Part shown: one piece after another, positions 1-40,454 of the stretch
Layout: each line of letters begins with the position of its first letter
Position numbering within the stretch: position 1 is the first letter of the stretch
Origin: Methanobrevibacter olleyae
GTDB taxonomy: Archaea > Methanobacteriota > Methanobacteria > Methanobacteriales > Methanobacteriaceae
Reading direction: 5' to 3'
NCBI GenBank assembly: GCA_015063035.1
Contig: SUTG01000014.1
Coordinates: forward strand, 1-40,454
Length of the DNA stretch: 40,454 nt
Notes under the pieces: generated by a model
The model's input: only the letters and a program-made list of their open reading frames with translations
Told to the model about the DNA's origin: nothing
Database searches by the model: none
Made by a program: the position numbers and the translations under genes

Positions 1-240
1 ATAAGCCAATATTCCAAGAGCATTTGAAAATAAATAAAAAAATTAATTAATTAAAAAATAGGAAAAGAAAGGAACAAATAAAATAAAATTAAATTAAATA
101 AATTAATCAATTAATAAAAAAAAACAGAAAAAGAAAAGAACAAATTAAATAAATTAATCAATTAATTAAAAAAAGGAAAAAGAAAAGAACAAATAAAATT
201 AACTAATTAATAAAAAACAGGAAAAAAAAGAAAAGAACAT
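1..240. repeat. AT-rich imperfect tandem repeats
   Basis: About four imperfect copies of a 45-65 bp unit are visible. Each has a purine tract ending in GAAAAGAACAAAT or similar, followed by AAATTAATCAATTAATT and a run of A. No coding frame is seen. The block lies just downstream of the hsdM stop codon and may separate it from whatever lies left of the window. Confidence 0.6.
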
Positions 241-268
241 GATATAAGGCAAAAAACAATAAGATCAA

Positions 269-2098
269 CTACCTGAACAATTCCTTTTCTATATTTAACT
301 CTTTATAGGCATCTTCAATCTCTTTTGTAACCTTTTCAATCTCTTCAGTTAGAAATTTATGTCTTGAGACTAAATTATCAAAGTCAATCTCTTTCTCTTC
401 CCCTACATAAGTGTCTACATAACGAGGGATATTAAGATTGAAATCATTCCTTTTAATTTCATCTAAGCTTGCTCTGTGGGAATATCTTTCTATTTCTTCC
501 CTATTCCTATAAGTCCTTGCGATTTTAGAAATATCTTCTTCCTGCAGATAGTTGATTAGTTTGGTTCTATCGAATCCTTTGGAAGCGTCAATGAAGAGAA
601 CATCATCATAGTAATCTCTGTTTTTCCTAAAGATCATCATACAAGCAGGATTATTTGTGCTGTAGAACATGTTTGCAGGAAGTCCAATGACTGCATCAAG
701 ATAATTGAATCTTTCAACAATCATCCTTCTGATTTTTCCTTCAGAAGCAGCTCTGAACAGTACTCCATGAGGAGCAACAACAATCATTATTCCATCCTCA
801 TTCAAGTGATAAAGCATATGCTGAATAAATGCATAATCCGCTTTTGAATGTGGGGGAAGAATATTGTATTGCATAAACCTTACATCATCAAGAAAACTCC
901 TGTCAGCGGTCCATCTTGAATTGAATGGAATCTGAGAAACTACAGCATCAAAAGTATAATCCAAATGCTGAGGCTGTTCCAATGTATCCCCTTGCTTAAT
1001 GTCAAAGTCCTTATAGTGGATATTATGCAGAATCATGTTTTCTCTTGCAATGTTATAGAATGAAGCATTAAGTTCCTGACCGCAGATAAAATCACAAGGC
1101 AATTCCTTATTAATCTCCAAAAGCAAGGAAGCGGAACCGCAACATGGATCATAAACGGATTCAAGCTTTGATTTCTGGGAAGATATAAGCTTAGCGATTA
1201 AAGTGGAAACCTCATTAGGAGTATAGTAATCTGATGAATTTGATGAATTCAAGGAAAATTCGCTTAATAGATATTCGAAACTGTTTCCAATTAGATCATC
1301 AATATATTTTTCATAAATTTCATCTTTCTTATGAATATCCCTGTTTAAGCTGTATTCATCTAATTCATGATCCAATCTATCTGCTTCTAAAGCATAATTA
1401 GACTTCATTCGATTGTATTCCATTTTTTCATCAACTAATGAATTCAAATCCTTGAAATCCGCTTTAATATTATTCATTCTTCTTGAACGTATGCGTCTTT
1501 CATTTTTCCTTGAAGATGAATAATCCTTATTGTATTTTCTATTTTCAAGAATTGATTTGCTTAAAAGAGTGTTATTCCGGCTTTCCTTATCCAAATCAAA
1601 ATTCACTGGCCCCAATGCATCTAATATATTGAATACAACACGATTCTTATCCTCTATTGTCTTTCCCAATTGAGATGCATATAAGTCCACCCCTTCAAAA
1701 AGGTTCTGGAAATCCTCTTGGCTTTCTCTTCCAACTGAAGAATCGCTTATTTCGGTGAATGCCTTATCCAGCTCTTCAATAATGATATTGCCGTAATTCT
1801 TTGAAGAGACAATGTTTCTATATAAAAGGTTAGGGCTTAAAAAGTAGCCTATATCTTCAATTGACTTTTCTCTTAAGGATTTTTTAAAAGCTTTGAGATT
1901 ATATGCTTCTTCGAAGTTAAGGTTTTCAGCTTTCAATTCATTATTAATGTAAGTCTCCAGTTTTTCAGAGAGATACTTATAGGAAATAAAGCCTAGGAAA
2001 TACTTTTGAAACTCATCATCAGTTAAAAAACCAATCCTATTTCCTCTTTTCAAATCTTCATAAATGGACCATAATTGACGCCCTAAAAAGTTCTCCAT
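269..2098 (-). CDS. hsdM: Type I restriction-modification DNA methyltransferase subunit (HsdM-like), altered catalytic motif
   Basis: This 609-residue protein resembles HsdM, the adenine-N6 methyltransferase subunit of type I restriction-modification systems. The N-terminal HsdM helical domain spans about residues 1-165. SAM-binding motif I is seen as DPCCGSAS at 317-324, and the TPNEVS segment at 293-298 matches the conserved FTP region. Two things are odd. Motif IV, normally NPPY or NPPF and needed for catalysis, reads Q389-I-P-F392. A charged segment of about 90 residues (about 171-262, rich in Arg, Lys, Asn and Glu) sits where EcoR124-type HsdM passes straight into the methylase domain. 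The gene lies 46 bp downstream of hsdS and is probably co-transcribed with it. No hsdR is visible. The family assignment is firm; methylase activity is doubtful. Confidence 0.88.
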   Translation of the reverse strand: MENFLGRQLWSIYEDLKRGNRIGFLTDDEFQKYFLGFISYKYLSEKLETYINNELKAENLNFEEAYNLKAFKKSLREKSIEDIGYFLSPNLLYRNIVSSKNYGNIIIEELDKAFTEISDSSVGRESQEDFQNLFEGVDLYASQLGKTIEDKNRVVFNILDALGPVNFDLDKESRNNTLLSKSILENRKYNKDYSSSRKNERRIRSRRMNNIKADFKDLNSLVDEKMEYNRMKSNYALEADRLDHELDEYSLNRDIHKKDEIYEKYIDDLIGNSFEYLLSEFSLNSSNSSDYYTPNEVSTLIAKLISSQKSKLESVYDPCCGSASLLLEINKELPCDFICGQELNASFYNIARENMILHNIHYKDFDIKQGDTLEQPQHLDYTFDAVVSQIPFNSRWTADRSFLDDVRFMQYNILPPHSKADYAFIQHMLYHLNEDGIMIVVAPHGVLFRAASEGKIRRMIVERFNYLDAVIGLPANMFYSTNNPACMMIFRKNRDYYDDVLFIDASKGFDRTKLINYLQEEDISKIARTYRNREEIERYSHRASLDEIKRNDFNLNIPRYVDTYVGEEKEIDFDNLVSRHKFLTEEIEKVTKEIEDAYKELNIEKELFR

Positions 2099-2144
2099 AT
2101 CATAACCCCTAATTTAAATTATCATAATCATCAAACATCAAAAA

Positions 2145-2708
2145 TCAGTTATCCTTTAATCTCTCTAATAAGTTCTTCATGATCAATTTCTCATTCTGCC
2201 TTTCCAAATCAATCAATTCCTGGTTTAGATTGATTCTTTTGTCCATCAATTTAAATAATCTTCCGTATTCCACTTGAGTTTCATAATCCGGAATAGGCAA
2301 GTTAATTTCCTTTAGGTGAGTGGTTTTAATTATTTTTAAGGTAGTTCCTTCCACTATCTTATGCAATTCCCTTGGGAAGATATCACTTTTAAGAAGGTGA
2401 TAGATGAAGTCAACGTCAAATCCTTCCTTAACTCTTACAACAGCATAATACATAGGGATGATTATTCCTTCCTCTTCAAGCTTGCTTACAGTGGATCCTG
2501 CAAGTAAAATGACAATGTCATCTTTCCTTGAATAGAACTTAGGATTTATGTCCTCGGAAACCTCTACATCTTCAGTTTCAATCCTTGAACTGTCTTCATA
2601 TGTTTTTTTAAGTACTTTCTGCTCTACTGTGATACCTTTTTGATAACGTTTGACCCTAATTCCAGTGAAAATGTCTGCAATTTCATCAAACTTATAATTT
2701 TTAATCAT
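2145..2708 (-). CDS. hsdS: Type I restriction-modification specificity subunit, half-size HsdS
   Basis: This 187-residue protein has one target-recognition domain (about residues 1-140) followed by the typical boundary LKEINLPIPD and a long helix (about 140-185) that contacts HsdM. Full-length HsdS subunits are about 400 residues with two recognition domains, so this is a half-subunit. By analogy with known half-subunits it would have to dimerise and read a symmetrical site. The ATG start has the ribosome binding site AGGTGAG 6 bases upstream, and a TATA box at 2749-2756 implies its own promoter. It is the first gene of a two-gene unit with hsdM. Its recognition sequence cannot be predicted. 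Confidence 0.82.
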   Translation of the reverse strand: MIKNYKFDEIADIFTGIRVKRYQKGITVEQKVLKKTYEDSSRIETEDVEVSEDINPKFYSRKDDIVILLAGSTVSKLEEEGIIIPMYYAVVRVKEGFDVDFIYHLLKSDIFPRELHKIVEGTTLKIIKTTHLKEINLPIPDYETQVEYGRLFKLMDKRINLNQELIDLERQNEKLIMKNLLERLKDN

Positions 2709-2748
2709 ATACTCACCTAATTTTAATTAAAATAACCAAAAAATAATA

Positions 2749-2756
2749 TTTATATA
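2749..2756 (-). promoter_or_regulatory. TATA box of hsdS-hsdM
   Basis: The minus strand reads TATATAAA. A start point about 25 bases downstream (near 2727) leaves a short leader containing the AGGTGAG ribosome binding site of hsdS. This suggests hsdS does not need read-through from the hairpin array upstream. Confidence 0.5.
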
Positions 2757-2862
2757 TTATTTTGTAATTACTTGTTCTTAAAGTTAAGGGCAAAAATGAT
2801 AAAAAGAGATTGGAAAAAATGGAAAAATATTGAAAATTGGAAAAATATAGAATGATGAAATG

Positions 2863-3101
2863 GGAAAAAAGATAACACCCCCATTACCTTTTTTCCAAAA
2901 GAATAAGAATCACCCCCAATTCTTATCCCGACCTAAAGATACGATTCACCCCCAAATCATATCCTATAGAGATTGGCATCAAGAAATGATCAATCATCCA
3001 AAGCGATGATTGAATAAGAATCACCCCCAATTCCTATTCAAATCATAAGGAATACAATTCACCCCAGACTCATATTCCTTAGCTTATGAATAACGCATAA
3101 G
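2863..3101 (-). ncRNA. Candidate novel structured RNA: array of five hairpins with the same 8-nt loop TGGGGGTG
   Basis: Five hairpins follow each other. Stems (plus-strand coordinates) are 2863-2875/2884-2896, 2901-2910/2919-2928, 2936-2946/2955-2965, 3011-3021/3030-3040 and 3046-3059/3068-3081. Every loop is exactly 8 nt: CACCCCCA four times and CACCCCAG once on plus, so TGGGGGTG on minus. Stem sequences differ while pairing is kept. The seven non-Watson-Crick pairs I count that could wobble are all A-C on plus and therefore G-U on minus, which orients the RNA to the minus strand; there is one true mismatch (3058/3069). Loops are 35, 36, 75 and 38 bases apart. The double gap holds a hairpin without the loop motif (2990-2998/3005-3013), which shares three bases with the next stem. 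A sixth short stem (3083-3088/3096-3101) flanks the array. No convincing reading frame is present. I recognise no known RNA family. Confidence 0.7.
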
Positions 3102-3388
3102 ATTTATTTCTGCCTACTTTTCAATTAACCATTTTTTTAATAATTTGTGCGAATTAATTGGATTAGATCTTATTTTAATCAACCATAAAAATTTAGTGCA
3201 TTTATGAATGAGATAGCAAAAGGTGTTAAAGTCAAACAAACAAGAGAGGTTGAATCTACACTAATTCACTAACGAAACATCTTTAGTTTCTAAATTTTAA
3301 TGAAACTTTTAATGATTGAAAAAAATAAGCAAGACTTAAAATTTACTTAAGTTTTTTCTAATCACAATAAGTATTATACACATACTAG

Positions 3389-3396
3389 TATATAAA
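3389..3396 (-). promoter_or_regulatory. Candidate TATA box for the hairpin-array RNA
   Basis: The minus strand reads TTTATATA preceded by CGAAACA, a plausible BRE plus TATA arrangement. A start near 3367 would give about 265 nt of leader before the first hairpin. AACGAAACAT at 3271-3280 is an inverted copy of ATGTTTCGTT at 3396-3405. T-rich runs on the minus strand between about 2860 and 2790 could end the transcript. The extent of the RNA is therefore an estimate. Confidence 0.4.
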
Positions 3397-3405
3397 TGTT
3401 TCGTT

Positions 3406-3703
3406 CTTAAATTTAATGACACTTATCTAAAATCATATGACATATTCTTATTGATAAAAAACAATACCAAAAATAGAAAGAATGAAGAGAGAAAATAGGA
3501 AAATAAAGAGAAAATATTAGGAAAATAGAAAAAATAGAAAAAATAGAAAAAATAGACTAAATTAAAGCAAAAAGAAAATAAAAATCAAAAAATTACTATT
3601 GAATAAATTAAATTAGTTTTAATAAAAAAATTAAATTAATTTTAATAAAAAAATTAAATTAGTTATAATAAAAAATTAGATTAATTATAATAAAAAAATA
3701 AAA
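3406..3703. other. AT-rich intergenic region, no gene seen
   Basis: Simple A-rich sequence with repeated AAAATAGAAAAAATAG and AATTAAATTAATTTTAATAA segments. No open frame with a ribosome binding site and no stable hairpin were found. Confidence 0.6.
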
Positions 3704-4480
3704 TTAAGTAAAATCTTTATTAAATGCTTCTGTATCTTCTACACCGTTTGTATAATGCTTATTGTTTACATTATCTATAATCTCATCATCACCATGAAGG
3801 CGGTCTATATGATGACGGCCATTTGAATCATCATATTCCTTAATGTAATCTGCATCCTGACCAGACCAATAGTAACCGGCAGGCACATTATTTGATGAAC
3901 TTGATTGATTTGAAGCGGAACTTGTACTGTCAATGCCTGTATTGACACCAGTGCCATTAGTAGCATTTGCAGCAGTTTGATTCTCACCGGTCATGGTTTC
4001 TGTAGTGTTTGTTTCTTCATTGAAATATTGATACTTGACAGAACCAATCATATGCTCTAGCATTTCAGGGTCTTTACAGATGATCAAGATATTGTCATGG
4101 GTAACATGATTTCCAATGAAGGCCATGTAAGTTCCATTTTCCTCATTATGCCAAATGGTTTGATTGCCTAATGTTTCCTGAACGGAATTTGCTATGAAAT
4201 CATTACGGATATACTCCAATTCGACAGCTGCAACCTGATTGCCTTGAGCACTGTTGAAATACATAACAGTCAAATCATGCTGAGTGTCATTAATAAGGTA
4301 AATTCCATTTTTAATCACTGCAGTTGTAGATTGATCACTTATTGGCATGTCAATGCTGGAAGAGTCTGTAAGACCAACCCTATTATACTTAATGGTTTCA
4401 TCATAATTCAATAAAAAGAAAGAACTGGTTAAAACCACTGCAATCACTAACAATACCATTAATAAACGTCTTAAATCCAC
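3704..4480 (-). CDS. Membrane-anchored hypothetical protein
   Basis: This 258-residue protein is not recognised. An N-terminal hydrophobic segment (about residues 5-25) with Arg residues just before it should act as an uncleaved anchor, leaving the rest outside the cell. Residues about 45-155 form a mixed alpha/beta-looking domain. A Ser/Thr/Asn/Gly-rich stretch (about 165-200) looks like a linker, and the C-terminal 55 residues are rich in His, Asp and Tyr (HHIDRLHGDDE). The start is GTG with a strong GGGGAGG ribosome binding site; an overlapping ATG one base upstream is out of frame and meets a stop at once. It stands alone between intergenic stretches. Confidence 0.7.
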   Translation of the reverse strand: MDLRRLLMVLLVIAVVLTSSFFLLNYDETIKYNRVGLTDSSSIDMPISDQSTTAVIKNGIYLINDTQHDLTVMYFNSAQGNQVAAVELEYIRNDFIANSVQETLGNQTIWHNEENGTYMAFIGNHVTHDNILIICKDPEMLEHMIGSVKYQYFNEETNTTETMTGENQTAANATNGTGVNTGIDSTSSASNQSSSSNNVPAGYYWSGQDADYIKEYDDSNGRHHIDRLHGDDEIIDNVNNKHYTNGVEDTEAFNKDFT

Positions 4481-4718
4481 ATAAACCTCCCCATAAACTA
4501 ATTTTTTTAAAACTAGTGATAAAATAGCTTATTCTAATTATTAATTTAAATTAAATTATTTATAAACTTAACTTAAAAATTAGTCAAAAAAGAGCAAATA
4601 ATAGATAAAAAATGAAAGAATGGATGAAATCATAAAATAAAATAATAAGAAATTAAAAAAAAAGTAAAAAGTGAAAATAATTAAAAAAAAGAAAATAAGA
4701 AATAAGAAAATACTAAAA

Positions 4719-5714
4719 TTAAGAAGACCTGTCTATAACAAAATCTGCTAAAGCGATAAGCATTGCTTTAGCTTCAGAGTCAGGCAATATTTCGAGTACT
4801 TTCTTAGCGCCATCAACGTTTTCTAAAGCGAGATTGTGAGCATATTCAATGGAGCCATATTTATTGAATAAATCAATAGCTTCATCAATATTGGCTTGTG
4901 AAGAATTCTCTTCTTTTAAGATTTCAAGTAATCTTTCATGATCATCACCTTCAGATTCAGCCAATGCCTTAACGACCATAAGAGTCATTTTACCTTTAGC
5001 TATATCACTGCCTACAGGTTTTCCAAGGTCCTTTTCATCACTGATTACATCCAAATAATCGTCTTGGATCTGGAAAGCTGTACCAATCATACGACCATAT
5101 TCGTATAATGCATTGACAGTCTCGTCATCTGCTCCACCCATAATTGCTCCTGCTTTAGTGGCTGCAGCAATTAATGCACCGGTTTTCTTAAAGATCATTT
5201 CAGAATATTCCGCTTCCTTCACATCAAAGTTTCCTTCAAAGCTCATATCAGAAGCTTGACCTTCACATATTTTTACACAGGCATCTGCAACAGTAGCTAA
5301 TGCATTTGCAACATTTGCTGGATGTGCATTTTCCTCTTTGGAAGAGATTACCATTTCAAATGCTTTTGAGAATAAGGTGTCTCCTGCTAAAATAGCTACA
5401 GGCTCATCCCATACCTTATGTACAGAAGGCATTCCCCTTCTCATGTCATCGTCATCCATGATATCGTCATGGATAAGTGAAAAAGTATGAATAAGCTCTA
5501 AAGCAGCAGCAGTTTTCAATGCATCTTCCTTTTTCCCTCCAACCGCTTCTGCAGAGATTAAAGTAAGAGCTGGCCTAAGCATTTTACCGCCAGCTTTAGT
5601 TAAGTAAAGACAAGCATCCTGTAAATCCTGTGGTTCAATAACACTAAGATTCTCTTCAATGGTTTTTACAACATCTTTGGAATATTGTTTTAAGACATCA
5701 GTAACATCAGACAT
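4719..5714 (-). CDS. idsA: Short-chain polyprenyl diphosphate synthase (GGPP/FPP synthase)
   Basis: This 331-residue trans-prenyltransferase condenses isopentenyl diphosphate with allylic diphosphates, giving farnesyl and geranylgeranyl diphosphate for archaeal ether lipids. The first Asp-rich motif DDIMD is at 83-87, followed by an Arg-Arg pair (92-93). The second motif DDYLD is at 218-222, and the [10 protein letters not shown] segment typical of the family follows. Length is normal. The ATG has the ribosome binding site GAGGGAG. It is the last gene of the isoprenoid block, downstream of RNase J, an order I remember from Methanothermobacter as well. Confidence 0.95.
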
Positions 5715-5824
5715 AATTCTCCCTCTAGACTAATATTTATTGAAACTTAATTAAATACTTAATTAAAATTTATTTATATAATGATTTTTTAAAAGAAATG
5801 AGCTCAAAAAGTTAATTAAATTAA

Positions 5825-7171
5825 CTAGTGGCCGTTAAAGACTTGAGCCTGTGCATTTCTTAAAATGTGAATATTGTTTCCTATTCTGTATCCTTCTTCC
5901 TCTGCAAGCTCACCGTAAGCAACTAGCATATCAAGCTCACCGTGAGCAGGAATGATATGCTTTGGCTTAAGCATTCTCAGGAAATCCCTGTGGTCTTCAC
6001 GGCCAGCGTGTCCTGAAACGTGAGCGTTTGCATAGATTCTTGCACCATTTGCCTTTAATTTGGATTCAAGAATATGCCTGTTTGCAGCATTGGTTGGATT
6101 TGGAATGATAGGGGCTGAAAATATGACATTATCCCCTTTCTTTACATTGAATGGAGTTCTTCCACTAGCTATTCTTGGAAGCAATGCATCAGGTTCACCT
6201 TGGTGACCAGTGGTTACAAGCAAGAACTTGTCCCTATCATCTTCAGCTTTCATAAGGGCCTTGTTGACCGCTTTAGGAGATCCATAAACATAAGCGTTTG
6301 CAGGCAATTTCAAGATGCCCAAGTTCTGTGCTATTCCACAGAACCTTTCCATGGAACGTCCTAAGAATAGAATTTCCCTGTCGCTGTCCTTTGCAATGTC
6401 TGCAATGGTTTGAATCCTTTCGATATGTGATGAGAAGGTAGTTACAATCATACCCTCTTTTGCCTTTAAAGGCTCTCTCATCAAGTCTTCAAGAATTATT
6501 CTTGCAACCTTTTCTGAATATGTTCTTGTTTCAGTGTAATTGATTGCATTTGTAGTCTCTACAATGAGAGCCAATACTCCTTTTCTACCTAATTCCCTAA
6601 GCCTGTTGTAATCAGGTGGCGGGGAAACCTTTTGGTGATTGTCGAACTTAAAGTCCAATGCATAAACGATAATTCCTTCATTGGTGTGCAATACAGGGAA
6701 CACAGCTTGAGGAATACTGTGAGTGGACTGCACAAACTCCAATGTAATGTCCTTTGACAACTTGATCTTGCTTCCAGGATTAAGCGGTCTTATTGGATTG
6801 TTCACCTTGAATTTGCGCTCTCCCTTGATTTGCTTTTCAATTAATGCAGTGGTATAAGGGGTTCCAATTATAGGTGCATCGTATCTGTGAGCCAATTTGG
6901 CAACAGCACCAATATGGTCCAAGTGACCGTGTGAGAATACTATTCCCTTAACTTTACCGTCTACATCCTTCATGATTGTATCGTCTGGAATCACTCCTCT
7001 TTCGATTAAATCCAAACTATGCATTCTATCGATGTCTGTATCTTCGTGAATGCTGATTCTGTCTAAGTGGATACCCATATCAAAGATGATTACATCTTCT
7101 CCGACTTTTACTGCAGTCATGTTCTTTCCTACTTCTTCATATCCACCTATTGCAATAACTTCTACTGTCAT
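5825..7171 (-). CDS. rnj: Archaeal ribonuclease J (metallo-beta-lactamase/beta-CASP)
   Basis: This 448-residue protein carries the zinc-binding signature H81-G-H83-L-D85-H86. It also has the later beta-CASP elements (GHQGEPDALLPRIASGRTPF, then VSGHAGREDH) and a final HGE motif. Archaeal RNase J proteins are 5'-to-3' exonucleases in RNA turnover. Length matches the archaeal form, which lacks the bacterial C-terminal domain. A perfect AGGAGG ribosome binding site precedes the ATG. It sits within the isoprenoid block between fni and idsA. A tandem duplication lies just upstream of its own TATA box, suggesting separate transcription control. Confidence 0.93.
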   Translation of the reverse strand: MTVEVIAIGGYEEVGKNMTAVKVGEDVIIFDMGIHLDRISIHEDTDIDRMHSLDLIERGVIPDDTIMKDVDGKVKGIVFSHGHLDHIGAVAKLAHRYDAPIIGTPYTTALIEKQIKGERKFKVNNPIRPLNPGSKIKLSKDITLEFVQSTHSIPQAVFPVLHTNEGIIVYALDFKFDNHQKVSPPPDYNRLRELGRKGVLALIVETTNAINYTETRTYSEKVARIILEDLMREPLKAKEGMIVTTFSSHIERIQTIADIAKDSDREILFLGRSMERFCGIAQNLGILKLPANAYVYGSPKAVNKALMKAEDDRDKFLLVTTGHQGEPDALLPRIASGRTPFNVKKGDNVIFSAPIIPNPTNAANRHILESKLKANGARIYANAHVSGHAGREDHRDFLRMLKPKHIIPAHGELDMLVAYGELAEEEGYRIGNNIHILRNAQAQVFNGH

Positions 7172-7256
7172 TTATTGCCTCCTTTTTGTTTTTTTTCCGT
7201 AAAATAATTAGTATGATTTTATTTTCAAATTATAAAGTACAGTACATTCTAAATAA

Positions 7257-7264
7257 TATAAAAA
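7257..7264 (-). promoter_or_regulatory. Candidate TATA box of RNase J
   Basis: The minus strand reads TTTTTATA. A start near 7235 would give a leader of about 60 nt. The box directly borders a 41-bp tandem duplication on its upstream side. Confidence 0.4.
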
Positions 7265-7266
7265 TA

Positions 7267-7348
7267 AGAGTTAAACTCTTAAATTAAAAAATAGAACTAT
7301 TTGAGATAGAGTTAAACTCTTAAATTAAAAAATAGAACTATTTGGGAT
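7267..7348. repeat. Two tandem 41-bp repeats upstream of RNase J
   Basis: Copies at 7267-7307 and 7308-7348 differ at one base (TTTGAGAT versus TTTGGGAT). Each unit includes the near-palindrome AGAGTTAAACTCT. On the minus strand the repeats lie immediately upstream of the TATA box, where archaeal activators usually bind. Confidence 0.85.
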
Positions 7349-7400
7349 AATTTTTTATAGTTTCAATTATCCTAATCATAAACTTTGTATCAAAACGCCA

Positions 7401-8450
7401 TTATCTTCTAGCATACGCTTTTGTATCAAAGCCTCTTGCTTCTAACCAGTTTTTAGTTTCTCCTTTGATTATGAGATCTGAATTCTTAAGCTCCTCGATA
7501 TTTGAAGCTCCAACTAAAAACATTGCTATCTTTAAGGATTCATTGAACCTTTCAACCATTTGAACTAAAGCGGTTTGCCCTTCATAGGCCCCTTTAAGTG
7601 CAGGTAGTGCCATGCCCACAGCATCTGCACCAAGTGCAATGGCTTTTGCAGCATCCAAACCTGACCTTATGCCCCCTGAAGAGACTACTGGAATATCAAC
7701 AGAATTCACCACTTCTGCAGTGCTTACAGCGGTAGGAATCCCCCAATCCCAGAACAATTCTCCTAAATATCTGTCATCTGCACGATAGGTTTCAACAGCA
7801 GCCCAACTGGTTCCGCCAGCACCTTCAACATCAATAAAACTTACTCCTGCCTTTTCAAGTGCGATTGCATCTTCAGAAGCTATTCCTGTGCCGGTTTCCT
7901 TTGCCATGACAGGGACTTTAACTGATTTGCAAATTTCAGCTATTGAATCTATGTATCCTCTTGCATCGACATCCCCTTCAGGTTGAATTGCTTCCTGCAA
8001 AGGGTTTAAATGGATTGCTAAAATATCACTGTCCAATATTTCAACAGCTTCCTCTGCCAAATCAGATTGAGGTGCTCCAATATTTCCTAAAACAAGTGCA
8101 GATGGAGCATTTTCCCTTACAACATCATAAGTGTCTCTTAATTCAGGATGCACAATAGCTGCCCTTTGACTACCTAATCCTAAACCGATTTGCTTGTCTT
8201 CTGCAACGGTAGCCAATTCCTTATTTATATCCTTAGCAGCAGGATGACCTCCAGTGATTGCGGTAATGAATAATGGAGATTCCAGTTTCTTACCAAAAAC
8301 CTCTGTTGAAATATCAATTTCTTCCTTATGAACTTCAGGCAATGCCCTATGGATGAGTTCAATATCCTCAAAGCCTGTAGTTTTTTCCTTATAATTAACA
8401 TCATAATTCTTGCAAATCAATAGATGTTCTAATTTTCTATCTGAAATCAT
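7401..8450 (-). CDS. fni: Type 2 isopentenyl-diphosphate delta-isomerase
   Basis: This 349-residue FMN- and NADPH-dependent enzyme interconverts isopentenyl and dimethylallyl diphosphate, giving the primer for chain growth by IdsA. Signature stretches seen are [10 protein letters not shown], the glycine-rich [19 protein letters not shown] and the phosphate-binding [20 protein letters not shown]. Length is typical. The ATG has the ribosome binding site GAGGAAA. It belongs to the same strand and pathway as mevalonate kinase and IPK, but an AAA+ ATPase gene now lies between it and IPK. Confidence 0.95.
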
Positions 8451-8858
8451 TGTTTCCTCTTTAATTATTAATAAAATGTAAGCATAATATGTTTAAATTA
8501 ATAATAAGCACACTTAAATCATTAGAACCTAAAAAAAGCAATCTAATAAACTCTAGATAAACAACTATTTTTTTAAACAGTAAACCTTTAAAAGCAGTTT
8601 AAATATCTAAAATAAACTAATCGATGTAAAATTCTTATAAATAGAAAAATTAAATTTAAAAAAGCCCTTATGAATAAAAGTTAAATTAAATAAAATATTC
8701 TTACGTGTTTAATTAGGTCCCGAATGAATTTAAAAACATTAAAATCCGACTTAATATTAATTTTAATCTTTTAAATTCAAAATATATGAAAATTGCATAT
8801 ATTTTAACTATTTATAATTTTTTATTTTCATCATATTTAAATATTGGGTCAAAATAGG
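8451..8858. other. Intergenic region between AAA+ ATPase and fni
   Basis: About 400 bp of AT-rich sequence without an open frame that has a ribosome binding site. It presumably holds the fni promoter. The only notable feature is the short GC-richer GGTCCCGAATG near 8717, which I cannot assign. Confidence 0.5.
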
Positions 8859-8888
8859 GGGCTTTTTCAAAAACTTATCAAAAAACCC
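8859..8888 (-). terminator. Hairpin just after the AAA+ ATPase stop codon
   Basis: GGGCTTTTT (8859-8867) pairs with AAAAAACCC (8880-8888). The single imperfect pair is G-U only on the minus strand, which fits a transcript of the ATPase gene. The following T-run is weak, so it may be a 3' end stabiliser and not a true terminator. Confidence 0.4.
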
Positions 8889-8899
8889 ATTTACCTCCA

Positions 8900-10108
8900 T
8901 CATATATAATCTGATGTCAAAAAATCTATGATGTTTCTGTGTTTTAATCCGCTTCCTGAAAAATCAAGTTTGTCCATGCTCAAAACATATTTGTCAAAGT
9001 TATCGTCGATTTTTGCAAGAGCGGAAAATTCCCTTTCAATTGTCTTATCATTCTCCAGCTTATATGTTACTTGGATGTAAATCTTTTCCTTAGCTTTTGT
9101 GCAGACGAAATCTATTTCCTTGTCATTAATCAATCCTATTTTTACATCATATCCTCTTCTGAGAAGTTCAATAAACACTATATTTTCAAGGATAGATCCC
9201 ATGTTTTCCATTTCACCATATTTTGCTTGGTAGAACCCATGGTCGGCCAGAAAGTACTTTTCATTGTGCTTCAGCACTTTCTTCCCTTTTATGTCTTCCC
9301 TTTGCGCTTGATATATGAAGCATGCATTCTTGGCATATAACAGATAATCAAGTATTGTATCCTTTGATATTTTCCTTCCCTCATGCTTTATGTATTTGAC
9401 TATGCTTCCTGCAGAGAAATTTTTTCCAATGTTCATTATTACATAATCAAGTATTCTGTTCAGCATATCCGTGTTTCTGATATTGTGCCTTGTGATAATG
9501 TCCTTTAGGAGTATTGTATTGTATATGTCCCCCAAATATGAGTACTTGTCTTCTGCTGCAACCTGCTGTATAGGAGGCATTCCACCATATTCAACATACT
9601 CCTCAAACAGCTCCTCCAAGTCGACAATATCCGTCTTTTCCATTTCCTTTTTGTATTGTATGAATTCGGCAAATGAAAAGGGGTATATGTTTATTTGATA
9701 GTATCTTCCGGAGATTAGCGTTGCCATTTCACCCGACAGCAGCTCTGAATTGGAACCTGTGATGTAAATGTCACAGTCAAGGTCTACCCTGTAGGCGTTT
9801 ATGCTTTTTTCCCAGTTTTTTACGTTTTGTATCTCATCAAATAGCAGATAGATTTTGCCCTTTGTGTTTTTAGTTAGGCCCATAATCAATTCATCAAGCT
9901 GCTTGAAGTTTTCTATTTTGTTGTATTTCAGGGATTCAAATGAGATCAAGAATATGTTTTCCTCATTTATTCCACGGCTTTTCAGTTCTTCCTGTATGCT
10001 TTTTAATAGATATGTCTTGCCGCTTCTTCTAACGCCAATTATGATTTTGACAGGTTCCTTATCAATTAATCTTTCAATCTGATTTAAGTATAATGTTCTC
10101 TTGATCAT
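8900..10108 (-). CDS. AAA+ ATPase with C-terminal DUF4143 domain
   Basis: This 402-residue protein belongs to the DUF4143 AAA ATPases common in archaea and anaerobes, whose role is not known. From the chosen start, Walker A is GVRRSGKT at 25-32 and Walker B is LLFDE at 89-93. A sensor-like TGSNSELLSGE follows, and the C-terminal half has the nuclease-like core typical of the family (EIDFVC, then YIQVTYKL). I chose the ATG at 10108, five bases after GGTGA; a TTG 12 bases upstream is also in frame but less likely. It lies between fni and IPK in an otherwise conserved isoprenoid block, so it looks inserted. Confidence 0.88.
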   Translation of the reverse strand: MIKRTLYLNQIERLIDKEPVKIIIGVRRSGKTYLLKSIQEELKSRGINEENIFLISFESLKYNKIENFKQLDELIMGLTKNTKGKIYLLFDEIQNVKNWEKSINAYRVDLDCDIYITGSNSELLSGEMATLISGRYYQINIYPFSFAEFIQYKKEMEKTDIVDLEELFEEYVEYGGMPPIQQVAAEDKYSYLGDIYNTILLKDIITRHNIRNTDMLNRILDYVIMNIGKNFSAGSIVKYIKHEGRKISKDTILDYLLYAKNACFIYQAQREDIKGKKVLKHNEKYFLADHGFYQAKYGEMENMGSILENIVFIELLRRGYDVKIGLINDKEIDFVCTKAKEKIYIQVTYKLENDKTIEREFSALAKIDDNFDKYVLSMDKLDFSGSGLKHRNIIDFLTSDYI

Positions 10109-10154
10109 TATTTTCACCAAGACCTTTCTTTATATGAAATCTTGTATTTTAAAA

Positions 10155-10162
10155 TATATAAA
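10155..10162 (-). promoter_or_regulatory. TATA box of the AAA+ ATPase gene
   Basis: The minus strand reads TTTATATA. A start near 10133 gives a 25-nt leader containing GGTGA. The 40-bp repeats lie directly upstream. Confidence 0.5.
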
Positions 10163-10171
10163 TTTGTCTAT

Positions 10172-10265
10172 TATAATCGACAATAATGATAATTATCATA
10201 TAAACATCGAATACAATCGACAATAATGGCAATTTTTATACAAATATCAAATATAGCCGACAATA
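10172..10265. repeat. 40-bp direct repeats upstream of the AAA+ ATPase promoter
   Basis: The core CGACAAT occurs three times at exact 40-bp spacing (starting near 10179, 10219 and 10259), with the first two copies similar over most of the unit. The first copy contains the perfect 14-bp palindrome ATGATAATTATCAT (10186-10199). The position just upstream of a TATA box fits a regulator binding array. Confidence 0.7.
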
Positions 10266-10584
10266 TGATGTAATGGAAATTACATATAATGTGAAAAACA
10301 CACATTGCATTAGCTAATGAAAAAAGTGGTTCATTGACTGTAAAAAGAATATGAAAAACATCACTTTAAATAAGAATTATCTTTTAATCCATTATAAAGA
10401 TTTATCAAGGGCAAAATTGTGCAAAAACACAATTGTGATTTAAAAAAAATGAATTAAATCAACCCAATCAAATAAAAGTTTACTATTCATGCTAAATAGT
10501 AAAAACAAAGCCCAAACAATCAATATTTAATAATATAAGAGATAAAATAGGTTTAAATGAGAAAAAAGCAAAGGAAAAGGTGAT
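10266..10584. other. Intergenic region, no gene seen
   Basis: AT-rich sequence without a supported reading frame. GTGCAAAAACACAATTGTG near 10420-10438 is a small imperfect inverted repeat. Confidence 0.4.
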
Positions 10585-10790
10585 ATGATTGAACGTGAAT
10601 GAAAACTCCCCGTAAATATTGAATCCTAACAAAATAAATGAAACAATAAGTTTCATAAAGGAAATATTCAATCAAATCAAAGAAAAGCTTTTGAAAATAA
10701 AAAATAAAAATGAAAAGTTAAAATATGAAATGGAAGTTAAGAACATTTTAAGTCTGATGGAGGGGATTGAAGTTAATTATTTTCTGCAGA
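10585..10790 (+). pseudogene. Possible remnant of a small plus-strand gene
   Basis: A good ribosome binding site (AAAAGGTGAT) precedes ATG at 10585, but that frame stops after five codons. A GTG at 10595 in the next frame stops at 10613. Beyond that stop the same frame stays open from 10619 and encodes a Lys/Glu/Ile-rich helical stretch (ending near MEGIEVNYF) before it runs into the oppositely oriented IPK gene. This looks like the decayed 5' part of a gene. Random A-rich sequence can also encode Lys-rich frames, so confidence is low. Confidence 0.3.
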
Positions 10791-11592
10791 TTTTAGTTCC
10801 ATTTACTTTCATGCCCTGCAATGCCTTTGCGATTGCCCCTTCCTCATTTGCGTTGATGATTTCAGAGCTTATTCCATAATCAGCCAAGTCCAATAGCTCT
10901 TTTACCTTGCCGACCATACCGCCGGTTACATCAACATTGGTAGTGGATTCCAGGAACTTAATGTCTTCAATGGAGTTCACCTCATCAATATGAACTGCAT
11001 CATCATGTGTTTTAGGATTTTTGGTATAGACTCCTGCAACATCAGTTCCAAGTACAATCCTATCGGATTTTAGGAATTTTGCAATGTATTGGAGCACTTG
11101 ATCTCCAGAGATGACCGCTATCTTCACTTCATCATCAATAACCACATCTCCAAATAGAACAGGTACAAATCCTTCCCTGAGATATGTCTTTATCAAGTTC
11201 AAGTCAAAGTCGTAGATCCTCTTATTGTGTGAAGTTATAAATGAAGATGGAGGTATTGCAATAACTGGAATGCCATGATCAATCAAGGATTCACAAATGA
11301 TTGAATTCAATTTCTTGACCTCGTTTTGAACTTCAGCAAATCCTATTCTCTTTTCAAGGTAATCCTTCATTTCAAAAGGTTCTCCAATCTTGTACTTCTT
11401 AGCTGGAGGATGACCGAAAGAGCCTGCACCATGGACTATTACGAGACCATCTATCAAGTCATTGCTGATTTCCTCAGCATATAGAGACTCCCTGATTTCC
11501 TCTGCAATACGATTTAAGTTTTCATAATCCACTTTAGGTTCTGCCAAATCCTTTTCAGTTAATATGCTTCCGCCAATCTTTAAGATAATCAT
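10777..11592 (-). CDS. Isopentenyl phosphate kinase
   Basis: This 271-residue amino-acid-kinase-fold protein phosphorylates isopentenyl phosphate to isopentenyl diphosphate, the last step of the archaeal variant mevalonate pathway. N-terminal LKIGGSILTEK is the nucleotide-binding Gly-rich start. HGAGSFGHPPAKKY contains the His (in GHP) that marks IPK against other family members. VLGTDVAGVY and DVTGGMVGKV are conserved in the nucleotide site. It starts 97 bp downstream of mevalonate kinase on the same strand. Its end overlaps the possible plus-strand gene remnant. Confidence 0.93.
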   Translation of the reverse strand: MIILKIGGSILTEKDLAEPKVDYENLNRIAEEIRESLYAEEISNDLIDGLVIVHGAGSFGHPPAKKYKIGEPFEMKDYLEKRIGFAEVQNEVKKLNSIICESLIDHGIPVIAIPPSSFITSHNKRIYDFDLNLIKTYLREGFVPVLFGDVVIDDEVKIAVISGDQVLQYIAKFLKSDRIVLGTDVAGVYTKNPKTHDDAVHIDEVNSIEDIKFLESTTNVDVTGGMVGKVKELLDLADYGISSEIINANEEGAIAKALQGMKVNGTKICRK

Positions 11593-11688
11593 AAAATCAC
11601 ACTATTAATAAAAATAATATCTAAAATAAATTTAAAATAATCTAAAAAAATGAAAAATAATAAAAAGTTGTCATTGCAATCACAAAAT

Positions 11689-12672
11689 CTAAGGCAAAGG
11701 AGGAGCTCTCCTATTTACTAAAACACCATCCTTTGAGAACTTGACTTTAATTGTCTTGTCTTCAACATTGATTGCCTCCGCAACTTCATCCACATTGTCT
11801 TCCCTGCATAGGGAAATTATGCTTCCCCCACCACCGGAACCGGTGATCTTGGATGCAAGAGCTCCATTGTCACGAGCGGTATAAATCATTCTGGACAATT
11901 CATAGGTGTTTACACCTAAGGAGTCAAGCAATCCCTGATTCAAATTCATGAGTTCAGCTATCCTTTCAATATCATTCTTTATGATTGCAACTCTTGCCTC
12001 ATTTGCAATCTTGCCCATTGTAGAGATTATTGGATTGACCAATTCAGGGTAAGTTTCCTTTAATGTCTTTACGTTCTTAACCATTTTGGCAGTGTTTCCA
12101 TATTTATTTGTGAATCCCACAACAAATGGAGCATCCAAATGACTGTCAAAACGGACAATCCTCTTCTCACGAGAGAGATAAATCAATCCACCATATGTAC
12201 TGATCAATGTATCCAATGGACTTGCTATTCCTTGAACATCCTCTTCTACTCCATGAGCTTCATGTGCAAGTGTTTCCTTATTGAATTCAACACCATGAAA
12301 ATGATGCAATGCAGCAATTGTAGCGACAGTTACAGCAGCAGAAGAACCTAAACCGGAACCTATAGGCAAATTAAGGGATAGGCTCATGTCAATGTTACTA
12401 TGATCATGGAACTTTCCCATAGCATTTAATATATAACGAATAATGCCCGGTTTTCCTCTAACTAATGTATAAGTTCCTCTACGGGTATCCATTTTTACTT
12501 CAAAACCTAAATCATTGGACTTTAATGTGGAGTAATTGTTATTTGATCTGCGAATGCTTACTGTAGCCCTTTTATTGACTGCACCTGCAATAGCCGGTTC
12601 ATCATACACTACTGAATGCTCACCGAAAAGAATTGTCTTTCCAGGTGCAGAAGCTACTGATATATGTCTCAT
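11689..12672 (-). CDS. mvk: Mevalonate kinase
   Basis: This 327-residue GHMP-family kinase makes 5-phosphomevalonate from mevalonate and ATP. Seen are the N-terminal SAPGKTILFGEHSVVYDEPA, the ATP-binding loop PIGSGLGSSAAVTVA and the C-terminal KITGSGGGGSIISL motif. Length matches archaeal enzymes. The ATG has the ribosome binding site GGGAGAA. It is the first gene of the isoprenoid block, divergent from the small Cys-rich gene across a 141-bp gap. Confidence 0.96.
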   Translation of the reverse strand: MRHISVASAPGKTILFGEHSVVYDEPAIAGAVNKRATVSIRRSNNNYSTLKSNDLGFEVKMDTRRGTYTLVRGKPGIIRYILNAMGKFHDHSNIDMSLSLNLPIGSGLGSSAAVTVATIAALHHFHGVEFNKETLAHEAHGVEEDVQGIASPLDTLISTYGGLIYLSREKRIVRFDSHLDAPFVVGFTNKYGNTAKMVKNVKTLKETYPELVNPIISTMGKIANEARVAIIKNDIERIAELMNLNQGLLDSLGVNTYELSRMIYTARDNGALASKITGSGGGGSIISLCREDNVDEVAEAINVEDKTIKVKFSKDGVLVNRRAPPLP

Positions 12673-12813
12673 CTCTAATTCTCCCTAATTTATTTTTAAA
12701 GTTAAAATTCACTATTCTAAAATCCAATATTTGATTTTGAAATTTTTTTTAATTATTAAGATTTAGTATATTTATAAATTTATCTTAAATAATATAAAAA
12801 CTATACTATAGAT

Positions 12814-13002
12814 ATGGGAAATAATATGGAAAAGAATATGGAAACGGATATGGAAAAAGATATTGAAAAAGATATTGAAAAAGAATGTTACAATTGCAAA
12901 TATTTGGAGTTTGACACAGACTTATGCACCCAATTCTTTTGCAAGTATCATGAAAAGCTGATTAATCAGGATGATAGCTGTGAAAATTGGTTAAAAAAAT
13001 GA
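12814..13002 (+). CDS. Small Cys-rich protein with N-terminal tetrapeptide repeats
   Basis: This 62-residue protein is one of the few plus-strand genes. Residues 5-24 are five copies of the tetrapeptide pattern (M/I)-E-(K/T)-(D/N), encoded by 12-bp units. Then come ECYNCKYLEFD, CTQFFCKYHEK and a last DSCENWLK, so five Cys and one His are available for a zinc-binding knuckle. No ribosome binding site is visible. A TATA-like box (TATATTTATAAA near 12769-12780) lies about 35-45 bases upstream of the ATG, which would fit a leaderless or very short-leader mRNA. A start at one of the later ATG codons is possible. Function unknown. Confidence 0.6.
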   Translation: MGNNMEKNMETDMEKDIEKDIEKECYNCKYLEFDTDLCTQFFCKYHEKLINQDDSCENWLKK

Positions 13003-13128
13003 AATGAAATCAAAAAACAAAAAAACACACAAAACCACCAAAAAAATAGAAAATAAAAAGAAAGAAAAAAATAAGCAAAAAATAGATTAAAAAGAAAGAG
13101 AAAGAAATGAAAACAAAAAATTGCTTTT

Positions 13129-13518
13129 TTAAGTCCTTTCCATAACTTCTATTTTATATCCGTCTGGATCAGTCAGGAAATAGTATTTTTCACTTCCATC
13201 ATCATATAAGCTTTTTAAAGGACCTACTTCATATCCTGCATTGATATGTTCTTGCCTAACTGCTTCAATGTCCTCAACAAGAACTGCAAGATGTCCATAT
13301 CCAGAACCTATTTCATAAGGAACTTCAGGGTCATAATTATAAGTGAGTTCCAATTCAAAATGTGATTGGCCATCTGTCAAATAGACCAATGTAAATTTAC
13401 CTTCAGGCTTATCCACTCTCCTGTTCTCTTTCATTCCCAATGCTTCATCATAAAACTTCAATGAACGTTCAAGGTCAAAGACCCTAATCATTTCATGTAT
13501 CATCATACAATTTACCAT
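13129..13518 (-). CDS. Glyoxalase I-like (VOC superfamily) protein
   Basis: This 129-residue protein has two beta-alpha-beta-beta-beta modules as in lactoylglutathione lyase. The four metal ligands expected for glyoxalase I are present: H8 (MIHEMIRV), E57 (FELELTYN), H76 (GYGHLAV) and E124 (YKIEVMER). Glyoxalase I detoxifies methylglyoxal as a thiol adduct. A methanogen would not be expected to use glutathione, so the thiol partner is open. The ATG follows AAGGTGATATC. It lies between MEMO and mevalonate kinase, genes I remember as neighbours in Methanothermobacter, so it may be a later addition. Confidence 0.85.
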   Translation of the reverse strand: MVNCMMIHEMIRVFDLERSLKFYDEALGMKENRRVDKPEGKFTLVYLTDGQSHFELELTYNYDPEVPYEIGSGYGHLAVLVEDIEAVRQEHINAGYEVGPLKSLYDDGSEKYYFLTDPDGYKIEVMERT

Positions 13519-13570
13519 GATATCACCTTATTATAATTAATTTAAGTATATACTGACCAGCAATGTTTAA

Positions 13571-14419
13571 TCAATACCATACACCAGAACCATATCCAAC
13601 TACAGATGCATAATCCAATGTTATGTCACCACTTGTTGAATGCTGTAAAAGTTCAAAGTTTTTCTGGCCTAATTTTTTAGAAAATTCCATACTTACCATA
13701 GTTGGACCGTATCCACATATACTAATTTGTTCATTTTTTACAACTTGATAGAGCCCTTCAGTATTTGCATTGAACACTTCATTAAACACAAGGTTGTCAT
13801 GTTCGATGGTCTTTTCCTGAGACTTAAAATGAGATAAATCAGTACTATCAATCAAAGTGATTTTTCTTCCTAAGTTTTGGCTAGATTCATAGATGGAATT
13901 TGCCAAATCTTTAGATGTTTCAACAGATTGATCCATCATGCAGATTGGAACTATCTTGAAGTTGCTGTCAAAGTACTTTAAGAATGGAAGCTGAACTTCA
14001 CAGCTGTGTTCCTTTAAGTGTGCATTAAAATCAGCCTTAGCGAAATTAGAGTTTTTTATAATTTCATCTGCAAGTTCATTGTCCACATCACAGACTCCAT
14101 TCGGAACTACCCATGATCCCTCATTGTACACTGAAACATCTGCCCCATAGCCAGTATGATTAGGACAAAGTATTACAAAGGTTTCTGGATAACCGTCCTG
14201 AACTAATTTAGAATAAGCATGAGCGGCAGTAGGGCCAGAGTAGACATATCCTGCATGTGGAACCATAATTGCATTAACCTGTTTTTCATTTTTTATCCTT
14301 GATAGCTTAGGCACTTCACCAGGCCCTAACCTATGTTTAAAACAGTCCTCAATTGATTCTCTTAAGTATTTTACATTACTTTCATAAAATGCACCAGCAA
14401 CTGCAGGTTCTCTAATCAT
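13571..14419 (-). CDS. amrB: MEMO family protein (AmmeMemoRadiSam system protein B)
   Basis: This 282-residue protein belongs to the MEMO family, related to non-haem iron dioxygenases. Typical features are the start MIREPAVAGAFYE, the VPHAGYVYSG motif, CPNHTGYGADVSVY, LKEHSCEVQLPFL and the STDLSHF segment with conserved His residues. I chose the ATG at 14419, which lies five bases after GGTGA; an in-frame ATG four codons upstream has no such site. It sits downstream of rps2 on the same strand. The family often occurs with AMMECR1 and radical SAM partners, which are not in this window. Its cellular role in archaea is unknown. Confidence 0.92.
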   Translation of the reverse strand: MIREPAVAGAFYESNVKYLRESIEDCFKHRLGPGEVPKLSRIKNEKQVNAIMVPHAGYVYSGPTAAHAYSKLVQDGYPETFVILCPNHTGYGADVSVYNEGSWVVPNGVCDVDNELADEIIKNSNFAKADFNAHLKEHSCEVQLPFLKYFDSNFKIVPICMMDQSVETSKDLANSIYESSQNLGRKITLIDSTDLSHFKSQEKTIEHDNLVFNEVFNANTEGLYQVVKNEQISICGYGPTMVSMEFSKKLGQKNFELLQHSTSGDITLDYASVVGYGSGVWY

Positions 14420-14653
14420 ATTTTCACCCATTTTTAAATTATTTTCAATATAAAGTTTAAGAATTAATTAATAATTTAATTTACTTAATATAAAAAATTT
14501 ATTTATTTTTTTAAAAATAGTTAGAGTATAAATTAAATTATAAAAATAGGATAATAAGATAAAAATAGATAAAATAGATAAAAATAGAATTTAAAAAAGT
14601 TTAAAAAAGTAAAAATAATAGAAAAAGTTAATTAATTAATTAAAATTAATTAA

Positions 14654-15250
14654 CTAGAATTTAAGTTCAAAGTCAGAAGATTCAATGTCTAAATCTTCGT
14701 CTTCGCCAAGAATTCCTCTTTCTCTTAAGATTTGTCTTGCAAGTAACCAGTAGATTAAAGCGATAGCTTTTCTACCTTTGTTGTTGGATGGAACACAAAT
14801 ATCCACGTTAGCAAGTAAGTTTTCAGAATCGCATAAACCTACTACAGGAATACCGTTTTGTTTGGATTCTAAAATTGCTTGAGAGTCGGATCTTGGGTCA
14901 GTTACAACAATAACTTTAGGTTCAATGAATTTAGCGTATTGTGGGTTGGTTAAGGTACCTGGGATGAATCTACCAGGAATGGTTTTACATCCAGTGATTT
15001 CACCGAATTTCTTAACAGGAGCTTGACCGTATTGACGGGTAGCTACCACTAAAATGTCATCTGGGTCGTATTTTGCTAAGAATTTAGCAACAGCTCTGAT
15101 TCTTTCATCAGTTTTACGAACGTCTAAGACATATAAACCATCGGATCTTACACGGAAAATGTATTTTTCCATGTCACTAGTCTTTTGTTGGGTACCAATG
15201 TGTAACCCAGCAGCTAAATACTTTTCTAAAGGGATTAATAAATCTGACAC
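14654..15250 (-). CDS. rps2: 30S ribosomal protein S2 (uS2)
   Basis: This 198-residue archaeal S2 stabilises the head-body junction of the small subunit. Conserved stretches include [14 protein letters not shown] near the start, [40 protein letters not shown] and [12 protein letters not shown]. The C-terminus is acidic ([13 protein letters not shown]), usual for this group. The start is GTG at 15250, three bases after GGTGAT. It belongs to the translation/transcription gene run but has an intergenic gap of about 150 bp upstream, so it may have its own promoter. Confidence 0.96.
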
Positions 15251-15401
15251 TTTATCACCATATAATATAAAATATAATTTTTATTGAATTTTTTATTGAA
15301 ATTAAATTAAATTATTAAGAAATAATTAAAAAATAAGATAAGAATTCAAATAAAATCCAAAAGGAGATTATTTAAGAATTCTTCTCTCAAAATCAACAAA
15401 T

Positions 15402-15593
15402 TTATTCATCTTTGATAGTAATGCAGTCGTTAGGACACATGTCGACACATACTTCACATAAAGTACATTCGTCTTCATGATCAGTTACGATTTTGTCTCC
15501 GTCTAAGGAAAAGATTTCCATAGGACACATATCTACACATTCACCACAATCTGCATTTTCACATTTGCTTGCATCAATAATAACAGTTGACAT
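15402..15593 (-). CDS. Two-[4Fe-4S] ferredoxin
   Basis: This 63-residue protein has two cluster motifs. The first is C11-x4-C16-x2-C19-x3-C23 in the segment CENADCGECVDMCP, which has an unusual spacing at its first cysteine. The second is the standard CTLCEVCVDMCP with C43, C46, C49 and C53. The sequence is very acidic, as for a small electron carrier. The ribosome binding site GGTGT precedes the ATG. It lies between eno and rps2 on the same strand. Its redox partner cannot be deduced from position. Confidence 0.88.
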   Translation of the reverse strand: MSTVIIDASKCENADCGECVDMCPMEIFSLDGDKIVTDHEDECTLCEVCVDMCPNDCITIKDE

Positions 15594-15847
15594 TTTTACA
15601 CCATTTTCTTCTTAAAATTTTTATTAATTAATAATTTAATTAATAAACTTGATAAAACACTATAAATTCTTTTATAAGCCTATTAATAAATTACCTAAAG
15701 ATTAATTATAAATAAAACTTTTTTTGCTAATAAAAAGATTTAATTTAATAATTAATAAATTTAACTACCTATTAAAGTAAATCTCGCTCTAAAATTTACT
15801 ATAATCATGATTTGAACTGAATTTGATTAACTGAATTGAAAAGAAAT

Positions 15848-17095
15848 CTAATATAAACCAGCCATTCTAGGATTGGACATTTCCTCTTCAATTCTGATAA
15901 GTTCATTTAGTTTAGCTATTCTTTCCCCACCTATTGCACCGGTTTTAATCATTGGGGCGCCGAATGCAATTGCCAAGTGAGCTATGGTTTCATCACAGGT
16001 TTCTCCGGACCTATGGGAAACAACAGGCATTACACCATTCTCTTTAGCTAATCTAACAGTTTCATAAGTGTCTGTTAAAGTACCTATTTGATTTGGCTTG
16101 ATTATTATTGCATTTGCAGCATTCATTTCAATTCCTTTAGCCAATAATTCTCTATTGGTTACGAATAGGTCATCACCGCAAATGCGGCATTTATTGCCAA
16201 CTTTTGCTGTGAGTTCTGCAAAACCTTCAAAATCTTTCTCATCAAAAGGATCTTCAACATAGAACATATGATAAGTATCGATCAAGTCTTTTACATAATC
16301 AACCTGGTCACCGCTGTCTCTTAGAAGACCGTCTTGACCATAGACATACTTACCTTCTTCCTCGCTCCAGAATTCAGATGAAGCCATATCCAAACCAGGC
16401 TTAATGATAAAACCAAGTTCATCACCAACCTCTTCACAAGCTTGAGCTTGAATCTCCAATGCCTGATCATTAGCGATGTTTGGAATCCAACCTCCTTCAT
16501 CACCTTTTCCACCAGTGAAGCTAGGGTCTTTTTTGCTTATGAGCTCCTTTAATCTTTTATGAACTTCAACATTAGCGAAAACCGCTTCTGTAATGTCACT
16601 TGCTCCAACAGGAACAACCAGGAACTCTTGAATGTCAGGTGCATTAGGACCTGCATGAGCCCCTCCATTCATCATATTCCCTAATGGATAAGGAATTTCC
16701 TTAACGAAATTGCCCCCTAAGAAATTGTAAAGAGGCAAATTGTAACTCATTGCCGCTGCTTTAGCTGCAGCCATGGAAACAGCCACAGTGGTATTTCCAC
16801 CAATTGCAGACAAGTTATCGGTTCCATCAATTTCCTTAAGGATTTCATCAATGTCCTCAATGTCTTCAGCAGCCATACCAATAAGTTCGGAGGAGATTAA
16901 ATCTTCAACCTCAGTGATTACTTGACTCACTCCACCTTCTGGGAAAGAAACGACTTCTCTAGAACCAGTGCTTGCACCACTAGGTGCAGCGGCTCTTCCA
17001 AATCCGTTCCAGGTAATTATGTCCACTTCAACAGTAGGATTTCCCCTGCTGTCTAAAATCTTTCTAACACGAACATCTTCAATTACACTATCCAA
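15848..17095 (-). CDS. eno: Enolase
   Basis: This 415-residue enzyme converts 2-phosphoglycerate to phosphoenolpyruvate; in methanogens it mainly serves gluconeogenesis. Conserved parts seen are the start [29 protein letters not shown], the metal-binding region [11 protein letters not shown] then GDDLFVTN, the catalytic Lys in [10 protein letters not shown] and SHRSGETCD. The start codon is TTG at 17095 after a good GAGGTG ribosome binding site; no better ATG lies nearby. It is placed between rpoK and the ferredoxin, as in other Methanobacteriales. About 600 bp separate it from rpoK. Confidence 0.97.
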
Positions 17096-17290
17096 AATAA
17101 CACCTCATAGGTTATAAAGAATAATTTAAATGAATATTATAAATAAAATTTAATCATCCCTTAAATTTAAGATAATTGAATATGCAATTTTAGTATGCAA
17201 TTAAGTATTCAATTTGCTAGTTTTCCTATAACAACGGATTAAATAAACCTAATATTGATTAAAGGTTCTAATTAACTAATGATCATTAAA
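17096..17290. other. Leader and promoter region of enolase, no gene
   Basis: Part of a gap of more than 600 bp between eno and rpoK. ATTTATAAT on the minus strand near 17141-17149 is a possible TATA box for eno. No reading frame is supported. Confidence 0.4.
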
Positions 17291-17376
17291 TAATCAATAA
17301 TTCATTATCAACACTTAATCAATAATTCATTATCAACACTTAATCAATAATTCATTATCAACACTTAATCAATAAT
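17291..17376. repeat. 25-bp tandem repeat, three full copies plus a partial one
   Basis: The unit TAATCAATAATTCATTATCA followed by ACACT occurs exactly at 17291-17315, 17316-17340 and 17341-17365, then continues for 11 bases (TAATCAATAAT). The copies are identical, which points to recent or actively maintained slippage. It lies between rpoK and eno. Confidence 0.92.
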
Positions 17377-17709
17377 CAATTTGCCAATGAGATTCAAAAG
17401 AATCCTTATTCAATTCGTCTTACCATAAAATCTATAATGGATTTTGAAATCATAAAAAAACTAGAAGGTTGATTTATAGATTGCATATGATATTCTTAAT
17501 TTAAAGAAATAAATAAATTTAAATAAATTATATGATTTAAAATTTAAATTAAATAATTTTAATAATTTATTTATAATATTATTAAGTAATTAATCACTTA
17601 AATACTTAATCATTAAATATATAAAATTCTTTTTAAATAAAAAGAACAATTATACTGATTTTTAAATTCTTTTTTAGATATAAAAAAGAATAGATAAAGA
17701 ATAAATGAT
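17377..17709. other. Intergenic region downstream of rpoK, no gene seen
   Basis: Strongly AT-rich sequence with long stretches of TAATTTAAAT and TTAATCA. I see no stable hairpin or coding frame. Confidence 0.5.
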
Positions 17710-17928
17710 TTATTCTTTGTGTCTAACGTTTAAAGGCAAAATGCCTAATTCAAGTTCTTTAGTGGCTATATCAATAGGATCAAGAGATTTGGAACTTTTA
17801 AGGAATTTTTCAATCTCCTTGTGTTTCATAGGCTTAGCACCCATGGAAAGCTGAATAGCTCTTGCACCTAAAACTCTAGCTTTTTCGAATCTTGTTAATT
17901 TTTTTGTATTGTCTTTATTTGCAGCCAT
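17710..17928 (-). CDS. rpoK: DNA-directed RNA polymerase subunit K
   Basis: This 72-residue subunit is the archaeal counterpart of eukaryotic Rpb6 and bacterial omega, which help assemble the polymerase. The core [21 protein letters not shown] and the following [11 protein letters not shown] tail are characteristic. The ATG has the ribosome binding site AGGAGTT. It is in the usual place after rpoN in the ribosomal/polymerase gene run. Confidence 0.95.
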
Positions 17929-18047
17929 TATTTAACTCCTAATTATTAAACAATAATCAATTGTATAAACTATTAATAGCTAATTAATTCCCAAATTGAT
18001 AAAATAATCATTTAAGCCTAAAATAAAAAAATAAAAAAGGATAAGGA

Positions 18048-18218
18048 TTATTCCCAAGTCTCAACATGAGAAATTAACATTCTTCTACAACAATATCTTG
18101 TAATACCCATATCATCCAAAATATCCTTTGACTCTTCACCATCAGCTAATCTGCGGTTGTATTCATCAAAATATGCAGAAACGGGTTTTCCACAACTTAT
18201 ACATCGTATAGGTATCAT
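18048..18218 (-). CDS. rpoN: DNA-directed RNA polymerase subunit N
   Basis: This 56-residue zinc-binding subunit is homologous to eukaryotic Rpb10. Zinc ligands are C6 and C9 (MIPIRCISCGKP) and the adjacent pair C43-C44 (RYCCRRML). The frame is open 21 codons further upstream, but the family starts at MIPIRC, so I place the start at 18218. The C-terminus ISHVETWE is close to family length. Confidence 0.96.
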   Translation of the reverse strand: MIPIRCISCGKPVSAYFDEYNRRLADGEESKDILDDMGITRYCCRRMLISHVETWE

Positions 18219-18441
18219 ATAATCATCATTTTCCTTTTTATATAAAACATATTTCATAATTAAAAAATATGAAATAATCAAATTAAATTTTACAACTTTT
18301 TCTAACCGTAAATGAAAAATTAAAAAGATTAGAAAATACTTACAGAAATTTTATAAATTTTACAATTTCTAAATATTCTTAAAAAGGAATTAAGAATAAG
18401 ATAGAATGTAAAATTTATATTGAATACATTACATATAAAAA

Positions 18442-18840
18442 TTATCTGTAACTTTTTTGTTTACGTGCTCTCGCTCCAGGACCACCATATTTTTTAGGTT
18501 CAGAACGTCTTGGGTCACCTACTAACATGGTTCTGTCATATTGAGTGTAGATCTCTTTTAAGTCCATGTCTTGAGTCCATTGCACTAAACCTTTTGCAAT
18601 TACCATACGTGCAGCTTCAGCTTGGCCCATAACTCCTCCACCATTAACTCTGATGGAAATGTCTACTTGATTAGCAACATCTCCAGCCAATTCTAATGGT
18701 TCGGTTAATTTTAAACGTGCAAGTTCTGGAGAATAAAGTTCTAAAGGAACTTTATTGATTCTTACTTTACCAGTACCTTCTCTTACAGTACCTCTTGCAA
18801 TAGCTGTTTTACGCTTACCGCTTGTATGAACAACTTTCAT
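18442..18840 (-). CDS. rps9: 30S ribosomal protein S9 (uS9)
   Basis: This 132-residue protein starts at [17 protein letters not shown], the usual N-terminus, with GGAGT upstream; the frame extends 15 codons further but that part is not expected. The conserved C-terminal tail [16 protein letters not shown] reaches the P-site tRNA in the ribosome. It lies downstream of rpl13 on the same strand with an 80-bp gap. Confidence 0.97.
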
Positions 18841-18920
18841 AACAATTACTCCATCATTTAATATAATTCGTATAATAATCCTCAATTAGAACAAATCAAA
18901 CTTCACTAAATTCAAATGAT

Positions 18921-19349
18921 CTATTCAAATTTAGCACCTAAAAGTTTAGAGATTTCTCCTAATTCCATTCCTTTTTTAATGTCGTTATATTCAGCTTCAG
19001 GCATGGTTATGAGTTCAGCATCAGCATACTCTTCAGGTACGCCTACAAATGCTTTGAATCCTTTGAAAGCAGTTTTACCTTTTGCTTTTTTCATAGGTAA
19101 CATACCTCTTACGGTTCTTCTGAATATATCTTCTGGTCTTCTTGGGTATTTAGGACCTAAGTCACGAGGGTTAGAGATAGATGCTCTGTCTACTCTTTGT
19201 TTGTACTTAGCGTAAGCCCAATCTTTATTACCAGTTAACATTATTTTTTCAGCGTTGAGAACTACAATCTCTTCGCCTTCGAGAAGTTGCTTGCTGACTA
19301 CACTAGCAAGTCTTCCTAAAATATGTCCTTCACCGTTAATAATCATCAT
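18921..19349 (-). CDS. rpl13: 50S ribosomal protein L13 (uL13)
   Basis: This 142-residue archaeal L13 begins [16 protein letters not shown] and contains [17 protein letters not shown], both conserved. Two ATG codons are adjacent at the start, so either may be used; GGTGT lies upstream. It follows rpl18e after 20 bp, which implies co-transcription. Confidence 0.97.
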
Positions 19350-19369
19350 TTTTTACACCAACCCTTAGC

Positions 19370-19735
19370 TTATAACATAATTTTTACATTGCTGCCTTTA
19401 GGATTTGCTTCTGCAAGTTCTGCAATAGAAAGAGCTTCGCTACCGAATTTTTCTATTTTAATTTGAGCGTTTTTAGTAAATCCTAATGCTGCTATAGTAA
19501 CTTTGTGGTCTAATTTGCCGTCAGATAATACTTTACCTGGAATAACCACAGTTTCTCCTTCAACAGTGTGTTTGTTAATATGAGAAAGGCTTACTTCAGC
19601 TTGGTTTCTGCAAGGTTTTTCAAGTTTGATAGCTACTTCTTTCCAGATACCTACTTCTTCCTCATAAGACTGTTTTCTAAGATTGTAAATAAGGTCAATA
19701 AGGTTAGGATTAGTTTTCTTAATTTCTCTAGCCAT
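19370..19735 (-). CDS. rpl18e: 50S ribosomal protein L18e
   Basis: This 121-residue protein, found in archaea and eukaryotes, is related to bacterial L15. Seen are NPNLIDLIYNLRKQSYEE near the start, a VVIPGKVLSDGKLDHKVTI core and KGSNVKIML at the end. It starts two bases after the rpoD stop codon, and its GGAGG ribosome binding site is inside the end of rpoD, so the two are translationally close-coupled. Confidence 0.97.
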   Translation of the reverse strand: MAREIKKTNPNLIDLIYNLRKQSYEEEVGIWKEVAIKLEKPCRNQAEVSLSHINKHTVEGETVVIPGKVLSDGKLDHKVTIAALGFTKNAQIKIEKFGSEALSIAELAEANPKGSNVKIML

Positions 19736-19737
19736 TA

Positions 19738-20571
19738 TTAGCTTCCTCCTTCACTAAATGTGATAAACTCGTCTGCTTTAGAATCTAAAACATCACAAGC
19801 TTTTAATAAAACCTCTTTAGGAGGCATTGATCCATCAGTTTCAATTTTAAAAATAAAATCATTTTCACGATACCCGACAGTTATACATTTAGATTCTGCT
19901 GCTTTTGCTGCCCTTACACAAGCTTTACAAAGGGAACAATTTTCAATATCGACAACTTCAATTTTTCCTTCTTCGCTGTCAAAATCGAGAACCCTTTTAG
20001 GGCATGATTCAACAACTGCAGTAGCAACAGTGCTGTCAACTTTCTCTTCAGTTTCGATTTCTGGATATTGTTTATAAGCACAAACAGTGGTTGGCACCCA
20101 TTTTGCATGGTCTTTACCAATTCCTAATTTTGCTACAGCCTCTAAATCAACTTCCTGATTCTCTTTTAATTTCAAGAGAGGTATGGTATCGTATACTGGT
20201 TTAATTTTTGAGTCACCACAAGATTTTAAATCTTTAGAGTATACAGTTTTAGGTCCTGTTTCCCTTAATGAGAAAGAAACACTACATCTTGGACAGTATT
20301 CTCCTTTTTCACTATCGCAATCACAATCTTCTGGAAGCACTAAACCCTCAATAGATTCTGCATCAGAAACTAAAGGAGTTAAACCTAATCTGTGAGCTAA
20401 TACTTCATCAAACATTGCAGAATCATTTTTAACTATGAATACGTCTTCAATAGCTAATTTAGGTACTTTCATCATAGCAATTCTTCTAATAGCATTTACA
20501 AAAGGAACTTCTGCATCTCTGACTATGAAAGTCATTGAATTTTCATCTTGCTCTTTGACATCAATTTTCAT
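19738..20571 (-). CDS. rpoD: DNA-directed RNA polymerase subunit D with iron-sulphur cluster domain
   Basis: This 277-residue subunit matches eukaryotic Rpb3 and the alpha N-terminal domain of bacteria, and assembles with subunit L. FVNAIRRIAMMKVPKLAIED is the conserved dimerisation region. C83, C85, C93 and C96 form a CxC and CxxC set that could bind zinc. A ferredoxin-like insertion has C190 (SCP) and C212, C215, C218 (CSLCKAC), the four ligands of one [4Fe-4S] cluster. A further C229 stands where a second cluster would need three more Cys, so only one cluster is likely. Such domains occur in many methanogen RpoD proteins. Confidence 0.97.
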   Translation of the reverse strand: MKIDVKEQDENSMTFIVRDAEVPFVNAIRRIAMMKVPKLAIEDVFIVKNDSAMFDEVLAHRLGLTPLVSDAESIEGLVLPEDCDCDSEKGEYCPRCSVSFSLRETGPKTVYSKDLKSCGDSKIKPVYDTIPLLKLKENQEVDLEAVAKLGIGKDHAKWVPTTVCAYKQYPEIETEEKVDSTVATAVVESCPKRVLDFDSEEGKIEVVDIENCSLCKACVRAAKAAESKCITVGYRENDFIFKIETDGSMPPKEVLLKACDVLDSKADEFITFSEGGS

Positions 20572-20583
20572 ATTAAACCCTTC

Positions 20584-20976
20584 TTATACTCTTCTTCCTC
20601 TTTTACCGCCTGGTCTTCCAGTACCATCATGAGGTATAGGAGTGATATCTTCAATTTTACCAATTTTGATTCCAGCTCTTGCTAATGCACGAATGGTTGC
20701 TTGTGCACCAGGACCTGGACTTCTAGGACCATTTCCACCAGGAGCTCTTACTCTAATATGTAATCCGACAAAACCTTTTTCCTTTGCATCTTCAGCTGCT
20801 CTGTTTGCTGCTTCCATTGCTGCAAAAGGAGAGGATTGTTGTCTGTCTGCACGAACAACTTTACCACCAGACCATTGACAGATAGTTTCTGCTCCGGTAA
20901 TATCAGTTACAGTTAAGATAGTATTGTTAAAGGATGAATAAATATTAGCTATTCCCCATTTTTCGTCTTTTGCCAT
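20584..20976 (-). CDS. rps11: 30S ribosomal protein S11 (uS11)
   Basis: This 130-residue protein has the family core [20 protein letters not shown] and the tail [21 protein letters not shown]. It binds 16S rRNA on the platform of the small subunit. It is 11 bp from the end of rps4 and 12 bp from rpoD, in the standard archaeal order rps13-rps4-rps11-rpoD. Confidence 0.98.
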
Positions 20977-20987
20977 AATTACACACC

Positions 20988-21524
20988 TTATTGATTTTCT
21001 CCAGCTTGAGTTGCTGCTTTATTGTATTCTTCAATCTGTTTAGCTACTGGGGAAGAGTGGTAGAAACCAACTGCTTCTTCTTCTCCTCTTTTAACTACGT
21101 AACTTGGAGAATTTAATTTCTTACCGTTTAAAGCAATGTGTCCGTGTACTACAAACATTCTTGCTTCTTTAGGAGTACGAGCTAAACCTTTTTGGAAAAC
21201 TATAGTTTGTAATCTTCTTCTTAAAATATCTTCAACAGTTAAGTCAAGAATGTTTTCTAAGTGAGCGTTTTCATCAAGGATTCCTGATCTTTTCAAGTGT
21301 CCTAATAATTCTTCAGTTTCAACTTTTACTTGATCTTGAGAGAAACCGAGTAAGTATCTTGCTTCCCTACTGTATTTCCTAACTAAAGTATCAGCTTTCC
21401 AAATTTCCTTTTTGTTTTTTAAGCCGTATTTAGACATTAATTTATTTTCAGTTTTAATTCTTTCTGCATTCCAAGGATGAGGTGGTGTATCATACTTTTT
21501 CCTTGCTTTTCTTGGATGTCCCAT
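20988..21524 (-). CDS. rps4: 30S ribosomal protein S4 (uS4)
   Basis: This 178-residue protein starts [19 protein letters not shown], the archaeal N-terminus. The frame opens two codons earlier with a GTG, but the ATG with AAGGAGATG upstream fits best. The S4 RNA-binding domain is in the C-terminal half ([13 protein letters not shown], then [16 protein letters not shown]). It is an early small-subunit assembly protein. Confidence 0.97.
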
Positions 21525-21620
21525 AATCACATCTCCTTATCTTCATATAATAATCATAAATTTATTATAAAAATTTCGTATTAATCTATCAAGTTTACCT
21601 AAGTGCAATAAAAGATGAAA

Positions 21621-22070
21621 TTATCTTCTTCTACGACTTACACCGACAGTAGAACTGTGTCTGAAAGTAGATTTAGTTCTTTGTCCTCTAACTGGTAAAC
21701 CAACTTCGTGTCTTCTACCTTTGTAACTTCTGGTCTTTTTCATTCTGTTTAAATCATCTCTTAAAGTCATGTCAAGGTCAGATTCAATTAAATGAAGATC
21801 GTCACCAGTAGCATAATCGTTACGTCTGTTTAACATCCAATCAGGAATATTGAATTCTTGAGGATTTTCCAAGAGTGCTTCAATTTTAGAAACATCTTCT
21901 TCAGAGATGTAACCGATTTGGTCATCAGTATTTAAACCTAAGGTAAGACAGATAGATCTAGATAAGGATAATCCAACACCTTTAATTTCAGTCAAAGCAT
22001 GCTGAATAGTTTTGTTACCATCTACGTCCTTTCTGGATATACGCACTAAGTGCTTAAAGTCGTCTTCCAT
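21621..22070 (-). CDS. rps13: 30S ribosomal protein S13 (uS13)
   Basis: This protein of 149 residues starts at [20 protein letters not shown]. The ATG lies seven bases after a strong GGAGGTTA; an ATG five codons upstream would overlap that site and is less likely. The helix-two-turn-helix core ([16 protein letters not shown]) and the basic tail ([20 protein letters not shown]) are conserved. It is the first gene of the run rps13-rps4-rps11-rpoD-rpl18e-rpl13-rps9-rpoN-rpoK. Confidence 0.96.
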
Positions 22071-22200
22071 TAAAGTAACCTCCATATTATTTTCTTTGGA
22101 GCGAACCCACGAGACGTTATTTAAAAAATTTAGCGGATTCGAATGCTTTATTTTAAAGCACAGTTTTTTCAACAATGTAAAACTTAGTCTAACAATAGTC
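22071..22200 (-). promoter_or_regulatory. Leader region of rps13 operon
   Basis: On the minus strand the region holds a small hairpin (TGCTTTAAAATAAAGCA) and then a GC-richer block, CGTCTCGTGGGTTCGCTCC, about 30-50 bases before the ribosome binding site. GC-rich leader sequence is unusual in this genome and may be regulatory or lie around the start point. No defined family is recognised. Confidence 0.3.
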
Positions 22201-22548
22201 TAATAGATTGAATGATTTAAATGAATTATTTAAACAATTTATCCATAAACCAATGCTAACCAAGAGTTCATATCAGTTTCAAGCACATTTAATAATTCTA
22301 ATTAAATAATAACTACGCTCAGCTTACTAAAAGATAGAGTAACTTAATACTCAATAAATTACTAATAAACTTTTAAAGCCATAGCTAGATTATAATTTAA
22401 CTAATTAAAAAAAAGCAAACTAAATAAATCCAATTCGTAAAGCTTATTTGAATCGGATTTACCTTAATGATAATTTGATAAAAGTGATATTATCATTAAT
22501 AATAATCCTATTAAATAGAATTACATTAAATTGCTATACACTAATAAA
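22201..22548. other. Intergenic region between tRNA-Ser and rps13
   Basis: AT-rich, with no supported reading frame. It should contain the promoter of the ribosomal operon and the end of the tRNA transcript (T-rich minus-strand sequence just after the tRNA), but no single box stands out. Confidence 0.4.
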
Positions 22549-22633
22549 CGCCGAGACTGGGATTTGAACCCAGGCGAGGTGAACCCTCACGGGATTTCCA
22601 GTCCCGCGCCTTACCAGGCTAGACTATCTCGGC
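22549..22633 (-). tRNA. tRNA-Ser (anticodon GGA)
   Basis: The 85-nt gene has a complete cloverleaf. The acceptor stem is GCCGAGA/TCTCGGC with discriminator G. The anticodon arm is CGGGA-CTGGAAA-TCCCG with anticodon GGA, reading UCC and UCU. The long variable arm (GAGGGTTCACCTC) is as expected for serine, and the T arm is CTGGG-TTCAAAT-CCCAG. No CCA end is encoded, so it must be added after transcription. No intron is seen. Confidence 0.96.
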
Positions 22634-22663
22634 AATCTAATAATATCAGACATAGTGCTGTCT

Positions 22664-22672
22664 AATATATAA
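22664..22672 (-). promoter_or_regulatory. Candidate TATA box of tRNA-Ser
   Basis: The minus strand reads TTATATATT about 33 bases upstream of the mature tRNA, placing the start about 10 bases before it. A second, stronger-looking box (AACCTTTATATA, 22705-22716) lies further upstream and could be used instead, giving a leader of about 50 nt. Confidence 0.4.
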
Positions 22673-22946
22673 TTCACTGATATAACAATATAAGTAATTA
22701 ATAGTATATAAAGGTTTTGAATTATTGACCTTAATTTTTTAAAAAATAGCACAAAAGTCAAAATCATAAGCACAAATTAATATTGATTTTAATAATATTT
22801 AAAGATTTTTTGGAAATTCATAGTAAAGTTTATATATTAGAACTTAAATTTGGAATTTTCAAATATTTGAAAAATAAAAAATTTAAAAAAAAAGAAAATT
22901 TTTATCAGGGATATGATCAAATGAAAGCAAATTTTTAGGCATATCC
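22673..22946. other. Intergenic region upstream of tRNA-Ser
   Basis: AT-rich sequence between the hypothetical TPR-like gene and the tRNA. Apart from the TATA-like boxes, nothing else is supported. Confidence 0.4.
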
Positions 22947-23783
22947 TCATTCAGTAAGTTTTCTTTCAACCTTTGCATCCAAATCGCCAATGACATCTTT
23001 AATTGCAGGATCTTTAGTTAAATCATATGCAATATTGAAATAGAACAATGCAGGAACCACTTTCTTATCCTCATCTAATTGGAATCCCAGATTCTTGCAT
23101 ATTGTAATGACTTCAATGCCAGGGCCATATGGCAATCCTTTTGATTTGAGATACTCCTTAATCTCTTCAATGCTTTGGTCGTGTTGGGTTAAAGCATCAT
23201 CATCAAATCCAATAGCTGTTTCATTTTCATTTGAATCTAGATAAGATTGGGCTAATCTGCTTAAATATATTGATAATTTCAGATTCTCATCATCATTAGA
23301 TGCATTATACTCATTAAGATAATAAATGGACAAGTATTCAAATGATTTGGAAAGATCCTCCAGGGAGTGATCATATCTGAAGGATTGAATAGCGAGATTG
23401 TGAAATTCATCCCAATTCTCTTCAATCCTATAAATTTCACATAAGCCGAAAATGGCTTTTACATTGATAGGATTGTAATTATAAGATAATTTAAAAGATT
23501 TTAAGGCATTTTCATACTCATTGAAATGCAACAGTACATTCCCATAATTGGAGTACAATGTGGAATAGTCCAGCATGAGAGGATATTTTCTTTTTATCTC
23601 CTTTTTGATGGTGATTTGGAACAACAGCTCTTCAAGAAGATTTTTGAATATGTATTCCCCTTCAACATATTCCTTATTCAAATTGATGTTTTCCTTTGCA
23701 AACTGATATGCTTCATCATATTTCTCTTCCTTAAGCAAATAATCCATTTCCTTGATTATTTCAGGTATAGACTTAATTTCCAT
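22947..23783 (-). CDS. TPR-like repeat protein of unknown function
   Basis: This 278-residue protein is mostly helical. LLHFNEYENALKSFKLSYNYNPINVKAIFGLCEI (about residues 85-120) fits a tetratricopeptide repeat, with weaker repeats around it (EEKYDEAYQFAKENI near the start; ALFYFNIAYDLT near the end). Such repeats usually mediate protein contacts. I chose the ATG at 23783, six bases after GGTGAT; the frame is open 16 codons upstream without such a site. It lies 44 bp downstream of the SHOCT-domain gene and is probably co-transcribed with it. No membrane segment is seen. Confidence 0.7.
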   Translation of the reverse strand: MEIKSIPEIIKEMDYLLKEEKYDEAYQFAKENINLNKEYVEGEYIFKNLLEELLFQITIKKEIKRKYPLMLDYSTLYSNYGNVLLHFNEYENALKSFKLSYNYNPINVKAIFGLCEIYRIEENWDEFHNLAIQSFRYDHSLEDLSKSFEYLSIYYLNEYNASNDDENLKLSIYLSRLAQSYLDSNENETAIGFDDDALTQHDQSIEEIKEYLKSKGLPYGPGIEVITICKNLGFQLDEDKKVVPALFYFNIAYDLTKDPAIKDVIGDLDAKVERKLTE

Positions 23784-23827
23784 AATATCACCATACTTTA
23801 AGAAAAGTGCAAATACGAATATATAAT

Positions 23828-24340
23828 TCAATTATTCAATAATTCCTTTTTCTTCTTTTCAAATTCCTCTGCTGTGATTATTCCATCCTTCAACAGTTCA
23901 TGATATTTTCTTATCTCTGCAGGAACATCTGCAATCACATGCCTTATTTTTTCCTCTTCAGGCACAAATGAGCCTGTGTTTAACTTATTCTTTAATCTGC
24001 TTTCAAAATTATTCAGCATGTCATGGTCCAATGTCTTAAGCTGAATAGTCCTATTGTCTAAATTCAATTGAACCTTATTGTCAGCTATTCTATCAATGTC
24101 CTCTGCATTCAAATCATCATAAGCTATTTCAAATGCATCCTTGACTTTCCCATTTAACCTGCTTCTCAATTCTATGTAAATGGAATCCTCATCCAACTTG
24201 ATTGCTCCATTGGATTTGATATCATTCCCATCAGTGTTTTCAGTCAATAATCCTAAGAAATCAAAGTCAACATCCCTTGATTTAATCTCACCTTTAGGCA
24301 TGTTCCCATCCGGATTGAATAAAAAACCTAATCTTCCCAT
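23828..24340 (-). CDS. Hypothetical protein with C-terminal SHOCT domain
   Basis: This 170-residue protein ends with a clear SHOCT motif (about residues 141-169), LLKDGIITAEEFEKKKKELL. SHOCT is a short helical domain often found at the ends of otherwise unrelated proteins. The region before it (about 15-125) alternates beta-type stretches such as SIYIELRSRL and TIQLKTLDHD and may be a PH-like domain, which often pairs with SHOCT; that part is inference. It is the first gene of a probable pair with the TPR-like gene. Confidence 0.7.
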   Translation of the reverse strand: MGRLGFLFNPDGNMPKGEIKSRDVDFDFLGLLTENTDGNDIKSNGAIKLDEDSIYIELRSRLNGKVKDAFEIAYDDLNAEDIDRIADNKVQLNLDNRTIQLKTLDHDMLNNFESRLKNKLNTGSFVPEEEKIRHVIADVPAEIRKYHELLKDGIITAEEFEKKKKELLNN

Positions 24341-24683
24341 AGTATCAAAAACCTAAATATTTTAAAAAAACATCATCAAACATTATCTAAAATATTATAT
24401 TACAAATATTTTCTACAAATATTATCTACAAATATTATATTACAAACATTATCCTATTAATACAATATAACATTTTAAAAACATATAAATTTATCTTAAA
24501 GAAGGTTAAGATTTATAATTAAATTATTAATCAAAATAGCAAATATTATAATTAAATTAATTAATGATAAATTGATAAATTATATTAGAAGAAGTGTTAA
24601 TTAAAATTTTAAATTAATTTAACTTAAAGAAATAAAAAATTTTTAATAAGAATATTAGATTAAAAATAATGATTGTGATTTAA
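24341..24683. other. Divergent intergenic region, no gene
   Basis: This gap separates the SHOCT gene (minus) from a plus-strand gene and must hold both promoters. Near-repeats of ACAAATATTATCTACAAATATTATATTACAAA occur at about 24412-24450. Nothing else is recognisable. Confidence 0.4.
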
Positions 24684-25241
24684 ATGGTTAAAGGAAATAA
24701 GGACAGATTCGTACTTGAATTAGGAAATGACGAAAATGGAGAGCCAAAGACACTTAGTGCTGAAGAGACATTAAGACAAATGAAAAAAGGATATAACAAC
24801 GGGTACTTCTATTTGGAATACCCATTCTTATGGCAAGAGATGAAAAGTGAGGAAGAAGATGAATTCACACATCTTGTATTATTGAATAAGACCAACAATG
24901 CAATTGTAAAAATATCTACACAACCTTGCTTGGCAAACACTGTTGAAGAGTTAAAGGAACTTGTAGAAACAGATTTGAAGTCAAAGGAATGTGAAATCCA
25001 GCAATCTGGAATGGAAAACTTTGACAATTATGGAATTTGGGATGTTATCTATCTTACAAAAGAAGGATTGGAAGTTGAACAATATGCTATCCTAAAGGAC
25101 AACAACCTATACTCCCTTGAACTCTACACCAAAAACAATAGGGATCAAGTTGCTGTAAAGTCTTTTGTTGATGTTATTCAAACATTTAAAATCTTAAAAC
25201 CGGTTTACAAAGTAGATGGGGATTCATACGAAAGAATTTAA
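24684..25241 (+). CDS. Hypothetical protein, possibly Mog1/PsbP-like fold
   Basis: This 185-residue soluble protein is not recognised with certainty. The middle part (YLEYPFLWQEMKSEEEDE, then VKISTQPC, an intervening helix, and a YAILKDNNLYSLELYTK strand pair) resembles the layout of DUF1795/PsbP-like proteins, which are small scaffold-like domains of varied roles. No signal peptide or membrane segment is present. The ATG has TTGTGATTT upstream. It is one of only two convincing plus-strand genes here and ends in a T-run. Confidence 0.6.
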   Translation: MVKGNKDRFVLELGNDENGEPKTLSAEETLRQMKKGYNNGYFYLEYPFLWQEMKSEEEDEFTHLVLLNKTNNAIVKISTQPCLANTVEELKELVETDLKSKECEIQQSGMENFDNYGIWDVIYLTKEGLEVEQYAILKDNNLYSLELYTKNNRDQVAVKSFVDVIQTFKILKPVYKVDGDSYERI

Positions 25242-25251
25242 TCCCTAACTC

Positions 25252-25259
25252 TTTTTTTT
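25252..25259 (+). terminator. Oligo-T terminator after the plus-strand hypothetical gene
   Basis: Eight T residues follow the stop codon by about ten bases. Archaeal polymerases stop at such runs without needing a hairpin. Confidence 0.5.
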
Positions 25260-25272
25260 GAAAAAACCGACC

Positions 25273-25391
25273 CCATATTAATAATTAATAAATTAAAAAT
25301 ATTTTAATTAAAAAAAAAAACAGAACGCATATTAATAATTAATTAGGGTAATATTTTAATTAAAAAAACAGCCCATATTAATAATTATTAG
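25273..25391. repeat. Imperfect direct repeats, about 50 bp
   Basis: CATATTAATAATTA occurs at about 25274, 25328 and 25374. The first two copies continue with a similar ATATTTTAATTAAAAAAA tract and a CAG before the next copy. It lies in the gap between the ends of two converging genes. Confidence 0.6.
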
Positions 25392-25457
25392 ATAAAAATA
25401 GCTTGAAAATAGCGTGAAAAATAGCTAAAACTAATTTTTAAAAAAATGTGAAAAATA
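25392..25457. other. Short AT-rich stretch between repeat and terminator hairpin
   Basis: No coding frame or structure is seen. Confidence 0.4.
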
Positions 25458-25498
25458 ACCCTACCTGAAAAAATAAACTCTAAAAATTCAGATAGGGT
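25458..25498 (-). terminator. Hairpin downstream of the glutamate synthase operon
   Basis: ACCCTACCTGAA (25458-25469) pairs with TTCAGATAGGGT (25487-25498), 12 pairs around a 17-nt AT-rich loop. The one imperfect pair is G-U on the minus strand only, and TTATTTTT follows on that strand. This suggests the 3' end of the operon transcript, about 190 nt after the last stop codon. Confidence 0.55.
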
Positions 25499-25686
25499 CA
25501 CTAATCACAATTTGTCCTATGTTTTGTTTTATTTTACAAATTTTCTTTGTGCAAAAAAGAACTATTGCAAATAAAAAGGCATATGTCCCTCCCACCTACC
25601 CAAAACAATGAATGTTTTCAAATATGAATTTTATTTAGAGACACTGGCATAATACAATCCCTTATGTTTATCTCCTTTCAGTTAAA

Positions 25687-28329
25687 TCATTTGAAAACGC
25701 ATAAGGTCTCATCCTTATTCATATCATGATAGAATTCTGCCTTGTCTTCACCAAAGTCGATGACCTGCACCATATCATAAATCTCTTCGCTCAGATTAGG
25801 ATTTATTTCCTTCAAGATGTTTTTATAAGCATAAATCATATCCTTATTGAATTCAATCTTTTTCTCATTTTCAAACAATGCACCATAATATATTTCCGCT
25901 TCCACCAAATCCTGAAACATATGGCTTCCAAAGGATAATTCAGGCATATATCCCACTTCACTGTATGATTCCTCCAGAATTGCAGAGAAATAGCTGATGT
26001 CGGCAAATACCACTGGAATTCCTAATTCTGGAGAGGAAGTGCCGATTCTTCCAGGAACAATGAGAATCGCAGTCTTTCCATTTTCCTTGCAATAGGCATT
26101 CACATCATTTATTACATGAGCTATTGAACTTTTCTGAGCATATGGGTATTCATAATACCTATGAGGATCAACATAACAGATTGTATCTACCTCATCCTTA
26201 CGTGACATGCCCATTGAAGATTCCTTGATATGGAAGAAAACGTTCTTATCTTCAGGCATTTCAATGGCTTCATTGTTTATTGAAACCTGCAGAGGTCTGC
26301 ATTGCAATAGGTTTACATTGAATGAATTGTCCTCACCGACATTGACCGTATACTCTATGTCAACAGGATAATCATAAGCGGTTTCCAATGTATTCATGAT
26401 TTCCTTCATCTCATTGATGAAATCCTCATTTTTTACAAGCCCCTCACAGTTTACAAACACTATCTCACGGCGCTCACCACGATCACGGAACATCCTTTCA
26501 GCTTCACGGTCATGTTCAACCAGAACTTTCTTTGAATACCTTGGAATAACATCCAAACCCTCATTGACAGGAATGTCATGCAAGCTTAAATCATTGAAAT
26601 CGATAACATCAAGATAATGCTGGGAATATCTGTGCTTTTCCCTAATATCCTTCACCATAGTCACTTCAGGCTTGTCAAGATTGATGATTCTAGGATAATC
26701 CTTTTTAGTCCTGTCAACAGCTTTTGTACCTAGACCCATTACCAACCTTAGCATTCCTTTGCTGTTGTCCATTTCAGGAAGTGGAGAATATGGGCTATAT
26801 GAAAATCCTACACCTGCAGCAGTTGGGAAGAAATAGTCTCCATGATAGGAACCTGAAACCCTTTGGACCAAAAGAGCCATTTGCTCATCAGTATCATCCA
26901 AATCGTTTATTTTCCTATATTCCAATGCAGAAATGTTCATGGTACTAGAATATACCACTTTTACAGCCTCTTCAAAGGCAGCTAAACGTTCTTCAAGACT
27001 GCCTCTATTAACACAGAAAACCGATTCATATTTTCCTGCAAATGCATTCCCATATCCATCTTCAAGGAAACTGCTTGATCTGACAATAATCGGATTTTGT
27101 CCGAAATAATCTAAAATCTGTATGAACCCCTTTTTGATCTCATCTGAAAAAGTACCGTTTTTAAGAGCCTCTTCCAACTCTTTTCCATATTTATAGTAAC
27201 CTTCCTTGGTTCTTTGCTTTACCCGAAGGTCCCATAAGTCATTTGAAACAATGTATGTATAGAATAAATCTGAGCCAATGTAAAAGGAATCGTCAGGTTC
27301 AAGATTACTGTATATGTCAGGACGCTCCTTTTCAATTATCTTTCTTGCAAGAAGCATACCACAGGACTTACCACCTACCAATCCGCTCCCTACACGGCGA
27401 TCGTATATAGTGATATAATCCTCAAAAGTGAAGTATTCCTTTATTTTGGAAAGCATCTTATCATCCTTTGTCATCATCAGCTCACAAATCTTATCGCACT
27501 CGTCATCGATATTCTTGCCTTCTGCATACTTCATTCTTACCTGAAGCATATATCTTTCCCAACTGTCCAGGATTTGCCCGCTTTGATGCTTATCAGAATC
27601 ATTTATGGTCTTATAATATTTGCTTACTTCCTGACCATCCTGCAAAACCTTGACAAAACCTGTTCTTGGGTTAAACTTATGTCCCAAAAACATTGTTTGA
27701 GAATACCTGTTCCATACTTTAAGTGGAGAAACATAAACCTCTTCAGGAGAATTTGAGTATACATTCAGGAATAGCTGTGTGGTTTCACGAATTTTAGCTA
27801 TGGCATCAAAGGAATGCCTTCCTCGAATGATCGGGAAATATGCTACTGTATCCAATTGGAACAGGAATGGGCAGGTAACCTTAAAGAAATTTCCCATCAT
27901 CAAATCTGTTGACCAAACAGCTTGAAGGTCACTTAAGCAGTCAAATACATAGAATGCATCAAATCCTTCCTTTTCAATAATTCTGTGAACCTCTAATGTG
28001 AATGTCTCAAATTGATTATATGGATTTACCTTATATATCTTGATTCCATCACGTTCAATCATGCAAAACTCAGTTTCAGGATTATTCTCTTCCATTTCAA
28101 GCAGCCTAAAGTCATCTTCTGTCATTTCAATCAATGGATGGTGATTGGCAAACCTAATGTATATCAAGTTCCGCTTATCCTCTTTCGCCTGTTTGACATA
28201 AGGGTCGACAAAGTAAGAGAATTCATTTAGATTTGTAACATTCCAAACTACATTATCTCCCAAACGGATATTGTCTAAAGCCTCATCAAGCCCTGGAATC
28301 CCTGATTTTACTCTTTCAAATGCAGCCAT
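25687..28329 (-). CDS. PEP synthase/pyruvate phosphate dikinase-like ATP-binding protein without the phosphohistidine domain
   Basis: This 880-residue protein has two parts. Residues about 1-250 start VKSGIPGLDEALDNI like KaiC/RAD55-type RecA domains, but the place of Walker A (near 22-33) lacks a GKT/S. Residues about 300-700 match the PEP/pyruvate-binding ATP-grasp domain of PEP synthase: GSGLVGGKSCGML (314-326), PIIVRSSSFLEDG (413-425), FAGKYESVF (430-438) and an LLQCRPLQ end. The swivelling domain with the catalytic His (TSHAA-type) and the C-terminal PEP barrel are absent, so it cannot be a normal PEP synthase. It is the last gene of the glutamate synthase operon, 16 bp after the FMN subunit. 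A role in sensing or controlling that enzyme is inference. Confidence 0.85.
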   Translation of the reverse strand: MAAFERVKSGIPGLDEALDNIRLGDNVVWNVTNLNEFSYFVDPYVKQAKEDKRNLIYIRFANHHPLIEMTEDDFRLLEMEENNPETEFCMIERDGIKIYKVNPYNQFETFTLEVHRIIEKEGFDAFYVFDCLSDLQAVWSTDLMMGNFFKVTCPFLFQLDTVAYFPIIRGRHSFDAIAKIRETTQLFLNVYSNSPEEVYVSPLKVWNRYSQTMFLGHKFNPRTGFVKVLQDGQEVSKYYKTINDSDKHQSGQILDSWERYMLQVRMKYAEGKNIDDECDKICELMMTKDDKMLSKIKEYFTFEDYITIYDRRVGSGLVGGKSCGMLLARKIIEKERPDIYSNLEPDDSFYIGSDLFYTYIVSNDLWDLRVKQRTKEGYYKYGKELEEALKNGTFSDEIKKGFIQILDYFGQNPIIVRSSSFLEDGYGNAFAGKYESVFCVNRGSLEERLAAFEEAVKVVYSSTMNISALEYRKINDLDDTDEQMALLVQRVSGSYHGDYFFPTAAGVGFSYSPYSPLPEMDNSKGMLRLVMGLGTKAVDRTKKDYPRIINLDKPEVTMVKDIREKHRYSQHYLDVIDFNDLSLHDIPVNEGLDVIPRYSKKVLVEHDREAERMFRDRGERREIVFVNCEGLVKNEDFINEMKEIMNTLETAYDYPVDIEYTVNVGEDNSFNVNLLQCRPLQVSINNEAIEMPEDKNVFFHIKESSMGMSRKDEVDTICYVDPHRYYEYPYAQKSSIAHVINDVNAYCKENGKTAILIVPGRIGTSSPELGIPVVFADISYFSAILEESYSEVGYMPELSFGSHMFQDLVEAEIYYGALFENEKKIEFNKDMIYAYKNILKEINPNLSEEIYDMVQVIDFGEDKAEFYHDMNKDETLCVFK

Positions 28330-28345
28330 AATAATATCTCCTAAT

Positions 28346-29827
28346 TTAATTTCTCACCATTGGCACTCCTGTTAATTGTGAAGCCTCCATAGTCAATGCA
28401 ACCAGATCCTGACGTTCAAGATTTTCAATATCTGTATTTCCTGCCTGTTGAGTCAAGGAGGTTACTTCCTGTGTCATTGCTTCAATATAATTCGCTACTT
28501 GCTGTCCTTTCCTAATAGGATCCAATCTTCTTCTCAAAACCCTATCCTGTGTTGCAATTCCTTTAGGGCAAATACCCTCTGAACATGATTGGCAAACTTT
28601 ACAGCCTATTGAAATCAATGCAGATGTAGCTATATAAACAGCATCTGCACCTAAAGCAATAGCCTTTGCCACATCAGCACCTGATCTAATTCCACCAGCA
28701 GCTACGAGACTAACTTCACTTCTTAAATTAATGTCCTTAAGAGCATCATCAGCCTTCACTATTGCTTCTATTGTAGGAATTCCTGCATGTTCTGTAACCA
28801 CTTCAGGCCCTGCACCGGTTCCCCCTTGCATACCGTCGACCACAATTATGTCTGCACCGGCCTTTGCAGCAATCTTCACATCCTGTTCCACTCTACCTGA
28901 TGCAAATTTCACGATTATAGGTATTTTCCAATCGGTAATTTCCCTTAACTGATTGATTTTCATACCTAAATCTTCAGGACCCACAATATCCATATGTCTA
29001 GCAGGACTTAATGCAGAGGTTCCTTCCGGAATGTTTCTAACCCTTGCCACTTCTGCAGTTACCTTATGGGAAAGCAAATGTCCTCCCATACCGGATTTTG
29101 CACCTTGACCTATTTTTATTTCAACAGCTTCTGCATTGTTGAGATAACTTGCTGAAACTCCAAATCGGCCTGATGCATATTGGGCAATCAATTTGTCTGC
29201 ATAGTACCTTTCTTCAGGAAGCATTCCCCCTTCACCTGTATTGGTTATTGAACCGACCTTACTGCTTCCAATAGCCAATGCTATCTTTGCTTCCTTGCTT
29301 AATGCACCAAAAGACATTGCTCCAATCATGATAGGGGTGTCTATTTCAATTGGATTTTCTGCAAACCTGTCTCCAAGAACCACTGAAGTCTTGCATGTTT
29401 CCCTATAGGAATCTATTGGTGGCCTTGAAACCTGTGCAGGCAATATGCTTAAGTCATCAAATGTTGGGATTCTTCTAGTGAGTCCACAACCTCTGACCTT
29501 ATATGCTCCTGTTTGACTTTTACGTTTGATTTCAACCATTGTTGAATTTGACCATACACCTCTGCCTTCATCAACAAGAGGTCTGACATATATTGCATGT
29601 GTTGGACACATCTCTTCACAGATTTTACATCCTACACAGTTTTCCTGATGTATAGGCAATGGCTCATCATTGATAACCTCATATACTCCATGAGGACAAT
29701 TTGAATAGCAGCTATAACAGTTTTTACATGATGATTTGTGAGGATTGTCACATAAATACCAGCAACATCCAGGCCTATCATTGCTCTGTTTACAAATTTC
29801 CAATTTTCTCTCGACAGTGAATGACAT
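28346..29827 (-). CDS. gltB: Glutamate synthase, FMN-binding (synthase) subunit with ferredoxin domain
   Basis: This 493-residue protein is the archaeal-type central domain of glutamate synthase, where ammonia and 2-oxoglutarate form glutamate on FMN. An N-terminal Cys-rich part has CKNCYSCYSNCP and CVGCKICEEMCP ferredoxin motifs (about residues 34-75). The barrel has MIGAMSFGALSKEAK, NTGEGGM, IKIGQGAKSGMGGHL and VVDGMQGGTGAGP. The CKVCQSCSEGICPKG motif near the end is the [3Fe-4S]-type site of the family. Its ATG overlaps the stop codon of the FrhB-like gene by one base, so the genes are translationally coupled. Confidence 0.95.
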   Translation of the reverse strand: MSFTVERKLEICKQSNDRPGCCWYLCDNPHKSSCKNCYSCYSNCPHGVYEVINDEPLPIHQENCVGCKICEEMCPTHAIYVRPLVDEGRGVWSNSTMVEIKRKSQTGAYKVRGCGLTRRIPTFDDLSILPAQVSRPPIDSYRETCKTSVVLGDRFAENPIEIDTPIMIGAMSFGALSKEAKIALAIGSSKVGSITNTGEGGMLPEERYYADKLIAQYASGRFGVSASYLNNAEAVEIKIGQGAKSGMGGHLLSHKVTAEVARVRNIPEGTSALSPARHMDIVGPEDLGMKINQLREITDWKIPIIVKFASGRVEQDVKIAAKAGADIIVVDGMQGGTGAGPEVVTEHAGIPTIEAIVKADDALKDINLRSEVSLVAAGGIRSGADVAKAIALGADAVYIATSALISIGCKVCQSCSEGICPKGIATQDRVLRRRLDPIRKGQQVANYIEAMTQEVTSLTQQAGNTDIENLERQDLVALTMEASQLTGVPMVRN

Positions 29828-30924
29828 TAGTTTACCCCCTCATTAATGTTTTGGAGAGAATCCCCTTTCAAATCCCTTAATGGTTTGAATACAGGGCATA
29901 CAGAATATTTTGTTCCTCCAGATTTGACAACCTCATCAATTGCATTTGTTAGCTTTGCATAAGGTTTCCAAGCCAAATGATCCTCCTTATCAACAATAAG
30001 CGCTTCTGTAACAATCTCATTGGACAATAAATAGTCGATTAATGTTGTAACAATGGATCCATCCTGTCCTTGAGTGTGTTTTAAAGATTTCACTGACAAT
30101 ACTTTTTTAAAGTCCCCTATTGGTTTTGAATTGTCATTTCTCAAATCCTCAGGGATGAATGTTCTTGGACATACTTCAAAGCATGCATGACAATCGTCTG
30201 GACATTCCCCTTTCATCCGTGGTTTGGTGTCATCAATTGTTATCAGATTATGAGGACATGCATATTCACATGCTCCACAGAGCACACATGCTCCAACATC
30301 AATGACATTTGACCTTAGATCCAAGAATGATGCTTCTGAGAATTCTCTTTCAATTGAATCCTCTGACTTTTCCCTTTGGTACAGTACAGGCCTTGCCAAG
30401 AATTCCCTTCTTTCTATAGTTTCAAGATTTTTGCTTATTTTAGATTCTGCAATTCTATTCAACAATCCAAATTGTGAATCTGAAAACTCCTTAGCTTCAA
30501 TGAATCTCTGATCGATTGCCCCGTTTACTATTTCATCACCTTTTTCAGTTCTTATTATGAGTGTTGACCAACCGTCCTCAGACCCAATTGAACCTATTGA
30601 AATGTCAGAGGTTTCAGATGTCAGTTCAACACATATATTACAGTTTTTCCTAATGATCCTTTTAGCTACTGAAAGAGGTATTTTCACTGTTTCTTTAGTT
30701 TTTAAAAGTAAAAATACGAACCCTTTCTCAATTTGGAATTTTTCAATGTCATCCATTTTCAAGTCATACTCTTTCAAGAGATTTACAAAGTACTTATATG
30801 AAAAATTCTCCATACAGAATAATCCCAATTTAACATCAATAGGACTATCTGCATAATACTGAAGTTTGCTTGCAGCCATAATTTCACATGGTGTTCCCAC
30901 CATAGCTATTCTATGTTCGCTCAT
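29827..30924 (-). CDS. FrhB-like F420-dependent oxidoreductase, circularly permuted, with two ferredoxin clusters
   Basis: This 365-residue protein resembles FrhB, the F420-reducing hydrogenase beta subunit, but in swapped order. Residues 1-160 match the C-terminal part of FrhB (MVGTPCEIMAASKLQ, LGLFCMENFSYKYF, SIGSIGSEDGWSTLI). Residues 207-255 form a ferredoxin domain (C213, C216, C219, C223 and C241, C245, C248, C252). Residues 284-350 match the FrhB N-terminus (TQGQDGSIVTTLIDYLL, AWKPYAKLT, GGTKYSVCP). It lies between GXGXG and FMN subunits of glutamate synthase, so it probably feeds electrons from F420H2 or ferredoxin to that enzyme (inference). The ATG has AGGAGTT upstream, and no frameshift is needed. 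Confidence 0.85.
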   Translation of the reverse strand: MSEHRIAMVGTPCEIMAASKLQYYADSPIDVKLGLFCMENFSYKYFVNLLKEYDLKMDDIEKFQIEKGFVFLLLKTKETVKIPLSVAKRIIRKNCNICVELTSETSDISIGSIGSEDGWSTLIIRTEKGDEIVNGAIDQRFIEAKEFSDSQFGLLNRIAESKISKNLETIERREFLARPVLYQREKSEDSIEREFSEASFLDLRSNVIDVGACVLCGACEYACPHNLITIDDTKPRMKGECPDDCHACFEVCPRTFIPEDLRNDNSKPIGDFKKVLSVKSLKHTQGQDGSIVTTLIDYLLSNEIVTEALIVDKEDHLAWKPYAKLTNAIDEVVKSGGTKYSVCPVFKPLRDLKGDSLQNINEGVN

Positions 30925-30935
30925 TTTTTCAACTC

Positions 30936-31589
30936 CTATTGCATGTTAACGATTTTCTTAAAACTTGAATAATCATTTTCAGTCAAATTGAAACCATATT
31001 CAGTTAAGATTTCTTGAAGTTCCATTTGGTCTTCAAGAGTGGTTTCTTCCATAACTGCATTTTTTCCTAAGCTTTTCACATTTCCAAGAACGAAAATGGT
31101 TCCTCTCATGATGGATTCTCCAACATCCTCAGTAACATCACCAAGTATTATGAGCTTTCCTCCCATCATAAGAAGACCAGTCATGAAACCGCTGTTTCCT
31201 CCAATGATTACGGTTCCCCCTTTCATGATTTCTCCAGTTCTTGAACCGACATTTCCTTTCACGATAACTGTGCCACCATAGATTCCTTGTCCCGCACCGT
31301 CACCAGCTGTCCCTTCAATAATCAATTCACCTTCTGTCATATTGTCTCCAGCAAACCAGCCGGCATTTCCAGTGATGTGTATCCTTGGTCCGTGAGCCAT
31401 TGTTCCAACAAAATAGCCTGCAGAACCATTGATCTCTATCTCAACATCTTCAGTTAATCCTGCACAAATATTGTGCTTGGAATCAGGATTGTCAATAATG
31501 AGCTTTTCATGATATTTAGCTTGTTCCTTAATGGTGCGATTTAATTCTTTCTCTTCCATACCATTTGCATCAATTAGATATTCTTTCAT
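30936..31589 (-). CDS. Glutamate synthase GXGXG (beta-helix) subunit
   Basis: This 217-residue protein corresponds to the C-terminal alpha-subunit domain of bacterial GltB, found as a separate gene in archaea. It has the right-handed helix of Gly-rich turns (GYFVGTMAHGPRIHITGNAG, GDGAGQGIYGGTVIVKGNVG, SRTGEIMKGGTVIIGG). The domain is structural and holds the synthase together. The last 40 residues are helical. It starts 12 bp after the amidotransferase gene, with AAGGAGT. Confidence 0.93.
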   Translation of the reverse strand: MKEYLIDANGMEEKELNRTIKEQAKYHEKLIIDNPDSKHNICAGLTEDVEIEINGSAGYFVGTMAHGPRIHITGNAGWFAGDNMTEGELIIEGTAGDGAGQGIYGGTVIVKGNVGSRTGEIMKGGTVIIGGNSGFMTGLLMMGGKLIILGDVTEDVGESIMRGTIFVLGNVKSLGKNAVMEETTLEDQMELQEILTEYGFNLTENDYSSFKKIVNMQ

Positions 31590-31601
31590 AGAAAAAACTC
31601 C

Positions 31602-32519
31602 TTATATTGTGTAAGCTCTTGTTTCCCCTGGAGCTATCTGTTCTATTTCATCTGAATCAGTAACATCATGCAATGCCATTTCCTCTGAAGCAACAGCAAA
31701 AATCTCATCGGTTTCCACCATTACACCAGGCCTAAGACCGAGCTTGTCCTTTGCAATCCCAATGCCGTTAGGTGTTCCGACCAATATGGAAAATGGACCA
31801 TCCAAATCAATTACCGCTTGATCCAATGCCTCTTCCAATTTGTATCCTTGGTCAAGTTTATCTGCCATATAATGAACAATGCACTCAGTATCATTAAATG
31901 ATTCGAAAGTGTGTCCTTTTCTTTCCAATGGATCTCTTATTTTCCAGTAATTGGTGATTTGCCCATTATGCACTACAGTAATATCTGGTATGATGTAGCT
32001 TTGGTATGGGTGTGCATGATAGCGGTCAACACCACTTTCTGTTGCAAAACGGGTATGCCCTATTCCATGTGTTCCCATTCTGCTTGGAACATCAAAACGT
32101 TTTGCAATATCCTTTACTTTTCCAGTGTCCTTTATCATTTCAAATGAATGTGAACCGTTGATAACCCTTACATTTTCCAAATCATCTATTTCGTTAATGC
32201 ATGGTTTTAAAAGGGAAAATTCGTCCAATGCTATTTTGCATTTGTATACATCTGAATCTCCTACAGACTCAATCAATTGCTCTTCGAATATTGGACTTAT
32301 TTGATTTAATAATGATTTTAAATTGTCTAATGCTCCTCTTCTTCTTTTCACTTCAATGTTTAATTGATAATAATTTTCAGGAAAATCCAAACTGCCATAG
32401 ATTGCATAACCAGCAGAATCCGGACCCCTATGCTGTAATGATTCAAGCATTGATGTCAATGCTTCTCCTACAGGGTGAGTTTTTTTATCTTTGTATATTA
32501 CACCTGCTATTCCACACAT
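31602..32519 (-). CDS. Glutamate synthase glutaminase (class II amidotransferase) subunit
   Basis: This 305-residue protein begins M-C2-G-I-A-G-V; removal of the Met exposes Cys2, the nucleophile that releases ammonia from glutamine. SLQHRGPDSAGY, GHTRFATESGVDRYHAHPY and VHNGQITNYW are conserved glutaminase sites, and FNDTECIVHY follows. The stretch about 65-125 is longer than in the minimal domain. It is the first gene of the five-gene glutamate synthase operon, with a perfect GGAGGT ribosome binding site and a candidate TATA box (TATATATTAG near 32566-32575). Confidence 0.93.
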   Translation of the reverse strand: MCGIAGVIYKDKKTHPVGEALTSMLESLQHRGPDSAGYAIYGSLDFPENYYQLNIEVKRRRGALDNLKSLLNQISPIFEEQLIESVGDSDVYKCKIALDEFSLLKPCINEIDDLENVRVINGSHSFEMIKDTGKVKDIAKRFDVPSRMGTHGIGHTRFATESGVDRYHAHPYQSYIIPDITVVHNGQITNYWKIRDPLERKGHTFESFNDTECIVHYMADKLDQGYKLEEALDQAVIDLDGPFSILVGTPNGIGIAKDKLGLRPGVMVETDEIFAVASEEMALHDVTDSDEIEQIAPGETRAYTI

Positions 32520-32565
32520 TTTTCTACCTCCAATAAAATAATCGGTGAATACACGTACATATGCC

Positions 32566-32575
32566 TAATATATAC
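32566..32575 (-). promoter_or_regulatory. Candidate TATA box of the glutamate synthase operon
   Basis: The minus strand reads TATATATTAG. A start near 32545 leaves a 26-nt leader with GGAGGT. No GGAA-N6-TTCC operator was found here, unlike in front of glnA. Confidence 0.4.
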
Positions 32576-32629
32576 TAATCATCTGAATATGTTAATCTGA
32601 GTGTGTTAATCAGAATATGCTAAAAAAAG

Positions 32630-32732
32630 TAATTCTAAAATTACATATGCCTTAAAAAAATAATTCTAAAATTACAATATGCCTTTTAATTATTAAAATT
32701 ACATTATGCCTTAAAAAAATAATTATAATTTC
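32630..32732. repeat. Direct repeats upstream of the glutamate synthase promoter
   Basis: Three imperfect copies of a unit of about 30 bp, TAATTCTAAAATTAC followed by ATATGCCTT and a run of A, at about 32630, 32661 and 32687. A fourth partial copy follows. They lie between the candidate TATA box of the operon and the terminator of glnA. Confidence 0.7.
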
Positions 32733-32764
32733 AAAAACCATTTAACTTTAATTTGATAGGCAGT

Positions 32765-32790
32765 CAAACTAAAGAAAAATCTTTAATTTG
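32765..32790 (-). terminator. Hairpin after glnA
   Basis: CAAACTAAAGA (32765-32775) and TCTTTAATTTG (32780-32790) form an 11-pair stem with a 4-nt loop. The one imperfect pair is G-U on the minus strand, the direction of glnA. It starts 28 bases after the glnA stop codon. Confidence 0.55.
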
Positions 32791-32817
32791 ACCACCAATA
32801 TTCAAAAAAGGAATAGT

Positions 32818-34155
32818 CTAAACGTCTAAGTATTGATCTCTTTCATAATCGAATACTTGTATTCTGTAAGCATCCCATTCAGCTCTTTTGATGGTGTAGA
32901 ATTGGTCAAACACTTTTTCTCCAAGAGCATTTTTAACTACATCATCCTGTTCCAATGCATGGTATGCTTCCCATAAGCTTGTTGGCAAGTTACTGATGCC
33001 TCTTTGGACAATCTCATCTTCAGTTAATGCAAACAAGTTTTCTTCAGTTGGTTCACCAGGATCCATCTTATTGTCCAAACCATCTAAACCTGCTTCAAGC
33101 AATACTGCAAATGCCAAGTATGGGTTACATGAAGGGTCAGGTGATCTGCATTCGATTCTTGTACCTAATCCACGAGATGCAGGAATTCTAAGTAAAGTTG
33201 ATCTGTTTTTAAATCCGTAAGCTATGTAACATGGAGCTTCATAACCTGGAACTAAACGTTTATAAGAGTTAACTGTTGGGGATAGGATTGCTGATAAAGC
33301 CTGTGCATGTTTCAATAATCCCCCTATGAAGTATAATGCTTCCTGTGAGATTTGATTTTCAGTGTTTGGATCATAGAAAATGTTTTTGCCGTCTTTGAAT
33401 AGACTTTGGTTACAATGCATTCCACTACCATTGATTCCCAAGAATGGTTTTGGCATGAATGTTGCTTTAAAGCCTAAGTTGTGAACAACAGCTTTTACAG
33501 CTTCCTTAAATGTTATAACAGCATCAGCAGTTTTTAAAGCATCTGCATATTTGAAGTCCACCTCATGCTGTCCTGCTGCCACTTCGTGGTGGCTTACTTC
33601 GACATCAAAACCTAATTGCTCTAAACCGAATACGATTTCTCTTCTAATGTCAGTACCTTGGTCCAATGGCTCTACATCAAAATATTCAGCTTCATCTGCA
33701 GGGATGTAATTTCCATTTTCATCCTCTTTTATAATGAAGAACTCTGGTTCAGGACCCATATTGAATTGATATCCTCTTTTTTCAGCTTTTTCCAAAGCTT
33801 TTTTAAGCACTCCTCTAGGATCTCCATCATATGGTTTTCCTTCTGTAGTGAAGATATCGCATATGAATCTGCTGGTTCCTTTTGATTCAGGTCTCCATGG
33901 AATTGTTGAGAAGGTGTTGATATCTGGTTTAGCAAGCAAATCACTATCATTGATTGAAGCCAATCCTGCTACTGATGACCCATCAAACAATAATCCGTCA
34001 TTAACTATATCTTCAATATCATCAGCTTTTTTAAGAGGAACTGCCATGCTTTTTGGCAATCCATGTATGTCTGATAGTTGCAATTTCAAAAATTTTATAT
34101 CATTTGCTTCGACTGTTTTAATTATCTGGTCTAATTTCTCGTCTTTTACTGACAT
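32818..34155 (-). CDS. glnA: Glutamine synthetase, type I
   Basis: This 445-residue enzyme joins ammonia to glutamate using ATP, the entry point of nitrogen assimilation. Conserved stretches are [71 protein letters not shown] and [27 protein letters not shown]. Length fits the short GSI-alpha class, which usually lacks adenylylation. The ATG has GGAAGTGA upstream. A GGAA-type palindrome over the predicted start point suggests repression by NrpR when nitrogen is ample. It is just upstream of, but separate from, the glutamate synthase operon. Confidence 0.97.
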
Positions 34156-34243
34156 CTTTTCACTTCCTTTTTTGAGATATCATCCATTCTGATAATGGAA
34201 TTGGGAACCCCTTTCAACTTAAGAATTTTATGAATTCATAGTC

Positions 34244-34261
34244 GGAAGGAAACTTCCTTCC
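34244..34261 (-). promoter_or_regulatory. NrpR-type operator of glnA
   Basis: GGAAGGAA-AC-TTCCTTCC is a perfect inverted repeat with 8-bp arms and a 2-bp centre. It contains two overlapping copies of GGAA-N6-TTCC, the operator known for the nitrogen repressor NrpR of methanogens. Its position, from about the predicted start point to 17 bases downstream, would let a bound repressor block the polymerase. Confidence 0.75.
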
Positions 34262-34283
34262 TACTATAATTTATCACTATTAA

Positions 34284-34291
34284 TATATAAA
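34284..34291 (-). promoter_or_regulatory. TATA box of glnA
   Basis: The minus strand reads TTTATATA. A start about 25 bases downstream falls near 34262, at the edge of the operator. The leader would be about 105 nt. Confidence 0.55.
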
Positions 34292-34587
34292 CATTTTGAA
34301 TAAAAATTGAACAATAAAAAGAAAATAATACTTATATTTTTACAATATTCAAGTAATTATTGCTTAAAATTTATAAAAATAGCTAAATATTTAAAATTAA
34401 ATTAATTAAATAGAATTAAGTGAGTTAAAAATAAAAAGAAGTAAAATTTACTAAAATATATTGATTAAAGAAAAATTTAAAATAATAGGGTATTTTTTAA
34501 AAAAAATAGGGTAGTCGGAAAATAAAAAAAAAATAGAATAAAAAAAATAATTAAGAAAAAATAAAAATCAAAGATTGAAAAATGAAA
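34292..34587. other. AT-rich intergenic region upstream of glnA
   Basis: Long A-rich stretches with no open frame, no clear repeat and no hairpin. Confidence 0.5.
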
Positions 34588-34770
34588 CTATTTATCTGCA
34601 AGAGTCCAATAACATCTTTTTGGAGAGACAATGGTTTCATCTTTTTTTAATTCTTTCATGATTTTATCAACTTCTTTCTTTTCAACACCAGAAAGTTCAC
34701 TTACTTTTTTAGCGTTTAAAGGTTCTTCAGAGTTTTTAAATGCTTCAATAACTTTATCTTTATCAGACAT
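34588..34770 (-). CDS. Small winged-helix DNA-binding-like protein
   Basis: This 60-residue protein has the form of a single winged helix-turn-helix: KVIEAFKNSEEPLNAKKVSELSG (helices 1-2), VEKKEVDKIMKELKKDE (recognition helix) and TIVSPKRCYWTLADK (wing strands). Similar short proteins are common in Methanobacteriales, and their targets are not known. The ATG has GGTGATAAA upstream. It lies downstream of cbf5 by 65 bp and could share its transcript. Confidence 0.75.
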   Translation of the reverse strand: MSDKDKVIEAFKNSEEPLNAKKVSELSGVEKKEVDKIMKELKKDETIVSPKRCYWTLADK

Positions 34771-34835
34771 TTTATCACCATTTTAATTTTGAAAATCAAA
34801 TAATCATAAAATAATCCTATTTTTGAAATAAATCT

Positions 34836-35798
34836 TTACCATCCTTTTGGATAAATTCCAGTATCCATAAAGACCTTATTTGTATCAACAACAAGCCCGG
34901 AATCTGCATTCATAATCTCGCCAGATGAGAATAATGAAGTTCCTGCAGCCACCAATTCTCCTTTCAATGATTTTATGGCAACAAGATTTCCCTTTTGAAT
35001 GTCCTTGGATAACTTAGCTATTCCTCCTGCACCAAGTTTTGCTCCTTGGCAGATGGCCTCAACGGCTGAATCTTTGATGAATATCTGCGGAAGGTGAGAG
35101 CTCGCAACTTCCATTGGCTGAATGGCTTTCCTTATGTATGATTCATCACCATCTTCAATATAAAAATGGTATGCATCTGTAAGGTCATGAAGGTTTACAA
35201 GGTCATTGTTTCGCTCATCAAATGGGCCAACTCTTGTCCTTCTAAGCTCAGCCATATGCGCTCCACAGCCTAATGCTTCACCAATATCATGACAATATGT
35301 TCTCACATAGGTTCCTGCCTCACATCCTATCCTGAATAGAACGTCCTTGCCCTCAATTTCGTAAATGGTAGAGTAATAAATATTTCTCACCCTTAATTCA
35401 CGTTTGACGGCTGATTTAACAGGCGGTGTTTGATATATCTTGCCAGTAAATTCATCGAAAATCTCTTTTATTTGATTCTCTGGAATTTCTTTGTGCAGAG
35501 TCATGAGACATACATATTCCTTGCCTGCAGGAAGAAGAAGTTGACTGACTCTTGTAGCATTATCAATGCCAATAGGCAAGACTCCAGTTACTTTAGGGTC
35601 AAGTGTCCCTCCATGACCTGTTTTCTTACAGCCAAGTATTCTCTTTACCCAAGAGTCCACTTCATGAGAGGTAGGTCCTGAAGGCTTGTCCAAATTAATT
35701 ATCCCTTTAGCTATGTGTTCCTCGATAGGCCTTTCATATGGATTGCATCCATATTCCAGATTGGTTTCCACATTTGATTTAATTAAGTAGTCTTCCAT
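34836..35798 (-). CDS. cbf5: tRNA/rRNA pseudouridine synthase, archaeal Cbf5/TruB
   Basis: This 320-residue protein is the catalytic subunit of the H/ACA guide RNP and can also make pseudouridine-55 in tRNA. Seen are the start of the TruB domain (IINLDKPSGPTSHEVDSWVKRILG), catalytic Asp in GHGGTLDPKVTGVLP, and the family's REL and CEAGTYVRTYCHDIGE motifs. A C-terminal PUA domain follows (about 240-315, GAKLGAGGIAKLSKDI). The length is that of archaeal Cbf5. Ribosome binding site GGAGAAAGG. Confidence 0.95.
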   Translation of the reverse strand: MEDYLIKSNVETNLEYGCNPYERPIEEHIAKGIINLDKPSGPTSHEVDSWVKRILGCKKTGHGGTLDPKVTGVLPIGIDNATRVSQLLLPAGKEYVCLMTLHKEIPENQIKEIFDEFTGKIYQTPPVKSAVKRELRVRNIYYSTIYEIEGKDVLFRIGCEAGTYVRTYCHDIGEALGCGAHMAELRRTRVGPFDERNNDLVNLHDLTDAYHFYIEDGDESYIRKAIQPMEVASSHLPQIFIKDSAVEAICQGAKLGAGGIAKLSKDIQKGNLVAIKSLKGELVAAGTSLFSSGEIMNADSGLVVDTNKVFMDTGIYPKGW

Positions 35799-36174
35799 AG
35801 TCCTTTCTCCAATAGCTAAAAGTTAAAAATAGAATTATATTATCTCATTTCATTATTTAATATAAAATAATTTTATATTGTAAAAAATTTAATAATGTAA
35901 ATAATTTAATAAAGTAAAATATTTTATAAATAAATAATTTTATAATATAAAATTAGATTTTTATTATAAATAAATTTAATTAATTATACTTGAATTGATA
36001 TATTAAATTATAGAAGATCCCATTTTAGAAAGTCCTAATAAAAAAATTCCAATGTTAAAAACATTTCTTTAATTTTTTATAAATATTATCAGATAATTAT
36101 TAAGAAAACAGCAATGAACAACATACAAAAAAAATAAAAAAATAGGGTATTGACAAATAAAAAAAAACAATTAT
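35799..36174. other. AT-rich intergenic region upstream of cbf5
   Basis: Extremely AT-rich, with repeated ATTTTATAATATAAAAT-type runs that form small inverted repeats. No gene or GC-rich structure is seen. Confidence 0.5.
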
Positions 36175-36513
36175 TTAATTCTCAATCATTATTAATTTTC
36201 CCGTATTTGAATCTTTATAGACCTTTCCTAATTCTGCATAACCCTCTCCAGAGGAATTACTAACATCCGGAGTTTCATTTAATTGTTTGCCCTGGTCAAT
36301 TTCAGTAACTTGTTTCATAGCATTGATTGCATCTTGCTTTTGTTCAGGAGTCACATTATCATTAAATACTATTGATTGCATATTCCAACTAATAACAAGA
36401 AAAATCAATAGCCCAACTGCTATAACCAACATAGCATCCACAAGATTAGCAACTCCTGTCATAGGATCTTCTTCACTTGGTTCATCAAAAAAATTATTGC
36501 GACCAATTTTTAC
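36175..36513 (-). CDS. DUF2149 family membrane protein (ExbD/TolR-like partner)
   Basis: This 112-residue protein has a cytoplasmic start with DPMTGVANLVDAML, one membrane segment (about residues 23-41, LVIAVGLLIFLVISW) and an outer tail of about 70 residues. DUF2149 proteins are usually found beside ExbB/TolQ-like channels, and the Asp in NLVDAML is placed like the proton-carrying Asp of ExbD. The start at 36513 has GGGGAGTTGAT; the frame extends nine codons further. It lies directly after the ExbB-like gene (28-bp gap). Confidence 0.82.
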   Translation of the reverse strand, partial: VKIGRNNFFDEPSEEDPMTGVANLVDAMLVIAVGLLIFLVISWNMQSIVFNDNVTPEQKQDAINAMKQVTEIDQGKQLNETPDVSNSSGEGYAELGKVYKDSNTGKLIMIEN

Positions 36514-36541
36514 CATAAATATCAACTCCCCAAAAAACAAT

Positions 36542-37177
36542 TTAAAATTTTTTAAGCCTTGTTAAAACAACATCAGTTAAAACATCAATGTTTGCAATGT
36601 ATTCACTATACCATCTACGGCGAATCTTGCCAATGACATAAGCCAATGCCCCTGCACCGATACCAACAACAGTAGTGTCAAAGGCAACTATAATTGCGTT
36701 AGACAAGGTAACAATATCTCCGCTACCAAGTGCAGCAAGTCCAGGACCCATTGGAATCAAAGTACCCATTAGACCTAAGGTAGGTCCAATTCGAGTAATT
36801 ATATCAGTATATGACAACATTTTTTCAAGTTTCTTTTCTCTGCCATTCACCAACTTTTTGGCAAGTGCAACTCTAGATTCAAAATCCAAATCACTAGAAG
36901 AAATAATCTCTTTTAAATCATTCTTTTGTGAATTGGGCATTTCAGATTCTTCTACAATATCCAACATTTCACTTTCATCAGTGGAATGTGCAATATTATT
37001 GATTAAACTCTTCATTTCTGAATTAGACACTGTTTTACGATGCCTAAACTCTCCAACCAAACCTCCTAGTAGCACAACTGCACCAACTGCAAACAATAAT
37101 AGAAATATTATTACAGGAATCTGCAAACTCTGACTAACTATATCCAAAGTATAAGTTAAAATATTACTGCCAACCAT
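36542..37177 (-). CDS. MotA/TolQ/ExbB proton channel family protein
   Basis: This 211-residue protein has an N-terminal membrane segment (about 16-38, IPVIIFLLLFAVGAVVLLGG), a cytoplasmic helical region (about 45-115) and two C-terminal segments joined by the family signature IGPTLGLMGTLIPMGPGLAAL with DTTVVGIGAGALAYVIG. Such channels use the ion gradient to drive movement of partners. I chose the ATG at 37177 with AAGAGGTT; 39 upstream codons rich in Cys and Phe are probably not translated. It pairs with the DUF2149 gene downstream. Confidence 0.88.
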   Translation of the reverse strand: MVGSNILTYTLDIVSQSLQIPVIIFLLLFAVGAVVLLGGLVGEFRHRKTVSNSEMKSLINNIAHSTDESEMLDIVEESEMPNSQKNDLKEIISSSDLDFESRVALAKKLVNGREKKLEKMLSYTDIITRIGPTLGLMGTLIPMGPGLAALGSGDIVTLSNAIIVAFDTTVVGIGAGALAYVIGKIRRRWYSEYIANIDVLTDVVLTRLKKF

Positions 37178-37570
37178 AAAAAACCTCTTAAAATAAAGCA
37201 CTTTTAATTTAATTAAAAAAATAAACCTCAAAAAAATATGAGCATATATTTCACATAAACATACACATAAACACTCAAATTGATAAAATAACAAAAATTA
37301 TTGCAGTGAAAATTTTAAAAATCAATTATCCAAACTACAAAAAACAATCTAAACTTTAAAACTAAAAAAATGTAAAAATATGATTCAATTAAATTAACTA
37401 AAAAATTTATATTTAAATTTTAATATCTGAACTTTTGAACTCTATAAATTCAACCTCATTTATATAAAAAAATAAAGATAAAAATATTTTTAGAAAACAT
37501 AACAGATGAAATAATTTTCAAAAAATAAAATTTATCTTCTTTTGAATAAAAATCTAAATTTTCTATTCTT
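37178..37570. other. Intergenic region between surface protein and ExbB-like gene
   Basis: AT-rich, with TTTATATAAAA (37458-37467 region) as a possible TATA-like sequence. No gene is supported. Confidence 0.4.
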
Positions 37571-39784
37571 TTACTCTTCTTCATTGTCTTTTTGATGTTT
37601 ATATCCTAAAAGTAACAATAATAAAACAATGATAAAAATGCATGCCAATGAAAGGGAATTGATAGACTTATTAACGAGGTTTTCCTTCTCATCAATCTCA
37701 TAAGTATCAGGATCAGCAGCAGAACTACCGCTATCACCATCAATAGCAGCACTAAGGCTCGGAGAAGATATGCCTCCAATGCCCGGAGCAGCATCTCGAT
37801 TTGAACCTATCACATTATCACTGTTCGGATTAGATCCGTTACCTGAAACTTCATTATTTCGATTATTGCCCTGTCCATTATTAGTTCCTCCTGAACTGCC
37901 ATTAATATTCCAAGGCAGTGTACCATTACCCACATTATCAGTCAAACCAGAACCATTAGATGCCTCATGATAATACTTGGGAAGAACAATATGTGGAACA
38001 ATGATTTTATGATTCTTTAGCCAATCAGGCAAATCATCATCATTCAAAGTGTTTACAAACTTGCCATCTGTATTATTACGGATAGTGTTATTGTTGCCTT
38101 GACCTATGCGAACAGCACGATTGCCACTGCTAACATTAGTATTTAAAACATTATTTGCAACAATGGAATCAACAACCAATGAATTAGTGCCTGATAAGGA
38201 AACAGCATAGCGACCATTAGTAGTCACATTATTATACTGAATGTTATATGTATGGTTACCTTGAGTATTCTGAGAATAGCTAATGCCATAAATATTATCA
38301 TTTGCACTATAATTGCCAATATTGGTTACGATAATTGTATTGTTCCAAATCAAATCCTCTGAATCCTGAACTTCTATACCGGCAACCAATGCCCAATAAT
38401 GAGTGCTGGCAAGGCCAGTCACATTTATAAAGTTGCTGATAATGTCGATCTTGGTAGAACCATAATAATTTTGAGAATAAATGCCGATATTAGGCCCAAA
38501 ATTCATGGTGCTGAGATTATTAAAAGCAATCTTGACATTATATGAAGGCCCATTAACTTGAATAGGATATGCGGTGCCCATGCCAGCACGGCCACCAGTA
38601 GTGCGAATATCAATCCGATTATTCAATATTGTAACATCATTGGCAAAATAAATATCAATTCCCTGCAAGTAATTATCCTTGCCTTCTTTACTGTCAAAAT
38701 CCTCACAATAGATATCATTATATTCAAGGATAGCATTATTGCAGCCATACAGGATAACAGTATCTAAAGTAGGATAACTAGTACCCCCTCCAGTTACATA
38801 AGAGGAAATGTTGTTATTGGACAATGTCAGATAATTGGATCCTTGAGCCACAAAAGCGCCAACAGAATCCATGCTAACACCACCAAAAATATCAAAAGAC
38901 CAGTCAACAGAACGTAAAGGCAAAGAACAAATAATATCATTGCCATGAATTATGGCATTATCAACATAATCAATAAAGATGCCATAATCCCAACCACCTC
39001 CCAGATTGTTGCCAATGAAATTAAAGGTATTGTTAGCTAAAGTAAAGTTCACTATTTTATCATCAACACTGCCTTCTGCATAAACACAAAACCCCGTAGT
39101 GGCATAAGGAACAGAATAATCCATAGTGCAATTAAATACTGTGCAATTATCCCCTAACACCAAAATACCTGCATAATCATTGCTGGAGAACTCCTTATCC
39201 AAGACAAAATTAAGCCCAGACAACATAATGTTACTAGACTGCAAGCAAAATACTGTATTGTTCAATAAAGAGTTACTGCCAACAACAATAACATTAGGAG
39301 AATTAATATCAATGACACCTTTATCCACAAACTCACCATTGAAGACCAAAATAGAACCCTCAAATTCTTCTTTCAATACGCCATCAACAAAATAAGATGT
39401 GAAATTATCAGAATCAACATAATACACAGAATCAATAATGATATCATTGGAATTATTTGATTCAGCCAAAACCCTAGAATTCACATTAATATTTGAATCA
39501 TTTAAATTCATAGAATTTGATTCATAATTTGACTCATTTAAAGAATTGTCATTTGATTCTAAACCTTCAACAGAGAAATATTTACTAGAAGAAGAATCAG
39601 AACACAAAACATTATTATCTTCAACAGCATTCTCATTTACACTTAAATTTGAAAAAGAAAATCCTGTAACATCAGCAAGCGAAAAAGAATCAATATCATC
39701 AATATCATCTGCAGAAACAGAAGACAAAGAAATGAATAATGTAATAAAAACCAATGAAGATAATATAACATATTTATTTCTCAT
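37571..39784 (-). CDS. Large beta-helix surface (adhesin-like) protein with C-terminal anchor
   Basis: This protein of about 737 residues has a signal peptide (MRNKYVILSSLVFITLFISLSSVSA). An Asn/Ser/Asp-rich stretch follows (to about 105). Then comes a parallel beta-helix domain (about 120-590) with NosD/PbH1-type turns such as NNTFNFIGNN, NNAILEYNDI and NDVTILNNRI. A Gly/Asn/Ser-rich linker and a C-terminal membrane helix (SLACIFIIVLLLLLLG) with charged tail complete it. It should sit in the cell envelope facing outward. Start uncertain: in-frame ATG codons at 39784 and 39790 are both plausible, and the frame continues to 39817. Upstream of the ExbB/DUF2149 pair on the same strand. Confidence 0.82.
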   Translation of the reverse strand: MRNKYVILSSLVFITLFISLSSVSADDIDDIDSFSLADVTGFSFSNLSVNENAVEDNNVLCSDSSSSKYFSVEGLESNDNSLNESNYESNSMNLNDSNINVNSRVLAESNNSNDIIIDSVYYVDSDNFTSYFVDGVLKEEFEGSILVFNGEFVDKGVIDINSPNVIVVGSNSLLNNTVFCLQSSNIMLSGLNFVLDKEFSSNDYAGILVLGDNCTVFNCTMDYSVPYATTGFCVYAEGSVDDKIVNFTLANNTFNFIGNNLGGGWDYGIFIDYVDNAIIHGNDIICSLPLRSVDWSFDIFGGVSMDSVGAFVAQGSNYLTLSNNNISSYVTGGGTSYPTLDTVILYGCNNAILEYNDIYCEDFDSKEGKDNYLQGIDIYFANDVTILNNRIDIRTTGGRAGMGTAYPIQVNGPSYNVKIAFNNLSTMNFGPNIGIYSQNYYGSTKIDIISNFINVTGLASTHYWALVAGIEVQDSEDLIWNNTIIVTNIGNYSANDNIYGISYSQNTQGNHTYNIQYNNVTTNGRYAVSLSGTNSLVVDSIVANNVLNTNVSSGNRAVRIGQGNNNTIRNNTDGKFVNTLNDDDLPDWLKNHKIIVPHIVLPKYYHEASNGSGLTDNVGNGTLPWNINGSSGGTNNGQGNNRNNEVSGNGSNPNSDNVIGSNRDAAPGIGGISSPSLSAAIDGDSGSSAADPDTYEIDEKENLVNKSINSLSLACIFIIVLLLLLLGYKHQKDNEEE

Positions 39785-39786
39785 TT

Positions 39787-39857
39787 GCATTTTAATCCAA
39801 CTGCCAAATATTCGCAAATCTTATTGCATTTTAAATCCAACTGCCAAATATTCACAA
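39787..39857. repeat. Direct duplication at the start of the surface protein gene
   Basis: GCATTTTAATCCAACTGCC followed by AAATATTCGCAA (39787-39817) is repeated as GCATTTTAAATCCAACTGCC and AAATATTCACAA (about 39827-39858), with only two differences. The copy nearest the gene includes its start region, so the leader is duplicated. Confidence 0.85.
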
Positions 39858-40223
39858 TATTAGTTATTTAATAAAACCAACAACTAAAGGAATATTATAT
39901 TCAATAACAATTTATTGGTCAAATAGAAAAAGCAGAAATAATTCTTCTTAATCTATTAAAACACAACCCCCCAAACCTTATTTAAAATTATTTTTTGAGG
40001 TTTTCTGAAATTTGAAACTTTTATAAATTACAAATTTTATTAAATAAAATTCTTTAAAGAAATTTATTTATTATTCCAATCAATTAAACATGATTAGAAT
40101 AAGAAATAAATTATCCAACTCAATACACACAATGAAAACATCAAACCCCCATCAATCACTGAAAGATGCTGAAAAACATAGCCACTGAAAAAAAAAATAA
40201 ATAGGGAAAAAATTAGCTTCACC
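39858..40223. other. Intergenic region, no gene seen
   Basis: AT-rich sequence between the surface protein and the partial adhesin. GGTTTTCTGAAATTTGAAACTTTTATAAATT includes a possible TATA element. Nothing else is supported. Confidence 0.4.
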
Positions 40224-40454
40224 CTATTTTTTAACGGTTATTTTTGCTTTTTTGCTTAAAGCCTTGTAGTATTTGCTTCCTGCAAACTTGACAGTTGCTG
40301 TGTATTTTCCTTTTTTGGTCAATTTGACTTTAAAGGTTGCAACACCTTTGCTGTTAGTGGTTGCTTTGTAGGTTTTCTTACCAACTTTAAGTGTGAGTTT
40401 AACCTTTTTCAATGCTTTTCCTTTGTTGTTTTTCAAGCTTGCAGTGAACTTTTT
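40224..40454 (-). CDS. C-terminal part of an adhesin-like protein with Ig-like repeat (partial)
   Basis: The gene continues beyond the right end of the window, and only the last 76 or so residues are seen. They form a Lys- and Gly-rich beta-sandwich repeat: VKLTLKVGKKTYKATTNSKG, ATFKVKLTKKGKYTATVKF, then ITVKK and stop. This type of bacterial Ig-like repeat is usual at the C-terminus of Methanobrevibacter adhesin-like proteins, where it may bind cell wall pseudomurein (family knowledge). The true start is outside the window. Confidence 0.85.
   Translation of the reverse strand, partial: KKFTASLKNNKGKALKKVKLTLKVGKKTYKATTNSKGVATFKVKLTKKGKYTATVKFAGSKYYKALSKKAKITVKK

Follow-up and report, generated by a model that had tools for sequence, protein, structure and literature searches.

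Described systems of four kinds come closest to the locus analysed here. CsrB/RsmZ small RNAs, which sequester the global RNA-binding protein CsrA, carry several hairpins with the same short G-rich loop on stems that vary, and in ToxIN, a type III toxin–antitoxin, tandem ToxI units of ~36 nt lie upstream of a same-strand gene for a ToxN-family nuclease, with a possible terminator between. Type I restriction–modification systems contribute M and S genes, and REP and MITE palindromes form multiple intergenic inverted repeats. The window (the whole stretch of DNA analysed: 40,454 bases, 33% G+C, from an assembly of 2.28 Mb in which it is contig 44) contains features reminiscent of each. Specifically, five minus-strand hairpins at 2864–3079 have differing stems of ~10–14 pairs each and a common loop core, UGGGGGUG, with the single variant CUGGGGUG, and the genes downstream encode a half-size HsdS and an HsdM of clear homology.

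A hairpin array on the minus strand

The array loops read TGGGGGTG in four hairpins and CTGGGGTG in one, and follow one another at distances of ~35–38 nt with one gap of double length (Table 1). A sequence-only reading of this DNA had rightly described five consecutive hairpins with stems of 10–14 pairs and an 8-nt loop kept with one variant. It had also seen a ~36-nt spacing with a motif-less filler, of which the spacing and the hairpin at 2990–3013 are real but the filler sequence is not kept in relatives; the extent that it gave (2863–3101) covers the five hairpins, but its upper limit of 3101 takes in a separate conserved hairpin (3083–3101).

Table 1 Features of the array locus, with positions in the window.
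Feature	Positions	Strand	Remarks
Tandem operator-like elements upstream of array promoter: TGTCATATGATTTTAG (3427–3442), TGTCATTAAATTTAAGAAC (3403–3421)	3403–3442	−	Rank with the best-conserved noncoding blocks across 10–11 genomes; layout homologous to that of half-HsdS promoters at other loci of the family
TATA box of array RNA, TTTATATA	3389–3396	−	Invariant in 10 aligned genomes; start site predicted ~25 nt downstream (~3365–3370)
TTGTGATTAGAAAAAACTT	3349–3367	−	Near-invariant; position of the second operator of half-HsdS promoters; may also supply the 5' arm for the first stem of the RNA
TTTTTTTCAATCA	3313–3325	−	Conserved; complementary to TGATTAGAAAAAA at 3352–3364; candidate 5' closing stem
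Hairpin CTTATG...CATAAG without GGGGGTG loop, directly before array	3083–3101	−	Conserved on comparison with relatives
Array hairpin 1, loop CTGGGGTG	3048–3079	−	
Array hairpin 2, loop TGGGGGTG	3010–3041	−	
Hairpin without loop motif, in array gap	2990–3013	−	Not conserved in relatives
Array hairpin 3, loop TGGGGGTG	2935–2966	−	
Array hairpin 4, loop TGGGGGTG	2899–2930	−	
Array hairpin 5, loop TGGGGGTG	2864–2895	−	Closing pair A-T, not T-A
U-rich tract, repeated runs of 4–6 T	2788–2858	−	Candidate terminator of array RNA; similar tract in 10 of 10 genomes examined; termination presumed
Separate hsdS promoter: operator copy TTAACTTTAAGAAC (2774–2787) and AT-rich TATA-like stretch	2745–2787	−	Conserved
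Half-HsdS, 187 aa, one specificity domain (Methylase_S)	2145–2708	−	dN/dS 0.07–0.23
HsdM-like protein, 609 aa	269–2098	−	Catalytic motif IV lost; extra insert at ~residues 169–260; no hsdR adjoining

The minus-strand fold of the array region reaches −77.3 kcal/mol (z −5.3, equalled by none of 200 shuffles), but the plus strand is also strongly folded for its composition (z −6.4), so energy alone cannot pick the strand; the direction of wobble pairs and the relatives do. Counted over 41 distinct stems, defined by Watson–Crick pairs only, the isolated non-Watson–Crick positions read on the minus strand as 28 G-U and 2 A-C, which indicates RNA of the minus strand and extends the earlier remark that the wobbles are G-U on that strand. 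One-sided changes in orthologous units are likewise mostly to G-U. Across 34 distinct units, 84% of cells are paired, versus 62% after shuffling and 45–55% with the partners slid, the covariation score is 0.66 versus 0.27, and two-sided changes occur at all 12 pairs. These numbers are indicative: the alignment omits 10 poorly pairing or near-duplicate units, which flatters the result somewhat, and the units of any one array share ancestry through duplication.

While the stems vary, the loops hold a run of five Gs in 52 of 64 cases and of four in 11, preceded by U in 56 and followed by A in 57, the GGGGTG core itself being fixed by the search with which the loops were gathered. The A after GGGGGUG is retained even when mispaired, in C-A closing pairs. 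Rfam 15 yielded no match over the array at its gathering cut-off, with only a tRNA elsewhere in the window, and chance-level matches over the array region at a permissive threshold (E 0.9 or worse), in line with the earlier reading, which knew of no family with such a loop. Taken together, the relatives, covariation, wobble direction, single-locus distribution and conserved promoter uphold the earlier proposal of a conserved structured minus-strand RNA, and we hold it very probable that the array is a conserved structured RNA at all. From the arrangement of the promoter and the U-rich tract we infer an RNA of the minus strand running from ~3368 to ~2790, of ~0.55–1 kb and separate from the hsdS mRNA. 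In the putative closing stem, TTTTTTTCAATCA and TGATTAGAAAAAA are both nearly invariant arms, a pairing that covariation cannot probe.

Distribution among relatives

Arrays are found in 11 of the 19 genomes of the genus, one per genome, in the same slot and the same orientation, and comprise 3–9 units, as befits the modular array that had been envisaged. A two-loop pattern retrieved those of the window's genome and nine congeners, with zero matches in the reversed control, and the eleventh (G029) was located beside its hsdS homologue. The sequence-only reading had also suggested a covariance-model search of relatives and a test of covariation, and had named units scattered as DNA repeats as evidence against an RNA. 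Searched across 139 genomes of the family, a unit covariance model matched in those 11 genomes and at one isolated site in another genus. Covarying arrays are present in congeners, and the units keep to a single locus and a fixed orientation. A dispersed repeat or mobile element of the REP/MITE kind was rejected on the same grounds, the units lying at one locus per genome, and the hairpin model found units of the window's genome at the array locus only. Three genomes (G010, G050 and G090) were rejected as array carriers, as they had single weak matches only. Ordinary half-HsdS genes of other genera showed no arrays ahead of them, and no half-HsdS relatives were found in viral contigs; a pattern scan over all GTDB contigs returned many chance matches in unrelated GC-rich genomes and was uninformative.

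As far as the contigs reach, the gene order is ppaC, hsdM, half-hsdS, array, an orphan membrane-type gene, idsA, RNase J and fni. The conserved orphan gene (window 3704–4480; 258 aa, with an N-terminal hydrophobic segment and rich in Ser and Asn) lies upstream of the array wherever the contig extends far enough to show it and has no match in Pfam or NCBIfam; just beyond its 3' end is an A/T-rich direct repeat of ~23 bp in five copies (3579–3714). Farther along, an AAA_14/DUF4143 ATPase gene (8900–10120) has been inserted after fni, ahead of the conserved gene that follows, and is missing there in the relatives compared.

The cassette and the array are jointly missing in five congeners, one of which, G017, keeps both flanks and has no hsdM, hsdS or array between them. 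The IdsA of this genome is 94% identical to that of the window, closer than the 87% of the array-bearing G018, yet its locus is empty, which suggests that array and cassette were lost together; such joint loss could reflect mere adjacency. The syntenic site of G017 (L225, 10945–11501) holds its own tandem repeat of ~50 bp. In G033 (L158), where only three intact loops are left, a chimeric hairpin near the second loop combines the 5' arm of one unit with the 3' arm of a different one, as would result from a deletion fusing two identical GGGGGTG loops; this would be either a route of unit loss or an assembly collapse. The overall distribution points to a genuine RNA restricted to one genus of gut methanogens and to a fixed chromosomal spot. 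This genus, probably Methanobrevibacter sensu stricto, includes a main rumen methane producer, and one member, M. ruminantium M1, is in culture.

A degenerate methyltransferase cassette and its operators

The earlier reading overlooked the setting of the hairpins, namely a methylation-dead HsdM/half-HsdS cassette and operators shared with it. Motif IV, NPPF, is changed to S/C-Q/E-IPF in 12 of 12 array-type HsdM proteins (among them that of G021, whose contig stops short of the array position, a little upstream of hsdS), so that none at an array locus has the N-P-P-F/Y of type I modification enzymes, and motif I has turned from DPTCGSGS into DPCCGSAS or close to it. NPPF is retained in the canonical restriction–modification paralogues with full systems that were compared. 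N6-adenine methyltransferases are expected to lose adenine methylation when the motif IV asparagine is gone, and the array-type HsdM is expected to be catalytically inactive for methylation. The locus also lacks hsdR, its neighbours being ppaC and the genes of the idsA region. Low dN/dS ratios (0.07–0.19 for HsdM and 0.07–0.23 for HsdS) reveal purifying selection, which maintains both proteins. The motifs are partly degenerate (SQPPF and SNPPA) in the more distant half-HsdS relatives of G026 and G034, and these have no array, which implies that the two proteins can do without the RNA. An AlphaFold model of HsdM has a mean pLDDT of 58, with the insert among its least confident parts; a conserved Arg-rich patch in this insert is not claimed as an RNA-binding motif because it is missing from G018 and G029. 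In addition to a half-hsdS and two full hsdS genes, a separate type I locus on contig 13 of the window's genome (1049–9573; L230) has an hsdM whose NPPF is intact and a divergent gene of hsdR size.

The array promoter (~3349–3442) consists of tandem TGTCAT-type elements, the TATA box and then TTGTGATTAGAAAAAACTT, and ranks with the best-conserved noncoding parts of the locus. At other half-HsdS genes of the family, TGTC(N11–13)GACA palindromes often stand ~23–26 bp before and ~30 bp after a TATA box, far in excess of shuffled expectation at the individual loci bearing them, and the array promoter matches their operator–TATA and operator–operator spacing. At those loci the promoter stands directly before hsdS, whereas here at least ~600 nt, including the array, intervene. 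Genome-wide, the exact match to the operator core and one of the next-best matches are the array promoter and the hsdS promoter, two-mismatch matches being numerous and at the level of the reversed control. The palindromes flank TATA at fixed spacing before the half-HsdS of ordinary type I loci in several genera (L173, L178, L179 and L182–L188), suggesting self-regulation by half-HsdS/HsdM complexes at such loci, which the occurrence of this operator pattern across the family makes directly testable.

Candidate functions and comparison with described systems

Under the model that we propose, the array RNA would be made from an operator–TATA–operator promoter typical of half-HsdS loci, and the inactive HsdM/half-HsdS complex would, judging from the layout, bind this promoter without methylating it and thereby regulate both the array RNA and its own expression. 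Every hairpin would show the same loop, and one transcript could hold several copies of one partner, which would be either titrated, with the RNA as a sponge, or assembled, with the RNA as a scaffold. Constant loops, freely changing stems and a variable number of units favour titration or scaffolding of one partner, and a sponge role, which the earlier reading had suggested, is plausible. The partner would most likely be a protein recognizing UGGGGGUG(A), and HsdM/HsdS is one candidate, which would create a feedback loop. A genome search for loop targets found CACCCCCA only ~twofold over the reversed control, with no obvious target; of its 19 occurrences in the window's genome, four are within the array. 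To the full mechanism, from the promoter under inactive HsdM/half-HsdS to multivalent loops for one partner, we give slightly less than an even chance. More tentatively, a restriction–modification system may have turned into an RNA-based regulatory or ribonucleoprotein system, in which the methylation-dead HsdM/half-HsdS would be a dedicated regulator and/or partner of a new multi-hairpin RNA born in the leader between promoter and hsdS. The array's constant association with a catalytically dead type I methyltransferase suggests that domestication can turn restriction systems into gene regulators coupled to a noncoding RNA.

Other functions can be envisioned for the same RNA. As a ribosome decoy, it would pair through its loop GGGGGUGA with the 3' end of 16S rRNA and capture 30S subunits or compete with Shine–Dalgarno sites. 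The tail used, UCACCUCC, is taken from general knowledge, a search for 16S genes in the genomes compared having found none. Against GGAUCACCUCCU the loop forms eight contiguous pairs, one of them G-U, at −13.8 kcal/mol, compared with −14.7 for a perfect Shine–Dalgarno sequence and −8.3 for that of hsdS; the loop Gs are predicted to be unpaired with a probability of ~0.9–1, and the persistence of A at C-A closing pairs also fits. The better-pairing GGAGGUG, however, occurs in none of the 64 loops, and we regard a decoy as unlikely. The array could also be a cis-acting leader, a long 5' UTR of hsdS–hsdM acting by attenuation or RNA processing, given that it lies on the same strand immediately upstream with constant linkage and that a similarly built promoter drives hsdS directly at other half-HsdS loci. 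Yet between the array and hsdS lie a U-rich tract and a conserved operator/TATA promoter belonging to hsdS itself, and 3–9 units would be odd for an attenuator, which leaves this role improbable as well.

An explanation without any RNA, in which the inverted repeats serve HsdM/HsdS or another protein as sites for binding or recombination, draws on the equally good plus-strand fold for its composition and on the binding of interrupted palindromes by type I complexes that contain two half-S subunits. Conservation of pairing but not of stem sequence, the one-sided wobble (28 to 2) and an orientation fixed in all genomes make a DNA-level element highly unlikely. Still less credence is due to a G-quadruplex RNA, whose tetrad core would be formed by the runs of four to five Gs from at least four loops: such runs are present in nearly every loop, but the flanking U and UGA are almost as conserved as the Gs, although a quadruplex could form without them, and G033 has just three intact loops.

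The proposed multivalent RNA, an apparently undescribed one, would give archaea a candidate hairpin-array RNA with a clear sequence signature. No earlier description was found in the literature searched, subscription literature lying outside the search, nor was a system joining a multi-hairpin RNA with dead HsdM/HsdS; we know of none of such composition, and its being a new kind of system is a possibility. Compared with type I restriction–modification genes, the array loci are without hsdR, have a half S and have lost motif IV throughout. REP and MITE palindromes differ from the array, which is confined to one locus per genome in fixed orientation. ToxI likewise consists of tandem units, but these are near-identical pseudoknot repeats, whereas the array units are simple hairpins with differing stems, and the genes downstream are homologues of HsdS and HsdM rather than of a ToxN-family nuclease. 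By its many invariant loops on covarying stems, the array RNA would be closest to CsrB/RsmZ in its way of working, yet it falls outside that group: its loop is UGGGGGUG(A) instead of CsrA's A(N)GGA site, and it is archaeal and tied to a dead HsdM/half-HsdS cassette.
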